Shown piece after piece: positions 1 to 64,000 of a stretch of 64,000 nucleotides of DNA. Under the pieces are notes generated by a model. The model made no database searches and was not told the origin of the DNA. It saw only the letters and a program-made list of their open reading frames with translations. The position numbers and the translations under genes are program-made. Origin of the DNA: a virus. Numbering within the stretch: the stretch's first letter is position 1; the number at the start of each line of letters is the position of its first letter. Location of the stretch: positions 1 to 64,000 of IMG/VR virus record IMGVR_UViG_3300009702_000018. The stretch is one strand, 5' to 3'.

Positions 1-9
1 ATTATTATT

Positions 10-153
10 ATTCTAGAATCTATTCTAGAATCTATTCTAGATTCTATTCTATATTCTATTCTAGATTCTATTCTAGAATCTATTCTAGAATCTATTCTAG
101 AATCTATTCTAGAATCTATTCTAGATTCTATTCTAGAATCTATTCTATATTAT
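10..153. repeat. 12-bp tandem repeat array
   Basis: About twelve head-to-tail copies of a 12-bp unit, consensus ATTCTAGAATCT with variants ATTCTAGATTCT and ATTCTATATTCT. Each unit is centred on the palindrome TTCTAGAA or a variant of it. A related unit with ATTCTAGTATAT continues to about 205. The array contains no spacers and no open reading frame. Its AT-richness and symmetry would suit an origin, a partition site or a protein-binding array, but nothing here decides between them. It begins close to the window edge, so its true length is unknown. Confidence 0.85.
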
Positions 154-242
154 TACTATTCTAGATTCTAGTATATATTCTAGTATATATTCTAGTATAT
201 ATTATTATATTATTTGTTATATTAGTATATATTAGTATACAT

Positions 243-308
243 GTTCTTCTTCTTCTTCTTATTCTTTTTCTTATGTCTTTTCTTTTTCTTCTTCTTCTTC
301 TTCTTCTT
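243..308. repeat. Pyrimidine-only TTC-rich tract
   Basis: A tract of about 65 bases that is almost entirely C and T on the plus strand, mostly TTC triplets. The opposite strand is a pure purine GAA run. Such mirror-like tracts can form triplex DNA or serve as single-strand landing sites. Function is unknown. It lies directly after the AT-rich repeats and before the foldable element at 411. Confidence 0.7.
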
Positions 309-376
309 AAAAATATGATTAAATAATTTTTATGATTAAATTATTTTATGGAACCAAAAATGGAAGGAAAAAGGTA

Positions 377-382
377 TATAAT
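377..382 (+). promoter_or_regulatory. Possible -10 box upstream of the foldable element
   Basis: A perfect TATAAT lies about 30 bases ahead of the foldable element at 411. No convincing -35 box is found 16-18 bases upstream. If used, transcription would start near 389 and carry the element in the leader of the first plus-strand operon. This is inference from one hexamer in AT-rich DNA. Confidence 0.25.
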
Positions 383-410
383 CACGATTCAGAGGAAAAC
401 ACTCCTAACC

Positions 411-477
411 TATAGCCTGAGACTCCATTCTGGCTGCCATAGCCTTCCGCTGCCAACGGCAAATTAGGTAGGCTATA
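411..477 (+). ncRNA. Foldable element, copy A
   Basis: A 67-base segment closed by an 8-bp stem (TATAGCCT at 411-418 with AGGCTATA at 470-477). It encloses two small hairpins: GGCT/AGCC at 432-444 and TGCC/GGCA at 451-461. A second copy lies at 28574-28634 and shares a 25-base identical core (424-448 here). The differences between copies fall in a loop base and in linkers. It is not a tRNA and matches no riboswitch class recognised by eye. RNA versus DNA function is undecided. Confidence 0.5.
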
Positions 478-667
478 TAAGTATACGCTTTTATAAAAAA
501 TAGGTGTTTTTGGGCTAAAAATGAGGTGTCAAAAAAAGGAAGAAAATAGACATATTTTGGAATGATAAATAAAATTTAATAATAAAAATAAAAAATTATT
601 ATTTTTTTTTAAAAAAATGTAAAATTATAAGGAAATTCAGATATTTAATAAATGAAAGGAGTATGAT
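478..667. other. AT-rich leader before the first gene
   Basis: This 190-base stretch holds no convincing gene. It contains AT-rich runs, including long T and A runs near 600, and ends in a clear ribosome binding site, AAAGGAG at 655-661, seven bases or fewer from the TTG start at 668. No terminator or clear promoter hexamers were seen. Confidence 0.5.
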
Positions 668-1795
668 TTGGATATTAATAAATTTAAAAATAGTTTATCA
701 GAAAATTTTGAATATTTAACCAAACAACTTATCACATGTATTGGTAATAAAAGATCATTACTTCCAAATATTCATACCACTGTTCTTCACATAAAAAAAC
801 GATTGAAGAAAAATCATCTTCGCATATTAGATGCTTTTTCAGGATCTGGTATTGTTAGTCGATATTTTAAACAACATGCAAAATATTTAGCAACCATTGA
901 CATTGAAGATTATGCCACAGTCATTGCTCGTTGTTATCTAAAAAATAAAAGTGAAATTAATTTATCAGCCATTAAAAAAATAGTAATAAATTTTAACAAC
1001 ATTGTTGAAAATGTTGAATTTCCAATGGGATTTATAGAAGAAATGTATGCACCAAAATCAATTAATCATATAACCAAAGACGATCGTGTTTTCTATACTC
1101 CCAACAATGCTCGCCGCATTGACAACTATCGAAGACTTATTATGGATCTTCCAATATCTATTCAAAATCTTTTTATTGGACCTCTTTTAAGTGAAGCATC
1201 AATACATACTAACACATCTGGAGTATTTAAGGGATTTTACAAAGATAAAAAAACTAAAGTGGGACGCTTTGGTGGAACAAATGGAGATGCATTAAAACGC
1301 ATACTTGGACAAATTCAACTTGCTGTTCCAATTCTTAGTCAATATGAATGCGAAGTAGATGTGTTTCAAGGTGATGCAAATAAAATTGCTCCGACATTAA
1401 AAGATCTTGATCTTGTTTATTTGGATCCTCCTTATAATCAACATCCATATGGGTCAAATTATTTTATGCTAAACTTGATAGCCAATTACAAAAAACCAGA
1501 AAAAGTAAGCAAAGTATCTGGAATCCCAGTTGATTGGAGACGATCTAAATATAATAGTCGTTCTTATTTTTATGATCAGTTTTACAATTTATTGAAATCA
1601 CTACAATCTCGTTTTTTAATCATTTCATTTAATAATGAAGGATTTATTTCTCGAAATGATATAATTCAAATGTTAAAACATATTGGCTCTGTAGAAATAA
1701 CCGATATTAAATATAATACTTTTCGTGGTTGTCGAAACATTAACAATCGAGAAAAATATGTAAACGAACAACTTTTTCTTGTCGAAAAATTCTAA
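668..1795 (+). CDS. D12-class DNA adenine-N6 methyltransferase
   Basis: Predicted to methylate adenine N6 in DNA using S-adenosylmethionine. The motif I loop DAFSGSG is at residues 55-61 and the catalytic DPPY at 253-256, followed by NQHPYGSNYF, which is typical of the D12 (alpha-order) family. An early GNKRSLL segment fits the FxGxK-like N-terminal motif. The start is TTG, chosen because AAAGGAG sits just upstream and no better start exists. No restriction enzyme partner is adjacent, so it is best read as an orphan protective enzyme. The recognition site cannot be read from sequence. Its leader and first codons are duplicated at the next gene. Confidence 0.88.
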   Translation: MDINKFKNSLSENFEYLTKQLITCIGNKRSLLPNIHTTVLHIKKRLKKNHLRILDAFSGSGIVSRYFKQHAKYLATIDIEDYATVIARCYLKNKSEINLSAIKKIVINFNNIVENVEFPMGFIEEMYAPKSINHITKDDRVFYTPNNARRIDNYRRLIMDLPISIQNLFIGPLLSEASIHTNTSGVFKGFYKDKKTKVGRFGGTNGDALKRILGQIQLAVPILSQYECEVDVFQGDANKIAPTLKDLDLVYLDPPYNQHPYGSNYFMLNLIANYKKPEKVSKVSGIPVDWRRSKYNSRSYFYDQFYNLLKSLQSRFLIISFNNEGFISRNDIIQMLKHIGSVEITDIKYNTFRGCRNINNREKYVNEQLFLVEKF

Positions 1796-1812
1796 AATAA
1801 AAGGAGTATGAT

Positions 1813-1998
1813 TTGGATATTAAAATTTTTAAAAACAGTTCGGCGACAACGATAGAAGACAGAATTAAAAAATATATAGGAAATAGAAAAGACTATAAAA
1901 TCTTAATGAACTCTGTATTTTTTAGAGATAAATATAACCACCCCTCCGTAGAATATATAGCAACAGTAATTTTAGATAAAAAATATGAAAAAAACTAA
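1813..1998 (+). CDS. Small protein with duplicated leader, unknown function
   Basis: A 61-residue protein not recognised. Its ribosome binding site, TTG start and first residues (MDIKIFKNS) nearly copy those of the methyltransferase gene upstream (MDINKFKNS), so the gene start looks like a partial duplication joined to unrelated sequence. The rest is charged, with no motif, signal peptide or membrane segment. Confidence 0.6.
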   Translation: MDIKIFKNSSATTIEDRIKKYIGNRKDYKILMNSVFFRDKYNHPSVEYIATVILDKKYEKN

Positions 1999-2013
1999 AA
2001 TAAGGGAAAAAGC

Positions 2014-2199
2014 ATGAATGATGTCATTTTATACGAAATTAGCTACTATGGTTACCTATTCAATTGTCCTCACTGCAAATCCATAAACAATATTGAAAAA
2101 ATTAAGAAATATGAAAAAGATGAACATCAAGAGATTGTGTGTTGGAAGTGTGGCAGAATAATTGACATATATTACAAACCATTAATTCTTAAAAAGTAA
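2014..2199 (+). CDS. Small zinc-ribbon protein
   Basis: A 61-residue protein with two cysteine pairs, CPHC near residues 18-21 and CWKC near 43-46, spaced as in a zinc ribbon. There is no other domain. It sits 11 bases ahead of the alanyl-tRNA synthetase start and its end contains the ribosome binding site for that gene. Small phage zinc ribbons bind nucleic acid or proteins; which applies here is unknown. Confidence 0.65.
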   Translation: MNDVILYEISYYGYLFNCPHCKSINNIEKIKKYEKDEHQEIVCWKCGRIIDIYYKPLILKK

Positions 2200-2210
2200 G
2201 GAGATAAATC

Positions 2211-3512
2211 ATTAAAACCGCTGATATTAGAAATTCATTTTTAAATTTTTTTAGAAAAATGGGACATCGTTTGATTCCTTCATCGTCAGTCATCCCAAAA
2301 AATGATTCTACTTTGTTATTTACTAACGCAGGAATGAATCAATTCAAAGATATTTTTGCAGAAAAAAAGAAACCCGATTACCCACGAGCAGTTAGTTGTC
2401 AAAAATGCATAAGAGCAAGTGGGAAACATAATGATTTAAATCTTGTTGGATTCACTCCAAGACATCATACTTTTTTTGAAATGCTTGGGAACTTTTCTTT
2501 TGGTGATTATTTTAAAGAAAAGGCTATTTATTTAGCTTGGGAATGGCTTACAAAAGAATTAAAAATTTCTCCAAATAATTTATATGTTACTGTGTATAAT
2601 GCAGATAATTATACTTTTGATTTATGGAAGAAGATAGCTTCAGAATTAAAAGATGATCATATTTTATATTTTGGCGAAAAATATAATTATTGGTCAATGG
2701 GCAAAACAGGTCCTAATGGAGTATGTACAGAAATACATTATGATTTAGGAAAACAATTTGGGAATAGTAAATCTGATGTTGTGAATGGAAACACTAATCG
2801 TTTTATAGAAATATGGAACTTGGTATTTCCACTATTTAATCAACAATCCAACGGGAAAATAACTCGTCTTTCCAAACCTTATGTTGACACAGGGGCGGGA
2901 TTAGAGAGATTAGCATCTATTATGCAAAATGTTAATTCTAATTATGATATTGATATTTTTCGCAATTTAATTAAAGCCATTTCAGATTTAGCAAATAGGA
3001 AATATGAAGATGATCAATTTGCTCACCAAGTTATTGCTGACCATTTAAGAGCATTAACTTTTGCTATTGCCGATGGTTCTGAAATTTCCAATAAGGGTCG
3101 CAATTATGTTTTAAGACGCATACTTAGACGTGCTTCTTATTATGGTTCTTTATTAGAAATTGAAGAACCCTTTATTTATAAATTAGTTCCAGTTTTAGTA
3201 GATGAAATGGGAGATGTTTATCCAGAAATTAAAAAAAGACAAGAACATATTATGAGGACAATTAAAAATGAAGAAGAAATATTTAGTAATACTTTACATA
3301 GAGGAGTAAGAAAAACAGAAAAAATTATTCAAAAAACAAACGGTAAAATCATTGATGGTAAAGATGTTTTTATATTATACGACACTTATGGGTTTCCATA
3401 TGATTTGACAGAAGCGATCGCAAAACAAAACGAAATGAGTCTTGACAAAAATGGATTTGAAAAATTTATGAATGAACAGAAAAAAAGATCGCAAACATCA
3501 AGGAAAAATTGA
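2211..3512 (+). CDS. alaS: Truncated alanyl-tRNA synthetase (catalytic plus tRNA-recognition domains only)
   Basis: Class II synthetase expected to attach alanine to tRNA-Ala. Visible are the motif 2 region with RHHTFFEMLGNFSFGDYF, the motif 3 sequence TGAGLERLA, and the late DTYGFPYDLTEAI segment of the tRNA-recognition region. It stops after about 433 residues, where bacterial AlaRS would continue into the editing and C-Ala domains, so both are absent. The first ATG is at 2259, but codons 2211-2258 read IKTADIRNSFLNFFRK, a clear match to the normal AlaRS N-terminus. AAGGAG at 2198-2203 is seven bases before ATT 2211, and a stop lies two codons upstream. ATT is therefore the likely start. 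No tRNA-Ala gene lies in the window. Confidence 0.88.
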   Translation: MKTADIRNSFLNFFRKMGHRLIPSSSVIPKNDSTLLFTNAGMNQFKDIFAEKKKPDYPRAVSCQKCIRASGKHNDLNLVGFTPRHHTFFEMLGNFSFGDYFKEKAIYLAWEWLTKELKISPNNLYVTVYNADNYTFDLWKKIASELKDDHILYFGEKYNYWSMGKTGPNGVCTEIHYDLGKQFGNSKSDVVNGNTNRFIEIWNLVFPLFNQQSNGKITRLSKPYVDTGAGLERLASIMQNVNSNYDIDIFRNLIKAISDLANRKYEDDQFAHQVIADHLRALTFAIADGSEISNKGRNYVLRRILRRASYYGSLLEIEEPFIYKLVPVLVDEMGDVYPEIKKRQEHIMRTIKNEEEIFSNTLHRGVRKTEKIIQKTNGKIIDGKDVFILYDTYGFPYDLTEAIAKQNEMSLDKNGFEKFMNEQKKRSQTSRKN

Positions 3513-3543
3513 TATTTTATAATAAAGAAACAAAATTAAAAAA

Positions 3544-4344
3544 ATGAAACAAAAAAATAAAATCAACGATATAGATTTAAATAAATGGAAGGAATATAAA
3601 GATATTCTTACTGATAGTTTGTGGATTTTTAAAAGACGAGATAATTCGGGATCTCATAATGCAAATTATTGGGGAAATTTTATTCCCCAAATACCAAATC
3701 AAATGATGAAAAGATTTACTAAAAAGGGGGATTGGATTTTAGATACATTTGCTGGTTGTGGGACAACTTTAGTAGAAGCACAAAGATTGGGTAGAAATTC
3801 AATTGGTATAGAGTTGCAGTCCGAAATTGCCGACATAGCCAATCAGATTATTCAATCAGAGCCAAATAAATATAACGTTATTTCTAATGTTATAAACGAC
3901 AATAGTTTATCCGTTGATTATAAAGAATTAATAAAAAAATATAATATAGATTCAGTACAATTATTGATTATGCATCCGCCATATTTTGATATAATAAAAT
4001 TTAGCGATGATCCAAATGATCTTTCCAATGCTTCTTCTTTAGAAGATTTTCTTCAAATGATGGAGAAAGTTGTGGAAAAAGCATTGACTATTTTAGATAA
4101 AGGAAGATATTTTGCTTTGGTGATGGGAGATAAATATTCAAAGGGTGAATGGATACCATTGGGATTTTTAACAATGGAACGAATTCTAAAAAAAGAAGTT
4201 TCTCTTAAAAGCATAATTGTAAAAAACTTTTAAGAAACGTTTGGAAAAAGAAATCAAAAATCATTATGGAGGTATCGTGCTTTAATGGGCGGTTTTTATA
4301 TTTTCAAACATGAATATATTTTTTTGTTCAAAAAGGATAATTAA
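3544..4344 (+). pseudogene. DNA methyltransferase interrupted by in-frame TAA
   Basis: SAM-dependent DNA methyltransferase with DTFAGCGTT at residues 67-75 and HPPYFDIIKF starting at 144. The open frame ends at TAA 4231-4233, giving 229 residues. Directly after it the same frame continues for 36 codons reading ETFGKRNQK, SLWRYRALMGG and FYIFKHEYIFLFKK to TAA 4342-4344. That tail looks like the normal C-terminus of this family, so the gene appears interrupted by a nonsense codon. A sequencing error or readthrough are alternatives. The catalytic motifs lie before the stop, so the short product might still fold. Confidence 0.72.
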
Positions 4345-4356
4345 AGGAAATAAATT

Positions 4357-4692
4357 ATGACAAGACAAAATATGTGGCTTAAAATATCAAGAGCTTATGC
4401 TACACCATTTAAAGATCGAGACAACGAACAAATATTTATAGCTCATGCTGGTTTGTGTTATGCAATTGATCATTTTCTATTACGTGATGTATCACCAAAA
4501 ATAGTAAAAAAAGCTCGTATGTTTTTTAAAGCCGAATTTGGAAATTATAAATATTGGTTTCCTACTTATGGAGATAAAAACTTTAAAAGAAAATATGACA
4601 ATATCAGATCTTTATTTGCTTGTTTTATGGCAACAATGCCAGAAAATGATTATGAAAATTTTATTGTCGATTTAAAAACCCAAAAAAAATAA
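4357..4692 (+). CDS. Hypothetical protein between methyltransferase genes
   Basis: A 111-residue protein not recognised. It is rich in aromatic and basic residues, with no clear motif, signal peptide or membrane helix. It overlaps the next methyltransferase by one base (TAATG), so the two are probably translationally coupled. Confidence 0.65.
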   Translation: MTRQNMWLKISRAYATPFKDRDNEQIFIAHAGLCYAIDHFLLRDVSPKIVKKARMFFKAEFGNYKYWFPTYGDKNFKRKYDNIRSLFACFMATMPENDYENFIVDLKTQKK

Positions 4693-5972
4693 TGAAATAT
4701 CCAGAAGAATTCATCAATAAAATAATTCAAGGTAATTGCATTAAAGTCATGCAAGAAATCCCCGAAAATTCTATTGATTCAATTATTACAGATCCCCCAT
4801 ACGGTTTATCTTTTATGAAAAAAGAATGGGATTCTTTTAAGAAATCAAAGGGATATGAATTTCAAATAAAAAATCTTAAAATGAAAACCAATCAAACTAA
4901 ATTAGAACAAAATATGAATTTTTTATCTTGGAATGTAGCATGGATGAATGAAGCAAAGCGAGTATTAAAACCAGGTGGAATTATTCTTATATTTTCGGGT
5001 ACAAGAACACAGCATTTAACAGGAATGGCTTTGGAGTTATCGGGTTTTGTTATTGCAGATACTTTAATGTGGTTATATGGTTCTGGGTTTCCCAAAGCAA
5101 TGGAAATTGGGAAAATGATTGATAAATCTAAAAATTTAGATCGAGAAGTAGTTGAAAAAAAATATAGTTCAGATATAACAAAGGGCAATTATATTAGAGG
5201 AGGAAAGAAAAATATAAATAGAATTATAGAAAAAACAAAACCCAATAGTCAAGAAGCAATTGATTGGAATGGATATAGAACAATTGGATTGAAGCCAGCC
5301 TATGAACCTATTATTCTTGCATATAAACCTCGTGAAGGAAATTATGTAAATAATATATTAAAATATAAAACAGGTGCTTTGAATATCGATGAATGTAGAA
5401 TTGGAGGAGAAGATAAAATTAAACCTTCATACAGAATAGACAAAAAATCGACAGTAATACCAATAGATAAGAAAAAAAAATATTTAAAAGATTTAGGAAG
5501 ATTCCCATCGAATGTTATTATAAATGAAGAAGTCGCAAATCAGATAGATCAACAATCGGGTATTAAAAAAACAATAGCTCAAAAAAATTATGGGTTTAAT
5601 AAAAAACCTTTATCAAAGACAAATACTTTTGCATCAAGAGGGACATATATTCCACGAGAAGATGTGGGGGGAGCATCAAAGTTCTTTTATTGTGCCAAAG
5701 CCACCCCCCAAGAAAAAATGAATAATAATCATCCAACTGTCAAACCAATAAAATTAATGACGTGGCTATGTCAATTAACCAATTCTCCATATGAAAATGT
5801 TGTATTGGATCCATTTGCGGGATCTGGATCTACAATGATTGCTTGTATGAGAACAAAAAGAAATTTCATAGGGATTGAGAAAGAAGAAGATTATGTAAAA
5901 ATAGCAAAAGAAAGAATTCAAAAAGAAAAAAATAAAAAAGAATCAAAACGAACATTAATAAGGAAAAAATAA
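4692..5972 (+). CDS. Beta-class DNA methyltransferase (N6-adenine or N4-cytosine)
   Basis: Catalytic DPPY is at residues 34-37, near the N-terminus, and the SAM-binding DPFAGSGST is at 373-381, near the C-terminus. This IV-then-I order is the beta class. The middle 230 residues would hold the target-recognition region. A HPTVKPIKLMTWL segment before motif I is typical of this family. Length (426) is normal. The last 20 residues are strongly basic. No cognate nuclease is adjacent, so a protective role is likely. Adenine versus cytosine cannot be decided by eye. Confidence 0.88.
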   Translation: MKYPEEFINKIIQGNCIKVMQEIPENSIDSIITDPPYGLSFMKKEWDSFKKSKGYEFQIKNLKMKTNQTKLEQNMNFLSWNVAWMNEAKRVLKPGGIILIFSGTRTQHLTGMALELSGFVIADTLMWLYGSGFPKAMEIGKMIDKSKNLDREVVEKKYSSDITKGNYIRGGKKNINRIIEKTKPNSQEAIDWNGYRTIGLKPAYEPIILAYKPREGNYVNNILKYKTGALNIDECRIGGEDKIKPSYRIDKKSTVIPIDKKKKYLKDLGRFPSNVIINEEVANQIDQQSGIKKTIAQKNYGFNKKPLSKTNTFASRGTYIPREDVGGASKFFYCAKATPQEKMNNNHPTVKPIKLMTWLCQLTNSPYENVVLDPFAGSGSTMIACMRTKRNFIGIEKEEDYVKIAKERIQKEKNKKESKRTLIRKK

Positions 5973-5986
5973 TATTTAATAATGCA

Positions 5987-6934
5987 ATGTTTAATTTAAC
6001 TTACAGACCCGAATCTTTTTCAGAGTTTATTGGGAATACAACCCAAATAGAAAACTTGCTGAAAAAATACCCAAAGTGGCCTTCTACTTTTTTATTAACA
6101 GGTCCTCCTGGAATTGGAAAAACAACATTGGCTCGATTAATAGCAAAACAGCTAAAATGTAATTCACTTAATATTAAAGAAATTGATGCGGGTCATGATA
6201 GAGGAATAGATACTATAAGAAATATAATTAAAGAATCTTATAATCGTCCTCTTATAGGTAAAACAAAAGTTTATATTTTTGATGAATGTCAGAGCTTAAC
6301 AAGAGAAGCTCAAGAAGCTCTTTTAAAGACAACAGAAGAAGCTCCACCAAATACTTATTTTATATTTTGTTCAACAAATCCACAAAAAATCATTAAAGCA
6401 TTGCTTGCAAGATGTAAAGCTGGATATATAAATTTAAAACCAATGAATAAACAAGAACTTGCAATACTGATTAAAAGAATTTGTGAACAAGAAGGAATAA
6501 AAATTGAAGGAATAATCAAAAAAATAGCAATTCTTTGTGTTAAAAATTCAGAGGGTATTCCACGTAATGCTATAATGCTTTTTGATAGATTCCATCAATA
6601 TACTGATATTCAAGCAGTAGCAGATGAAATGAAAAATATTGATGAAATATATGTGGAGCAAGAAATTTGGGATATGGTCAATGCTCTGGATTCAAAAAAT
6701 ATGATTCAATTTTTAAAATATTTTTCTGAAATGAAAAGGGGCAATTATGAGGGATTTAGAATTACAATGGGAAATATTTTTAAAAAGAAATTATTAAAAG
6801 CAATGCAAAAAACAGATTTAACAAATATTCAAAAATATATAGACATACTACAAATATTTAATTCCCCCGTTAATAATGAATTAGGAGATATAGAATTAAT
6901 TTATAGATTTGGAAAATATTATGGTACTTTATAA
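5987..6934 (+). CDS. Clamp-loader ATPase (RFC / DnaX-like)
   Basis: AAA+ ATPase that would load the polymerase sliding clamp. It opens with YRPESFSEFIG, the usual clamp-loader start. Walker A is GPPGIGKTT at residues 39-47, Walker B contains FDECQ near 97, and the SRC-like arginine-finger segment reads LLARCKAG. The DnaX zinc module is missing, as in RFC and phage small loaders. At 315 residues it is a single-subunit-type loader. It works with the DnaE-like polymerase at 24183; no clamp or delta subunit was recognised in the window. Confidence 0.88.
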   Translation: MFNLTYRPESFSEFIGNTTQIENLLKKYPKWPSTFLLTGPPGIGKTTLARLIAKQLKCNSLNIKEIDAGHDRGIDTIRNIIKESYNRPLIGKTKVYIFDECQSLTREAQEALLKTTEEAPPNTYFIFCSTNPQKIIKALLARCKAGYINLKPMNKQELAILIKRICEQEGIKIEGIIKKIAILCVKNSEGIPRNAIMLFDRFHQYTDIQAVADEMKNIDEIYVEQEIWDMVNALDSKNMIQFLKYFSEMKRGNYEGFRITMGNIFKKKLLKAMQKTDLTNIQKYIDILQIFNSPVNNELGDIELIYRFGKYYGTL

Positions 6935-7169
6935 ATTTAATGAAGAACAAATAAAAAAAGCAAAACTTTTTATTAAAAAATTAAAAGTTAAAAGAAAAAT
7001 GTGGGAAAAAGAACGAGACAAGGCAGATAGAGATAGAAAACGATTTCCCAAGAAATATTATCATAACATAACAGAGAGAATGAAAGACGCAGAAAAAGAA
7101 ATTAGACATATAAATAAAAAAATTAAAGAATTGGAACAAGTGGTAAAATATGGAGAGTTTGAATTTTGA
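6921..7169 (+). CDS. Small coiled-coil protein
   Basis: About 82 residues, strongly charged (Lys, Glu, Arg), with heptad-like spacing that suggests one long coiled coil. ATG 6921 is preferred. A TTG at 6909 in the same frame would add four residues. It overlaps the clamp-loader end by 14 bases and the next gene start by four. Function unknown. Confidence 0.6.
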   Translation: MVLYKFNEEQIKKAKLFIKKLKVKRKMWEKERDKADRDRKRFPKKYYHNITERMKDAEKEIRHINKKIKELEQVVKYGEFEF

Positions 7170-7558
7170 AAAAGGTTTATGTGGCTGGTGCTTACAATGG
7201 AGATAATATTGGTGAAATATTAAATAATATGAGAATAGGATTAAAGGTTAGTTCACATTTATTATCTTTAGGATATGCTGTCTTTAGTCCTTGGACGGAT
7301 TTTCAATTATTCTTAACTGACGATTGGGATGCAAAAAAAATAGCACAAAAAGCAAAGGCAGCTTCTTTAGAATGGCTTAAAGTTAGTGATGCTATATTTG
7401 TAGTTCCAAATGAAAAAAATTATACATCCAAAGGATTAAAAGAAGAAAGGAAAGTAGCGAAATATTTTAATATTCCCATATTTGAAGATATAAAGAAAAT
7501 GGATAAGTATTTAAAAAATAAAGAAGATAAAGAAGCGTTAGTACCTTATAATAAATGA
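7166..7558 (+). CDS. Nucleoside 2-deoxyribosyltransferase-like / DUF4406-type protein
   Basis: The fold signature is visible: KVYVAGAYN at the start, then GYAVFSPWTDFQ, then SLEWLKVSDAIFVVPN with GLKEE following. These match the nucleoside deoxyribosyltransferase-like superfamily, which handles nucleosides or nucleotides. The exact substrate is not predictable. It starts at TTG overlapping the previous stop (TTGA) and overlaps the next gene by four bases, so it is in a tight operon. A role in nucleotide supply or base modification is inference. Confidence 0.7.
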   Translation: MKKVYVAGAYNGDNIGEILNNMRIGLKVSSHLLSLGYAVFSPWTDFQLFLTDDWDAKKIAQKAKAASLEWLKVSDAIFVVPNEKNYTSKGLKEERKVAKYFNIPIFEDIKKMDKYLKNKEDKEALVPYNK

Positions 7559-7773
7559 ACAAAGAATATTATATAATAAAAAAAGCCCCACGACAATTAC
7601 TTGAAATGGGTATATATCTTAATGATTTCATTGAATTAAAATATGTAATGGGTAATATTTTAATTAAAAATCTTAAAAAAAATATTTTAATAGGAATTAA
7701 TAAAAATATATTAAAAGAAATGGAATTAGAGAAAATCCATCATATAGAGAAAAATGATTATATAAAAAAATAA
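7555..7773 (+). CDS. Hypothetical small protein
   Basis: A 72-residue protein not recognised. It is rich in Ile, Leu, Lys and Asn. It starts at an ATGA overlap with the previous gene. No motif or membrane segment is convincing. Confidence 0.5.
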   Translation: MNKEYYIIKKAPRQLLEMGIYLNDFIELKYVMGNILIKNLKKNILIGINKNILKEMELEKIHHIEKNDYIKK

Positions 7774-7785
7774 AAGAGATTGACG

Positions 7786-8736
7786 ATGGAAATAAAAATG
7801 AAATATAATGAAATAATTAAGGGTGATTGTATAGAAATTATGAAAAATATACCCGATAATTCTATTGATATGACATTTGCTGATCCTCCTTTTAATTTGG
7901 GTAAACAATATAATGTATATGATGATACAAAAAAAACTAATGTTTATTTAGATTGGTGCAAGAGTTGGATAAATGAAATGGTTAGAATTACAAAACCTAC
8001 TGGTTCTATATTTGTACACAATATACCTAAATGGCTTACTTATTATTCAAATTTTTTAAATGAAATCGCCTATTTTAAAAATTGGCTTGTATGGGATGCA
8101 TTATCAAAACCTGCAGGAATGGGGTTACAACCTGCTCATTATGGTATATTATATTATCATAAAAGTTCAAAGAAAGCTAAATTTTATAAAACTCGATATC
8201 CACATAAACGTTGTAGTGAATGTGGTTGTCTTGAAAAACATTATGGTGGTAGCCCAGTACATCCTTTTGGTCCATTAATTTCTGATGTATGGACAGATAT
8301 TCATCGTGTGAGAGGTAAGAAAAATAGGGATAAACATCCTTGTCAACTACCAATACCACTATTAGAAAGAATTATTCTTATGGTTACAGATGAAAATGAT
8401 ATTGTATTGGATCCCTTTGTTGGTACGGGAACAACAGCTATTGCTGCTAAAAGATTGGGAAGAAGATTTATTGGAATAGATATGGATGATTCATATGTAA
8501 AAATTTCCAAAAACAAACTTGAAAAAACATCATCAAATTCTAAAGTTGGTGATGTTTGGGTTAGTTTTTATCATAATAAAATACGAACTATCAGAAATAA
8601 AGATTGGACAAAATTATCATCATATTTCCCAGTTGCTAAAGACATAAAAGATATTAATTTTAAGGTAATGAATCCAAAAGCAAGAAGTATTATATCAAAT
8701 AAAAATATACGTTTTAAAGAGGCAAAATCATATTAA
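7786..8736 (+). CDS. Beta-class DNA methyltransferase
   Basis: Catalytic DPPFNLG lies near residue 33 and the SAM-binding DPFVGTGTT near 209, again the beta order. A middle segment with RCSECGC could bind zinc. HPCQLPIPLLERII precedes motif I, as in N6-adenine/N4-cytosine enzymes of this type. ATG 7786 is used here; TTG 7780 is an alternative two codons upstream. About 60 residues after the catalytic domain form a C-terminal extension without a recognised motif. It is the fourth DNA methyltransferase gene in 8 kb. Confidence 0.86.
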   Translation: MEIKMKYNEIIKGDCIEIMKNIPDNSIDMTFADPPFNLGKQYNVYDDTKKTNVYLDWCKSWINEMVRITKPTGSIFVHNIPKWLTYYSNFLNEIAYFKNWLVWDALSKPAGMGLQPAHYGILYYHKSSKKAKFYKTRYPHKRCSECGCLEKHYGGSPVHPFGPLISDVWTDIHRVRGKKNRDKHPCQLPIPLLERIILMVTDENDIVLDPFVGTGTTAIAAKRLGRRFIGIDMDDSYVKISKNKLEKTSSNSKVGDVWVSFYHNKIRTIRNKDWTKLSSYFPVAKDIKDINFKVMNPKARSIISNKNIRFKEAKSY

Positions 8737-8833
8737 AGAGGTAGAAACATAAAGAAAGGAAACAAAAAAGAATATGACAATAAATAATAATGAAAAAATT
8801 TCCTTTAATGACAAAGATAGAAAGGAGAACTCG

Positions 8834-9798
8834 ATGGTTAGCGACAAGAAGTTTCTTCATGTTGCCAACCATCGCTGACTAGTCATGAAGGCTTATTTAA
8901 TGTCCCTATTATGATCGGAGGATTTTATAATTGGCATCGTGCTTTTAATGGAGAATTTCATTTATATAAAGCAAAAGAAGATGAATTAGAAAATTATGAT
9001 ATTGTTTTTATTGGGATGAGTCGTCCTGAATTGGAAGGAGTAACCGCTTCAAGAATTAGAGAAAAAATTGGATGGAACAGTAAAACTAAACTTGTAATAT
9101 GTATTGATTATGCAATAGAATTATGGCAAGGAGTATTTCAACCCAATTTATTAGAACGAGAATTAATGCAAGCAGATATGATTTTTGTTTCTGAACCAAC
9201 AATGTTGTCTTATGTAAGAGCATTATTGAATGATAGAAAAAAAGTATTTCATATTGTTCATCCTACGCAAGTTGAAGACTTACAAAAACTTAGAAAACCA
9301 ATTGATATGAGAACAGATGAAATTGTTACTATTGTTCATAGATATGACAATAATTGGTTAGCCCCATATTTAGTAACGAAAGATTTAAAATGGAATAATC
9401 ATGTTGTTTTATTAGATGGAAAACAAGAAATGTATTTATATGCTTATTTTAAATATATGAAAAGTGGTTTTGAGTTTCTTAAATATTTAGATTGGGCATC
9501 AAGAAAAAAAGTAGTTTTAGATTCTTATCATAAAATTCATACATATGGTCGTTCTCCTGTTGATAATGCTTGTATTGGGATTCCCAATGTTGGAACAGAT
9601 TGGACTTATTCGCAAAAATATCTTTGGCCAAAACTTACAACACAGCCAGGATATTTAAGGGATCAAACTGAATTGATTAAAAAACTTATGACAGATAATT
9701 CTTTTTATAAAGATGTAATTGATGAGGCTACTGAAAAAGTAAAAACATTTAATTATGAAAATAGAAAAAAAGATTTTTTAAATAAGCTATACAATTAG
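8834..9798 (+). pseudogene. Glycosyltransferase-like protein with apparent N-terminal frameshift
   Basis: The main open frame (from ATG 8911, 295 residues) looks like a GT-B-type transferase: VPIMIGGFYNWHRAF at the start, then HIVHPTQ, and a late segment around NACIGIPNVGTD that resembles nucleotide-sugar binding regions. AAAGGAG at 8820-8826 points instead to ATG 8834, which reads MVSDKKFLHVANHR and then stops at 8876. The FLHVANHR start and the GLFNVPIM continuation look like two parts of one N-terminus separated by a one-base loss near 8870-8885. A longer start at ATG 8774 is in frame with 8834. The product from 8911 has no good ribosome binding site. The acceptor is unknown. Confidence 0.55.
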
Positions 9799-9831
9799 GA
9801 AATTATAATATATAAGAATAAAGGAACAATT

Positions 9832-10482
9832 ATGCCATTGGATAAAAAAGATATTGAAAAAATTCGAGCTCCGTTTCCAGAAGAATCAGTCCAAGTACGA
9901 AAAACATTCAAAGATGAAGATACAGGTGCTGATATTCTTTTGACGGGGTATAAGCCCCAATATATTATTGAAAGATTAAATGATTGTTTTGGACATGAGA
10001 ATTGGGATTTTAAAATTAAAGAACACGAATTGGTTAAAACACAAGCATGGGTTTTAGGACAATTAACTATTTATGTTTCTAAAATAGATGCAGAAGCTAT
10101 TGATGGTCCTATTATTAGAAAAGTTATGACAGTTAAAGAACAATTTGGAACAGGGTCTATGAACAAAGTAACTCCTATTGGTGATGCTTTTAAAAGTGCT
10201 GCAACAAATTCATTAGAAAAATGTGCTTCTTTATTAGATATTGGACATGAAGCATATAAAGGATTGGTTAAAGTCCCCACCAACTCTAAGTATGCAGTAA
10301 CAGAAAAACAAGCAACTCGATCTAAATTTGCTTCCACTTGTAAAAAATATAATGTGGGCAAAGCTGAAATGTCGGGATTTACTAAAAATGTTTTAGGGGC
10401 TTCTAAAGAAGCTAAAGAATTAACAATAGATGAAATGAATAAATTAATTAATCATTTAGAAAAGAACAAGGCACCATTTTGA
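9832..10482 (+). CDS. Rad52-like single-strand annealing protein
   Basis: Anneals complementary single strands during recombination and recombination-dependent replication. The Rad52 family core is visible: GYKPQYIIERLNDCFGHENW, then a central KEQFGTGSMNKVTPIGDAFKSAATNSLEKCASLLDIG, where the GDAFKSAATNSLEKCASLL stretch is the hallmark. At 216 residues it is a minimal phage version. It is followed closely by a small gene. Partners in this window include the RecU-like resolvase and the RecB/Cas4-like nuclease. Confidence 0.85.
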   Translation: MPLDKKDIEKIRAPFPEESVQVRKTFKDEDTGADILLTGYKPQYIIERLNDCFGHENWDFKIKEHELVKTQAWVLGQLTIYVSKIDAEAIDGPIIRKVMTVKEQFGTGSMNKVTPIGDAFKSAATNSLEKCASLLDIGHEAYKGLVKVPTNSKYAVTEKQATRSKFASTCKKYNVGKAEMSGFTKNVLGASKEAKELTIDEMNKLINHLEKNKAPF

Positions 10483-10730
10483 TAAAAATAAAAGATGTTG
10501 TTAAAGCAATAAGAAAAACTCATAATTATCCCGTATCTGGGAATTATTGGAGAAGAGTTGGGGGTATGTGGAAAAGATATGGGGGCGAAATAATGATTAA
10601 AGCTATTGAAGCAGAATCTCCAAAACAAATTTCGCTTACTCATTTTTTGAATATTGTAGAAAAGAAATGTCAATATATGATTGAGAATGGAGAGCTTGAC
10701 GAAATAGCAAATGAATTATTTAATGAATAA
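10479..10730 (+). CDS. Hypothetical small protein
   Basis: An 83-residue protein starting at TTG overlapping the previous stop, with AAGG about nine bases upstream. It contains a Trp/Gly-rich stretch (NYWRRVGGMWKRYGG) followed by an acidic helical tail. Not recognised. Coupling to the Rad52-like gene suggests a recombination accessory (inference). Confidence 0.55.
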   Translation: MIKIKDVVKAIRKTHNYPVSGNYWRRVGGMWKRYGGEIMIKAIEAESPKQISLTHFLNIVEKKCQYMIENGELDEIANELFNE

Positions 10731-10741
10731 AAGGCTTAAAA

Positions 10742-11554
10742 ATGAGAAAGTATGTTAGTATTATTATTCCAGTTTATCAAACGCCCCATTATTTTGTGGA
10801 AACTGCAATTAGAAGTGCTTTATTTCAAACAGGAAATATTGAAACAGAAGTAATTTTGGTAGATGATGCAAGTACAAATAGTTGGTGGGAAAATATAGAT
10901 CAATCTTTATTAGAAGATGATAGAGTTACACTTCATCTTCTTCCTAAAAATTGTGGAGCGGGATATGCTTGGGATTATGGAATTAAAAAAGCTAAATATG
11001 ATTGGATTACTCCTTTGGCTGCTGACGATTATATTCATCCAGATAAATCAGAAATTCAATTTGCTATTATGAATGAAGCAAAAAAACAAGCCTCTCTTTC
11101 TGGGTTTAGAACTTATACATATAAAGATAATAGAATTATTAAAATCAATAATCATACACCTCCAACTTACAAAGATAATAAAAAACAATTTGAAGCATTA
11201 AGACGCAATGATTATGAAACTTGTTTTATTAAAAGTTCCACAACGCTATTTAAAAAAGAATTATATGAAAAACTTGGAGGGTTTGATTATAATTTAAGAT
11301 ATGCACAAGGACATGATTTATGGCTCAGGATGGCTAATGAAACTCTGATTATAGATGTTCCATTGCAATTACTTACTCGGAGAGAATATGATAATCAAAT
11401 AGCAAACTTGTTTCAAAATGATAAAGAAAAAAATTATGAACGCATTAGAACCATAGAATATGCTAAAATTAAATTAAAATGGGAAAAACTTCTTACTCCA
11501 ATTACAAATAGAAAAGTTAATATGGATATATTAAAAGAAGAAGGATATTTATAA
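10742..11554 (+). CDS. GT2-family glycosyltransferase
   Basis: GT-A fold transferase that moves a sugar from a nucleotide sugar. It begins VSIIIPVYQTP, the family's usual first strand, followed by VILVDDAST, and the metal-binding acidic pair is in LAADDYIHP. A late FDYNLRYAQGHDLWLRMA matches the ED-type catalytic segment of GT2 enzymes. Length 270 is normal. No membrane segment is present, so it is cytoplasmic. The acceptor may be phage DNA bases, a virion protein or a host glycan; the sequence does not decide. Confidence 0.88.
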   Translation: MRKYVSIIIPVYQTPHYFVETAIRSALFQTGNIETEVILVDDASTNSWWENIDQSLLEDDRVTLHLLPKNCGAGYAWDYGIKKAKYDWITPLAADDYIHPDKSEIQFAIMNEAKKQASLSGFRTYTYKDNRIIKINNHTPPTYKDNKKQFEALRRNDYETCFIKSSTTLFKKELYEKLGGFDYNLRYAQGHDLWLRMANETLIIDVPLQLLTRREYDNQIANLFQNDKEKNYERIRTIEYAKIKLKWEKLLTPITNRKVNMDILKEEGYL

Positions 11555-11566
11555 GGTTTTGCTATA

Positions 11567-12838
11567 ATGAATCAATGGTATGTAATATTTAGTCTTATAT
11601 ATAATGCTCAATATAGAGGTTATATATTATCTAAATTAAAAAAAGAATATTTTTCAGATGATTTATCTCAAAATGTTTTTCAATATATAAATGATTTATT
11701 TCTTTCTGGAAAACAAATAGATGAAAGTTTAATTAAATCTAAATTTTCCAATCATATAAATCAAATTCCATTTGATATAACATTCAATATTGATTCTTAT
11801 GAAGAATATATTTCTAATTTAAGACAAGATTATATTAATAATGAAATTTCTTATTTCGGTAAAAAAATAGTCAATTCTAAAGATATAAACGAAGAAAAAC
11901 TTCTTACAAATATAAACGAATTGATAAATAATATTTATTCTACAAAATCTATTCCTGTTAGATCTGCAGATGTTATTTTAGATAATGTTATTAATGATTT
12001 AATGTCAGATAAAAAAATTAATAATAAAATATATGGAATTGAAGAATTAGATAAACATATGGACGGATTGCATAACGGAGACTTAATTCTTGTAGCAGGA
12101 AGACCATCAATGGGGAAATCTGCTCTTACTGGTTGGATAGCAATGAAAAATGCATTAAATAAAAATGTTGTTGCTTATTTTTCATTAGAAATGAAGCCAG
12201 AAAAAATTATGTTAAGAATGTTAGCGGGAATAGCAAATATTAATTTATATAAAATGAAGCAATTCAAATCAATGTCAGATAAAGATAGATTGCCAATTTT
12301 ACAATATGTTAATAAATTAAAAGAATCTAAATTATTTATTAATCAATCTTCTGGGCTAAAATTGAATGAATTAAAATCTATTTTACAACAAATTAAGATG
12401 AAAGAAGGAAAAATAGATATTATTATAATAGACTATTTACAATTAATGGAAGGAGAAGGGATTAATGATAATACAAAAGTGAATTTTCTTTCAAAGGGAT
12501 TGAAACAAATTGCAATGGAATATGATTGCCCCGTTATTGTAGCTTCTCAATTATCAAGAAGCTGTGAAGGAAGAGACAATAAAAGACCCATTCTTTCTGA
12601 TTTAAGAGATTCTGGGGGGCTTGAACAAGATGCAGATATTGTTATTATGTTATATAGGGATTATTATTATAATCGAAACCCCGAACATAATGAATTATTA
12701 GAATTATTAGTAAGAAAATTTAGAGATGGAGAAACAGGAAAAATAATTATAAGATATGAACTCCAAAAACAAAGAATGAGTTCAATTAAAATACATAGCA
12801 AATTAGCTGAAATATCAAAACAATTTAAGTATGAGTAG
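11567..12838 (+). CDS. dnaB: Replicative DNA helicase (DnaB-like)
   Basis: Hexameric 5'-3' helicase that unwinds the fork. The C-terminal RecA-like domain has Walker A GRPSMGKS at residues 178-185 and Walker B IIIIDYLQLM near 285. A late SDLRDSGGLEQDADIVIMLYR is the standard DnaB motif. The N-terminal 150 residues form the primase-interacting helical domain. At 423 residues it is close to bacterial length. It would partner the primase at 28647. Confidence 0.92.
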   Translation: MNQWYVIFSLIYNAQYRGYILSKLKKEYFSDDLSQNVFQYINDLFLSGKQIDESLIKSKFSNHINQIPFDITFNIDSYEEYISNLRQDYINNEISYFGKKIVNSKDINEEKLLTNINELINNIYSTKSIPVRSADVILDNVINDLMSDKKINNKIYGIEELDKHMDGLHNGDLILVAGRPSMGKSALTGWIAMKNALNKNVVAYFSLEMKPEKIMLRMLAGIANINLYKMKQFKSMSDKDRLPILQYVNKLKESKLFINQSSGLKLNELKSILQQIKMKEGKIDIIIIDYLQLMEGEGINDNTKVNFLSKGLKQIAMEYDCPVIVASQLSRSCEGRDNKRPILSDLRDSGGLEQDADIVIMLYRDYYYNRNPEHNELLELLVRKFRDGETGKIIIRYELQKQRMSSIKIHSKLAEISKQFKYE

Positions 12839-12846
12839 GAGAAAAG

Positions 12847-13140
12847 ATGAACTTTGAAGTAACAAATGTAAAAATGACAAAAGGCGAATGGGGGAAAATA
12901 AGAGCTTTTGCTTCAATTACCTTAAACGATGCTTTTATAGTAAATGGCATAAAAGTTATTGAAGGACAAAAGGGTCTTTTTATTGGGATGCCTTCTGTTG
13001 AAAAAGATGGCAACTATAAAGATATTTGTTTCCCAACATCAAAAGAAGCAAGAGGAATTATTGAAAAAGCTGTATTAACAAAATATAACGACAATAAAAA
13101 AACAGAAACTTCAACAAAAAATGATGATTTATTTGAATAG
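12847..13140 (+). CDS. spoVG: SpoVG-like protein
   Basis: A 97-residue protein whose whole length matches the SpoVG fold: VKMTKGEWGKIRAFASITLNDAFIVNGIKVIEG, then GLFIGMPS, and EARGIIEKAVL. Bacterial SpoVG proteins bind nucleic acid and act as regulators. Here it lies nine bases after the helicase gene and just before an exonuclease gene, so it belongs to the replication cluster. Its phage role is unknown. Confidence 0.85.
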   Translation: MNFEVTNVKMTKGEWGKIRAFASITLNDAFIVNGIKVIEGQKGLFIGMPSVEKDGNYKDICFPTSKEARGIIEKAVLTKYNDNKKTETSTKNDDLFE

Positions 13141-13148
13141 GAAAAAAT

Positions 13149-13904
13149 ATGTTAAATTCACGTTGGTCAGATAAAGAAAAGAAAGAATTAGTTAAGTTTT
13201 TTGATTCTTCTTGGACTCCCATGACTCTTTATAAAAGAATTAATAAAATTAATCCAAATCGTTCTTATGAAGCTGTTATGAGAGCAATTAGAAGATATAA
13301 GTCAGAAAAAGGATATAGTCAGAAATGTAAAGATGCATTAAAGAAATTAAGAATTGGCTACCTCGACATCGAGGCGACGAATTTAAATGCAAGTTTTGGG
13401 TTTATGTTATCTTGGTATATTAAAAAATATGGAAAAGATGAATATGATTGGGGATTAATTACTAAAGAAGAAATTTTTAATTTAACATTTGACAAACGAA
13501 TATTAAAGAAATTATTAAAAGCATTGGATCATTATGATATTCTTTATACTCACTATGGAATTGATGGTCGATTTGATATTCCCTTTATTAGAACAAGAGC
13601 TTTTGTTCACAATATGGAGGATCTATTACCTGACTATATGGAAAAGATAATATTAGATACTTATATGATTGCTCGTAGAAAATTAAGATTACATAGTAAT
13701 AGATTAGATGTTATTGCAACTACTTTGGGTATTAAAAATATTTCTAAAACAAGATTAGAACCAATTATCTGGACTAAAGCAAGTGCGGGCGATATGGAAT
13801 CTCTTCTATATATTAAAAAACACAATAAAATTGATGTAAAATTATTGGAGAAAATTCATCATAAGTTAAGAAAAATAGAAAGACCCATTTATAGAAGTAT
13901 GTAA
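13149..13904 (+). CDS. RNase H-like (DEDD) exonuclease with N-terminal SANT/Myb-like domain
   Basis: Residues 1-58 look like a SANT/Myb-type helical DNA-binding domain (SRWSDKEKKELVKFF onward). Residues 69-245 look like a 3'-5' exonuclease of the RNase H fold: Exo I YLDIEAT with D73 and E75, Exo II around FDIPF, and Exo III with HNKIDVKLL. It could be the separate proofreading enzyme for the DnaE-like polymerase, which shows no exonuclease domain inserted in PHP (inference). A GC-rich 14-base palindrome sits on the codons for D73-E75. Confidence 0.75.
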   Translation: MLNSRWSDKEKKELVKFFDSSWTPMTLYKRINKINPNRSYEAVMRAIRRYKSEKGYSQKCKDALKKLRIGYLDIEATNLNASFGFMLSWYIKKYGKDEYDWGLITKEEIFNLTFDKRILKKLLKALDHYDILYTHYGIDGRFDIPFIRTRAFVHNMEDLLPDYMEKIILDTYMIARRKLRLHSNRLDVIATTLGIKNISKTRLEPIIWTKASAGDMESLLYIKKHNKIDVKLLEKIHHKLRKIERPIYRSM

Positions 13905-13905
13905 A

Positions 13906-14550
13906 ATGGAAATAAAAAAGTTTTATTTAAAGTATATGTTTGAAGGTTATGTTGACAATATGCCCCAATGGTTGGAGAATGTAGCTAAAAAAGAATTAGC
14001 ATATATAGATCAAAAAGGATTTAATTATCTTTATAAATTATTATTACAAAACAGAAAAAATATTAAAATAGCTGATATTGGATCTGGTGATTGTAGAATA
14101 TTTAAATCTTTACCAAATTTTTTAATAAAAAATCCTAAAATTGAAAGATATGCTTATGATATATTTACAAAAGATGAATTACCAAAGCATTTTTTAGAAT
14201 TTTTACAAGAAAACAATATACAATATCATACAATTATAAGAACAGATAAATATAATCTTGAATTAAATAAAAAATTTGATATTATTATTTGTCTTGGAAC
14301 AGATTGTCATTTAACAAATGATGAAGCAAAACAATATATTAAAGAATGTAAAAATCATTTAAGAAAAAATGGTGTATTGATTTGGCAAATATTAAGAAAT
14401 GATACAATTAGAGCTAATATAATGAAATATTTTAGTCGAATAAAATATTATACAAGAAATAAAAATTGGTATAAGGAATTTTTTAATGACGAAGGATACA
14501 AAACAAAAATCTCCAAAATCTATATCTACAAACAAATATTCAAAGATTAA
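13906..14550 (+). CDS. Class I SAM-dependent methyltransferase
   Basis: Shows the SAM-binding IADIGSGDCRIF near residue 60 and FDIIICLGTDCHLT near 125, with a following LRKNGVLIWQI. There is no DPPY or NPPY motif, so a DNA amino-methyltransferase is unlikely. A small-molecule, sugar or protein substrate is more probable. It overlaps the next methyltransferase gene by 65 bases in a different frame. Confidence 0.75.
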   Translation: MEIKKFYLKYMFEGYVDNMPQWLENVAKKELAYIDQKGFNYLYKLLLQNRKNIKIADIGSGDCRIFKSLPNFLIKNPKIERYAYDIFTKDELPKHFLEFLQENNIQYHTIIRTDKYNLELNKKFDIIICLGTDCHLTNDEAKQYIKECKNHLRKNGVLIWQILRNDTIRANIMKYFSRIKYYTRNKNWYKEFFNDEGYKTKISKIYIYKQIFKD

Positions 14551-15244
14551 AGATTGGTATAACAGAGAATATAGACAAAGAGGTGATGCTTTTGGAGTAA
14601 GTATAGGTGCTTATAAACAATTCCCAAGATATTTGGGTTGGGATATTGTTAAAACTGATATTAGTCATTCTGGGATACCTATTTATGTCAGTGAACAAGA
14701 AAATACAACTTATCTTGATGTCGCTTGTGGTCAAGGATATATGATGTTTTTTGCGAAACATTATGGGATAAAAAATATATATGGGGCAGATATTTCTTCT
14801 GAATCAATTAAACTTTGTAAAGAGAAAGTTAAAGATGCTCATTATAGAATTACTTCTGCAGAAAAACTATCTGGATATAAAAACAATTTTTTCGACTATA
14901 TAACTTGTATTGGATCGTTGGAGCATTTTATTGATATGAATAAAGCGTTAAAAAGAATGCATGATGTTGGTAAAACAAATTGTAAATATTGTATCCTTGT
15001 TCCTAATTCAAAATCTTGGTGGAAAAATAAAACTGAACAACGAGAAATCAACGAACGTTTTTATTCATTAAAAGAGTGGTCAAAATTATTTACAGATAAT
15101 GGATTTAATATTGTTAAAATATATAGGGATGAATGGCATATTAAAAAGCCCCAATGTTTTATTAAAAAAATATTAAATTTTCTTACACCTTTAAAATACT
15201 TTAATTCTTTTGTTTTTATATTGGAGAAAAATAATGAGAAATAA
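14486..15244 (+). CDS. Class I SAM-dependent methyltransferase
   Basis: Motif I is YLDVACGQGYMMFFA near residue 76, then GADISSESIKLCKEK and FDYITCIGSLEHF. These fit the Methyltransf_11/25 group, which methylates small molecules, lipids or sugars. The first 25 residues are basic and Ser-rich. The long overlap with the upstream gene could mean a later real start, but Met codons are scarce before motif I. Neighbouring glycosyltransferases suggest a sugar-tailoring role (inference). Confidence 0.75.
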   Translation: MTKDTKQKSPKSISTNKYSKIKDWYNREYRQRGDAFGVSIGAYKQFPRYLGWDIVKTDISHSGIPIYVSEQENTTYLDVACGQGYMMFFAKHYGIKNIYGADISSESIKLCKEKVKDAHYRITSAEKLSGYKNNFFDYITCIGSLEHFIDMNKALKRMHDVGKTNCKYCILVPNSKSWWKNKTEQREINERFYSLKEWSKLFTDNGFNIVKIYRDEWHIKKPQCFIKKILNFLTPLKYFNSFVFILEKNNEK

Positions 15245-15797
15245 AATTAAAGATAATTTCAAAGATATTCTGACATCTATGGAAAAAGAATTAAATTTTA
15301 TAATAGATAAAGAATCAAAAAATAATACCCCTGAACGACTAACAAAGATGTATTTAAATGAATTACTTATTGGATATACTCAAAGCCCTAAACAGATATT
15401 ATCAAAAACATTTGACACAAGTTCACGAGATATGGTGGTTATTGATAATATTCCTTTTGTGTCTCTCTGCTCTCATCATTGGCTTCCGTTTATTGGTACA
15501 ATTGCGGTAGGATACATCCCTGACAAAAAAGTTGTTGGATTAAGTAAAATACCTCGAATTGTAAATTGTTTTACAAGAAGATTCCAAATTCAAGAAAATA
15601 TGACAGCACAAATAGCAGATGCAATTCAAAAATATCTTAAACCAAAAGGTTGTATTGTTATATGTAAAGCACAACATTTATGTGCTCAAATAAGAGGAGT
15701 ACAAGCACATGGAACTACAATGACCACATCAGCATTAAGAGGGGCATTTGAAGATGAAGAAATTAAAAACGAATTTATAAAATTGGCGAAACTATGA
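15234..15797 (+). CDS. folE: GTP cyclohydrolase I
   Basis: Converts GTP to dihydroneopterin triphosphate, the first step toward 7-deazaguanine. The zinc/active-site segment SLCSHHWLPF (Cys near 79, His near 82) and the later HLCAQIRGVQ supply the three zinc ligands, and TTSALRGAF is the usual C-terminal signature. ATG 15234 is chosen because GGAG lies eight bases upstream; an upstream TTG would add eight residues inside the previous gene. Length 187 is slightly short of bacterial FolE. It works with QueD and QueE below. Confidence 0.92.
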   Translation: MRNKIKDNFKDILTSMEKELNFIIDKESKNNTPERLTKMYLNELLIGYTQSPKQILSKTFDTSSRDMVVIDNIPFVSLCSHHWLPFIGTIAVGYIPDKKVVGLSKIPRIVNCFTRRFQIQENMTAQIADAIQKYLKPKGCIVICKAQHLCAQIRGVQAHGTTMTTSALRGAFEDEEIKNEFIKLAKL

Positions 15798-16120
15798 AAA
15801 ATCATACGATTTCAAATTTAATTGATAAATCTACATTGTCGTCTAAAGAAAAAAATATTATTAGAACACATATTGAGATATGTGAAGACGAAATAGATTC
15901 TTTGCGTGCTGAAATCTTATATTATAAAGATATTATTGATTATGGGAAATATATAAACAGTAATATTATGAGATTAAAAGAAGAATTATTACAGTATGTT
16001 GTTGATACTAAAGAAGATAATAAATTAAAAGAATCTTATAATATAATATTGAATTTTTCAAAACAAATTAAGGAAATGTTAAAAATAATAGATGAAACTC
16101 AAGGAAAACCGCACATTTAA
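15794..16120 (+). CDS. Helical protein of unknown function
   Basis: A 108-residue protein, starting at an ATGA overlap with folE. It is almost wholly helical and charged, probably coiled coil, with no catalytic motif. It lies between folE and queD but shows no sign of being a pathway enzyme. Confidence 0.6.
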   Translation: MKNHTISNLIDKSTLSSKEKNIIRTHIEICEDEIDSLRAEILYYKDIIDYGKYINSNIMRLKEELLQYVVDTKEDNKLKESYNIILNFSKQIKEMLKIIDETQGKPHI

Positions 16121-16136
16121 GAATAAAAGGGAAAAT

Positions 16137-16412
16137 ATGAAAGCATATCTCAAAGATAAGAAAAACATACATTTTCTAATAATAGAAAAAATTTCAAATG
16201 GGTTTTTAATAGCTTCTTCAGATCTTGAAGGACCAATCTTAAAAATTCACAAAAGCACATTAAATGGCGTAGTTAATGTGATGGAAGAAATTTGGGATGT
16301 ATCATATATAAAAGATCCAGAATCCCCACCTCTTACATCAATTAAAAAAGAGAAAAAAGTTAAAAAACAAGCGACCAAAAAATCAAAAAGGACTAAAAAG
16401 TGTATAAAATAA
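16137..16412 (+). CDS. Small protein with basic tail
   Basis: A 91-residue protein from ATG 16137, which has AAAAGGG just upstream; an earlier in-frame start at 16092 is less likely. The N-terminal 60 residues look like a small beta-rich domain (FLIIEKISNGFLIASSD). The last 25 residues are Lys/Arg/Thr repeats suited to nucleic-acid binding. Unrecognised. Confidence 0.55.
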   Translation: MKAYLKDKKNIHFLIIEKISNGFLIASSDLEGPILKIHKSTLNGVVNVMEEIWDVSYIKDPESPPLTSIKKEKKVKKQATKKSKRTKKCIK

Positions 16413-16831
16413 TGAAGGAAATCCAATTTGATGCGGCTCATCGACTAATGAATGTAGAAAGTAAATGTTCCAACATCCACGGACATCATTATATGGTCAA
16501 ATTATATATTAAATCACAAACGCTTGATTATGCAGACATGTTATTAGACTTTGATTATTTAAAATCAATAAAAGAATGGATTGATGATAATTGGGATCAT
16601 AGCTTTATTTTGAATAAAAAAGATATTGTTAATATTAAGCATTGTGTTAAATATAATTATAAACATTTTTTATTGAATGGAGATCCAACGGCAGAAAAAA
16701 TGGCTGAATTTTTAATTAAATATTTAAGAAATTTTTTGTTAGAGATAGACAAAGAACATTTAATAAGGGCAGATAAAGTTGTAGTTTTTGAAACACCATC
16801 TTGTTCTGCAACAGCAATAAACGAAGAATAA
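16400..16831 (+). CDS. queD: 6-carboxy-tetrahydropterin synthase
   Basis: Turns dihydroneopterin triphosphate into 6-carboxytetrahydropterin. T-fold enzyme with the zinc triad H14, H27 and H29 (in AAHRL and IHGHHY) and the catalytic Cys23. A WDHSFIL motif follows near residue 63 and the pterin-anchoring Glu is in FETPS near 132. It starts at GTG 16400 with AAAGG about eight bases before, or at ATG 16412. It is the second step of the preQ0-type pathway after FolE. Confidence 0.92.
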   Translation: MYKIMKEIQFDAAHRLMNVESKCSNIHGHHYMVKLYIKSQTLDYADMLLDFDYLKSIKEWIDDNWDHSFILNKKDIVNIKHCVKYNYKHFLLNGDPTAEKMAEFLIKYLRNFLLEIDKEHLIRADKVVVFETPSCSATAINEE

Positions 16832-16832
16832 A

Positions 16833-17231
16833 ATGTTAAAATTAAAGATAAAATTTAGTATTCCAGGCTTTCATTATTGGAAAAATGCTCCAAAGCAATA
16901 TGATTATTTAAGAAATCTTCATAGACATAATTTTTATTGGGAAATTATTATTGAGACTACAAATGATAGAGAAATTGAAATTATTTCATTTAACGATAGA
17001 GTACAAAGATTATTGAAGCAAGAATTTAATTTTCTTTCTGGAAATATGATAGTTAAAACAAATCCTTCACATATATATGATTTAGAATCATTATATTTTG
17101 GGGGAAAATCTTGTGAAGCAATTGCTCAAGATACATATGATTTGATTAAACAACATTATAATGATATTAAAATTAAACAAATAGCAGTATTGGAAGATAA
17201 TGAAAACGGTGCTATTAAAGAATGGGAATAA
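16833..17231 (+). CDS. QueD-like T-fold paralog without catalytic cysteine
   Basis: A 132-residue protein that aligns by eye with QueD next door. H14, H30 and H32 (in GFHYW and LHRHNF) match the zinc triad, KSCEAIA matches the QueD helix start, and VLEDNENGA matches the segment carrying the pterin-binding Glu. No Cys is present where QueD has its catalytic one. It could bind a pterin or a 7-deazaguanine intermediate and perform a different step, or be a structural partner. The gene follows queD by one base. Confidence 0.65.
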   Translation: MLKLKIKFSIPGFHYWKNAPKQYDYLRNLHRHNFYWEIIIETTNDREIEIISFNDRVQRLLKQEFNFLSGNMIVKTNPSHIYDLESLYFGGKSCEAIAQDTYDLIKQHYNDIKIKQIAVLEDNENGAIKEWE

Positions 17232-17447
17232 TTGATAAAAATGAAGCATAATCCTTATTTCATAAATGGTTATCCCGCTGTTTGCCCAAACGAAGGAAAT
17301 GAACCTTTTTCTGAAAATAAAGATAAGTCTTCAGTTCTTTTGTGGGAAGCTTTGATTGTTTCTACATATAAAGAAAAATATCACATTGGTTATAAATGCA
17401 CTTACTGTGGTGTTAAATGGCTATTTAGAGATTTTCTTGAAGATTAG
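17232..17447 (+). CDS. Small protein with CxxC zinc-like motif
   Basis: A 71-residue protein starting at TTG 17232 or ATG 17241. A Cys near residue 18 and a later CTYCGVKWLF could make a partial zinc site. Aromatic-rich. Not recognised. Confidence 0.5.
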   Translation: MIKMKHNPYFINGYPAVCPNEGNEPFSENKDKSSVLLWEALIVSTYKEKYHIGYKCTYCGVKWLFRDFLED

Positions 17448-17457
17448 AAAGGAAAAT

Positions 17458-17772
17458 ATGGGTTTTTATTTTAAAAAAAGTAAAGAAAAAATGACAACGG
17501 GATTCTCTCCAATAGAAGCTCATCATTTTTATTGGGGTATCATCTTAATTTTCCTTGCATTTGCTTCTTTGTTTTGGTGGAAAGAGAATGTTGCTCAATG
17601 GACATTTGTTGTAGGAATGTGGTTCATTATTGATGATTGGATCCAACATTCAATTCAAAGATCTGAAATAAAAAAATATGGATATTATCAAACTTTAAGT
17701 TTTTGGCATTGGTTTCCATATCTTATTTTAGATTATATTAAAAAACTATTAAATAAAAAAGGTGAAAAATGA
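17458..17772 (+). CDS. Membrane protein, two predicted helices
   Basis: A 104-residue protein from ATG 17458, which has AAAGGAAA upstream. Two hydrophobic, Trp-rich segments, about residues 27-43 (GIILIFLAFASLFWW) and 49-62 (WTFVVGMWFIIDDW), look membrane-spanning or membrane-associated. It precedes a secreted-protein gene. Function unknown; a holin-like role is possible but unsupported. Confidence 0.6.
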   Translation: MGFYFKKSKEKMTTGFSPIEAHHFYWGIILIFLAFASLFWWKENVAQWTFVVGMWFIIDDWIQHSIQRSEIKKYGYYQTLSFWHWFPYLILDYIKKLLNKKGEK

Positions 17773-18203
17773 AGAAATTACTATTTGTTATCTTATTGTT
17801 TGTTGCTTTTCAAGCACATGCACAAGATACAACCAAAATTTTAGACTCTGTTCAATTCCCAATTGTAACTTATTATGGGACATTCAATGGACAAGATTCT
17901 GGATTAACTATTTCAACTACAGATGATTCATTGTTGGTATATCTGTATTTAGCCCCAGATAGTAATGGAGTACCAACAGGGTATCTTAATTTATCATTTA
18001 TAGGAGCCGATTGGCAGAGAACAGATACAACGATGCGTGCTGCTTGGCAGATGAAACTAACATTATCAGGAAATGATAGTTCTCAATACAAAGTTAATCC
18101 AATAGTATATGGTAAGTTAGTTAATCCTTATGATCTGAATCAAGATGGACATATTGGAGTGAGTGATTTATTTGCAGTATTAAAAAAACTTTTTAAACTA
18201 TAA
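17769..18203 (+). CDS. Secreted protein with C-terminal dockerin-like calcium loop
   Basis: The N-terminus, KKLLFVILLFVAFQAHAQ, is a clear signal peptide with an Ala-x-Ala cleavage site. The middle 100 residues look beta-rich. The C-terminus has DLNQDGHIGVSDLFAVLKKL, a dockerin/EF-hand type calcium-binding loop followed by its helix. Only one of the two repeats of a full dockerin is present. The product should be exported by the host. Its role is unknown; a cell-surface effect on the host is inference. Confidence 0.7.
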   Translation: MKKLLFVILLFVAFQAHAQDTTKILDSVQFPIVTYYGTFNGQDSGLTISTTDDSLLVYLYLAPDSNGVPTGYLNLSFIGADWQRTDTTMRAAWQMKLTLSGNDSSQYKVNPIVYGKLVNPYDLNQDGHIGVSDLFAVLKKLFKL

Positions 18204-18205
18204 TT

Positions 18206-18694
18206 ATGATTTATTTTACAGCAGATCATCATTTTGGGCATACAAATATTATTAAATATTGTAATAGACCATTTAAAGATGTAGAAGAAATGAATAAAAT
18301 TCTAATTAATAATTGGAATGATACAATCTCTGACAATGATACAGTATATCATCTTGGTGATTTTGCTTTAATGAATAATAATAAAATTACAGAATATCTT
18401 AATAAATTAAGGGGAATAAAAATATTGATACTTGGGAATCACGATAGATTAAATAGAAAAAATAAGAATTTATTTAAAAATATATATAAATCTTATTCTC
18501 TATTTTATAGGGGATTGACTATTGTGCTATCTCATTATCCTTATAAATTTATTCCCCCTAATGGAGTTATTCATTTGCATGGACACTCACATGGGAAAGA
18601 AACAAAAATTAAAAACAAAATAGATGTTGGAGTGGATAATACTAATTATTACCCAATTTCTATTGATGAGGTTATTGAAAAATATGAATTTTAA
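18206..18694 (+). CDS. Calcineurin-like metallophosphoesterase
   Basis: Hydrolyses phosphoesters with two metal ions. All motifs are visible: TADHHFGH at the start, HLGDFAL near residue 50, GNHDR near 75, LSHYP near 110 and the HGHSHG pair near 127. Length 162 matches the small YfcE/phage type. Substrate not predictable. The gene ends by overlapping the MazG-like gene by 11 bases. Confidence 0.88.
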   Translation: MIYFTADHHFGHTNIIKYCNRPFKDVEEMNKILINNWNDTISDNDTVYHLGDFALMNNNKITEYLNKLRGIKILILGNHDRLNRKNKNLFKNIYKSYSLFYRGLTIVLSHYPYKFIPPNGVIHLHGHSHGKETKIKNKIDVGVDNTNYYPISIDEVIEKYEF

Positions 18695-19082
18695 AGAATA
18701 TCAAGAAAAAGCACATGCAACAGCAGATTACCCTATGACACAAATTGTATTACCCCCTGATAAGGGAACAGACAATATGGGGAATGCTTATGTTTACAGC
18801 ACAATTCATGATGTTAATTTTATTTATCCTGCTATGGGAATTATGGGTGAAGCGGGTGAGGTAGGAGAAAAATTAAAAAAAGTTTTTAGAAATAAAAACG
18901 GGAAATTTGAAGAAGAAGATATTAAATCTATATCTAAAGAATTGGGCGATGTTATGTGGTATATTGCTGAAATAGCATCATTACTTAATTTAAATTTAGA
19001 AGATATAGCGAAAGAAAACATTGAAAAATTAGAGAGTAGATATGAAAGAAATAAAATCAAAAGCGAAGGCGACGACCGATAA
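18684..19082 (+). CDS. MazG-like nucleotide pyrophosphohydrolase
   Basis: Splits nucleoside triphosphates to monophosphate and pyrophosphate. The ExxE metal motif is in GEAGEVGEKLKK and the ExxD motif in KELGDVMWYIAEIA. ATG 18684 fits the family N-terminus (NFKEYQEKAHATADYP); an upstream ATG lies inside the metallophosphoesterase. Such enzymes can control unusual or signalling nucleotides; which one here is unknown. Confidence 0.85.
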   Translation: MNFKEYQEKAHATADYPMTQIVLPPDKGTDNMGNAYVYSTIHDVNFIYPAMGIMGEAGEVGEKLKKVFRNKNGKFEEEDIKSISKELGDVMWYIAEIASLLNLNLEDIAKENIEKLESRYERNKIKSEGDDR

Positions 19083-19257
19083 AAAGTTAAAGAAAAATTG
19101 CAAAGTCTTTTTTGCAGATGGTACAGACTTTCTTTTTAAAGATATTTATGCAATCAATATATCAGAAAATTGGATTATGATTACATATGACCCAGATAAT
19201 GATTACAAAGTTTTTAATAGAACATTAATAAATAAAATAGAGGTTAAAAATGTATAA
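19042..19257 (+). CDS. Hypothetical small protein
   Basis: A 71-residue protein with a basic N-terminus and a compact beta-like remainder (CKVFFADGTDFLFKDIYAI). It overlaps the MazG-like gene by 41 bases and the next gene by eight. Not recognised. Confidence 0.55.
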   Translation: MKEIKSKAKATTDKKLKKNCKVFFADGTDFLFKDIYAINISENWIMITYDPDNDYKVFNRTLINKIEVKNV

Positions 19258-19579
19258 TGATACGTGGTATAAACCTATATGGTATTATCCATTTACAAAA
19301 AATCAAAAAAAAGAAATTAAATCCGTAGTGGAAGAAGTATTAAGAGAACACAAACTAATTCCAGATAAAATATGTAATTGTAAATATTGTACTACTTCCA
19401 CTACAACATTATCGATTGTTCCTGTTTTACATCAAAATTTTTCAAATGGATCATTTTATGTTAAATGCCCAGTATGTAAATTTTCCAGTCCAGAACGAAA
19501 AACCAAACAAGAAGCTGTAATGGTTTGGAACAATCTTAATTATAATAATGTTAAAACAAGTACTGTATGCTGTAAATAA
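19250..19579 (+). CDS. Lar-like zinc protein (possible restriction alleviation)
   Basis: A 109-residue protein. Its C-terminal part, KCPVCKFSSPERKTKQEAVMVWNNL, matches the Lar-type ribbon ending, in which a CPxC pair is followed by an EA...WN helix. Another cysteine group (CNCKYC) near residue 45 could complete the zinc site. Lar-family proteins modulate type I restriction and methylation. The fold match is moderate and the activity is inference. Confidence 0.6.
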   Translation: MYNDTWYKPIWYYPFTKNQKKEIKSVVEEVLREHKLIPDKICNCKYCTTSTTTLSIVPVLHQNFSNGSFYVKCPVCKFSSPERKTKQEAVMVWNNLNYNNVKTSTVCCK

Positions 19580-19580
19580 T

Positions 19581-20309
19581 ATGAAATATAATTTTTCAAT
19601 TTTATCACCACATCCAGACGATGAATTTATCGGTTGTAGAAAATTTATAGAAATATATGGCAACTATATTAATAATATAATTTTTCTTACAAACGGAGAA
19701 GTTAGTGTTGGCGAATTTAATGATATGGAAATGTATATTAAAGTCAGAAGAGAAGAATCAAGACTATGGATTAGTGAACATACAAAAGCAGAAATCCATT
19801 ATTTAAATGTCCCAGATAATTTAGATATTGAAGAATTGAATAATAATAAATTTGGAAAAATTTTTAAAGAATTACATAATGTACGCCCAAGTGTTTATTT
19901 AAGAAATAAAATAGAAAAGATTATAGGAGATGATATTTTATTGGTTCCATCTGCTGAAAATCATCCCTCTCATTTAATGGCATTTAATATTGCTGAAATT
20001 TTACGTAATATGAAAATATATTATGTTGTTCATAAAATATTAACTATTAAAATGAGTGAAAATTATGGATGCTATTTTAAGAAAAATGAAAATTTTGGAC
20101 TAACAAAAATTAATTATGTATATGTATATTCAGATAATGAATTATTAGAAAAACGTAAGGAATTTCAGCTATATTATAATAGTCAATATAATAACTTTTT
20201 AAAAACGGGATTAAACATATATAATTGGGAAAATTATTTAAGTCCTATTATTTTGAAACTGACAAATGAAGATAATATGTTCAAGGTTGGAGATTCAGAT
20301 GTTGACTGA
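19581..20309 (+). CDS. PIG-L family deacetylase
   Basis: Zinc-dependent deacetylase of the GlcNAc-PI/mycothiol type. The hallmark SPHPDDEF is at residues 9-16, and a second zinc-ligand region, ENHPSHLMAF, lies near 131. ATG 19581 gives the family N-terminus directly; an upstream ATG overlaps the Lar-like gene. Usual substrates are N-acetylated amino sugars, which fits the nearby glycosyltransferases. Actual substrate unknown. Confidence 0.85.
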   Translation: MKYNFSILSPHPDDEFIGCRKFIEIYGNYINNIIFLTNGEVSVGEFNDMEMYIKVRREESRLWISEHTKAEIHYLNVPDNLDIEELNNNKFGKIFKELHNVRPSVYLRNKIEKIIGDDILLVPSAENHPSHLMAFNIAEILRNMKIYYVVHKILTIKMSENYGCYFKKNENFGLTKINYVYVYSDNELLEKRKEFQLYYNSQYNNFLKTGLNIYNWENYLSPIILKLTNEDNMFKVGDSDVD

Positions 20310-20457
20310 TACAAAAGATCATAGAAAAAAATATAAAGAAACAATATTAAAAACAATGACAACCCATCAATTTTTTAAAGCTGTTACAGATATTCTTAAT
20401 GGGAATGCTATATATCAAAGAATTGATGGAACAATTTTGGATTTAAAAAATGAATAA
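20299..20457 (+). CDS. Hypothetical small protein
   Basis: A 52-residue protein from ATG 20299 with GGAG seven bases before; a longer frame from 20266 is less likely. It overlaps both neighbours by about ten bases. Helical and charged. Not recognised. Confidence 0.5.
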   Translation: MLTDTKDHRKKYKETILKTMTTHQFFKAVTDILNGNAIYQRIDGTILDLKNE

Positions 20458-21160
20458 AAATGTAATACCAATATCAGAAATTTTTCGATCTATTCAAGGA
20501 GAAGGAACCACAGTAGGATATCCAAGTATTTTTGTTAGATTGATGTTTTGTAATGAAGCTTGTACGTTTTGTGATACTCCATATACATGGAATGCACAAT
20601 TGTATAATTTAAAAGAAGAAACAACTTTTTATACTTGTAGCGAATTATTTGTTAGAATTAATACTATGAATTTACCAAAAGCACATATTGTTTTTACCGG
20701 AGGAGAACCATTATTGCATTGGAAAAAATTACTTCCTTTAATACAAGACTTAAAAAGAAATGAATATATTATAGAAGTGGAGACAAATGGAACAATTAAA
20801 GTAAATAAAGAATTTTTTGACTTAATTGATTATTTTAATATTTCTATTAAATTAGAAAATTCAGGGAATCCATACCCAGTAAGAGTAAAAGAAAAAGCAA
20901 TTACATTTTTTGTCAACAATATTCATGATAATGTAACATTTAAATTTGTTGCTTCTTCGAATAAAGATATGAAAGAAATTATTTCATTAATTAAACTATT
21001 TAAAATTCCCTATCAAAATGTTTCCATTATGCCATTGGGAATAACTCACGATGAAATTCGCAGTAGTGTTGAAAAGATTATAGATTTATGCTTAAAATAT
21101 AATATTAGAATTACTCCCAGATTACAAGTAGATATATGGGGCGATAAACGAGGAAAATGA
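20450..21160 (+). CDS. queE: 7-carboxy-7-deazaguanine synthase (radical SAM)
   Basis: Radical SAM enzyme that rearranges 6-carboxytetrahydropterin into 7-carboxy-7-deazaguanine. EIFRSIQGEG at the start is the QueE signature. The 4Fe-4S cysteines are C34, C38 and C41, and FTGGEPLL is the SAM-binding glycine motif. Length 236 is normal. With FolE and QueD it completes the route to CDG. No QueC is seen, so the amide/nitrile step is not encoded here. Confidence 0.93.
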   Translation: MNKNVIPISEIFRSIQGEGTTVGYPSIFVRLMFCNEACTFCDTPYTWNAQLYNLKEETTFYTCSELFVRINTMNLPKAHIVFTGGEPLLHWKKLLPLIQDLKRNEYIIEVETNGTIKVNKEFFDLIDYFNISIKLENSGNPYPVRVKEKAITFFVNNIHDNVTFKFVASSNKDMKEIISLIKLFKIPYQNVSIMPLGITHDEIRSSVEKIIDLCLKYNIRITPRLQVDIWGDKRGK

Positions 21161-21393
21161 TTACTCAAAGACAAATAGATACAAACGAACATATTTTATT
21201 TGTTTTAAATAATGATTATAAAAATCATATTAAAGATAAAAATAATGTTATTTATTATTTTGATGACGTAGAAGAATCATATCAAATAATAAAAGAAAAA
21301 TTTGGACATTATTTTGCCATATATATTGACACATCCGATGCATGCGGAATTGAGATAATGAACATATTTAAAAAATCAATGGAGACAAAATGA
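21157..21393 (+). CDS. Hypothetical protein
   Basis: A 78-residue protein in an ATGA overlap with queE and with the glycosyltransferase gene below. Alternating hydrophobic residues suggest a small alpha/beta fold. Not recognised. Confidence 0.55.
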   Translation: MITQRQIDTNEHILFVLNNDYKNHIKDKNNVIYYFDDVEESYQIIKEKFGHYFAIYIDTSDACGIEIMNIFKKSMETK

Positions 21394-22496
21394 TATATAT
21401 TTTAGGATTGGAGCCATTAAAAGAACGATATACCGAATGGTGGGAATCTTATATTCCAAAAGAGTTTAAAAAAGTTACCAAAAATGTTTCTGTAATCGAA
21501 GGAGAAAAAATTACAGACAAAGTAGAAACAGGAACAGTTTTGGACGCATCAGGAACTAATTATTGGAAAACCACACAATTACAAAAAATAATAAAGATGT
21601 TTCATAATAAAGAAATAGAACCTTATTCTATTTTCTTTGTAACAGATATTTGGTTTCCTGGCATTGAAATGATTCGATATATGTCGACATTATATGATAT
21701 TCCAGTACATATTTGGGGAGTGTGGCATGCTGGTTCTTCAACTATGAATGATTTTGCTGAACCAATGCATTATTGGTCAAAATATTTTGAGGTTGGGTTT
21801 TTAAATATTTGTGATGGCGTATTTGTGGGATCAGATTATTCAAGAAATTCAATAATTGCTCGATTATTATATTTTCTTCCCGAATTGGAAGTAGAAAATA
21901 TTGCAAATAAAATATATGCTTATGGAATGCCTCTTGACACTACAAAAATGTCAAAATATTATTCAACTAAAAAAAATAATATTATTTTATTCCCACACAG
22001 ACCTGATGAAGAAAAAAATCCTCATATTTTTATTAATATTATCAATGCTTTAAGTATGTATTGGGATGACTTTAAAGATAATAAATTTATTTTTTGTACT
22101 TCAAAAGAAAAATATCAATCACAATCAATGTGGGTAAACGCTGCATTAGCAGAATTAATGCATAATCATCCAAATGTTATTAAACTTGAAGACCTTACAA
22201 AAGATAAATATTATAAATTATTAGCAAAATCAAAACTTGTAGTTTCTACGACATCAGAAGAAAATTTTGGGTATTGTGCTGTTGAAGCATTGTCGGTAGG
22301 GACAAAAGTGTTGTTGCCAAATAATTTTTCTCATCCAGAAATTGTTGAAAATAATCAAGATTTATTATATGATACTTATGATAATTTATTAGAAAAAATC
22401 GTAAGAGATAAAAAAATACCATCAAAAGAATTAAAAGAATATGTATTACCCTATGGACAAGTTGTTAGAAAATGGATAAGCATAATGAGGATGTAA
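21390..22496 (+). CDS. GT-B (GT4-like) glycosyltransferase
   Basis: Two Rossmann-like halves are readable. The C-terminal half has ILFPHRPDEEKNP near residue 205 and the nucleotide-sugar segment SKLVVSTTSEENFGYCAVEALSVG near 285-310, with the EEN(F)G and E-A-L-S-G features of GT4 enzymes. The N-terminal half has VHIWGVWHAGS near 112. Cytoplasmic. Sugar and acceptor unknown. It lies between queE and the DpdA-like gene, so a role on modified DNA is possible but only suggested by position. Confidence 0.8.
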   Translation: MIYILGLEPLKERYTEWWESYIPKEFKKVTKNVSVIEGEKITDKVETGTVLDASGTNYWKTTQLQKIIKMFHNKEIEPYSIFFVTDIWFPGIEMIRYMSTLYDIPVHIWGVWHAGSSTMNDFAEPMHYWSKYFEVGFLNICDGVFVGSDYSRNSIIARLLYFLPELEVENIANKIYAYGMPLDTTKMSKYYSTKKNNIILFPHRPDEEKNPHIFINIINALSMYWDDFKDNKFIFCTSKEKYQSQSMWVNAALAELMHNHPNVIKLEDLTKDKYYKLLAKSKLVVSTTSEENFGYCAVEALSVGTKVLLPNNFSHPEIVENNQDLLYDTYDNLLEKIVRDKKIPSKELKEYVLPYGQVVRKWISIMRM

Positions 22497-22497
22497 A

Positions 22498-22638
22498 ATG
22501 GAAATATTAACAACTATAATGATAATTTTTTTGATAATTATTGTTGGATCGTTTGTATTACTTCTTATGGGATTTACAATATTAGTATTAACAGAAATAA
22601 TTAGAGATACATTTGGCAAAAATAATTTTGATATTTAA
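22498..22638 (+). CDS. Single-pass membrane peptide, 46 residues
   Basis: ATG 22498 to TAA 22636-22638 encodes MEILTTIMIIFLII followed by more hydrophobic residues, one long membrane helix over about residues 4-35, then a short polar tail ending NNFDI. The 150-base gap between flanking genes otherwise has no content. The upstream stop and this start are one base apart (TAAA-ATG), which fits coupled translation. Function unknown. Confidence 0.6.
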   Translation: MEILTTIMIIFLIIIVGSFVLLLMGFTILVLTEIIRDTFGKNNFDI

Positions 22639-22646
22639 GGTAAAAA

Positions 22647-23846
22647 ATGTTTAATACTGGATTTAAAAGTGCTTATGTTCCTGCACTTCTCACAGGAATT
22701 GAAAATGTAATTAGAAGATGTATAATTCCAGGCAATATATTTGGATTATATAAAGATAAATATGATGTTTCTTGGTTTACCGATCGTGCGATCTTTACGC
22801 ACCCACATGTTTTAATTTCATATTATTATTCGGGAAGATTTGCAAATTATAGAAAAGAATTAAGAATAAAAGATGATATTACTTTATGGGCAGATTCAGG
22901 GGGATATAGTGTAGCAACAAAAGGAGCAAAAATAGATCCCCATGAGGTATTAAAATGGCAAGAGAGGAATTCTAATATTGCTTTTACCTTAGATTATCCC
23001 CCAACAAAAGTTACATCTGTAGGAAGAGTATCTCCTGGAAAAAATGAACGAATGACTCCCGAAGAATTTGAAGAATGTGCAGAAAAAACAAGAAAAAATA
23101 ATTTAATATTTTATAATGATAGAACGAGTGATAAATTAAAAATATATAATATTATTCATGGGTATAATCTTGAAAGTTATGATTTATGGTGGGATTATAC
23201 ATCTAAAGATATGAAATTTGATGGCTATGGAACGGGGATGAAACCTACAAGCGATTGTTTATTACAAGCTCTGTCAATTATGTATTTATGGGATAAGGGA
23301 GTTAGAGAAAGGATTCATTTATTGGGTGTTTCGGGGATAACTGTAATTCCTGTTTTAATTTGGGCATCACAATATATTGATAAAATTTCATTTGATTCTA
23401 CTTCTTATGGATATGGATCAAGAACAAGAGCTTATGTTTATCCTGATAGAATAAGATACTATACTCATTTTGGGAAAAAATATGTTACAAAGAATAAACC
23501 AATGGAAAAAATATATTGTAATTGTCCCATTTGTAAAGATTTTGATGATCCATCTTATTTTATAGGGGGAGGAACAACAATGCCTGGAATGCTATTAGCA
23601 TTACATAATCTATGGGCAGTTAAACAATATGTTGAATTATTAGATAAAACAATTAATGAAGATAAAGATAAAAAAAGATTTTTTGAACTTATAAAACAAC
23701 ATACGGGAAATAGAGCAGACGAATCTATTCATGCCATTAATTTTATTGAAGATGTTGTAAAAATTGGATTAAAAAAAAGCTATGATATTTATTTTTCAAC
23801 ACATAATTTCGATAAACAAAAATTAAAACCTAAAACTTTGTTATGA
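22647..23846 (+). CDS. dpdA: DpdA-like DNA 7-deazaguanine transglycosylase (TGT fold)
   Basis: Expected to swap guanine in DNA for a 7-deazaguanine base. TGT-like features: WADSGGYSV near residue 90 (base-binding Asp), FDSTSYGYGSR near 250 (candidate nucleophile Asp), and a zinc site C291, C293, C296 with H320. The arrangement CxCxxC then His is the TGT/DpdA zinc motif. A 399-residue length suits phage DpdA rather than tRNA TGT. FolE, QueD and QueE upstream supply the base. The inserted base is predicted to be 7-carboxy-7-deazaguanine because QueC is absent. Confidence 0.87.
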   Translation: MFNTGFKSAYVPALLTGIENVIRRCIIPGNIFGLYKDKYDVSWFTDRAIFTHPHVLISYYYSGRFANYRKELRIKDDITLWADSGGYSVATKGAKIDPHEVLKWQERNSNIAFTLDYPPTKVTSVGRVSPGKNERMTPEEFEECAEKTRKNNLIFYNDRTSDKLKIYNIIHGYNLESYDLWWDYTSKDMKFDGYGTGMKPTSDCLLQALSIMYLWDKGVRERIHLLGVSGITVIPVLIWASQYIDKISFDSTSYGYGSRTRAYVYPDRIRYYTHFGKKYVTKNKPMEKIYCNCPICKDFDDPSYFIGGGTTMPGMLLALHNLWAVKQYVELLDKTINEDKDKKRFFELIKQHTGNRADESIHAINFIEDVVKIGLKKSYDIYFSTHNFDKQKLKPKTLL

Positions 23847-24190
23847 TTTATACTCCATCTTTTTATGGGCAACATAATATTGTACGAGAATACGAACTTC
23901 GACAAGAATTAATCTTGTATCTCAAAACAGAAAGAAATATTCTTTATATTAATTTAGATGGATTATTTTTAAAAGAAATAGATAAATATTGTTTTGATAT
24001 TTTTGGACATATTGTTGTTAATTTTAAAGAAAAAGTTTTTTTTAAATATATTATAATAGAAGCAGAAGATAGACCAAGAATTAGATTAGCAATGAAAGCA
24101 TTAGGAAAAAGATATATTTTATATGAGAAGAAAGTAAGACAAGATGAAAAGAAATTTTTCTTCAAAGTTATGGAATTAACAAATGAATAA
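23843..24190 (+). CDS. Hypothetical protein between dpdA and DNA polymerase
   Basis: A 115-residue protein coupled by ATGA to the dpdA-like gene and overlapping the polymerase start by eight bases. It appears alpha/beta with basic patches. No known motif. Position hints at a link to DNA modification or replication. Confidence 0.55.
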   Translation: MIYTPSFYGQHNIVREYELRQELILYLKTERNILYINLDGLFLKEIDKYCFDIFGHIVVNFKEKVFFKYIIIEAEDRPRIRLAMKALGKRYILYEKKVRQDEKKFFFKVMELTNE

Positions 24191-27100
24191 TTTTGTACAT
24201 TTACATGGACATTCAACTTATTCTGCTTTAGACGGATTTTGCAGAATATCAGATATTGTTTCAAGAGTAAAAGAGATTGGGCAACCAGCAATTGCTTTAA
24301 CTGATCATGGGAATATGAATGGAATCTATAAATTTTATAATGCTTGTATAAATAATAATATTAAACCTATTCTTGGATGTGAATTTTATTTAACTAACAA
24401 ATATAAAAAAGAACGCAAATTATATCATATAACCTTATTGGCAATGAATAATAATGGATTTAAACATTTATTAAAATTACATAAAATATCATATATTAAT
24501 TTTTATTATAAACCTCGCATAAGTTTTGAAGATTTATTCAAATATAAAGAGGGAATTATATGTTTAGCGGGTTGTCCAAGCGGGATTTTAGCAAAAAATA
24601 TTAGAGAAAATAACTATCAAAAAGCTCAAAAATATTGTAAATTATTTAAAAATCAATTCGGTGATAATTTTTACATTGAAGTTATGAATCATGGACTAGA
24701 TTTTCAAAAAGAATTAAATTATAATTTAAGAAACATTGCCAAAGAATTTAATGTGAAAACTGTTGCAACAAATGACTATCATTACACAATTAAAGAACAC
24801 CATAATTTTCAACATTATTTATTATGCGATCAACTTAAACAAACAATTAATGACGAAATAAGTATGGGGCTAAAAACCCCAGAATTTTATATAAAAACTC
24901 GTGAAGAAATGATTGCAACAGAACAAGAAAAAGATATAACTTTAGAAATTGCCGATAAATGTAATGTTACATTAAAAACAAAAGATTTTTTATTACCACA
25001 TATAGCAGGAGAGGAAAGCAAATTATTAACATTAATCATGCAGGGAATAAAAAAATATAATATTAGGGACAATGAAGAATATATGTCCCGATTAAAATTT
25101 GAATATAACATTATTAAAAAAGCAGGTTTAATAGGATATTTTTTAATTGTTCAAGATTATATCAAATATGCAGAAAGTAAAAATATTTTAGTAGGTCCTG
25201 GAAGGGGATCAGTTGGAGGATCTTTATTAGCTTATTTAATTGGAATACACAAAGTAGATCCCATTAGATATAAATTAATTTTTAGTAGATTTTACAATTC
25301 GGGTAGAAAAGGATCTTTGCCAGATATAGATATTGATTTTCCAGAAAAAAGAATTAAAGAGGTTAGGGAATACGTTCAAAATAAATATGGAAAAGAAAAA
25401 ACTTCTCAAATTGGGACATTTTTATATTTAAAGAAAAAAAGTGCCCTGAAATTATTATGTCGAGTTTTTGGAGTAGAATTTCAAACAGCAAATTATTACA
25501 CAAATATTATTGAAGATGACAAGCAAACAGAAAAATTAAGATTAAAAGATAAACAATTTGATAATCTTGTTAGTAAAATAGATAATTTTATTGGGTTGTC
25601 CATATACAGTAGTATTCATGCAGCAGGTATATTAATTAGCCCTAAAAATTTAGATGAATTAGTTCCATTAAGATTAAATGAAGATAAAAGTTTCTATGTT
25701 TCTGCATGGGATAAAAAAGATATTGAATCAATTGGACTTGTTAAATTTGATTTTTTATCATTAAATACTTTAGATGTTATAGAAGATACATTAAAATATA
25801 TTAATAAAAAAATTGATGATATTCCAGAAGGAGATCAAAAAGCATTTGATATTATTAATAGGGGTGAAAATATTGGGATATTTCAATTAGGATCAGAAGG
25901 AATGTCTAAAGTTGCTCAAGATATGAAAGTAAATTCAATTGAAGATATTGCTGTTGTTGTTGCATTATATCGTCCTGGACCAATAGAATCTGGACTTCAT
26001 ATTAAATATATAAAAAGAAAATATAAAGTAGAACCAGTAACATATAAACATCCATTATTGAAAGATATTTTAAAAGATACATATGGAATATTTGTATATC
26101 AAGAACAGATAATTATGACAGTAATGATATTGGCAAATTTTTCTGAGACAGAAGCAGATTCTTTAAGAAAAGCAATAGGTAAAAAAGATCAAGAATTAAT
26201 GGAGAAACAAAAAGTAAAATTTATTAATGGAGCAATTAAAAATAACATAGAGAAAAAAGTTGCAATTAGTATTTGGGAAGAAATGCAAAAATTTGCATCC
26301 TATTCGTTTAATGCCGCCCATTCTGTAGAATATGCTTATATTTCTTATTATACGGCATATTTAAAAGCTCATTATCCCATTGAATTTATGTGTGCATTGC
26401 TTAATAATAATTATAATAATAACGATAAATTGAATAAATATTTAAAAGAATGCAAAAGAATGAATATAGAAGTATTACCCCCTTCTGTTACATATGGGAG
26501 TTATGACTTTATGCCACATGAAAATAAAATTATTTTTGGTACAAAGGGAATTAATGGAATAGGAGAAAAAACAGCAAAAAAAATATATGACTATAAATAT
26601 GAAAATTTTGAAGATTTTTGTTTAAAATTTAAACCTAACTGTGATACTTTAATGGCATTGTCAGAAGCAGGAACTTTTGATGAATTTCAATATAATAGAA
26701 ATCAACTTTTTCAATCTTCTAATCATATATCAACAATATTAAAAAAAAGAAAACAAAACATAAATCCAAAATCAAGATCATTAATTAATTATAAAATTAA
26801 TTTTAATATTTCAAAAATTAAAGAATTACCTAAGGAAATCTTGGCATCTAAAGAGTATAAGAGATTAAATACATTTTTAGTATATAACCCAATTAAAGAT
26901 GTCGAATTATATACTCCCAAAGATTATATAAATGGAATGCCCATATTTATAGAAGGATTTTTAATTGATATAAAAGAAAAAATTACAAAAAGAAAACAAA
27001 CGATGGCAATATTAAATATTATAACTCATATTGGGGAAAAAGAATGTATTTTATTCCCAACAATGTATGCAAAATTAAAATATAAAATAAATAATAATAA

Positions 27101-27191
27101 ATATGTTGCAATAAAAGGCAAAGTACAAGAAAACAAAATATTAATTTCAGATATTTGGGACAAGGAAAAAGATGATAAAACTTTCAAATGA
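24183..27191 (+). CDS. dnaE: DNA polymerase III alpha subunit (DnaE-like)
   Basis: Replicative polymerase. The N-terminal PHP domain shows HLHGHSTYSALDG and ALTDHGNM. Palm motifs are GPGRGSVGGSLLAYLIG near 340, PDIDIDF at 380-386 (metal ligands D381 and D383), and the third acidic residue D523 in KFDFLSLNT. A finger region with QEQIIMTV follows. The C-terminus has a helix-hairpin-like GTKGINGIGEKTA and an OB-fold. At 1002 residues it is shorter than bacterial DnaE (about 1160). No exonuclease insertion is seen, so proofreading may come from a separate enzyme. Confidence 0.93.
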   Translation: MNNFVHLHGHSTYSALDGFCRISDIVSRVKEIGQPAIALTDHGNMNGIYKFYNACINNNIKPILGCEFYLTNKYKKERKLYHITLLAMNNNGFKHLLKLHKISYINFYYKPRISFEDLFKYKEGIICLAGCPSGILAKNIRENNYQKAQKYCKLFKNQFGDNFYIEVMNHGLDFQKELNYNLRNIAKEFNVKTVATNDYHYTIKEHHNFQHYLLCDQLKQTINDEISMGLKTPEFYIKTREEMIATEQEKDITLEIADKCNVTLKTKDFLLPHIAGEESKLLTLIMQGIKKYNIRDNEEYMSRLKFEYNIIKKAGLIGYFLIVQDYIKYAESKNILVGPGRGSVGGSLLAYLIGIHKVDPIRYKLIFSRFYNSGRKGSLPDIDIDFPEKRIKEVREYVQNKYGKEKTSQIGTFLYLKKKSALKLLCRVFGVEFQTANYYTNIIEDDKQTEKLRLKDKQFDNLVSKIDNFIGLSIYSSIHAAGILISPKNLDELVPLRLNEDKSFYVSAWDKKDIESIGLVKFDFLSLNTLDVIEDTLKYINKKIDDIPEGDQKAFDIINRGENIGIFQLGSEGMSKVAQDMKVNSIEDIAVVVALYRPGPIESGLHIKYIKRKYKVEPVTYKHPLLKDILKDTYGIFVYQEQIIMTVMILANFSETEADSLRKAIGKKDQELMEKQKVKFINGAIKNNIEKKVAISIWEEMQKFASYSFNAAHSVEYAYISYYTAYLKAHYPIEFMCALLNNNYNNNDKLNKYLKECKRMNIEVLPPSVTYGSYDFMPHENKIIFGTKGINGIGEKTAKKIYDYKYENFEDFCLKFKPNCDTLMALSEAGTFDEFQYNRNQLFQSSNHISTILKKRKQNINPKSRSLINYKINFNISKIKELPKEILASKEYKRLNTFLVYNPIKDVELYTPKDYINGMPIFIEGFLIDIKEKITKRKQTMAILNIITHIGEKECILFPTMYAKLKYKINNNKYVAIKGKVQENKILISDIWDKEKDDKTFK

Positions 27192-27483
27192 TAATACAAT
27201 TAAATTAATAGGCTTTATAAACGCTTTTATATCTCACTATAGTGTCTTTGTTGAAAAAGCAGAATCTTTATTTGAAATATCAAATCAACTTCAAGATAAA
27301 ACAAGTAAAGAATTTACTGCTGAATTAGATAAAAATATTAAAATAGCACAAAATTCAAAAAGACAATTATTAAATATCCAAGAAGAAATATGCGACCAAA
27401 TTATAGAAGACGAAGAAAATTCTGAATTAATGACAAATCTTTCAATGGCAAAAGACTTAATAAAGGAAAATGAAATCCTATGA
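27172..27483 (+). CDS. Helical protein, unknown
   Basis: A 103-residue protein overlapping the polymerase end by 20 bases in another frame. Predominantly helical, acidic toward the C-terminus. No motif recognised. Confidence 0.55.
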   Translation: MIKLSNDNTIKLIGFINAFISHYSVFVEKAESLFEISNQLQDKTSKEFTAELDKNIKIAQNSKRQLLNIQEEICDQIIEDEENSELMTNLSMAKDLIKENEIL

Positions 27484-27788
27484 AAATAATAATTTTAAAC
27501 ATTGTTCATAATTTAGATTGGATTGCTTATGGATTAATTCTATTCGGCAATTATAAAGTTGGTAAAGGATCAATTGATGGATGGTTAATCTCTGCATATG
27601 GTTCATTATTAGCTATATTATGGGGTATCTCCATTGGGAAATATGGGGTATCATTTTGGAATATTTGGTTTTGTGTAGTATTTGTTTTTTCCTATACCAG
27701 AATGAGAAAATTAATGAATCAATTAACAACATTACAATATTCGAATAAGAAAGATAAGGAAAATGATGAAAACTCTGTCAGCAAGTAG
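27480..27788 (+). CDS. Membrane protein
   Basis: A 102-residue protein with three hydrophobic stretches, roughly residues 12-24, 36-52 and 58-72, and a charged C-terminal tail. It starts by ATGA overlap. A holin role cannot be excluded, but it sits in the replication half, far from the lysin. Function unknown. Confidence 0.55.
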   Translation: MKIIILNIVHNLDWIAYGLILFGNYKVGKGSIDGWLISAYGSLLAILWGISIGKYGVSFWNIWFCVVFVFSYTRMRKLMNQLTTLQYSNKKDKENDENSVSK

Positions 27789-28569
27789 TTTGTCTCTATA
27801 TTCAGATTGTTCTTTAAAATGGAAATTTAGATATATTGATAAAATCAATAAATTTGAAGCATCTATTCATTTAATTTATGGATCTGCAATTCATAAAGCA
27901 TTGGAAAAACTTAATTTATCATTAGCTCATAAAAAAAATGAGTTAGAGGATGTATTTCAAGATTTTTATGATGAGTGGAATAAGCAGATAAAAGACTATA
28001 ATATTTCTCCAAATAAATATTCCAATCAATTATTTGAAATGGGAATAAATGCATTGGAAAAATTCTATAATGAAAAAGTTGATTATGAATTAATTGGAGC
28101 AGAAACAAAATTTAAAGTTCCAATTATTTATCCAGATGGAAAAAAAGATCAAGAATATGAATTATATGGATTAATTGATGCTATTGTAAAAAGAAAAAAT
28201 GAAATAATGATAATCGACTATAAAACATCAAAGGAATCTTATAATAGATTTAAACTTGATACTTCTCTTCAATTGGCAATATATGCTTATGCTTTTAGAC
28301 AAATGTTGAAAGCAGGCAAATTCCCCAATATCAAAAAAGATATTGAAGATTATATTTCTTATTATGTTCTTATTAAAGATTATGATACTTTAGATGGAGA
28401 TATAAAGATGCAACGAAAGAAAATCACAGACAAACATCTAAATAGAATGTTTTATATTATTCAAACTTCAATTAAAGGAATTAAAGAAGGGATTTTTCTT
28501 CCAAATTATGCATCTATGTGTAATTATTGTGAGTTTAAACAAGAATGTTTAGAATTCGGAGGCAAGTAG
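27763..28569 (+). CDS. RecB/Cas4-like PD-(D/E)XK nuclease
   Basis: Nuclease of the AddB/Cas4 type. The N-terminus LSASSLSLYSDCSLKWKFRYI carries the first iron-sulfur cysteine (near 16), and CNYCEFKQEC at the C-terminus supplies the remaining ones. The active site is GLIDAI followed by MIIDYKTSK. A QLAIYAYAF helix follows, as in this family. Such proteins process DNA ends in recombination. No cas1, cas2 or CRISPR array accompanies it, so this is not a CRISPR gene. Confidence 0.85.
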   Translation: MMKTLSASSLSLYSDCSLKWKFRYIDKINKFEASIHLIYGSAIHKALEKLNLSLAHKKNELEDVFQDFYDEWNKQIKDYNISPNKYSNQLFEMGINALEKFYNEKVDYELIGAETKFKVPIIYPDGKKDQEYELYGLIDAIVKRKNEIMIIDYKTSKESYNRFKLDTSLQLAIYAYAFRQMLKAGKFPNIKKDIEDYISYYVLIKDYDTLDGDIKMQRKKITDKHLNRMFYIIQTSIKGIKEGIFLPNYASMCNYCEFKQECLEFGGK

Positions 28570-28573
28570 ATTT

Positions 28574-28634
28574 GCAGCCTTCCATTCTGGCTGCCATAGC
28601 CTTCCAATGCCAATGGCAAATTAGACAGGCTATA
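28574..28634 (+). ncRNA. Foldable element, copy B, before the primase gene
   Basis: Second copy of the element at 411-477, sharing a 25-base identical core (28581-28605). Hairpins GGCT/AGCC at 28589-28601 and TGCC/GGCA at 28608-28618 are kept, and the loop differs by one base. The outer stem is shorter here (AGCCT with AGGCT). It fills the 77-base gap between the nuclease and primase genes and ends 12 bases before the primase ATG, which has no Shine-Dalgarno sequence. A cis-regulatory RNA or a replication site are both possible. Confidence 0.5.
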
Positions 28635-28646
28635 CTTTGATACATT

Positions 28647-29657
28647 ATGAATTATTTAAATCTTATAACTAACATATATATCAATAACTTAAAGAAAAAT
28701 AAGAAAGTTATCAATTATATCCATAGTAGAGGAATAAATGATAAGACAATTAAAAGATTTAAATTAGGTTATTGTAATAATAATATAGGTTTTAAAACTT
28801 TAAGTAATAAATATGACAAAAAATATCTTTTAGCTACAAAATTATTTAAAGAAAAAAATAATGAAATTTATGATATTTTTTATAATAAAATTACAATTCC
28901 TATTATAATTAAAGATAATGTAGTTTTTATTACGGGAAGATCATATCCAGAAAATGGAAAATTAAAACATCTTCATATGCCTGGAAAAATTGAATATGCG
29001 ATTAATCATGACATATTAGAAAAATCACAATATGTAGTTTTAACAGAAGGACCATTTGATTGTTTTACATTAGATCAAAATAATATTTCAAGTATAGGAT
29101 TATTGGGTGCTTATCGATTAACAAGAACAATTATTTCTGATTTAAGAGATAAAGATGTTTATATAGCTTTTGATAATGATATTCATAGTCAAGGGCAAAA
29201 TGCTGCATATAAAATGGCATCTAAATTAATACGATTTAGAATAAAATCTAAAATTATAACACTTCCTTCAGAAGATAATAAGAAAATGGATATTAATGAA
29301 TATTTCAAAACACATAATAAAAGAGACTTTTTATTATTAATGAAAAAAGCAAAATCTTTTAATAAAAAAATAACAAGAAAAAAAAGAATGAAACGACATA
29401 ACATAGATATTGTTTCAACTTTATCTAAATATATAGATTTAATTCCATCGGGCGATCGATTTAAAGCCATTTGTCCATTCCATTCTGATTCACATCCATC
29501 TTTAATGGTATTTCCAGAGAGTCAAAGTTATTATTGTTTTGGTTGTGGAGCGGGGGGAGATGCTATAAATTTTATTAAAAAGATAGAAGAAAACCGTGGT
29601 AATAAAATGAATTATCAGGAGACAGTAAAATTTTATGAAAAAAATCACATTGCTTGA
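28647..29657 (+). CDS. DnaG-type primase with zinc finger moved to the C-terminus
   Basis: Makes RNA primers for replication. Residues 1-110 match the primase N-subdomain (INYIHSRGINDKTIKRFKLGY, then RSYPENGK). The TOPRIM domain has EGPFDCF at 134-140 and FDND at 175-178. Residues 276-310 form the CHC2 zinc finger (C276, H279, C297, C300), with CPFHSDSHPSL and CFGCGAGGDAINFI. In DnaG the zinc finger is N-terminal; here it is last. It should act with the DnaB-like helicase. No upstream zinc-finger remnant was seen. Confidence 0.85.
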   Translation: MNYLNLITNIYINNLKKNKKVINYIHSRGINDKTIKRFKLGYCNNNIGFKTLSNKYDKKYLLATKLFKEKNNEIYDIFYNKITIPIIIKDNVVFITGRSYPENGKLKHLHMPGKIEYAINHDILEKSQYVVLTEGPFDCFTLDQNNISSIGLLGAYRLTRTIISDLRDKDVYIAFDNDIHSQGQNAAYKMASKLIRFRIKSKIITLPSEDNKKMDINEYFKTHNKRDFLLLMKKAKSFNKKITRKKRMKRHNIDIVSTLSKYIDLIPSGDRFKAICPFHSDSHPSLMVFPESQSYYCFGCGAGGDAINFIKKIEENRGNKMNYQETVKFYEKNHIA

Positions 29658-29823
29658 ATTTAAAGATAAAAAATATATACTTCGAGATAAAATGTATATA
29701 GAATTAATGAAATTGTCGCATGGGGAATTATCTCCTGATAATCATATGAGAATTCATAAACTTATTTCTAAATATTGTCAAAAATATGAAAAATTATTAA
29801 AAGAATTTTATGAGATAAAATGA
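29635..29823 (+). CDS. Hypothetical small protein
   Basis: A 62-residue charged helical protein, overlapping the primase end by 23 bases and the next gene by four. Not recognised. Confidence 0.5.
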   Translation: MKKITLLEFKDKKYILRDKMYIELMKLSHGELSPDNHMRIHKLISKYCQKYEKLLKEFYEIK

Positions 29824-30263
29824 AAGAATCAATATTTGCAAATGAAATAAAAAAAGCATGTTCTACTTTTGATTGTTTTTATTATAAAATACCCGATGCA
29901 TATGGGATGGCAAGATTTTCTCCTCCAAAACCATTTGATGCTTTTGTAGTATATAAAGGAAAGTATTATGCATTTGAATATAAAATGGTTAAATCACAAA
30001 CTGCTTTTGCATTTAGTAGAGTTAGACCTCATCAAATAGATAATTTAATGAAAGTATGGAAAAATGGGGGAGAAGCATTTATTGTAATTAATTATCGAAT
30101 GAAATCATTTAATAAAGTATTTTGTATCCCCATTATTACACTTATAGAAATAATAAAAAAATCTGAGAGAAAGTCTATTCCCTTTAATTTAATGGAAAAA
30201 TATTCTATAGAAATTCGCAAGAAAAAAACTTGGGATGTTGAATCATTTTTGAACAAATTTTGA
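29820..30263 (+). CDS. RecU-like Holliday junction resolvase
   Basis: Cuts four-way junctions in recombination or before packaging. The PD-(D/E)XK core is readable: PKPFDAFVVYKGKYYAFEYKM (Asp, Glu and Lys of the active site), then RVRPHQIDNLMKVWKNGGEAFIVI, the RecU hallmark. Length 147 suits this group. It is the last plus-strand gene and its 3' end overlaps the minus-strand amidase by 21 bases, so the two operons converge here. Confidence 0.82.
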   Translation: MKESIFANEIKKACSTFDCFYYKIPDAYGMARFSPPKPFDAFVVYKGKYYAFEYKMVKSQTAFAFSRVRPHQIDNLMKVWKNGGEAFIVINYRMKSFNKVFCIPIITLIEIIKKSERKSIPFNLMEKYSIEIRKKKTWDVESFLNKF

Positions 30264-30734
30264 TGGAAATATTTTTAAAAATCCTATATATCCCTTTACC
30301 CACATTCTAACATATTTCATATCTATATTTGGGCAAGTTTTTCCTTGAGCTTTACCCGTTGGTGTCTCATAATGTCCCAATAATCTATTGATAGGTAACT
30401 TATATTCAATTAACAAATGAGCTAATAATTTGAAAGTCATATGTAATTCCATAAAAGGGAAATATTTTATACCAATCATACAAACACCAATTGAATGTTT
30501 ATTCATCCCTTTTACATGTGCCCCAATTTCAGAATCTTTTCTACCTTTTTCTACAACTCCCACTTCTGCTCTTTTCTGATGAATATATTGATGATAAGTT
30601 CTATAACCATTTAAAACAACATAATGATAACCAATTTTTTTCCAACCCCTTGCTTTATGCCAAGCATCTATTACTTTGGCATCACCCCATTCCGAATCAC
30701 TGCAGTGAAGAATTATATAATTTATTCTCCTCAT
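30243..30734 (-). CDS. N-acetylmuramoyl-L-alanine amidase (T7-lysozyme-like endolysin)
   Basis: Cleaves the amide bond between muramic acid and the peptide stem in peptidoglycan. Zinc ligands match the T7 lysozyme pattern: H10 in IILHCSDSE, H121 in GHYET, and C134 in KTCP, with catalytic Tyr near 36-38 in GYHY and K132. GAHVKGMNKHSIGV is the usual core motif. There is no signal peptide, so a holin is needed. It shares a 4-base ATGA overlap with the fibre gene upstream and is the last gene of the minus-strand operon. Confidence 0.92.
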   Translation of the reverse strand: MRRINYIILHCSDSEWGDAKVIDAWHKARGWKKIGYHYVVLNGYRTYHQYIHQKRAEVGVVEKGRKDSEIGAHVKGMNKHSIGVCMIGIKYFPFMELHMTFKLLAHLLIEYKLPINRLLGHYETPTGKAQGKTCPNIDMKYVRMWVKGYIGFLKIFPSKFVQK

Positions 30735-33700
30735 ATTGTACCACCATCAAGAGCAGTCCAAGAAAACTTGCCTATTGCACTATCTTTTAATAATACACTT
30801 ATTGCCGAAGTAGAATAAGTAATTTTATGAGGATAAAGATAGGCGAACGTTGAAGCATTATAATATTCCAAACCCAACATCACAGTAATTGATCTTGCAT
30901 TATTAAATGCCGAATCTGCAAATTGCATAGTAAATGTTGGATTTGTTTTTGGTGGAACATCACGATATTCCCCAGTAATATAGTTCCATGATGCACTATC
31001 AAAAGTTGAAGTTGCAACACTGGTTGCCCACAATTTAACAAGACAACCTGGATACCTAAGGTTAGGAGCTTCTATACTCAAACCATATTCAAAACTTCCA
31101 TATATAGATTGTGATGTTGATGATAATGAAGTAGCACCAAAAGTTGAACTATCAGAAGTATCATATATTTTCAGATAATCTCTATGAATTAAACCATTTT
31201 CTATATTTAAAGTATCTATTGTTTCATCTGTAAAACTAGATGCTTTTTCTTCATATAATATAGCATTGGCAATAAATCCTTTTGGAGTAGAACTACTAAT
31301 CCAATATTTAAGTTTCTGTGGATAAATACTTGCAAGACTATATGTTGAAGGTAATCCTGCAGTACTAAAAGTAATAGCATCTTGCGGAGAGATAATAATC
31401 ATAGGAGATTTAGGACTACCAAGCCATTCATAAAATCTTGAACCATATGATTGTGTTTCACCAAATATTCCAATTCCTTGTTCTATATGTTTTGTATAAT
31501 TCCACCCCGAACCAGTATCCATACCAGGAGCATGCCAATGAAAATTACTACTGGATAATAAAGCAAAAGAATGACTGGTATCTTCTTGTCCAATCACAAT
31601 TCTATTGGCGTCAGATTCATCTCCACTAACAATTAATTCTCCAGCATATAAATGCCGTCCGATCAAAGATTCAAATGCTACCGCATTTCCTCCCACACTA
31701 TTTCTTCCTAAATTGCCTTCTCCCACAAAATATCCTTCTGAAAATTCTGTTGCAGAAGTTCCTTCTTCTACTTGAATACCATCGATCATATACATACCAG
31801 GAGAATGATTATTGGTAAAAGACATTTTCCAATATCTAGATTTTTTATAATCAGAAAGCGAAGTTGAAATTGTTGTGGCATATCTTATCCATGTATTACC
31901 ATCAATTCCTATTGCGGTTGTATTTTGATAATCTAATGCCGAACTTGCACTAAAGGTTCCAATATGTTTCCATCTGGCATCTAAAAATTCAATATCAAAA
32001 CTGTTTACTGGCTTAAAATTAGAATATAATAAATTATACCAACTTATTGTTAATGGAATTGAAGTATCATTAATACTAACATATTCATATACAAGTTTGT
32101 CTCCTAATATTCCATATACAGATCTATGTCCCATAAATCTGTGAGTAGTAGTTGAAACTAATGTTCCCGATATATGTACAGAAGACCAATATAATGGAAA
32201 TTGAGTATTATAATCTAATACTTCAAAACTTCCATTGGCTACTTTGTTTTTTGTGTTAAATTCAAAAGGTTGTCTATAGCTATGAGTAGAAGCGACTTCA
32301 CTGGCGGGAGACAAATTCCCAAAATTATCTTTTCCTCTAATGGTATATTTATACAATGAATTATTCTCTAATCCTACATCATCAGTAAAAGTAACAATAT
32401 CTGCATTCACATGAGCATCTTGTTCACCAATCAAAACATCTTTTGATATCGTTAAACTGGAATCATTGAATAAGGTTTTATAAGATAAATAATCTTGTTT
32501 CACATCAGCAGAAGACCATATTGTTTTATCTATTCTAAAGTTTTGAATAATACCATTTGCCCCATATCCACTAACTGCTGCATTCATTCCCACATAAAAA
32601 CTAGAATAAGGAGTACTACAATAATAAGTAACCGCTGAATCAGATCTTATACCATTTACATATAAATATGATCTTACAGTATCCCATGTAGCCACAAGAT
32701 GAATTGGGTTTCCAGTGGAATAAGCAGTTGCAAATGAAATTAAACCCTGTTGTCCAGCACCATATGTCCCAAATCTAAATCCAACTGTCTTACGAGCATA
32801 TAAATTCATATAATATCCATCACCTACAGAGGGAGTTTGCCATAAAACTTTAAAATCATTTCCTGTATTATAATCAAGATTTGGAGAATACCATAATCTA
32901 ATAGTTCCACATTCTTGATTTAATATGTCTGAACTACTTGTATATGTTAGTCCTGTTACTCCGCCACTGGTACTAACAAATCCAGGACAATATGGTAATC
33001 CACCAGCAATTTGAATACCTGCTATGTCCATATACAATTTATTAGTATCAACATTGCCAATTATTGTATTAATATTTGTATAAATAGGATCGATAAAAGA
33101 TTGATATAATGAATATCTTGCCCAAGAAGTAGTAAGAGTAAAAATAGCCGATGATAAAATTGTTCCACAATTTAATGTTAATTTAAATTGTTGTTCTGGT
33201 AATGGGCTTTTTGCCCAAATCGCTGCTACCCAATCCGTTTCTGATCCTCTATCGATAGAAGAACTTATGGCGCCACTTGAACCCTTTGTTACATCTAAAT
33301 GTGCATATCCAGTATTTGAAAATAAAGAATAACCAGAGATAGTAGAATAATGCGTTTTTGTAAGATTCCATGAAGCTGTGTCAGGATATAATGTGGGATT
33401 AGAAAATTCATTTGTTGCAGAATCAAGACATTCAATTCCATAATCAAATCTAATTTGATTTGGGGCATTTGCACTGGAATAATATCTTATTTGTCCATAT
33501 TCATGACTTGCTTGTTTTGTACCAGTATAATCTTTGCTATTATTTTCAAAATAAGTTTGAAACCCAGTTAAATGATTTCTGTCTACTTCATATTTATAAA
33601 ATAATTTAGCAACAACTTTGTCATTTGTGGAAGTTGAAAATATATAATGTTCTCCTAATTGCCCATAATGTACTCCATCAAATAAATATGAAGATGCTGG

Positions 33701-35272
33701 TCCAGCAGCAAACTTACCAAACAAAATCAATCCAATATATTTTGAATCACTTGGAATTAATAATGCATTTGCAGTTGGTTGATTAAAAATTTTCAATTGA
33801 AAAGTATTCCACGAATTTGAATCAGCGGGATTAATAGAATAAGAATAATCTTCAAAAGGAATAACAGTATTCAAAGTTTCAGTTCCATTGGTGCTGGAAT
33901 ATAATAACATTCTAAATCTTCCCACATGTGATGTAGAAAGTTCTTTCCAATTAAATCTTATATATTCTGGTTCAGATGTATCAACTAATAAAGAATAATC
34001 ATATCCTTGCCACAAATAAATTGAAGTATTTACTGATGTTTTATATGCATCAACTCGAGCACAATTACCATTATACATCCAATCTCCAGTATATGAATAA
34101 CTTGTGCCAACAGAAGCACTGGATAATCCATTTAGCCATTTTCCCTGATTCCAATCAGTTAAATCACTTCCTGAATAAGAACTAAAATCACTATTACTAA
34201 TTTTATTTGCTTTTGATAAAAAAGAACCATGAATATTTATTTCTTTATTACCTACTAATATTTTAGAGTCGCCATAAAATAAACTATTATTAGAAGTATC
34301 TAACTGAATTAAATCTGATAAACTTCTATTTGATTCCCAATTATTGATTTTAATTGATTTTTCTTCTCTTCTATATATATTGTAAGAATCAATTGGGAAT
34401 ATATAATTATTATTGATATTAATTTTATTAACAACATTATGAGTTATTGGATTAACGGTTGAAATAATTGGATTTGATGCATCAAATGTGGGAGTATAAG
34501 GGGCTAATACATTAGTGTTTTGAGAATGTGTTGTAACATTAGAAATATCCATTGATACATTTAAATAAGTATCTGATTTGATTTCTCCTGATTCTGGAAT
34601 AAGACTTTGTTTAATCGGCTTCCCATAGTCATTTACAAGTAATTGTTGAGCATCATTATCATAATTATATATTAAAATTATTAAATCTGTTGATACTTCT
34701 CCTATTGGAATAGAAAGGTCTATCCACTTATCATTTAATCCTGTTAATCCCGTATGATATAGAATTTGAAATTCAGAACTATTGGAATGGTGAACTTGTG
34801 CCCATACGGACATAGTAATATGATTACTTCCTATGCTAATCGGAAGATAAGTTTGTTTTGATCCATCTCCAGAAAAAGAAGACATAATAAATCCATTATA
34901 AAAAGCGGGAAGATCTCTTAATACAAAAGAACCATTACTTTCTCCTTTAATATCTGATTGGGTAATTGATACTCCCGAATATTTACCAGTTTGATACCAA
35001 AAAACATAATAATCTTTTAAATATTGATAAGTTGGATATTGTTCATCAAATATAGATTTATATAGTATTGGAAATATTTTATCATTACCAACAACATAAT
35101 TTTTTAAATAATAATAAGAAGTCCAAATAAATGGTTCTATTCTATTTGGAATATTTGTTTTATGTTGATTTTTCCTTGTAAAAACTGAACCAGATTTACT
35201 ATCAATTTTAACAAATCCTAAATCTTTTCTTGTTTGTTCAGCTATTTGCCTTTTAACTTTTTTATATAGCAT
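30731..35272 (-). CDS. Large tail-tip or receptor-binding protein with LamG-like domain
   Basis: About 1513 residues. ATG 35272 is preferred because it overlaps the upstream stop (TAATG) and has GAGAGG nearby; a longer frame adds 11 residues. Residues about 775-915 look like a LamG/concanavalin-like jelly roll (CGTIRLWYSPN, IHLVATWD). A fibronectin-III-like stretch (YKYTIRGKDNFGNLSP) follows, then a carbohydrate-binding-type jelly roll beginning NGSFEVLDY. Its place after the hub gene and before the lysin fits a distal tail adhesin. No catalytic motif seen. Confidence 0.72.
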   Translation of the reverse strand: MLYKKVKRQIAEQTRKDLGFVKIDSKSGSVFTRKNQHKTNIPNRIEPFIWTSYYYLKNYVVGNDKIFPILYKSIFDEQYPTYQYLKDYYVFWYQTGKYSGVSITQSDIKGESNGSFVLRDLPAFYNGFIMSSFSGDGSKQTYLPISIGSNHITMSVWAQVHHSNSSEFQILYHTGLTGLNDKWIDLSIPIGEVSTDLIILIYNYDNDAQQLLVNDYGKPIKQSLIPESGEIKSDTYLNVSMDISNVTTHSQNTNVLAPYTPTFDASNPIISTVNPITHNVVNKININNNYIFPIDSYNIYRREEKSIKINNWESNRSLSDLIQLDTSNNSLFYGDSKILVGNKEINIHGSFLSKANKISNSDFSSYSGSDLTDWNQGKWLNGLSSASVGTSYSYTGDWMYNGNCARVDAYKTSVNTSIYLWQGYDYSLLVDTSEPEYIRFNWKELSTSHVGRFRMLLYSSTNGTETLNTVIPFEDYSYSINPADSNSWNTFQLKIFNQPTANALLIPSDSKYIGLILFGKFAAGPASSYLFDGVHYGQLGEHYIFSTSTNDKVVAKLFYKYEVDRNHLTGFQTYFENNSKDYTGTKQASHEYGQIRYYSSANAPNQIRFDYGIECLDSATNEFSNPTLYPDTASWNLTKTHYSTISGYSLFSNTGYAHLDVTKGSSGAISSSIDRGSETDWVAAIWAKSPLPEQQFKLTLNCGTILSSAIFTLTTSWARYSLYQSFIDPIYTNINTIIGNVDTNKLYMDIAGIQIAGGLPYCPGFVSTSGGVTGLTYTSSSDILNQECGTIRLWYSPNLDYNTGNDFKVLWQTPSVGDGYYMNLYARKTVGFRFGTYGAGQQGLISFATAYSTGNPIHLVATWDTVRSYLYVNGIRSDSAVTYYCSTPYSSFYVGMNAAVSGYGANGIIQNFRIDKTIWSSADVKQDYLSYKTLFNDSSLTISKDVLIGEQDAHVNADIVTFTDDVGLENNSLYKYTIRGKDNFGNLSPASEVASTHSYRQPFEFNTKNKVANGSFEVLDYNTQFPLYWSSVHISGTLVSTTTHRFMGHRSVYGILGDKLVYEYVSINDTSIPLTISWYNLLYSNFKPVNSFDIEFLDARWKHIGTFSASSALDYQNTTAIGIDGNTWIRYATTISTSLSDYKKSRYWKMSFTNNHSPGMYMIDGIQVEEGTSATEFSEGYFVGEGNLGRNSVGGNAVAFESLIGRHLYAGELIVSGDESDANRIVIGQEDTSHSFALLSSSNFHWHAPGMDTGSGWNYTKHIEQGIGIFGETQSYGSRFYEWLGSPKSPMIIISPQDAITFSTAGLPSTYSLASIYPQKLKYWISSSTPKGFIANAILYEEKASSFTDETIDTLNIENGLIHRDYLKIYDTSDSSTFGATSLSSTSQSIYGSFEYGLSIEAPNLRYPGCLVKLWATSVATSTFDSASWNYITGEYRDVPPKTNPTFTMQFADSAFNNARSITVMLGLEYYNASTFAYLYPHKITYSTSAISVLLKDSAIGKFSWTALDGGTI

Positions 35273-38200
35273 TAAGCAAAATCCTCTCTTGTAAATACAG
35301 CCCAAACACTTGGATAAAAAGTTTCTCGATCTTCTATAAATATTTTGGTTAAATCCTCTGGTACCATATTCATAATTCTTTTAACTCTATCTGTATCCAT
35401 CCATGTAACATAACTGGTTCTATATTTAGGTTTATTTTTCCAACTCAAAAAATAGCCAATATTTGTTTGTTCGGTATCATGTGTTGTTCTGGAACCAGTT
35501 TTTAAATATAATCTACTTGGATGAGGAGCATATTCCCATGTAAGTTTTTTATAAAAATGTAAATAATCTTGTTCATACTTAGAAATATTATATGAGGGGT
35601 CATATTTATATCGATAAAGCCACTTATAATTTCCTTTAGGATTGATATATTCATAAAATCCATTATTGGTTGGAGTAATAATATATGGAAGATTACCATT
35701 CTTATATAATAGTAAATAAGCAAGATATTCATCTGATAAATCCCAATTATTATTTCTTCCACCATAAGTATTAATATCAAAATCGAATATATCAATATAA
35801 CCACCACTATCTCTTAATATATATATTTTTTTTTCTTGTTTAACTCTTCTTCCGCTTAAATCTACAAGGTTATTATCAAAAAATATTAAATTAGAAATCA
35901 ATAATACTAAATGCTTATTCTCTGGTACTTTAGGAATCATTTTTTGAAAATTTTCTTGTACATTTTCGGGAATAAAAGATAGTTTCCCATCCTGTTCTAA
36001 TTTTTTAGGATTAATATATAATTCTGTATTTGGCATAATTCGATCCAGAGATTGAGCTTCAGACAAAGGAATAATTGTATCTTTTATATCTACTTGAATA
36101 TGGGGGGTAACTTCATATTTTGCCGTATATGTAAATAAAGAAAATTGTCTAATATAACATTGGATACTTGGAATAAATATTCTTTGAATATCATCATAAT
36201 TATATGGATCTTTAGAAGTAATATGAAAAGACAAACCAGGTGATTTATTTGTTATAAAAGTACCAGCTACAGAATCATTTATAAAAACATAAGGATATAT
36301 ATTTGCTTTTATTAATCCATTTGATGTTGACCATTGTGAATTTGCGATAATTTCTTTTGAATTACCATAATATGCAGCAGAATTGTCAGAATTTATGTTA
36401 CCCCATCTATCAATTTTTAAAATATCTTCTAATTCGGCATAATACATATTTGAAGTTGAAAAAGACAAATTTACAGTTCCTGGATCCATTAAAAATTGTT
36501 TGATTATTCCTGTTTTACTTCCATAAGTATTAAGATAGCTTGCTCCAGAATCTTGTGTATAATACTTATGAACAGTATCTGGATCATCTCTAGGAATTAC
36601 TTTAACCATTGCATAATACATTCCATATGCTGTAGGATAATATGGCAATTTATAATTGGATCTTGCAAAATAGTCAGTTTTATATAAACTACCTTCATCT
36701 GCTGTCCTTAAACTATCATTATAATCTCCAACTCTATCAAATCCTCCCCAATAAAATTCATAATGACCAATTTCTTTTGTTTCATAGGTGGGATTTTTTG
36801 GAGATTGAGACACATTTGTCAAAGAATCAACTTTACAAGCTGTTATATTTGATATATTCATCGTATTCGATTCATCAATATAATTCCAAATATCAACCTC
36901 TACATCAGCATGTCTTAATAAATCAAATGATATTGTGGGGGGAAGTTGTGATTTAGAATAAGGATTATATCCTATAATAATATCATCATTTATTGCATGA
37001 GCATAAGCGGTTCCACTTTCCCCTAAACCTCTTTTATCTACTTTTAAAACAAAACTGGAACCAGAAGCATCTACACTATCATAATGAATAATTTCTCTAC
37101 CTAATAAACAATATCCATTGGGGGGAATAACAGTATTTGCATAATTCTCTACGCCAGCACTGGAAACATAAATATACGATCCTGTTGTACTTAAATCAAC
37201 TGTAATATAACTACTCCACCCTCCATTATGTACAGTCAGATTCCAAATATAATAACCATCAAATAATGCATCGACATCTATATCAGGAACACTCCAAAAA
37301 CTATTAACAGGTTTAATAGGTGATGTTTCTATTTGTGTAATATATGTTTTTTCAAATGAATTGGAAACTTTAGTAACCCATAAATAATTAGAGCTATCAA
37401 TTCCATATTTAAAATCATCTACAACAGCAATACAATCTCCTGGTTGAAGTTTTGGGTTGCCCACCATTGAAAAATTTGCATTCTCTTTTGGCGAACCATA
37501 ATCATTAACCACATTATAAGAAATAAAATCAGCCTGATGTTGATTTATAATAGAAGGATCTGTTATTATAGTATTTCTGGTATGTCCAACAAAGTTTGAA
37601 GCGGAAGCATTATAAATACTATTAAGATCTCTTGTGGCAGATTGAACATAAATAGATGTTTCATTATTTGGGTTAACAGCTATTTCATTTCCTGCACTAT
37701 CTGTATAAAATAAGGTTCCAAGTCTTTTTCCAATTACAATTGCTTCATTCCTTTGATTTTCATATTCAGTTGTTGTATTTAATTTTGAAATATTACCTTT
37801 ATGTTGAGAGTCTCCAGTATAAAAAATTTCAAGAGGTGTATTTAAATCTTGATCATAAGCCAACAATCCCTCTAAATATACAGGATAAGATGAATCAATT
37901 GATTCTACTTTTATATTATATTCATCATAAGGAAGTCCGTCAGCAATAAATAAATAAGAAGGATTTATTCCAGTATCATTTTGAACTCCATCAAAATAAA
38001 AATGAGATACACTATTATAAAGATTATGATAAGTTTCAGATAAAAGAGCCTCATCTTTTGAAATAGTAACTTTCATAGTATTCTTAGTATTATCAGAATA
38101 TCCCAATGTTGGTCCTACTCCAACTAATAAAGCAAACTTTTTTCCAGTTGCATTACAAGAAGCAATAGCTCCTTTATTATATGCTATTGATGTTTCTTGA

Positions 38201-40218
38201 TATAACATATATTCTGGATCAAAATGTAAAGAAACCTCATATATTCCAGTACTTACTATTAAATCAACTACAAAACATAGAGATTTCATTGATAATATTC
38301 CAGCATCTGTTATTTGTCGATTAAAATAATAATCTCCATATTTTTTAAGATCTGAATGAGTAGTACTTGATAAAAATGACCAAGTTGAAGCATTAAAAGT
38401 TGTTGTAGAACTACTTGTGGAATAAATAGAGATAATAGCAGTAGGATGAATATCAGGATAGCCAGATGAATTTTTATATTCTGCTTCTATTCCATATTTA
38501 AATTCTGCATAATCTGTTGCTGGAGTAAATGCAAGAACTGTAGTACCACTTCTTTGTAAAATATCAGGTCTTCCATTCCAATTAGAATAACAATTAATTT
38601 CTATTTGTTGTCCCGTTTCTCCATAAGCATAAGCGGCAGATATATCCGATACATTAAAATATGAAAAAGTTGCAGTATCTAATTTGCATGTCTCATTATA
38701 ATTACTAATCAAAAAATCACCACAAAAAGCACGAGGATGAACAGAACTTATCCAATTAGCAGAAGTACTAAATGCTGAACTATTAACATAATTATTGGGA
38801 ACATTAATAGTCTTTAAATAAGGATTTCCATTTGGACTAAATCCCCATTTATAATACCAAGGTTTCATAATTTTATCTATTGCATCAAACCAATATTCAC
38901 CAGTACCAATTGAATAAGCATATTTATCGTCTGTTTTATTGTCAATTTTTCCAATAGGATCTATTCCGTATTTTTTATTAGTAGGCAAATATTCTTTTGT
39001 TGTATTAGATTTGGGTTCAATAATATATCCCCCAGATGTAGCATTTCCTGCAAAATCTATAAATTTTTTCTTCTCATAAAAAGATGATCCACAAATACCT
39101 GCCTCTGTCAATAAAATTTCATATGCTTTATATATTTCCCAACCATCAAATGTTCTTGGTTTCAAATTTCCATTAACATATCCAGGTATATTTGTCAAAT
39201 AACCTGCTTGGATATAATCTATTTTTGTGGGAGCAGACAAATTAACAGAATCTTTTAAAAATACAGAATAATCATAGCAAGTAATAAATAGAACATCAGC
39301 TCCATTAGATTTATATTTTTTCTCGATTTTTCTTATTTGTCCAGTAAACTTTGTCATTAATTCATCTTCACCCTGAGAGTTTCTATATCCCTCGCTATAT
39401 CGAATCATTCGATATTCTTTTAGTGTTTGTCCAGATGATTTTTCTATATATGTTTTACTTGTTGAAACATAGTAATACCCAAATTTATTATAATAAGAAG
39501 ATGAAGAAATAAAAGGAACTTCAAATGTAAAAATTGATTTTCCATCTTCATTTTCTGTATATGAAGTTTTGCTAACATGTGAAAGTTCTGTAAAAGCGAT
39601 AGAACCAAGCCCAGCATAAGAAATAGGATAAAATTGTTCTCCACCTATTAGCTGATATTCAGAAGTAATACTTGCACTATCTGTTTTCCACAATCCAACA
39701 AACCCATATTCTTTTTGTTGTTCTGGAGTATATAGAATAAATATTGAATATATATCACCTTGAGTTAAATCAACACTTGAAACATGATAATTCTGATCTT
39801 CAAAATTCATACTATAAGAAGTAGCCAATGTTTGTGTGGCACCACGAAATATGTAAAATCCTATATTCCCTGACCCACCAAAAGCAAAATAATGTTTCCC
39901 CGTATAATTACATGTAAAATAATTTGTCATATTAATTGACCATTTGTAAGTATCTTGCCAATTAATAATAGTATCTGGTCTTTGATTCCCATAATAAAAT
40001 TTACAATTAGGAACAACTCCAGAATAAGAACCAATTTGTTGGGAAGTAGAGGTTAAGGTATTCCACCTCACATTAAGTCCATATGATAAAGTATTATATA
40101 CTGTATTAGCATATTCCACTTTGTTAATCGGGATATTGCGTTTTTGAAAAAAGGGCTCTAATCTATTTTTTTGTTCAAAAACAACATTTTGACTGGGTGT
40201 TGATAATGTTTCTATCAT
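35272..40218 (-). CDS. Tail hub / tip protein with PA14-like insertion
   Basis: A 1648-residue protein. Residues about 75-178 resemble a PA14 sugar-binding domain (tyrosine-rich, TGKHYFAFGGSGNIGFYI). Residues about 200-380 resemble the tail-hub fold (GQIRKIEKKY, VLFITCYDYSVFLKDS). The later region has several beta-sandwich segments with SYYN-rich loops. It directly follows the distal tail gene, as expected for the tail-associated hub that docks receptor-binding proteins. Exact domain borders need structure prediction. Confidence 0.68.
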   Translation of the reverse strand: MIETLSTPSQNVVFEQKNRLEPFFQKRNIPINKVEYANTVYNTLSYGLNVRWNTLTSTSQQIGSYSGVVPNCKFYYGNQRPDTIINWQDTYKWSINMTNYFTCNYTGKHYFAFGGSGNIGFYIFRGATQTLATSYSMNFEDQNYHVSSVDLTQGDIYSIFILYTPEQQKEYGFVGLWKTDSASITSEYQLIGGEQFYPISYAGLGSIAFTELSHVSKTSYTENEDGKSIFTFEVPFISSSSYYNKFGYYYVSTSKTYIEKSSGQTLKEYRMIRYSEGYRNSQGEDELMTKFTGQIRKIEKKYKSNGADVLFITCYDYSVFLKDSVNLSAPTKIDYIQAGYLTNIPGYVNGNLKPRTFDGWEIYKAYEILLTEAGICGSSFYEKKKFIDFAGNATSGGYIIEPKSNTTKEYLPTNKKYGIDPIGKIDNKTDDKYAYSIGTGEYWFDAIDKIMKPWYYKWGFSPNGNPYLKTINVPNNYVNSSAFSTSANWISSVHPRAFCGDFLISNYNETCKLDTATFSYFNVSDISAAYAYGETGQQIEINCYSNWNGRPDILQRSGTTVLAFTPATDYAEFKYGIEAEYKNSSGYPDIHPTAIISIYSTSSSTTTFNASTWSFLSSTTHSDLKKYGDYYFNRQITDAGILSMKSLCFVVDLIVSTGIYEVSLHFDPEYMLYQETSIAYNKGAIASCNATGKKFALLVGVGPTLGYSDNTKNTMKVTISKDEALLSETYHNLYNSVSHFYFDGVQNDTGINPSYLFIADGLPYDEYNIKVESIDSSYPVYLEGLLAYDQDLNTPLEIFYTGDSQHKGNISKLNTTTEYENQRNEAIVIGKRLGTLFYTDSAGNEIAVNPNNETSIYVQSATRDLNSIYNASASNFVGHTRNTIITDPSIINQHQADFISYNVVNDYGSPKENANFSMVGNPKLQPGDCIAVVDDFKYGIDSSNYLWVTKVSNSFEKTYITQIETSPIKPVNSFWSVPDIDVDALFDGYYIWNLTVHNGGWSSYITVDLSTTGSYIYVSSAGVENYANTVIPPNGYCLLGREIIHYDSVDASGSSFVLKVDKRGLGESGTAYAHAINDDIIIGYNPYSKSQLPPTISFDLLRHADVEVDIWNYIDESNTMNISNITACKVDSLTNVSQSPKNPTYETKEIGHYEFYWGGFDRVGDYNDSLRTADEGSLYKTDYFARSNYKLPYYPTAYGMYYAMVKVIPRDDPDTVHKYYTQDSGASYLNTYGSKTGIIKQFLMDPGTVNLSFSTSNMYYAELEDILKIDRWGNINSDNSAAYYGNSKEIIANSQWSTSNGLIKANIYPYVFINDSVAGTFITNKSPGLSFHITSKDPYNYDDIQRIFIPSIQCYIRQFSLFTYTAKYEVTPHIQVDIKDTIIPLSEAQSLDRIMPNTELYINPKKLEQDGKLSFIPENVQENFQKMIPKVPENKHLVLLISNLIFFDNNLVDLSGRRVKQEKKIYILRDSGGYIDIFDFDINTYGGRNNNWDLSDEYLAYLLLYKNGNLPYIITPTNNGFYEYINPKGNYKWLYRYKYDPSYNISKYEQDYLHFYKKLTWEYAPHPSRLYLKTGSRTTHDTEQTNIGYFLSWKNKPKYRTSYVTWMDTDRVKRIMNMVPEDLTKIFIEDRETFYPSVWAVFTREDFA

Positions 40219-40634
40219 ATTTTCTCGGGTTGTAATAAAAGTTCAACTTTATCATATATTAAATTTCCACCGGACGCAGGAGTAGTTTTAATTGTTACAA
40301 TTTGAGCTTTCTTCCAATCTGCACTTGAAGCTTCAATTGGCCATCTATAGTTTGCAATTTGAATATCATTAAAATCAAAATATCTTATTTCACCTTCCAA
40401 TGGTCTAAAATAATTGATAATATCACTTAAAGCAGCATTATCCATAGGGAATCTTACCCAAGTCATTGTTCTTACTCTGCTATCAAAAGCTCGTTCTTGA
40501 TAACAATCTGATCCATGTAAAATATCTATTTTTTCTACATCAGCAGCATCAACAGGATTATATATACTTGGATTAACTCCAAAAGTAAAATTAGCAGGTC
40601 CTGGTAATACACTTGTTACTTGTATTCTGATCAT
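40215..40634 (-). CDS. Distal-tail type protein
   Basis: A 139-residue protein between tape measure and hub, overlapping both by four bases. Compact beta pattern with RTMTWVRFP and EGEIRYFDF resembles small distal-tail or tail-completion proteins. The assignment rests on position and general pattern, not on a signature motif. Confidence 0.5.
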   Translation of the reverse strand: MIRIQVTSVLPGPANFTFGVNPSIYNPVDAADVEKIDILHGSDCYQERAFDSRVRTMTWVRFPMDNAALSDIINYFRPLEGEIRYFDFNDIQIANYRWPIEASSADWKKAQIVTIKTTPASGGNLIYDKVELLLQPEKI

Positions 40635-43600
40635 ACTGGTACAAACCCCCGACTACCCGAATTTTGAATTTGAACATCATAATCTCCTGATAGTACTTGT
40701 TTAATTGTTTCAGCAATATGAGCATCATTTGTTGAATTAATATGTATTGTAATTGCAGGATTTCCATATCCATAATTGCCAGTAGGAAGATTAAATCGTG
40801 TTGGGGCATTATATATTTTCTTATCAATTTCTTTTAAGGCTATTGTATTTTGAATTGTTGCATTTGTATTTTGATCCATTGCTTTTGATAATGGTTCTTG
40901 TTTTTTTGGTCTATGTCCAAATAATCCCCCAAATAATCCTCCAAGAATTCCACCAGCAAGACCAAATAGAGGTCCTCCAAAAATACTCATTAATGTGCCA
41001 GGATTTTTAAACAAATTAGTAAATAAAGATTGTCCTATTGCAGATCCAAATCCAACTCCTACTGATGCACCTTTATTTTTTGTTCCAACAAGACTGGCTG
41101 CTAATGTATAACTTATCATTGAAGCAAATGATTTTAAATTACTCTGTAAATCATTTAATTCTTTGACTGTTTGTTTGGGAGTGGGATCATTTTTTGGATT
41201 GTTTTGTTTTGTTGCATCTAAAATACTTTTATTTGTATTTAAAGTTTTTTCTGCTGTATTTTCTAAATTAGATGTATCAATTGCTTCGGGTTTTATACCA
41301 ACTATTTTTGCCATATAAGCAGCAGTATTGATCGTTGGTGCTGTTTGTGCTATTGTATTTACATATTTATTTTTTTCAACAGACTCTATTTTTGTTGTAA
41401 TAGTTGTAGGGATTTGATTTACGGAAGTATTAAAATAATCAACTACTTTTTTAAATTCAGTTGTATCAATCTTTTCTGGTTTTATTCCTACTACTTTATT
41501 AGTATATTTTTCTTGATTAATGGGTTTTATATTATGAAGAGCAGCAAGAACATAATCAATTATCTTTTTCAAGCTTATAAGAAATTTATCATTTGCTGAA
41601 TTCAATTTAACAAAATAAGTATTATATATATTTGATAATTGATTTTGATAATCTTTATTAATTGCTTTTAATTTTGTTGCATATTCTGTTTGTAAAGCAG
41701 ATAGAGCCTTCATATATCCTTGTTGAAAATTATTAGTAGCATTAGTGATTGAATCACCAATAAGTTTACCCACATCTTGATTTTTATTAACTTTAATATT
41801 AGATAAATTTTCAGCAAATTGATTAACTAAGTTTTTATAAAAAGCATCACTAATACTGCTCATTACATCTAAAACAATAGTTTTAATCTCTTTCCAGCCC
41901 TTACGATACTCTTTCATTTCGTCTTTTACAAGGTTCAATCTATTTTTAGCATCTTGAATTGATTTTTGATCTCCGCTCATTCGAGCATTTTGTAAATCTA
42001 TTTCCGCTTGTTTTATTTCATAAGATAAATCTTTTCTTTTCTGGGAATTCTCTAAAATATTATTTGGTAAATCAGTGAAAGCATCTTTAATTGTATTTTT
42101 AAATATTTTGGCATTATCAACACTATTCTCCATTACCTTATCAATACGAATTTTAAATTCTTTATCTAATAACTTTATTCTTTCTTTGTGTTCTGTATTA
42201 GCGGCTTTTAAAACAGCTTTATATTGTTTTTCTGCAGATAATAATGGGAATTTTTTATTATCAAATGACTTTGCAATTTCTTTACCTTGCTGGACAATTA
42301 AATTTGTTCTTTCTTTTTCAAGAGCAATTATTTCTTGTTCTTTATTGGGGAATTTCGACAAATATTTTAATTGTAATTCGACATTTTTAATTGAAGTATC
42401 ATAGCGAGCATTAATGTCATTTTGAAGTAAAATATTTTCTTTTGATTCTTTATTATATTCTCTAATATATTTTAATGCTTTCACAAAATATTTAGATATA
42501 TCTAATTGATTAAGAAGTTGCTTATAACTTGCTAAATCATTTTTAGCTTTGGTTAATTCTTTATTAATATCTGGTATGGGAGTCGCTGAACCCGCTGCAA
42601 TCTGCGAATATTGTGTAGGAATATCTTTTAATAGCTTAGGAATGCTTTCTAAAACTTTTAAATTTGATTTGTTTATTATACCATTCTTCATTGGGAGTTT
42701 CGTTTCCAATATGTCTTTCATTTTTGTTAAATTATTTATTTTATCTGTGGTATCAGAAATCTTTATTGCTAAATCTTGAAATTTTGTTCCAGTAGTTTTT
42801 ACTATATCAACCATCTTACTTATTTTAAAAGCATTTTCATCAACTACTTTACCAAATAGTAAACTACTCTTCAATACATTAAATTGTTCTGTGGTAGTTT
42901 TAAATTTTTTGATTAAAGAATCCATTGATTTAGAAAAAGTAATAATATCATTTGAAGGTTTTGTTCCTATTTCAAGAGTAGTTTTAATTTTATTCTTGTT
43001 TCCATTTAATTTATCAATTTCTATTTGATCTTTCGCTATTGATACTCCAATCTCATTTAATATTCTTCCTAATTGACCCAAAGTACCAAATTGTCCTTTA
43101 ACCCAAATAAAAGTACTTTTTAATTGTTGTCCTATATCTGCATAAAGTTCTTGTGTTAATTTTTTATTTCCTAAAATTTTTGAAAGAAATTCTTTTGTAT
43201 CTGATATATTTCCTATTGCATTCTTATCTTTTACAAGACGATCTTTAAAGGTTTTAATAGCCTCATCAACAGCATTTTGTATCCTATATGTAATTGTTTT
43301 ACTTTCTTCGTCTGAAATACCCAACATATTTGCATATTTTTTAGCAAGACCTGTTTCAGTGAGTGATTCTTTAGCCTGATTTGATGCATCTTTAATGGCA
43401 TTCACCATATTTTTAATATAAGTATCTATAGATTCTTTTAGATGATATTTGGGGGGAGTTAAAAATACATCTTCAAAACCTAGATTAATTTTTTGATTTT
43501 TAAAAATCATTTTTCTAATATCTGACATAAAAGACATAAAATTAAATCTTTTAAGAAAATAAGCCTGAAATTCTTTTCCTGTAAGTTCTGATGGGGGCGT

Positions 43601-46186
43601 TTCAAGCGGTAAAGGAGTTTTATTAAGATTTTTAAAGGTTTCATTAATTTTTTCTTTAAAATCTTTCAACATTTTTATCTGTTTTGTAAATCCTGCCATT
43701 TCACCCGTTAATTGAATAATTCTTGATTCTTTTAGATTTTTATTTATTTGTTCTAAATCTTTAATTTGTTGAATATTTCTTTTATGCAAATTATCATTGG
43801 CTGTAATTACATTATTTATGGCTGTTGTAGTATTTGTATGTGCATTTGTTAAAGTATTAGTGGCATCAATAAGTTCATAACTTGAATTGGATAATAATTT
43901 AAGATCTGCTACCATTTTAGTTAAAATACCGGCTTTTATATTTGGTTTATTAGCCCTGTCAAGTGCAATTCTATAGTTAATTAACTCTTTGGTAACATCT
44001 GTAGTAAGTTTGTTTTCTTCTTTTAAACTCTTTATACGATCTTCTGTTACTTTAATGGAATCTTTTAAACTCATAGTAGTTTTAATAACAGCATTTGATG
44101 CAACACTTTGAGAAGATCCAAATAATGCCCAACCAGCAGAAATTAAACCAATGGCTATACTTGCTGCCATTAATACAGTACCAAATGTTCCCATTGCTAA
44201 TTTTATGCCATTAATAGCACCTATAAATCCGACTGAAGAAGCAGTTGCAGCTTCTTCGGATGCTTCAAATCCTATTGTTTGTGCTGTTGCCGCCCCTGTT
44301 ACTATTCCATATTCTATCATTTTGGCATGTAATCTTCCCATAATAAATTTGAAACCTGCAATAGCAATCGACCCAATTGTAACAACACTTCCAAATGCAA
44401 CAACAGAGGCAACAATTCTTCCTAAAACGCCATGAAAGAAATTGAGTACTTTTAAAACACCCTTTAATAAGAATACAAGACCCGATAAAGGACCAGCTAA
44501 TGATTGACCCACAATAACTCCAAATTGTGTTAATGCTGCAGCAGCCTGTTCCCATGATTTTTTAAAAGTATTTAATGTTAATTGATTAGCTTGTAATGCT
44601 TCTGTACTGGCTCGCTGTGCTTTAATTGTGGCTGCTGTTTTCATATTATAATTATCCATTAATGCTATAAAATCAGCATATCTTCTAATTCCACCAAATG
44701 TAACAGCAATATGTGCTTTTTCAACAGAAGATAAATTTCCCCACTTTTTATGTAAATCATCTAATACGTCATCTAAATCTCTTAATTCACTTGCATTCTT
44801 TAAAACAGCAACACCAATATTTTCAAATACACTTATAACTTTTTTTCTTGGCAATCTGGCAAACATAGTTTTTAAAGATTGACCAATGGCTGAACCAGAT
44901 TTTCTGGTAATAGCTCCAATAGCAGCGACATACCCAGCTAAATCATTAAGATCAACTCCCACAACTTTTGCAGCAGCACCTACAGCTTTTAATGAATTGG
45001 CAAGATCTTGAGCAGTAACAGGAAAATTCTTTTGAACTACTAACCATTTAGATATAACTTGAGTAACATTGGACGCTTGAACCCCATAAGTAAATATAGC
45101 AGAAGTGAGAGCTTCTGTAACTTCTGTAGCAGTAGAACCTAAAGCGTTAACACCAACTAAAGTTGCCGACATAGCAGCTAATACATCATTTTGTTTTAAT
45201 CCCGTTTGTGCCCAAACTTTCATAGATTTAATAATGTCGCCAACACCAACACCAAAAGTTTTACTTAGATTAAAAGCTTCTGTTCTATATTTTTTAATAC
45301 TATCTGTATTTTGATCAATAACCTTCTGTAAGTCAGCTAAAAGAAATTGAGTATCTGCAAAATCTTTAATAGATTTTTTAGTTGCATCTATTGCACCTCT
45401 CATTAAAAAGAAAGCAACACGATAACGAATTAATTTTCCAATAGCAACACCGATTTGTTTATTAAGCTTGCCTTGTTCTTCTTCTGTTTTCGCCGTACTA
45501 CCACTTGCTTTTTGTTGTGCTTTTGCAACTTGATTTAATTCTTCTCTAACTGTTTCTAATCGTTTAAGATATTTTTCAAATTCTTTAACATCTTTTGGTT
45601 GTACAAAGCCTTGTGTAAAATTACTTTGAACTCCCAATCTTCTATTCATTAACGCATATATATCTATTATACGTTTTAATTTTTTATTTCTTTGATCATC
45701 TATTAATAGAAGATCTTTATTTTTTAGAACTTGATCATCAATTAATGTTTGAATTTTTTTATATATGGTTAATTGATCTCGTTGAGATTTAACATTAAGT
45801 GTTTTAATCTCATTTATTACTTTTTGGAGTTTGGGAAGATCTTCTTGTGTAATATCAAAAGAAATAGGAATTTTATGTTGTTTCTCTAACTTTGATATAT
45901 TATCTATTGTTCTTTTAGACAATTCAGCATCAATAAGAAATCTGATTTTATTTCCATGTATTCCTTCAGTAATTTTATAAAATTCAGATAAAAACTTTCT
46001 AATATCTCCGGAAGCAATACCAGTTCTTTTAGAAACAGTGTCAATAGATTGTATAATTTTATTAATATTACTTGGAGCCACAGTTCCAATTTCTTGATAA
46101 ATACTAAGTAGTATATTAACCTTGTTGATTACATCTTTAAGACCTTGAGCCTCAAAAAAGGTTGTAATTGTGTCTTGATTAGCCAT
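40631..46186 (-). CDS. Tail tape measure protein
   Basis: Sets tail length and is ejected with DNA. It is the longest gene (1851 residues), long helical, with heptad regions and two hydrophobic segments near residues 590 and 670 (VASVVAFGSVVTIGSIAIAG, and TVLMAASIAIGLISAGWALF). A region around GQSLKTMFARLPR matches tape-measure helix bundles. The C-terminus is glycine-rich and hydrophobic. At about 0.15 nm per residue it predicts a tail near 280 nm. It follows the chaperone genes. Confidence 0.92.
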   Translation of the reverse strand: MANQDTITTFFEAQGLKDVINKVNILLSIYQEIGTVAPSNINKIIQSIDTVSKRTGIASGDIRKFLSEFYKITEGIHGNKIRFLIDAELSKRTIDNISKLEKQHKIPISFDITQEDLPKLQKVINEIKTLNVKSQRDQLTIYKKIQTLIDDQVLKNKDLLLIDDQRNKKLKRIIDIYALMNRRLGVQSNFTQGFVQPKDVKEFEKYLKRLETVREELNQVAKAQQKASGSTAKTEEEQGKLNKQIGVAIGKLIRYRVAFFLMRGAIDATKKSIKDFADTQFLLADLQKVIDQNTDSIKKYRTEAFNLSKTFGVGVGDIIKSMKVWAQTGLKQNDVLAAMSATLVGVNALGSTATEVTEALTSAIFTYGVQASNVTQVISKWLVVQKNFPVTAQDLANSLKAVGAAAKVVGVDLNDLAGYVAAIGAITRKSGSAIGQSLKTMFARLPRKKVISVFENIGVAVLKNASELRDLDDVLDDLHKKWGNLSSVEKAHIAVTFGGIRRYADFIALMDNYNMKTAATIKAQRASTEALQANQLTLNTFKKSWEQAAAALTQFGVIVGQSLAGPLSGLVFLLKGVLKVLNFFHGVLGRIVASVVAFGSVVTIGSIAIAGFKFIMGRLHAKMIEYGIVTGAATAQTIGFEASEEAATASSVGFIGAINGIKLAMGTFGTVLMAASIAIGLISAGWALFGSSQSVASNAVIKTTMSLKDSIKVTEDRIKSLKEENKLTTDVTKELINYRIALDRANKPNIKAGILTKMVADLKLLSNSSYELIDATNTLTNAHTNTTTAINNVITANDNLHKRNIQQIKDLEQINKNLKESRIIQLTGEMAGFTKQIKMLKDFKEKINETFKNLNKTPLPLETPPSELTGKEFQAYFLKRFNFMSFMSDIRKMIFKNQKINLGFEDVFLTPPKYHLKESIDTYIKNMVNAIKDASNQAKESLTETGLAKKYANMLGISDEESKTITYRIQNAVDEAIKTFKDRLVKDKNAIGNISDTKEFLSKILGNKKLTQELYADIGQQLKSTFIWVKGQFGTLGQLGRILNEIGVSIAKDQIEIDKLNGNKNKIKTTLEIGTKPSNDIITFSKSMDSLIKKFKTTTEQFNVLKSSLLFGKVVDENAFKISKMVDIVKTTGTKFQDLAIKISDTTDKINNLTKMKDILETKLPMKNGIINKSNLKVLESIPKLLKDIPTQYSQIAAGSATPIPDINKELTKAKNDLASYKQLLNQLDISKYFVKALKYIREYNKESKENILLQNDINARYDTSIKNVELQLKYLSKFPNKEQEIIALEKERTNLIVQQGKEIAKSFDNKKFPLLSAEKQYKAVLKAANTEHKERIKLLDKEFKIRIDKVMENSVDNAKIFKNTIKDAFTDLPNNILENSQKRKDLSYEIKQAEIDLQNARMSGDQKSIQDAKNRLNLVKDEMKEYRKGWKEIKTIVLDVMSSISDAFYKNLVNQFAENLSNIKVNKNQDVGKLIGDSITNATNNFQQGYMKALSALQTEYATKLKAINKDYQNQLSNIYNTYFVKLNSANDKFLISLKKIIDYVLAALHNIKPINQEKYTNKVVGIKPEKIDTTEFKKVVDYFNTSVNQIPTTITTKIESVEKNKYVNTIAQTAPTINTAAYMAKIVGIKPEAIDTSNLENTAEKTLNTNKSILDATKQNNPKNDPTPKQTVKELNDLQSNLKSFASMISYTLAASLVGTKNKGASVGVGFGSAIGQSLFTNLFKNPGTLMSIFGGPLFGLAGGILGGLFGGLFGHRPKKQEPLSKAMDQNTNATIQNTIALKEIDKKIYNAPTRFNLPTGNYGYGNPAITIHINSTNDAHIAETIKQVLSGDYDVQIQNSGSRGFVPV

Positions 46187-46442
46187 TTACTCTATATACC
46201 TCTTGCATTTCTGATGCTGGAGTAGTTTTTCTATGTCTATTCATTTTTTCTTTGAATTTTTTATCTTCAAACCATTTATCTAATAAAACATCATAATTGA
46301 TAATAAAATCACTGGGACGTTCTTCTTCTTTTAAATTAAATACATTATTATTATAAAAACTCATCCAATATAATAGATTTTTTTCATTAATGGTTAAATC
46401 ATATAAATTACCTTTAAACATTGGCATATGTGTATCTATCAT
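46179..46442 (-). CDS. Second tail-assembly chaperone reading frame
   Basis: An 87-residue frame between the first chaperone gene and the tape measure. Its ATG has no ribosome binding site. Its frame stays open upstream across the first gene's stop to 46517, in the -1 frame. This is the classic arrangement for a frameshifted G/GT chaperone. No standard slippery heptamer was found in the overlap. It would be made either as a fusion or by coupled start. Confidence 0.6.
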   Translation of the reverse strand: MIDTHMPMFKGNLYDLTINEKNLLYWMSFYNNNVFNLKEEERPSDFIINYDVLLDKWFEDKKFKEKMNRHRKTTPASEMQEVYRVNG

Positions 46443-46465
46443 AATATTATATAAGTTTTGTAATT

Positions 46466-47185
46466 CTATGCTTCTTGCAAAGTATCTGATTTCTCTTCCT
46501 CCCCGCCGAATAATTGTTCAGCAGGGAGCACTTGAATTATCTCTTGTGATAAACCAGCCCAAAAGAGAAGAGCTTCTTGTGTAATTTTATATAGCATATC
46601 TTGATCTTCTTCTTGATCAAGTGCTTCTATACTATCCCACACTCTATCTCCATTAGCAAATTTAACACAATGAGATAATCTTACTTTAATTTCCCTTTCA
46701 TTAGCTCTGCCTTCAACACTATTATTTAAATATTGATTATGTTCTTCATACATTTGAGCTATTTTATCTCTATATTCATACCACTTATCTCGATAATAAT
46801 CTAATTTCTTTTTATTAACTTTATGTTTTTTCCTCATATCAGCAACAGCTAATTCAATAAGTTTTATTTCTTCATAATAATCAGCTACTTTTTCTTCTTT
46901 ATCTTTCCCCCAAATCCCTCGTTGAATTAAAATTTCTTCTAATTGATCTTTTGTTAAAATATCAGGATCTTGAATTAACCGATTAAATGTTTTCACATAA
47001 GCATCAGTAGCTTCACTTTCAATTTTTGGATTAGTATTATGAATATGAATTTCTACATTTTTTTTATCTCTAAAAGTTTCAAAAGTAATTGAACGATATT
47101 TTTGTTTAATTTCTTTTTCCGCTTTTTTAATATCAACTTCTGGGATTTTATCTCCCAATCTTGGTTCTGCTTTTTGTTTTACCAT
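46466..47185 (-). CDS. Tail assembly chaperone
   Basis: A 239-residue soluble, mostly helical protein with long coiled-coil-like stretches, placed between the tail tube gene and the tape measure, where chaperones lie in siphophages. The C-terminus is acidic (GGEEEKSDTLQEA). Sequence similarity to known chaperones is not visible by eye; the call rests on synteny. Confidence 0.6.
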   Translation of the reverse strand: MVKQKAEPRLGDKIPEVDIKKAEKEIKQKYRSITFETFRDKKNVEIHIHNTNPKIESEATDAYVKTFNRLIQDPDILTKDQLEEILIQRGIWGKDKEEKVADYYEEIKLIELAVADMRKKHKVNKKKLDYYRDKWYEYRDKIAQMYEEHNQYLNNSVEGRANEREIKVRLSHCVKFANGDRVWDSIEALDQEEDQDMLYKITQEALLFWAGLSQEIIQVLPAEQLFGGEEEKSDTLQEA

Positions 47186-47205
47186 AACCTTTCCTCTTTG
47201 CTCTG

Positions 47206-47230
47206 AAAAGGGGAAAAATTTCCCCTTTAT
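47206..47230 (-). terminator. Stem-loop after the tail tube gene
   Basis: On the minus strand AAAGGGGAAA pairs with TTTCCCCTTT around a short loop, directly after the tail tube stop. The 3' arm ends in TTTT, but a long separate U-tract is missing. It probably works as a partial terminator that lowers expression of the chaperone and tape measure relative to the tube protein. Confidence 0.55.
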
Positions 47231-47233
47231 TTA

Positions 47234-48646
47234 TTAAGTCCATCCACCAACGACATTAGTTCCGCTGCCAACAATTGAAATATTATCAGCAGTAAAGTTT
47301 ATTTCGTTAGTAGCATTATTTCCAACTGACACATTGAAATTATTAGCTTGAACATACATATTCTCAACAGTAATGGTATCTAATAATGTAGTTTTAGCTT
47401 TATCTTTATAGATCTGTATTTTTAAGTTATTATATCCATTAAAATCAGAAATTGTTAATGATGTAACATTACTCTGTTCATAGTCTTGACTAGTGAGTGC
47501 AGCAAAATATTCCAAATCAGAATCTTCAGCAGTAACAGAAACAGTAACTGGAACAGGGGTTTTCTTTGAAATAGCATAAAATCCATCAGTCCCAAGCTCA
47601 TATAACTTATCTTCTCCAAGAGCAACATCAATAGTAACAGTTTGTAGTCTTAATGCTTGACCCGCAGCACTATAAGTTCCCTTACCTGGAGTTTGAGTAT
47701 TCCATAAATAAGCAGTGATTTGACCTCGTCTAATAGCACCAAGTGCTCCTGCAGTAGATTCTAATTCCCATCCTGGATCCGTAGCAGCAGAAGAAGATTC
47801 CCATAGTGTATAATTTGAAGCAGGCTTAAAAACGACCCATACTCTATCAGTAGAATCAGCGGCAGTACTAACCCACGGAGTGGATAACACATCAGAACTA
47901 GCAGTAAAAGCACCACTGGCGACTACAGAAGCAGTCATATTGCTTGTTACTCCACCACCACCAGCAGTACTACGTAGAATTACATTATTAACACCAATTG
48001 CTAATACACTTGAACCATCGGGGATAACACTGGTCAAATTAGTAAAATGTTGACTCGTTCCACCGGCAGTACTAATATTTTCCAAAAGCAATTTAGAACA
48101 ACGAGCATTTGCCCAATTTCCTAGAAACCAAGTAGCATTATCAGCAGCCAAAGTGTAATTAGCGGCAGCATTTCCATTGACATCATAAGAAAGATTAACT
48201 GCAGTTAAAGCACAGTGGTTCATCCACATAGTACTTGCAGCAGTTTCAGTTTCTTCATTAAAAGTAGCAGTTATATCACAATACCCATTCAACATATCAG
48301 TTTGAGTAATTGTAGCAGCATTGGCACTGGCAGCTTTAATATAATATTTAATATTTGTTCCACCAGCGGCATTAGCAGAAGCACCAGAATAACTACCTCC
48401 TTGATCAAGTAAACTATCAGTTAAAAGAGCCAAAGTATCTACTGCACCAACGTCATTAGTATCTATTTGAATAGTAACATTTGGAGAATCAGCTATATAT
48501 TCAACAATGCCAGAATTAGCAAGCTCTTCAGCCTGTTCTCTAGTAATATCAACATTCCTACCAAAAGTCTGAACTCGTTTTAATACAATACCATCAGCCA
48601 TAACAGATATATCAGAAGATTTAGTCTTCTCAGGTTTACTAGCCAT
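47234..48646 (-). CDS. Major tail tube protein
   Basis: A 470-residue protein rich in Ala, Thr, Ser and Asn, low in Cys, with an all-beta look and a compact C-terminal domain (VPVTVSVTAEDSDLEYF then NNFNVSVGNNATNEINFTADNISIVG). It has a strong AAGGAGG ribosome binding site before ATG 48646. Position between connector genes and the chaperone fits the tube protein. It is larger than simple tube proteins (about 200), so extra decorating domains are likely. Confidence 0.7.
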   Translation of the reverse strand: MASKPEKTKSSDISVMADGIVLKRVQTFGRNVDITREQAEELANSGIVEYIADSPNVTIQIDTNDVGAVDTLALLTDSLLDQGGSYSGASANAAGGTNIKYYIKAASANAATITQTDMLNGYCDITATFNEETETAASTMWMNHCALTAVNLSYDVNGNAAANYTLAADNATWFLGNWANARCSKLLLENISTAGGTSQHFTNLTSVIPDGSSVLAIGVNNVILRSTAGGGGVTSNMTASVVASGAFTASSDVLSTPWVSTAADSTDRVWVVFKPASNYTLWESSSAATDPGWELESTAGALGAIRRGQITAYLWNTQTPGKGTYSAAGQALRLQTVTIDVALGEDKLYELGTDGFYAISKKTPVPVTVSVTAEDSDLEYFAALTSQDYEQSNVTSLTISDFNGYNNLKIQIYKDKAKTTLLDTITVENMYVQANNFNVSVGNNATNEINFTADNISIVGSGTNVVGGWT

Positions 48647-48662
48647 GTTTGATTCCTCCTTA

Positions 48663-49160
48663 TTATAAATTCGGTAACAATAATAATCCGTCTATCATAC
48701 TATGATGATTTAATCCTTCAATTGTAGAATCTTCGGGATCAAATGGGGTAATGGTTAATTTTGATACCCCATAATTACCCAACACAGGGATTCCCGTATA
48801 ATCCCCTAGTATTGTTGGAAAAGCTGAATTAAAATCATATAAATTATATGAATTCTCATTAAGCTCGTTCCACAAAATATACGATAAATCATCTCGTTGT
48901 GAATCAGTAATCGCAAAAACGTCAATTGCAATTGTAAACGTAGGCCATACCTTCGATCCCAATTCAACGTCTCTTCCAAATAATTGACCTACACCGACGG
49001 ATACAGTAGGCCAAATTATTGGATCTCTTAACTCTGATTCACTTGGATAACCATCTACAACACGATAATTACCTGACACCCATCCATTTGCTTCAATTAT
49101 TTCTTCTATCTTATAAATAATTGATAAATGGGCTAATCTTAATAGACTCATATTAGGCAT
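48663..49160 (-). CDS. Tail terminator / completion protein
   Basis: A 165-residue protein just upstream of the tail tube gene. Sequence has the alpha-beta layout of tail-completion proteins (helix at start, strand with GRDVELGSKVWPTFTIAIDVFA). Position supports the call; no decisive motif. Confidence 0.5.
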   Translation of the reverse strand: MPNMSLLRLAHLSIIYKIEEIIEANGWVSGNYRVVDGYPSESELRDPIIWPTVSVGVGQLFGRDVELGSKVWPTFTIAIDVFAITDSQRDDLSYILWNELNENSYNLYDFNSAFPTILGDYTGIPVLGNYGVSKLTITPFDPEDSTIEGLNHHSMIDGLLLLPNL

Positions 49161-49788
49161 TACTAAAATATCTCCTCAATTCTTGTCTAACATAAAATCT
49201 AAAATCTTTTGCCGCTTGATCACTTTTTAAATATCGTCTTGTATATAAAATAAAATGACGAGCAGAAACACCAGGATGTTTAATATAGAACATTTTCATA
49301 CTTCTAAAATCTTTCATCCAAGCACTTATAGCTTTTCTTTCTTTAATGGGATAAAATTTCCATCTATGATCTTCAACACTATAATATCTTCTATATAGTT
49401 GTGCCCTAACAAAAGATTTAAATCCTTGTTCTTGCCACTTTAAATGTGGAAGATCTCTCTTAATTTCAACTAAATCTCTAATAATATTAAGCTCAAATTT
49501 TCCTGGTCCTTTTTTAACTACCATATCTGAATAACCTGGTTTAGTTCCAAATAATCTATATGTTAAATGTTGATTCAAAGGCTTTCTATGTCTATCTTTT
49601 TCTTTTGAAGATCGAGTTGCAAAAAATCTATTTCTTAATATATTATAAGCATTTTGTCCAACTTTATATGTGGCTTTTGGTATAATATCTTTCTCAAGCG
49701 ATTCTTTATATATCTTTCTATAACCTCGTAAATTATTAAGATTATATGAAACAGATAATCCTCGTTTTTTCTTTATAACAAAACCCAT
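49153..49788 (-). CDS. Neck / HK97 gp10-like protein
   Basis: A 211-residue, very basic protein overlapping the next gene by eight bases. The helix AYNILRNRFF near residue 48 and surrounding pattern resemble gp10-type neck components. Synteny between head closure and tail terminator supports it. Confidence 0.5.
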   Translation of the reverse strand: MGFVIKKKRGLSVSYNLNNLRGYRKIYKESLEKDIIPKATYKVGQNAYNILRNRFFATRSSKEKDRHRKPLNQHLTYRLFGTKPGYSDMVVKKGPGKFELNIIRDLVEIKRDLPHLKWQEQGFKSFVRAQLYRRYYSVEDHRWKFYPIKERKAISAWMKDFRSMKMFYIKHPGVSARHFILYTRRYLKSDQAAKDFRFYVRQELRRYFSNA

Positions 49789-49790
49789 AA

Positions 49791-50003
49791 TTATTCCTGA
49801 AGAAAAGTTAACACCCTACATGTATTATTATAAAAAGTATTAATTTCATCTAATATTACACTTCTAATATTTTTTTTATTTTTGTTATCCATATCCAATA
49901 AATCTAAAGCATCTAAAATCTTTTTGATAGCAGTATTTTTATTAGTTTTTAAATATTCTGTAATATCAACATCCATCTTATTTTTAAAATTATCATAGAT
50001 CAC
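49791..50003 (-). CDS. Hypothetical small helical protein
   Basis: A 70-residue charged protein in the connector cluster, overlapping the upstream gene by four bases. Not recognised. Confidence 0.5.
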   Translation of the reverse strand: MIYDNFKNKMDVDITEYLKTNKNTAIKKILDALDLLDMDNKNKKNIRSVILDEINTFYNNTCRVLTFLQE

Positions 50004-50467
50004 TTTATCTCCTCCAAAGTTGAAACTAAAACAACAAGATCATTTACCCCCGTTCTATATGTGTTTTTTATTTTATATTTTAATCCATCTACTTCTATTC
50101 TTATACTTTTATCTAAATATGTATATCCCGTTGCTGAATCACAATCAATTAAAATATCTGGCAACCAAAATGTTAACCTAGCATCTGATTGAGGAACAAA
50201 TCCAAATTTTTCTAAAGCATAATCTTGATATTTCATATTTCCTATAAATGTTTTTAATACTCCCTTGACAGGATAAGTACTTTCTATTTGATAAAAATAT
50301 TTACCTCCACAAGTGGAACAAGCAGGATTTGTTGCTTCATGAGATATTGGATCATATCCACAAGAACTACAAGTTACGGTTGATCCCCAAATAATTGATA
50401 CATCCCTACCCCAAGATCTAATACTATTCTTTACTTGAGCTTCATATCCATCAGCAATTTTGCTCAT
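50000..50467 (-). CDS. Head-closure type protein with zinc ribbon
   Basis: A 155-residue protein with two cysteine pairs (CSSC near 33 and CSTCG near 52) that form a zinc ribbon near the N-terminus. The remainder is beta-rich, as in head-tail stoppers. The ribbon is typical of some phage head-closure proteins. It lies between the adaptor and neck genes. Confidence 0.6.
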   Translation of the reverse strand: MSKIADGYEAQVKNSIRSWGRDVSIIWGSTVTCSSCGYDPISHEATNPACSTCGGKYFYQIESTYPVKGVLKTFIGNMKYQDYALEKFGFVPQSDARLTFWLPDILIDCDSATGYTYLDKSIRIEVDGLKYKIKNTYRTGVNDLVVLVSTLEEIK

Positions 50468-50475
50468 AATAATCC

Positions 50476-51270
50476 TTATTCATAAATAACATAACTTGAA
50501 TTATAAGTATTATTTATTATCCCAGTAACAAAAGTATCAATAGCATAACCATCGTTAGTATTCATTTTTACACTATATAATAATTTGTTATATTCCTCAT
50601 ATAATCTTTTAAGATTGTTACTTCTCAGTCTTAAAATAGATCCTATGTCAACTTTAATATCTCCAACTTGAACATTGGCTCCATCAAATAAATAATCATT
50701 CATTGTGGATTCCAAAACCAAAATCAATGTTCTCATTTTAAATAAAGCCAAAGCAATTGTGGTTAAATCATGATTCCAAGTAACACTTGTTGGAGTAATT
50801 GTTAAAATATATCCCATATTAAATTCTGCTTGAACATCATCAACAGCATCTGACAAAAAATAATATAGATCTAAATTAGAAATTCTATAATTATTGGGAT
50901 TTGTATCGCCTATCATTCTTCTAATAGATTGAATAATATTGCTTGGTTGTGTCATCTGCCAAGGAATTCGCATCCCATAAAAATATTGGGGGACATCCAT
51001 TGTTACAAATTCCCCACCTACTATTCCTTGCCAATATGCTTGATAAATTCCTTCTTGTTGGGTGGATGCAGTTGATAATGTTACTTCATAATAATATACG
51101 CCTGTACTAAATTTAGTAGGAGTTCCACTATCATATAAAATACCACTTGGATCATATATATCTACATGAGGAGAAGTTGGATCTGTTAAAACTCCATCAT
51201 TATTTTTATAATTTGTATAAATTCTTTCTGGTTTCCCAAATAAAACTTTTTTTAAAGAATCATCGTTCAT
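50476..51270 (-). CDS. Head-tail adaptor with N-terminal beta domain
   Basis: A 264-residue protein. Residues 1-95 look like an immunoglobulin-like domain (PHVDIYDPSGILYDSG, GVYYYEVTL). Residues 110-230 show the helical adaptor pattern IRRMIGDTNPNNYRISNLDLYYFLSDAVDDV. Known adaptors are usually the helical part only, so the extra domain may be exposed on the neck. Confidence 0.6.
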   Translation of the reverse strand: MNDDSLKKVLFGKPERIYTNYKNNDGVLTDPTSPHVDIYDPSGILYDSGTPTKFSTGVYYYEVTLSTASTQQEGIYQAYWQGIVGGEFVTMDVPQYFYGMRIPWQMTQPSNIIQSIRRMIGDTNPNNYRISNLDLYYFLSDAVDDVQAEFNMGYILTITPTSVTWNHDLTTIALALFKMRTLILVLESTMNDYLFDGANVQVGDIKVDIGSILRLRSNNLKRLYEEYNKLLYSVKMNTNDGYAIDTFVTGIINNTYNSSYVIYE

Positions 51271-51332
51271 TTTTTAATCCAATCTGTTTTTCATAATAAT
51301 ATACGGTATTTAACCATATAATATATAAATTG

Positions 51333-54300
51333 TTATGACAATCGCTCCTTTTCTTTCTCTCTATTTGTCTTATAAATTTGAATTTTTGCCTTTTTCTCGT
51401 TAATTTCTATTTTGCTCTTATCTGGAAGTTGACAACTATCAATATGTGCTTTTTGATTATATGCGGTAATTGATGGTTCTTTTGTTATAATATATATTTT
51501 ACCTCCACCAATAGATTTCCAACTAATTCGTATGGTATGTCCTAATATTTCTCCTACTGTATTATAAGCTAATATAATAGAGCCAAAAGATTTTTGCTCA
51601 ATTCCATTAAAACTAATTGTTATATAAGAACTTAAAGATAAAGCACCATTAAAACTTATTAAAATCTTTGAATCTTTTTTAAATTGAGAAGTAAAAGTAT
51701 AAATAATTTGTTTATTAATAACACCAAATGAATTAAAAGTAAGCAATAATTTGTTTGATTGACTTAAAATACCTTCAAAAGTAATTGGAATTTCAGAAGT
51801 ATTAATTGTTTGACCAGTAAAACTATAAATATATTCAGATGAAATAGTATCAAGCCCATAAAAAGTATATTTTAATAATTTGTTATTAGAATAAGCAGAT
51901 TTAAATGAAATAAGATATTTAAAGGATAAAGTACTATAAGATTCAAATGTTATTTTTTCAATATCAGAGTTGACATCTTGAGCATTAAAAGAAAATTTAA
52001 TTAATTTATGTTTTTTTACGGCTAAAGAAGAAATTGATAATAAGATTCTATTGGAAGCGGATCCTTTGCCGTAAAAACTAAATTTAACTTTTTTAGAAGA
52101 AAAAGATTGAGATCTAAAGCTAATAATTTGTTTAATATAACCAATCGTTTTTGAATGGAAACTTAATAAAATTAATTTATCTTTATGTTGTACAGCAAAA
52201 AACGTATATTTAATTTGAGAACTATTTGTTGTTTCAGAAGTAAAAGATAAAACAATATCATCTTGTTTAATGCCATAACTATTAAAAGAATATTTAATAA
52301 TATGTTGAACATTATACGATGATAAAAATGTAATTTTTTCTTTTAATGATATAATATCATAAGAATGAAAACTAATTAATTCTTTATGGCTTGAACTTTT
52401 AGCCGCTGAAAAAGTCAAATCAATATTATTTGTTAAATATGATTGACCCCTAAAAGATAATAATAATTGATTAGATTTTTTAAATTGAGCTATAAATGAA
52501 ATTAATAATTTTTTATCTAAAGATTTAGCACCAGAGAATGTAATATTAATTCTATTATTATTTGTATTAAATGACCCAAAAGTTAATAATAATTTATTGT
52601 TATTGATACCAAAAGCATAAAAAGTATAAAATATGAAAGCATTGTTTGAATTTGAAGCCAAAAAAGTAATTTGTTCTTTTTTACTATCTGTGCTATATGA
52701 TCCATAAGAAATAATTTTTGTTGCATATAAACTTTTAGCTGCAGAAAAAGTTATATGTGCTGTCTTGGACAAATAAGAATAAGCACCGAAAGACAGTATA
52801 ATATTTTTGGGTAATTCATGTTGAGCTATAAACGAAAATAATATTTTTTTACTATGGGATTTTGCACCCGAAAATGTGATATTTATTTTATTAGAATTTA
52901 TACCAAATGATCCAAAGGTCAATAATAATTTATTATTATTAATCCCAAAAGAACCAAATGAATATAATATTATATGATCATTTGTATTTGAACCCGAAAA
53001 AGTAATTAATTCTTGTTTATGTTGTGTATCCTTTGCTCCATAAGTAATTATTTCTTGGGAAGAAGTATGCTCTGATGCAGAGAAAGTTAAATTTAATTTA
53101 TTACTTAAATAAGAATAAGCACCAAAAGACAACATAACATTGTTAGATAATTGACTTTGAGCTTCAAATGAAATTAATGATTTTTTATTAATAGATTTTT
53201 TGCCCGTAAATGAAAGCATAAGTTGATTTGAGCTTTCATAATAAGCCCCAAAAGAAAACAAAAATCTATTTGCTGAAATATAATAAGCACCAAATGTGCA
53301 TTTTATTTTTTGTGAATAAAAAGAATATCCACCATAGGTTAAATTAATTTTTGATGATAAATGTCTTGCTCCAGAAAAAGTAACTTTTTTTGTCGCCGAT
53401 GTTGAACTAACTCCATGAAAAGTAAGATCAAAATAACCTACGCCACCACTCTGATATACAAGTTTTAATTGTCCATATTCATTCCCATAAAAATCAAAAA
53501 GTATATGCTTGCTATTATAATAAGTGGGTATAATATTTGTTTTTGTGGAAAATACATTATCAAAAGCACCCTGAATAGTAGTTTTAGTAATAAATCCTCT
53601 ATATAATTCTACTGATTTATTTAATTTACCATCAATTTTGCTAAAATCTATAACTTGATAAAAAGCTGTAACCGTAGCAGTAGGACCTGCCCACACTATT
53701 TGAGCAGTATCTCGTGATATAGGTTTGGAATAAAAAGTAGCAAAATCAGGAAAATCTTCGGATCGTTGTGCAGAACTTTTAGCACCAATTATCATTAAAT
53801 ATGAATCAGAAGTTTCCACATCAATAGAAACAGACGTGGATAATGAATATCCTACAGATATTGGATTTCCAGATACTGTTACGCTATCTGTATATACATT
53901 CAATTTAGGATGATTTATAAAATGAAAAATAGCATTGTTAACCGATAGAAATAGATCCACAGTGCTTGTATAATAATAAACCTGATCTGACAATCCAGTA
54001 TCTAAATATCCTACCCATAAAGGAACATTGGACACATAACCATAATCTCGTCTACTATATTCTACAAAAGAATGTTCTCCTAAATATGGAAAAATTGTTG
54101 TGGATGTTGTAAAGTCAGAACCATCTGGAGTCAAAGATATATTATTTATAATTGTCCAATTTTTTCCAAATTCGACCAATGAATAATTATATTCTACTCT
54201 AAGAATGCCACTTGCTCTATTTAAATCAATATATGCATTTGTTCCTGTCCCAGAAATTTGAGCATTAGCAAGTAATGAAGGTGTTATTTGTGCTGTTCCA

Positions 54301-54728
54301 TAATATTGAAAAGAAAATCCTCTAAAAAATGGAACACATTGATTTTTATCATTTACCGCTACCGGATTAGAAGAACCAATGGTAATACCACTATCCAATA
54401 CAATAGTTGGGACATCTCTTACTATAAAAGCATCTTGAGAAGAGGTATCTCCTTCAATGCTAATAAGGTCAAATGCCGCTTCTACAGTAGAATCATAATA
54501 ATCTCTTGAAAGGGAAATATATTGATGTGTTACAAGAGATGCTTTAAATGCACCATGATTATAATCTTCATAATAACTGGTATCATTCAGAAGTTGTAAT
54601 TGATTTATTCTAATAAAAGCATATTTTACAGATTGAACGGAATCAAAATCATTAGGTGCTTGAAGTCCCAGAGAAACTACATTGTGATTAAGTGTTGCAT
54701 GAAGATGTTGAACTTTAATATAAGACAT
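51333..54728 (-). CDS. Beta-strand repeat protein, 14-residue units
   Basis: A 1131-residue protein. Residues 1-440 are a beta-rich N-terminal region. Residues about 446-1043 are roughly 43 tandem units of 14 residues with pattern IxxSFxxxxxxxxK (for example LLLTFGSFGINSNK and INITFSGAKSHSKK). Every eight units the type order repeats, giving a 112-residue super-repeat seen at least three times. The C-terminal 85 residues are non-repeat. A regular 14-residue strand repeat suggests a beta-solenoid or fibrous adhesin. It lies between capsid and connector genes. Confidence 0.75.
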   Translation of the reverse strand: MSYIKVQHLHATLNHNVVSLGLQAPNDFDSVQSVKYAFIRINQLQLLNDTSYYEDYNHGAFKASLVTHQYISLSRDYYDSTVEAAFDLISIEGDTSSQDAFIVRDVPTIVLDSGITIGSSNPVAVNDKNQCVPFFRGFSFQYYGTAQITPSLLANAQISGTGTNAYIDLNRASGILRVEYNYSLVEFGKNWTIINNISLTPDGSDFTTSTTIFPYLGEHSFVEYSRRDYGYVSNVPLWVGYLDTGLSDQVYYYTSTVDLFLSVNNAIFHFINHPKLNVYTDSVTVSGNPISVGYSLSTSVSIDVETSDSYLMIIGAKSSAQRSEDFPDFATFYSKPISRDTAQIVWAGPTATVTAFYQVIDFSKIDGKLNKSVELYRGFITKTTIQGAFDNVFSTKTNIIPTYYNSKHILFDFYGNEYGQLKLVYQSGGVGYFDLTFHGVSSTSATKKVTFSGARHLSSKINLTYGGYSFYSQKIKCTFGAYYISANRFLFSFGAYYESSNQLMLSFTGKKSINKKSLISFEAQSQLSNNVMLSFGAYSYLSNKLNLTFSASEHTSSQEIITYGAKDTQHKQELITFSGSNTNDHIILYSFGSFGINNNKLLLTFGSFGINSNKINITFSGAKSHSKKILFSFIAQHELPKNIILSFGAYSYLSKTAHITFSAAKSLYATKIISYGSYSTDSKKEQITFLASNSNNAFIFYTFYAFGINNNKLLLTFGSFNTNNNRINITFSGAKSLDKKLLISFIAQFKKSNQLLLSFRGQSYLTNNIDLTFSAAKSSSHKELISFHSYDIISLKEKITFLSSYNVQHIIKYSFNSYGIKQDDIVLSFTSETTNSSQIKYTFFAVQHKDKLILLSFHSKTIGYIKQIISFRSQSFSSKKVKFSFYGKGSASNRILLSISSLAVKKHKLIKFSFNAQDVNSDIEKITFESYSTLSFKYLISFKSAYSNNKLLKYTFYGLDTISSEYIYSFTGQTINTSEIPITFEGILSQSNKLLLTFNSFGVINKQIIYTFTSQFKKDSKILISFNGALSLSSYITISFNGIEQKSFGSIILAYNTVGEILGHTIRISWKSIGGGKIYIITKEPSITAYNQKAHIDSCQLPDKSKIEINEKKAKIQIYKTNREKEKERLS

Positions 54729-56503
54729 TATTCATAAACTTTTTCAACGGTTAAAAAATCCCAATACAATTGGGGATTATTGTCTCCTCCATCATATCCA
54801 TATCCAAACCATAAAATAGCGGGAGTACTTAATAATTCCAATTCAGGAGATATTAGTTCTTTATTTAAATAAAAAGTAATTTTATTGGAGACAATTTTAA
54901 AAGAAAGTTGTTGAAAATTTTTTATTGTAGGTTGCCAAGGACTTGAAACAGCAACTGATGACCAACCCGCTATTCCATTACAATAACCAACTTTTAAATC
55001 TTCATAAAGCAAGCCTATGGCATAATAACTGGAGTCTACCGTTTTTATACCAAAAGAAGCTCTTGGTTGTCCAAATGATTCATCCCACACACCTATATTT
55101 GCTTCGATATTATTAGTATAATTAGTGGGCAACGCCGTATAGGCATATGCTGTGGTTACCGTGCCAATTTGTTTTTGCATTTGTAAAGATTTATCACCTG
55201 AAAAAATTTTATTGGTATGTGTGCTTTCAGAATTAACGACTTGCCAATCATTATGTAAAATATTATATAATGGCCATACTGATGTATTTATAAAAGAAGG
55301 AACTTCATAACTTTCAAAATTTTCATAAATACCAAAAATTTTCTTTGGATTATAGACATAAGGAGTAGAAGTCATTTTTCCATAATATAAATAATGCATT
55401 CCTGCAGTATCATAGGCTCTGGCTGTGGGAATTGTGGTCGCTAATTCATAATATATTTTTGTTTCTTCTTCATTCCAAAAATCAGCTATGGTATTAGTTG
55501 GAACGTCAACCTCAGAATTTCCCCCTGAATATATACATACTACATCCTCACCACCGTCTTGCATTCTTCCATATTCTTTAATATCAGAATAATAATATAC
55601 ATCATATCCGGCATTGGATACAATTTCTATTTGATTATTTTCTATATTATGTTTACCATTAACCATTCCAATACCAAGAGAACTTCTTCGAGTAATATAT
55701 CTTAAATCCCAAGTGGATCCTCGATCATGTGAATACCATTCCACTAATTCTGCTCCCCACCAAGCACTATCTGTAAATCCATTTGCATAAGTAGTATCTT
55801 GTATTAATCCAAAAACATGAATAATATTATTTAAATCTATTTCGATTGTTCCGTAATGTCTTCCCTTCCAAGCTCTCACAGAGGAATCATATCCATTTGA
55901 TAAAAGAGCAGTAGAAATATTTCTGGTAATCCAACCATTTAATTGTGCTCCAGAAGAAGCGGCATCATGCCAAGCAACATAACATAAACATGGATTGTTA
56001 ACATTTTCTTGGAATTGGTGAAAAGTAAAATATGGTTTTTGCATTGTATATGTTCCATTATCTGTTGTAATACTTACTGTATCAACGGGAGATACTGCCA
56101 ATCCTTGAGTATTAGTCATATCGCTTATTCCATGATAAGTAGATAAATCTTTTCGGCTATATGCAGTTGCAACCAATGAACTTGCAGCAACAGTACTTGT
56201 TAATACCATAGGATAAGGATTTAATTTATGATATGGTTCTGCTTGCAAATGTCCATATATATCATACCACCTACTTCCAGATAAAGCTACATTAGATCCC
56301 GATTTTGCTTGTTGACTTCTTGCCGTATCTGATGGACTCCATAAATAATAAATAGCACAGGCTGAATTGGTATTTCCATAGGAATCATCTTGTGCCAATA
56401 CAAGATGTATAACATCATATTTGTCAATAACCACTCCTCCTGAATATATACTTTTATTAATACCAGAAACGCTTGCTATTGTTTCTTCACCTGTCCATTG
56501 CAT
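54728..56503 (-). CDS. C-terminal part of a BNR_4-like propeller with jelly-roll domain
   Basis: A 591-residue protein starting in a TAATG overlap with the previous gene, but with its own GGAGG nine bases before ATG. Residues 1-370 continue the propeller repeats of the upstream gene (GGVVIDKYDVIHLVLAQDD). Residues 390-591 look like a concanavalin-type jelly roll (FYLNKELISPELELL). Probable sugar-binding or sugar-cleaving surface protein. No catalytic residues assigned. Confidence 0.6.
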   Translation of the reverse strand: MQWTGEETIASVSGINKSIYSGGVVIDKYDVIHLVLAQDDSYGNTNSACAIYYLWSPSDTARSQQAKSGSNVALSGSRWYDIYGHLQAEPYHKLNPYPMVLTSTVAASSLVATAYSRKDLSTYHGISDMTNTQGLAVSPVDTVSITTDNGTYTMQKPYFTFHQFQENVNNPCLCYVAWHDAASSGAQLNGWITRNISTALLSNGYDSSVRAWKGRHYGTIEIDLNNIIHVFGLIQDTTYANGFTDSAWWGAELVEWYSHDRGSTWDLRYITRRSSLGIGMVNGKHNIENNQIEIVSNAGYDVYYYSDIKEYGRMQDGGEDVVCIYSGGNSEVDVPTNTIADFWNEEETKIYYELATTIPTARAYDTAGMHYLYYGKMTSTPYVYNPKKIFGIYENFESYEVPSFINTSVWPLYNILHNDWQVVNSESTHTNKIFSGDKSLQMQKQIGTVTTAYAYTALPTNYTNNIEANIGVWDESFGQPRASFGIKTVDSSYYAIGLLYEDLKVGYCNGIAGWSSVAVSSPWQPTIKNFQQLSFKIVSNKITFYLNKELISPELELLSTPAILWFGYGYDGGDNNPQLYWDFLTVEKVYE

Positions 56504-57882
56504 TATGTACTTCCTCCAGTTTGTGGTTCATCCCAATAGATATTCATACACCAGTTACTATTATTTCCAGTAATTCCTCTATAAGTTACATATAAACCAT
56601 TATCGCTATGTATTAATCTCGGATAAGTCCCATATAAAGGAATTGCAACAGTATCCACAAAACCCCCACTTAAATCATTGATATTTGCAGATTTAGATAA
56701 TTGCCCAGCACTATGATGTCCTTCTAATTCTAACCATAAATAACCTTCATGATCTACTTCTAAACTAGGATAAAAATGACTATCCCAATCTGCATGCCCA
56801 GTAATGCCATTAATACCAAGATTATATGCGGTCGACCAAGTATTTGTATTGTGATATAAAGTTCTTCCCCATGCATATCCATTCATTGCTCTCCAAACAA
56901 CATGAGTTTTTCCTTTGTAATATACCACATGATTACCCGATGAATGTTGAATTGCTTCATTAAAATGCCCGTTACTCGCAATCTTTTTTCTATGACCTGT
57001 GGGCATTATAATAAAAGAATTGGTTCCTTTTGGCATTTGATCATGACTATCATTTTGATACAATGGAATTCTAAAAGCATAAGTAGATGCTATATTAGGC
57101 CATTTAACCTCAGGTCCTAAAGTAATATTACAACTGGTATCTTTATGTGTCGCAAATTCAATAGTAGAAGGATTAAATTCCCATTTATATTTTGAAAAAG
57201 AAAAATGAGATATTTGATCAGCATCTGCAGAGGCAAACATAGCATATCCCGCAGAATTAGTATATTGATATGATACAATCACACCAGAATTATCCAACCC
57301 ATCTATTTTAACATGTTCAACTGGCTCTTTATAATACCAATCTTTTACATAAAAAGATATATCATGAAGATCTTGCGGATATTCATAATTAATAATCAAA
57401 TAACATTGAGTAACTCTGGTATAATTGCCAAGACCTATTCTATTCAACTTAAAACCAAATTGTAAACCATTGAGATCTGATTGAGTCCATGCATTGTAAG
57501 TTAGTGGATTTGCACTCCAAGTTTTGGTATATCCACTCCAAGAGCCGACAGATATATATCCTTGAGTATCAATATAGTCCGACCCATTAATATTTAACAT
57601 AGGATAGGCTGTACCCTTATCGGTACTTTGATTAATGTTGAAATGTATGGAAACACTATTTATTACAGTTATCTGAGAAAAATTTGGAACATCTGCGGTA
57701 TCATAATTATATAATTCATTTGATCTTTTAAGAAATGTAGCTGGACAATATATATATGAGGTATTTCCATCTGGTGTAGAAAAGGGATCGTCAATTGCTT
57801 GCCAATGAGATGTTGCTCCACTTAAAGATAAATCTGAATAATTTCCTGTGCTAACCGCTAATACGCTGGCATTTTTAATCAT
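56503..57882 (-). CDS. N-terminal part of a BNR_4-like propeller protein
   Basis: A 459-residue protein. Residues 1-160 are a beta domain, 160-260 a second beta domain, and 270-459 propeller blades with HFYPSLEVDHEGYLWLELEGHHS and TYPRLIHSDNGLYVTYRG. These match BNR_4 (neuraminidase/lyase-like) blades. The propeller seems to continue in the next gene, so a single ancestral protein may have been split. Confidence 0.6.
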   Translation of the reverse strand: MIKNASVLAVSTGNYSDLSLSGATSHWQAIDDPFSTPDGNTSYIYCPATFLKRSNELYNYDTADVPNFSQITVINSVSIHFNINQSTDKGTAYPMLNINGSDYIDTQGYISVGSWSGYTKTWSANPLTYNAWTQSDLNGLQFGFKLNRIGLGNYTRVTQCYLIINYEYPQDLHDISFYVKDWYYKEPVEHVKIDGLDNSGVIVSYQYTNSAGYAMFASADADQISHFSFSKYKWEFNPSTIEFATHKDTSCNITLGPEVKWPNIASTYAFRIPLYQNDSHDQMPKGTNSFIIMPTGHRKKIASNGHFNEAIQHSSGNHVVYYKGKTHVVWRAMNGYAWGRTLYHNTNTWSTAYNLGINGITGHADWDSHFYPSLEVDHEGYLWLELEGHHSAGQLSKSANINDLSGGFVDTVAIPLYGTYPRLIHSDNGLYVTYRGITGNNSNWCMNIYWDEPQTGGST

Positions 57883-57913
57883 AATTTAGTCTCCATAATA
57901 AGGAGATATTTTT

Positions 57914-58264
57914 TTATTGATATATTTGGGGACATTGTTCTTCTCTCAATTCTCCTGTGATAGAATCGAGAGAAAAAAATGGGGAAGAAGCATAGCCAAA
58001 GAAATATTTTAAATTCTCTAATTTATGAGGATTTAAACTATAAAACCATCTTCTAAAGAAAACAAATTTTTTATCTCGGTCTATCACTAATTCATATTGT
58101 TTTTTATCAAATTTAGATTTAAAACTAACTTTGACAACTGTATCTTTATCATAATGATCGCAGTCTGTAATTTTTCCAGTATTATGATAAAATAATACAT
58201 TCCATCTTTTTTGTATATCAGCTTTCGTCATATGAATAATGGTATACCATTGCTTCTCCAGCAT
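57914..58264 (-). CDS. Hypothetical protein
   Basis: About 116 residues from ATG 58264, which has GGGAGATC just before. Other possible starts are ATG 58231 and an upstream frame to 58291. It overlaps the neighbouring gene end. Basic and aromatic; not recognised. Confidence 0.5.
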   Translation of the reverse strand: MLEKQWYTIIHMTKADIQKRWNVLFYHNTGKITDCDHYDKDTVVKVSFKSKFDKKQYELVIDRDKKFVFFRRWFYSLNPHKLENLKYFFGYASSPFFSLDSITGELREEQCPQIYQ

Positions 58265-58727
58265 GATCTCCCACCGCAGCAGAAGAATCAACCCTCATTT
58301 GCATCACAAGATATTCACTTGTATCTCCAATAGAAGTCATTGTAGTATCACTCCACAACATGGTTTGAGACATATCTGGATAAGCTGTTGAATTGGTTGT
58401 TGCTAAAGAAGAAGTACTTAAAGAGGGTGTTGCAGCAACAGAAGTTGCCCCAACATACATAAAAATTCCCTGACTAGGAGGGAAAGGAGACCCCCAAAAT
58501 CTTATATTTGTAACATTGTTATTTGGGGCATTTATAACTTTTAAATAAAGCCACACTTCTATTGAAAAACCAAATCCCGAATCATGTGGTTTTCTAATAG
58601 GGAAAAATGAAGCATCTGCTTGAGCACTATCTATAGTCCCAAATTGAACAAAATTATCATAAAATGCATCACTTTCCCTTGCCAACGAAGTTCCAAGACC
58701 TCTTTTCAGTTGCAATGTGGCAGACAT
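58218..58727 (-). CDS. Putative virion surface protein
   Basis: A 169-residue Ser/Thr/Ala-rich beta-type protein (GIFMYVGATSVAATPS). Shares a PSQGI segment with the 212-residue protein at 59399, so the two may be related. Function unknown; probably structural from position. Confidence 0.5.
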   Translation of the reverse strand: MSATLQLKRGLGTSLARESDAFYDNFVQFGTIDSAQADASFFPIRKPHDSGFGFSIEVWLYLKVINAPNNNVTNIRFWGSPFPPSQGIFMYVGATSVAATPSLSTSSLATTNSTAYPDMSQTMLWSDTTMTSIGDTSEYLVMQMRVDSSAAVGDHAGEAMVYHYSYDES

Positions 58728-59183
58728 TTATTCCTCATACATCTTCTTAATAACACTATTTTCAATATCACTAAATTGCTTTTCTATTTTACTATGAGGA
58801 TTAACAACATTTAATATTTGAGAATAAGAAAAATTATTTTTTTCATTTACCCACAAGAAATGTCTATAATCTCCTAATCGATAAGATAGTCCCGTATAAT
58901 TATCTTTTCTGTTCCCACCAGCTAAATCACTAACATGCTTATAAAAAATCCAAAATTTACCAAAATCTTCAGAAGAAAGAAATAATGAATTTTTACTCAA
59001 AGTAGGACTATTATATCTAACATTATTAACAATTAACTCCACATGAGTTATATACTTTTTTTCTTGATTTATATCTAGATTTTTTCTTAAATATTCTAAT
59101 ACTTTATCCCAAGGATTAACATTGGAATCAAAACTATTAGAAGAAATTCTTTGTCCATCTGACACAGAAACAATCCAATTCAT
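58728..59183 (-). CDS. Hypothetical protein
   Basis: A 151-residue protein with mixed fold and no motif (WIVSVSDGQRISSN start). It overlaps no gene and sits in the capsid-proximal accessory cluster. Not recognised. Confidence 0.5.
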   Translation of the reverse strand: MNWIVSVSDGQRISSNSFDSNVNPWDKVLEYLRKNLDINQEKKYITHVELIVNNVRYNSPTLSKNSLFLSSEDFGKFWIFYKHVSDLAGGNRKDNYTGLSYRLGDYRHFLWVNEKNNFSYSQILNVVNPHSKIEKQFSDIENSVIKKMYEE

Positions 59184-59196
59184 AATAAACCTTTCT

Positions 59197-59388
59197 TTAT
59201 TTTACTTTTTCTATTGTAATCTTTACTTTATTACCTTTAAATTTTTGCCAAATTTCAAATGGCAAATTTATTGTACCATAATCAATAGCAGATTCTGGTT
59301 TATCAATATTTTTCTTATTTATTTTGTTAAAATTAAATTCAATATTATTTGAATTTTTCCAAAATGTTACATTCCCATAAATTTCCAT
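59197..59388 (-). CDS. Hypothetical small protein
   Basis: A 63-residue Asn/Lys-rich beta-type protein, ten bases from the upstream gene. Not recognised. Confidence 0.45.
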   Translation of the reverse strand: MEIYGNVTFWKNSNNIEFNFNKINKKNIDKPESAIDYGTINLPFEIWQKFKGNKVKITIEKVK

Positions 59389-59398
59389 ATCTTACTCC

Positions 59399-60037
59399 TT
59401 AATAATAAGTACATTCAACTTTAAGTCTGTTACTATCATTAAATCCCACAATAGTTGGCATTATTGATATTCCTATAAACCAATCATGATCAGTATCGGC
59501 ACTCGCAGTATGAGCTGTAAGACTTAATTTATTAGTCGGATCAGGAGTTGACCATTGAGGTGATACAGTATGTAACTCAACCATTCCCACAATACAATTT
59601 GTAATTGGGCTATCTCCAGTAGTACCAGAACCAGCCCAAACATTAACAGGATTACATCTTACACCAAAAGTATGATTAAAATGTAAATCGATACCTTGCG
59701 AGGGACGAGGGCTTGATGCTGACATCGTAGCAATTGAACTGGCACTATTAATATAACAAACTGCTGCAGAAGACCAACCCCCCGTTGGACTAAAACCAGA
59801 AGCAGGATGTAAAGGCCATAAGTGATTAGTAACACAAAGATCAGTAGAACTTTCTGCTGTATTTGCTGCAAGATGTAATGCATTATTCCAAGTATTTAGA
59901 TTTATATTGCCCTGAAAGTTAGAACGTCCACCCGCCCCAAAAGATAAGGCATAAGCACTGGAACTACTTAAAAACACAGCAGTTGCAGTAGAAGTAGATG
60001 TTCCACTTTCCCAAGCGTAAAAAGTCCATTCAGCCAT
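59399..60037 (-). CDS. Putative capsid-proximal structural protein
   Basis: A 212-residue protein rich in Ser, Thr and Ala with an all-beta pattern (WTFYAWESGTSTSTATAVFL). A PSQGI segment is shared with the gene at 58218. Located shortly after the major capsid gene, so a decoration or fibre role is possible. No family recognised. Confidence 0.5.
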   Translation of the reverse strand: MAEWTFYAWESGTSTSTATAVFLSSSSAYALSFGAGGRSNFQGNINLNTWNNALHLAANTAESSTDLCVTNHLWPLHPASGFSPTGGWSSAAVCYINSASSIATMSASSPRPSQGIDLHFNHTFGVRCNPVNVWAGSGTTGDSPITNCIVGMVELHTVSPQWSTPDPTNKLSLTAHTASADTDHDWFIGISIMPTIVGFNDSNRLKVECTYY

Positions 60038-60049
60038 TTAATTTTCTCC

Positions 60050-60592
60050 TTAAATTTCTTTATCTACTGGAGATTTTTTACTCTCCAAATATTCTTCTTC
60101 AATTTTTTTAATTTTATGATCACAATAGATAATTAAAGAACTAGGATAATCGGCTTCAATTAAAGAATCTTTAAATCTTTTTACCGCAAATTCACTTGTC
60201 ATCGCATCAATAATTTTTTCTAAATCATCAGGATTATCCTTATATTTTTCAATAATTCTTTTCATAGTAGAATCGTTCATAGCATTTTTATTATATAATT
60301 CTTCTTCACTTTCTATATTTTTATCTTCAACTATCCAACCGTTCATAAAATCTTTAGATTTTAATAAAATTTCTCTTTCTTGTTCTGTAATATTAGTTTT
60401 TGTTTCATGACCTTCGAACCAATCAGTGCTTCCATCTTCACGAGGGAAAAACATAAGTCCTGGTCTTAAATTAGTAAAACTATAATAAACTTTTTCTTCC
60501 AAGACGACCAAATGTTCGTCGCCTAATTGATCCCTTAAAATTTTTGCTTTTTTATTAGGGACTATTTTTCTTTTAGTTGTTTTTTTAGCCAT
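60050..60592 (-). CDS. Hypothetical protein after the capsid gene
   Basis: A 180-residue charged protein with a basic first 20 residues, a small beta domain and a helical C-terminal half. It follows the capsid gene, with AAAGG before the start. Not recognised. Confidence 0.55.
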   Translation of the reverse strand: MAKKTTKRKIVPNKKAKILRDQLGDEHLVVLEEKVYYSFTNLRPGLMFFPREDGSTDWFEGHETKTNITEQEREILLKSKDFMNGWIVEDKNIESEEELYNKNAMNDSTMKRIIEKYKDNPDDLEKIIDAMTSEFAVKRFKDSLIEADYPSSLIIYCDHKIKKIEEEYLESKKSPVDKEI

Positions 60593-60608
60593 TCTTTACC
60601 TTTCTGAT

Positions 60609-60627
60609 TAGGGGCTAATAAGCCCCC
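60609..60627 (-). terminator. Stem-loop after the major capsid gene
   Basis: On the minus strand GGGGCT pairs with AGCCCC around TATT, in the 40-base gap after the capsid stop. No U-tract follows, so it may act as an RNA stability or attenuation hairpin rather than a full terminator. Confidence 0.45.
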
Positions 60628-60632
60628 ATATA

Positions 60633-61532
60633 TTAAGTAATAACGATTTTTGCCATTCTTTCGGGGAAGAATACAGCAACACCCATTTTCATATAAATAT
60701 GAACATGCCACATAAGAGTATCTACGTCAATATCATCTTTAGAACGAAGTTCTTGAGATACGACATATTTACCAATATCTTTACCTACAATTAAAATAGT
60801 ATCTTGTGGAATGGTAATATGACCAAATCCATCACGATACTGTTGTAATCCAATAATTGGAATACCACGATAAAGTTGTATCTTCCCAGTTTTCATAATC
60901 TGATCTTTTACAGAATCAGAATAGACTCCAAGATCACCAGCAGTGGTATCAGTATTAAAATCTAAAATAGAATATAATAGATTTCTTCGACCGATAATAG
61001 CAGTGGCTCCACCCACTTGATCTTCAACCCAGTTGATAGCCTGATCCAAAGCTGTTTTACTTAAACCACTAGCGGCAGTAAAATAATTTGAATCAGTTGC
61101 AGAAACAGAACCAGAAATAGTATTAAAGACTCTAGTATTAATAGCAGCCAAAATAGCATCACGTGCAGCTTTAATTTGATCTTGAGCAGTACCATATCGA
61201 CCAGCTTCTAATTGAGAAATTTCATACTCTGGATGAGCAGAAATCATCCAAGTTGGTACAGTAAATACTTTTTGGATCATTTGGGTTCTAGGAGCATAAG
61301 AACCAGGTTCGTGCCAAAAAGCTTTCAACTTGCCAGGCAGTGCAAATTCAGCACTAGTCCCAACAGGGATAGTTTCTTTTGGCAACATTAAAGCGGCAAG
61401 GTCTTTCTGTTCTACACTATCACTAACATATTTCACGATTTTATTGGCAACAGCATGCCTCTGTTCTTGAGAACCAAGAACAGCTTCTTTCATCTCTTTA
61501 GCAAACTGTTCCCATACTTGTTTAGTGTTCAA
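60633..61532 (-). CDS. Major capsid protein (HK97-like)
   Basis: A 299-residue protein with the HK97-type layout: an N-terminal helix, an extended beta loop (IPVGTSAEFALPGKL), a spine helix (AARDAILAAINTRVFNTI), and A-domain strands near the end (VDTLMWHVHIYMKMGVAVFFPERMAKIVI). TTG 61532 is chosen because AAGGAGG sits seven bases upstream; the earlier TTG at 61550 lies ahead of that site. Neighbours fit: protease/scaffold and accessory genes upstream. The N-terminal helix is short, consistent with scaffold supplied separately. Confidence 0.82.
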   Translation of the reverse strand: MNTKQVWEQFAKEMKEAVLGSQEQRHAVANKIVKYVSDSVEQKDLAALMLPKETIPVGTSAEFALPGKLKAFWHEPGSYAPRTQMIQKVFTVPTWMISAHPEYEISQLEAGRYGTAQDQIKAARDAILAAINTRVFNTISGSVSATDSNYFTAASGLSKTALDQAINWVEDQVGGATAIIGRRNLLYSILDFNTDTTAGDLGVYSDSVKDQIMKTGKIQLYRGIPIIGLQQYRDGFGHITIPQDTILIVGKDIGKYVVSQELRSKDDIDVDTLMWHVHIYMKMGVAVFFPERMAKIVIT

Positions 61533-61555
61533 TTTAGAACCTCCTTGCAAATTAA

Positions 61556-62125
61556 TTAAATAACAGGTTGATTTTGATTAGCCGGTGTAGTGCGAACACG
61601 CAATAATAAATTGTTAGTTGTAGAATTGCTATAATAAGCACCAGTTACAAAACCAATTGATTGAGCAGTACCTAATGCACCAGAAGCAGAAGTATCTCCC
61701 CACAACTTACCATCACCAGCAGTGGATACATAAACTCTATGTAAACCAACAGTGGCAGCAGCCGTAGCTGAACCAGGCATATACATTGTAGAACCAGTAA
61801 CAGAAGATACTGCAGTGGAAATAGAGATACCAAAAGATAAAGCATCAAATTGGTCAGTACCATATTCACCAGCATCATAATATATTACTGTATCACCTTT
61901 TGCAGGTTTATCAACAGAGTCAGATGTATCATTCAAATCTTCTTCAAAATAATATTTATTTATTGGGTAAAACGAAGCAGCAGCTTGAGCAGCAGTAACA
62001 GCAACATTAAGCGTGATATTTCCATCAGAATCAAATCCGGAAATATAACAAAAAGAACCTCGATGTGCAGCACTGGTATCAATAATCCCGCTATATCTTA
62101 CTCCAGGAATAAAAACTTCTAACAT
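61556..62125 (-). CDS. Capsid accessory / decoration-type protein
   Basis: A 189-residue beta-rich, Ala/Ser/Thr-rich protein between scaffold and capsid genes. It starts at ATG 62125 with AAGGAGG upstream. Its place and composition suit a capsid decoration or head-stabilising protein. No motif is decisive. Confidence 0.55.
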   Translation of the reverse strand: MLEVFIPGVRYSGIIDTSAAHRGSFCYISGFDSDGNITLNVAVTAAQAAASFYPINKYYFEEDLNDTSDSVDKPAKGDTVIYYDAGEYGTDQFDALSFGISISTAVSSVTGSTMYMPGSATAAATVGLHRVYVSTAGDGKLWGDTSASGALGTAQSIGFVTGAYYSNSTTNNLLLRVRTTPANQNQPVI

Positions 62126-62141
62126 TTAATATTCCTCCTTT

Positions 62142-63941
62142 TTATAAATCAAGAATTTGTTTCAAACCAAGATCAATTCCTGATTCGTTTTTCTCGTTTT
62201 CGTTGTCGACTTTAGAAGCAATAGCAGTCTTGTTAGATTCCTCAACGGGATCTTCCTTTTTCGTTCCCTTACTTTCATCCTTATTCGTTTCAACAGACGC
62301 TTTCGCATTTTCAGAGACTTCATTTAAAATAGATAGAAATTGGTCAAAAGAATCATTGTTCAAACGAGCAATACTTTCTTTTACAAAATCTAAATTATCT
62401 TTAAATTCAAATCCCTTTTCTATAAGAGTCTCATATCTAGCTTCGGCTGTTTTTTGAAGCTCGATGTTTTTTTTATACTCTTCTAATTCTTTGGCAATGG
62501 CATCTTTTTCTTTCTCTTTTTCTGCCATTGACAATTTTAAACCCTCAATTATTTCACTATTATCGGTAATTTCTTGTTCTAATTGAGCTAGTTTACTTCC
62601 ATTTTCAATTTCCTTCAGACGATCATTAAGCTCTGCAGCAACAGCCTCTTTAAATTCTGCAGAATTCTTGTCAATAGTCATATCTTCAGTTCCTCCTTTA
62701 TCATCTTCATATAAAAATTCATTTATATCTATGTTAAATGCTTTTGCAGATTCTATGATTTTCTTAACGAGAAAGATTTTTTCTTCATTGTTATAAAATT
62801 CACAATCACTATTAAATATTTTTTCAGCACTGGAAAAAAGATTTTCTATGGAGTCAATAGGGAAAATTCGATTAATCGCATCTGCAAATGCTTCATCAGG
62901 TAATTCTGATAAATTATTATTGTATTCATCTGGTATGTTTGCTTTTTTACTAATTGTAATATTAGCCTGAGCCGTTAATAGATTAGAAAATAATGTCTTT
63001 TTTAAATTCATACTTTTAATAAAATTAGTATTCATTAATGAATTCATTATTTTATCATCTTCTACTAAAGAGGCTAATGCTATGCTTTTTGCATAAACAT
63101 CTGCTGGTCCTTGAGTAACTCCAGCACCAACAAAATTACTATCAATAAATATACGGGAAGCAATACCTGTTTGTCTTCGTGTTAATAGATGATCACAATA
63201 TTCAAAAACACTATTAAATGTTTCATGACAAACAGAACAAGAAGCGGCACCAAATTGATTTTCCATAGAAAAGAATAAGTTGCCATTTTTTTGTCTGTCT
63301 CTCATTTTTTTTGCCTCAATAGGATTTTTGTATTCCCAAATAGCAGCTTGACACACAACAAAATCTTTTTTCAGTGGGTCTATTTCTTTATAATATTCTT
63401 TCTCTGCATCTGTAAGATTTTTAACATCAACAAATTTGCTAGCATAAATCACTCCAATATTATTGTTGGAATGTTCCCAATTAACAGGTTTATTAATTGC
63501 AGTTGGAGCTGCATTTCTTAAATCATCTGCAGTAAATTCGTCAAGGTTACTATTCTTATCAGCATGACATAAAATAAACTCAACATGCATTAAATCCGAA
63601 TTTTGATGTTGTTTCGCAATTGCCTCAGATTCAGGGCTATTTGGGTTTTCAATAATTCTAGAAGCAGACGTATAAATTTGAACAGAATTCAAAGAACCTT
63701 TTCCTCCATTCAATTTCGCATGTAATTTTCTATGACAACTACGACATAAATATTCTAAATTACTACGAGCATTATTATTTCTATTCCCATCTTTATGATG
63801 GATTTCTAATGTTCCTTTTGTTGTTCCGCATCGAGCACATACTTTTTTTAATGGTTTGAATTTTTTATTACCTTTATTATGCTTTCTGTCCGGAGCATAT
63901 CTATTATGATAGGTGTCATCTGCAAAAGAAACGTTTTTCAT
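62142..63941 (-). CDS. HNH domain fused to putative prohead protease and scaffold
   Basis: 599 residues. Residues 33-75 form an HNH nuclease motif (CARCG at 35-39, LEIHHKDGNRNNN, CRSCH at 66-70). Residues about 105-320 resemble a capsid-maturation protease (NAAPTAINKPVNWEHSNNN, GNLFFSMENQFG, GAGVTQGPADVYA). Residues 430-540 are a coiled coil typical of scaffolds. A possible internal start, TTG 63692 at residue 84, has GGAGG ten bases upstream and would release a 516-residue protease-scaffold without HNH. ATG 63941 has no clear ribosome binding site. Catalytic protease residues were not assigned. Confidence 0.6.
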   Translation of the reverse strand: MKNVSFADDTYHNRYAPDRKHNKGNKKFKPLKKVCARCGTTKGTLEIHHKDGNRNNNARSNLEYLCRSCHRKLHAKLNGGKGSLNSVQIYTSASRIIENPNSPESEAIAKQHQNSDLMHVEFILCHADKNSNLDEFTADDLRNAAPTAINKPVNWEHSNNNIGVIYASKFVDVKNLTDAEKEYYKEIDPLKKDFVVCQAAIWEYKNPIEAKKMRDRQKNGNLFFSMENQFGAASCSVCHETFNSVFEYCDHLLTRRQTGIASRIFIDSNFVGAGVTQGPADVYAKSIALASLVEDDKIMNSLMNTNFIKSMNLKKTLFSNLLTAQANITISKKANIPDEYNNNLSELPDEAFADAINRIFPIDSIENLFSSAEKIFNSDCEFYNNEEKIFLVKKIIESAKAFNIDINEFLYEDDKGGTEDMTIDKNSAEFKEAVAAELNDRLKEIENGSKLAQLEQEITDNSEIIEGLKLSMAEKEKEKDAIAKELEEYKKNIELQKTAEARYETLIEKGFEFKDNLDFVKESIARLNNDSFDQFLSILNEVSENAKASVETNKDESKGTKKEDPVEESNKTAIASKVDNENEKNESGIDLGLKQILDL

Positions 63942-63945
63942 TGTA

Positions 63946-64000
63946 TTAAGCTCTGGGATTAGGATTAGCAGTATTCTTTAATAGTTTGTCTTTTCTTATA
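63946..64000 (-). CDS. C-terminal end of an upstream gene (possibly portal)
   Basis: One minus frame ends KNTANPNPRA at a stop four bases before the next start; another ends QTIKEYC at 63965. The first fits the tight spacing of this operon better. A portal gene is expected here by phage gene order. Only the end is visible, so the identity is inference. Confidence 0.35.
   Translation of the reverse strand, partial: IRKDKLLKNTANPNPRA

Follow-up and report, generated by a model that had tools for sequence, protein, structure and literature searches.

The virus record IMGVR_UViG_3300009702_000018 from IMG/VR, whose first 64 kb form the window, encodes a bacterial-type alanyl-tRNA synthetase (AlaRS) with neither editing nor C-Ala domains. 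Its gene very probably begins at a real ATT start codon inherited from its bacterial donor. It is probable that this mini-AlaRS, derived from the front half of a Zixibacteria-like alaS and initiated at AUU, charges host tRNA-Ala without proofreading. The analysis shows the domain content, the intact motifs, the reading frame, the donor lineage and the conserved position of the AUU; the charging itself, the use during infection, the low yield and the control by IF3 are inferred.

A phage AlaRS without editing or C-Ala domains

The original prediction of an AlaRS without editing domains is borne out by the domain content of the window protein. PF01411 (Pfam) matches it over profile positions 1-433 of 552 and TIGR00344 (NCBIfam alaS) over positions 1-431 of 847, and the protein stops where the tRNA-recognition domain ends. 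Neither the protein nor the rest of the 103,045-bp record has a match to the editing domain tRNA_SAD (PF07973), and a search of the full record likewise gave none to the C-Ala-type domain DHHA1 (PF02272). The AlphaFold model of the protein has a mean pLDDT of 94, and Foldseek ranks the catalytic fragments 9jc7 and 3hxu highest among PDB entries, the latter with a TM of 0.95 and 47% identity. The C-terminus of the protein coincides with the end of the crystallised E. coli fragment 441N. The E. coli fragments 441N/461N (PDB 3hxu) thus resemble the phage enzyme in domain span and fold, but they are laboratory truncations, whereas the phage enzyme is the product of a natural gene.

The class II catalytic domain is present with motifs 1-3, according to both profiles and the comparison of the model with 3hxu. 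In E. coli AlaRS, N303 reads U70 and D400 reads G3 of the G3:U70 pair (PMC10036535), and the counterparts of both residues are kept in the phage enzyme (Table 1). Out of 108 highly conserved alignment columns, eight are altered in the window protein, more than in 45 of the 47 other rows. Encoded by a virus, consisting of the aminoacylation domain only and descended from a cellular AlaRS, the protein has the features of a viral mini-AlaRS.

The frame is open from 2208 to 3509, closed upstream by TAA 2205-2207, and ends 31 bp before the start of the next gene. The base composition of the phage genome is 71% A+T. The gene sits in a variable stretch that, given a circular map, runs from 98,652, where an AAA ATPase gene stops, to the clamp loader gene at 5,987. 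The record ends carry a 111-bp direct repeat of low complexity, of the TATTCTAGAATC type (on the window 1-160 side), which makes the circularity and completeness of the record uncertain.

Table 1. Features of the mini-AlaRS locus in the window
Feature	Position	Strand	Basis
D12-class DNA methyltransferase, upstream neighbour	668..1795	+	PF02086 2.5e-18
Small ORF, zinc-ribbon-like, score under family cut-offs	2014..2199	+	
Shine-Dalgarno TAAGGAG, overlapping the stop of the upstream zinc-ribbon ORF	2197..2203	+	sequence and spacing statistics
Mini-AlaRS gene, 433 codons and TGA	2211..3512	+	PF01411 568 bits; TIGR00344 533 bits (cut-off 457); Foldseek best matches 9jc7, 3hxu
ATT, most likely start codon	2211..2213	+	ATT at homologous position in 34/60 Zixibacteria alaS
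Conserved AlaRS N-terminal helix, 16 codons before first ATG, IKTADIRNSFLNFFRK	2211..2258	+	profile score, model helix, relatives aligned
Motif 2, region RHHTFFEMLGNFSFGDYF (residues 85-102, numbering from ATC2208)	2460..2513	+	(nearly) invariant in 49-sequence alignment
Motif 3 DTGAGLER, internal M replaced by A, D227 and G229 retained	2886..2909	+	alignment to Salmonella/E. coli AlaRS
N295, counterpart of E. coli N303 (U70 reader)	3090..3092	+	alignment; role from PMC10036535
D392, counterpart of E. coli D400 (G3 reader)	3381..3383	+	alignment; role from PMC10036535
TGA stop where the tRNA-recognition domain ends	3510..3512	+	sequence; next ORF from 3544
N6/N4 DNA methyltransferase, downstream neighbour	3544..4233	+	PF01555 2.1e-22
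Clamp loader, opening the segment colinear with related phage G002	5987..6934	+	PHROG 5846; synteny

A probable ATT start codon in the phage and in Zixibacteria

The 16 codons upstream of the first ATG (2259), previously proposed to encode the conserved N-terminus, do belong to the gene. Codons 2211-2258 reach 32.0 bits when scored with a profile built from 47 other AlaRS; among the 205,994 windows of 16 codons in the six frames of the record, the best rival has 9.4 bits. In the AlphaFold model this segment contains helix 4-17 (helix 1) with a pLDDT of 96-98. No examined homolog was seen to begin at the internal ATG, the outcome that would have spoken against the original prediction. The distance from TAAGGAG to ATT2211 is the modal spacing among the genes of the phage. 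No Shine-Dalgarno match was found before ATG2259, which is weak evidence because 29 of 112 phage frames likewise have no good Shine-Dalgarno sequence. Since an in-frame ATC at 2208 directly precedes ATT2211, the frame alone cannot choose between the two codons, and it is the comparison with Zixibacteria that points to ATT2211.

This comparison covers the alaS start regions of 60 Zixibacteria genomes (L161-L220). The codon homologous to ATT2211 is ATT in 34 of them, ATC in 8, ATA in 1, ATG in 9, TTG in 3 and another codon in 5, these five being branches whose alaS seems to begin elsewhere. From the upstream stop to the homologous codon, 19 of the 60 genomes have no ATG, GTG or TTG in frame (17 of the 19 have ATT), and the first downstream canonical codon lies 10-41 codons into the gene, where a start would cut into or past helix 1. 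The same lack of a canonical in-frame start is seen in none of 78 alaS loci from other phyla (p = 2e-8), all of which have a canonical start near the homologous position. Isoleucine codons at the start position are ATT in 34 of 43 cases, against 6 of 36 for the next isoleucine codon of the same genes (Fisher p = 2.6e-8), and 23 of those 43 alaS genes carry GAGG 9 bases upstream. As a control, serS of the same genomes has ATG in 17 of 17 readable cases. Some Zixibacteria have an upstream in-frame TTG, GTG or ATG as a possible alternative start, and no conserved RNA structure was found around the Zixibacteria alaS start. To judge from these genomes, ATT would usually be the chromosomal alaS start in Zixibacteria.

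The presence of ATT at the homologous start across Zixibacteria makes the phage ATT very unlikely to be an error, and inheritance of an AUU start is the best explanation for it. The features of a conserved AUU start are found together here: a conserved position, no canonical alternative, and a Shine-Dalgarno sequence at the proper distance. Of the original claim of a rare ATT start, the codon itself thus stands as the likely start, on the Zixibacteria comparison and the Shine-Dalgarno spacing, but the phage is not alone in having it. A translation start elsewhere is improbable, whether at ATC2208, at the internal ATG2259, or at an ATG misread as ATT in the assembly. ATC2208 shares the frame and stands, in the alignment, opposite the ATG of another phage AlaRS (L016, described below), and a single contig leaves room for a sequence error at ATT2211; however, the 34 Zixibacteria genomes with ATT at this position were assembled independently, and the codon preceding ATT shows no conservation among Zixibacteria. 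A start at ATG2259 would remove helix 1 and would come with no Shine-Dalgarno sequence, and the spacing of the existing one suits ATT2211 best.

A non-canonical start codon in infC is the pattern of IF3 autoregulation. The infC genes of these Zixibacteria genomes (L271-L289) mostly have no ATG, GTG or TTG near their 5' end; in most of them an ATA, likely used as an AUA start, stands about 16 codons ahead of the VRLIG motif. This agrees with the non-canonical starts known for infC in other organisms (PMC13009471).

AUU starts are known for infC and pcnB of E. coli and for cvfC1 of S. aureus, and they reduce protein yield in a manner modulated by IF3 (PMC13009471). The phage gene is like these three in combining an AUU start with a Shine-Dalgarno sequence. 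One possible reading, tentative and somewhat short of even odds, is that in much of the phylum the AUU of alaS serves as a brake, sensitive to IF3, that limits how much AlaRS is made, and that the phage captured the front half of the gene together with this brake and uses the editing-free AlaRS in infection. Neither the widespread AUU start of alaS in Zixibacteria nor an AUU start for any aminoacyl-tRNA synthetase gene was found in the literature searched, outside which subscription journals mostly lay, and an AUU-start alaS common to a phage and a group of uncultured bacteria appears not to have been described by anybody. Such a start, shared by the phage and its donor phylum, would be surprising as a conserved trait of an essential gene, and would add a new case of control based on the start codon. 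The alaS genes of Zixibacteria are probably annotated with a wrong or upstream start.

Descent of the gene and other phage AlaRS

The window protein groups with Zixibacteria AlaRS in trees (SH-aLRT 100 and 99), and in a third tree it is nested within a Zixibacteria clade with a support of 99. Its identity to Zixibacteria AlaRS reaches 62% over the full length, compared with at most 54% for the other phyla aligned. These chromosomal enzymes, its nearest relatives, mostly share its ATT start, likewise preceded by a Shine-Dalgarno sequence; they are full length (about 860-930 residues where the contig does not break off within the gene) and include editing and C-Ala domains, whereas the phage enzyme corresponds to the front half only. 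Zixibacteria are therefore the probable donor lineage. A 69%-identical second copy in one Zixibacteria genome (G040) was rejected, as its frame passes into a run of N, beyond which the sequence is unrelated. The phage terminase has no convincing match in 133 Zixibacteria genomes, which leaves no prophage link to a host.

An alignment-based terminase search located a related phage of 111 kb (G002), with a terminase 53% identical and a genome colinear with most of the record; no relatives were found with the phage PolIII as query. G002 has no AlaRS gene, so the mini-AlaRS is optional. As for the AlaRS gene itself, a single-protein scan of IMG/VR for close relatives returned a fragment only, while two alignment scans of IMG/VR returned six phage loci (L016-L018, L037, L039 and L040) together with many bacterial full-length genes; none was close enough for selection on the phage gene to be measured. 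The hits that were opened in the 'phages' collection proved to be full-length bacterial genes or otherwise longer AlaRS.

Phage AlaRS of about 430-445 residues do exist elsewhere; the original prediction had proposed looking for ones of about 430. L016-L018 (IMG/VR 3300023371, 3300018430 and 3300024268; contigs of 411, 291 and 90 kb, each from a different metagenome) share one AlaRS of 445 residues, and L016 and L018 are identical across 11 kb. This enzyme is like that of the window in its cut point and in keeping the N and D residues, but differs in its ATG start, in its placement away from Zixibacteria and in the presence of four tRNA-Ala genes nearby. These belong to a cluster of ten tRNA genes (L016 7248-8112), about 0.9 kb downstream of the mini-AlaRS, that also includes four tRNA-Glu. 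G3:U70 is found in two of the tRNA-Ala of L016-L018 by ARAGORN folding and in the other two after re-pairing by eye. In the tree the window and L016 enzymes stand apart, but the AU test does not reject a shared origin (p = 0.108), so two separate captures are likely, not proven.

The gene of the window could instead be a relic, a host alaS front half carried along by chance, poorly expressed, useless and heading for loss. This is unlikely, although it would agree with its absence from G002, with the eight altered conserved columns and with the weak start codon, and a decayed phage mini-AlaRS is indeed found in L040 (5001-5875), with frame breaks, a deletion of about 130 residues and an end at the same domain boundary. 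Against it, 434 codons remain open in a genome of 71% A+T, the catalytic and G3:U70 residues are retained, the end of the gene falls cleanly on a domain boundary, the next gene following closely, and the identical cut is found in another phage that bears tRNA-Ala genes. The GC3 of the gene, 0.17, lies within the 0.13-0.18 of the phage, and this phage-like composition indicates a long residence.

Other alaS-derived sequences are also found in phage contigs. In L037 (4977-6974), a phage AlaRS of 665 residues has no recognised editing domain and carries E289/N384 in place of the N/D pair that reads G3:U70; its C-terminal part has no Pfam match and ends in a C-Ala-like stretch containing GG. N-terminal alaS fragments of 150-240 residues adjoin structural genes in two further contigs (L002 10-729 and L039 4977-5513).

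Proposed function of the mini-AlaRS

The most likely function, by analogy with characterised enzymes, is the charging of host tRNA-Ala during infection, by an enzyme made from a weak and possibly IF3-sensitive start. The phage would have taken the front half of alaS (catalytic and tRNA-recognition domains, with its own start codon) from a Zixibacteria-like bacterium, probably a host; the captured gene, ending at a domain boundary, would then have acquired the base composition of the phage. The enzyme is predicted to activate alanine as alanyl-adenylate and to charge tRNA-Ala through the acceptor-stem G3:U70 pair. ARAGORN finds no tRNA genes in the phage record, so the substrate would be the tRNA-Ala of the host. 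Initiation at AUU, as in most Zixibacterial alaS, would give a low yield and sensitivity to IF3. An editing-free enzyme may load some Ser or Gly onto tRNA-Ala, and a lytic phage may be able to live with such mischarging.

Among characterised enzymes, the mini-AlaRS of Tupanvirus (TuAlaRS) comes closest, likewise a viral AlaRS with the aminoacylation domain only. TuAlaRS charges G3:U70 tRNA-Ala and an acceptor-stem microhelix, and replaces yeast AlaRS despite having no editing or C-Ala domains (PMC10036535); the phage enzyme would work similarly, with neither proofreading nor the tRNA-binding C-Ala module. The ancestry of TuAlaRS is eukaryotic and it carries P321/T416, whereas the phage enzyme has 433 residues, an ATT start, a probable Zixibacterial descent and the N/D pair. 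The loss of Asn/Asp, which in TuAlaRS comes with a new acceptor-stem binding mode, is a trait of TuAlaRS and not of the architecture. The E. coli AlaRS fragment N461 binds tRNA-Ala weakly, with a Kd above 32 uM (PMC10036535), so an enzyme of bacterial type may be weak when C-Ala is missing, unless it has compensated for the loss.

A non-translational use of alanyl-tRNA, also put forward in the original prediction, would have the enzyme supply alanyl-tRNA or alanyl-adenylate for another reaction, or interfere with the host AlaRS. The arguments for it are only the general fact that AlaRS paralogs can gain other roles, such as aa:CP ligases (PMC9437257), and the lack of phage-encoded tRNAs. Nothing else was found in favour of such a role, no alanyl-tRNA-using partner enzyme appeared among the phage proteins scanned (part of the proteome), and both tRNA-reading residues are retained. 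The dimerising part of bacterial AlaRS, the helical subdomain of C-Ala (PMC10036535), is absent from the phage enzyme, which argues against mixed dimers with the host AlaRS. A role of this kind is highly improbable, the least probable of the alternatives weighed here. The observation behind the original prediction is confirmed and its interpretation partly supported.

TuAlaRS has been described by its authors as the only natural aminoacyl-tRNA synthetase with an aminoacylation domain alone (PMC10036535). To this one case are now added bacterial-type phage examples from two lineages with the same cut point. They make it testable how minimal an AlaRS can be, and whether phages tolerate or exploit mischarging with Ser or Gly.

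Besides the mini-AlaRS, the record holds probable genes for 7-deazaguanine DNA modification (window 15210-23846), among them a GTP cyclohydrolase I at 15210 and a distant TGT/DpdA-like protein at 22647; reading of the window ORFs by eye adds two QueD-like proteins (16400 and 16833) and one QueE-like protein (20450). About ten tandem ORFs of 102-124 residues, resembling diverged copies of each other, lie at 98728-101916 of the record (L014, L015).
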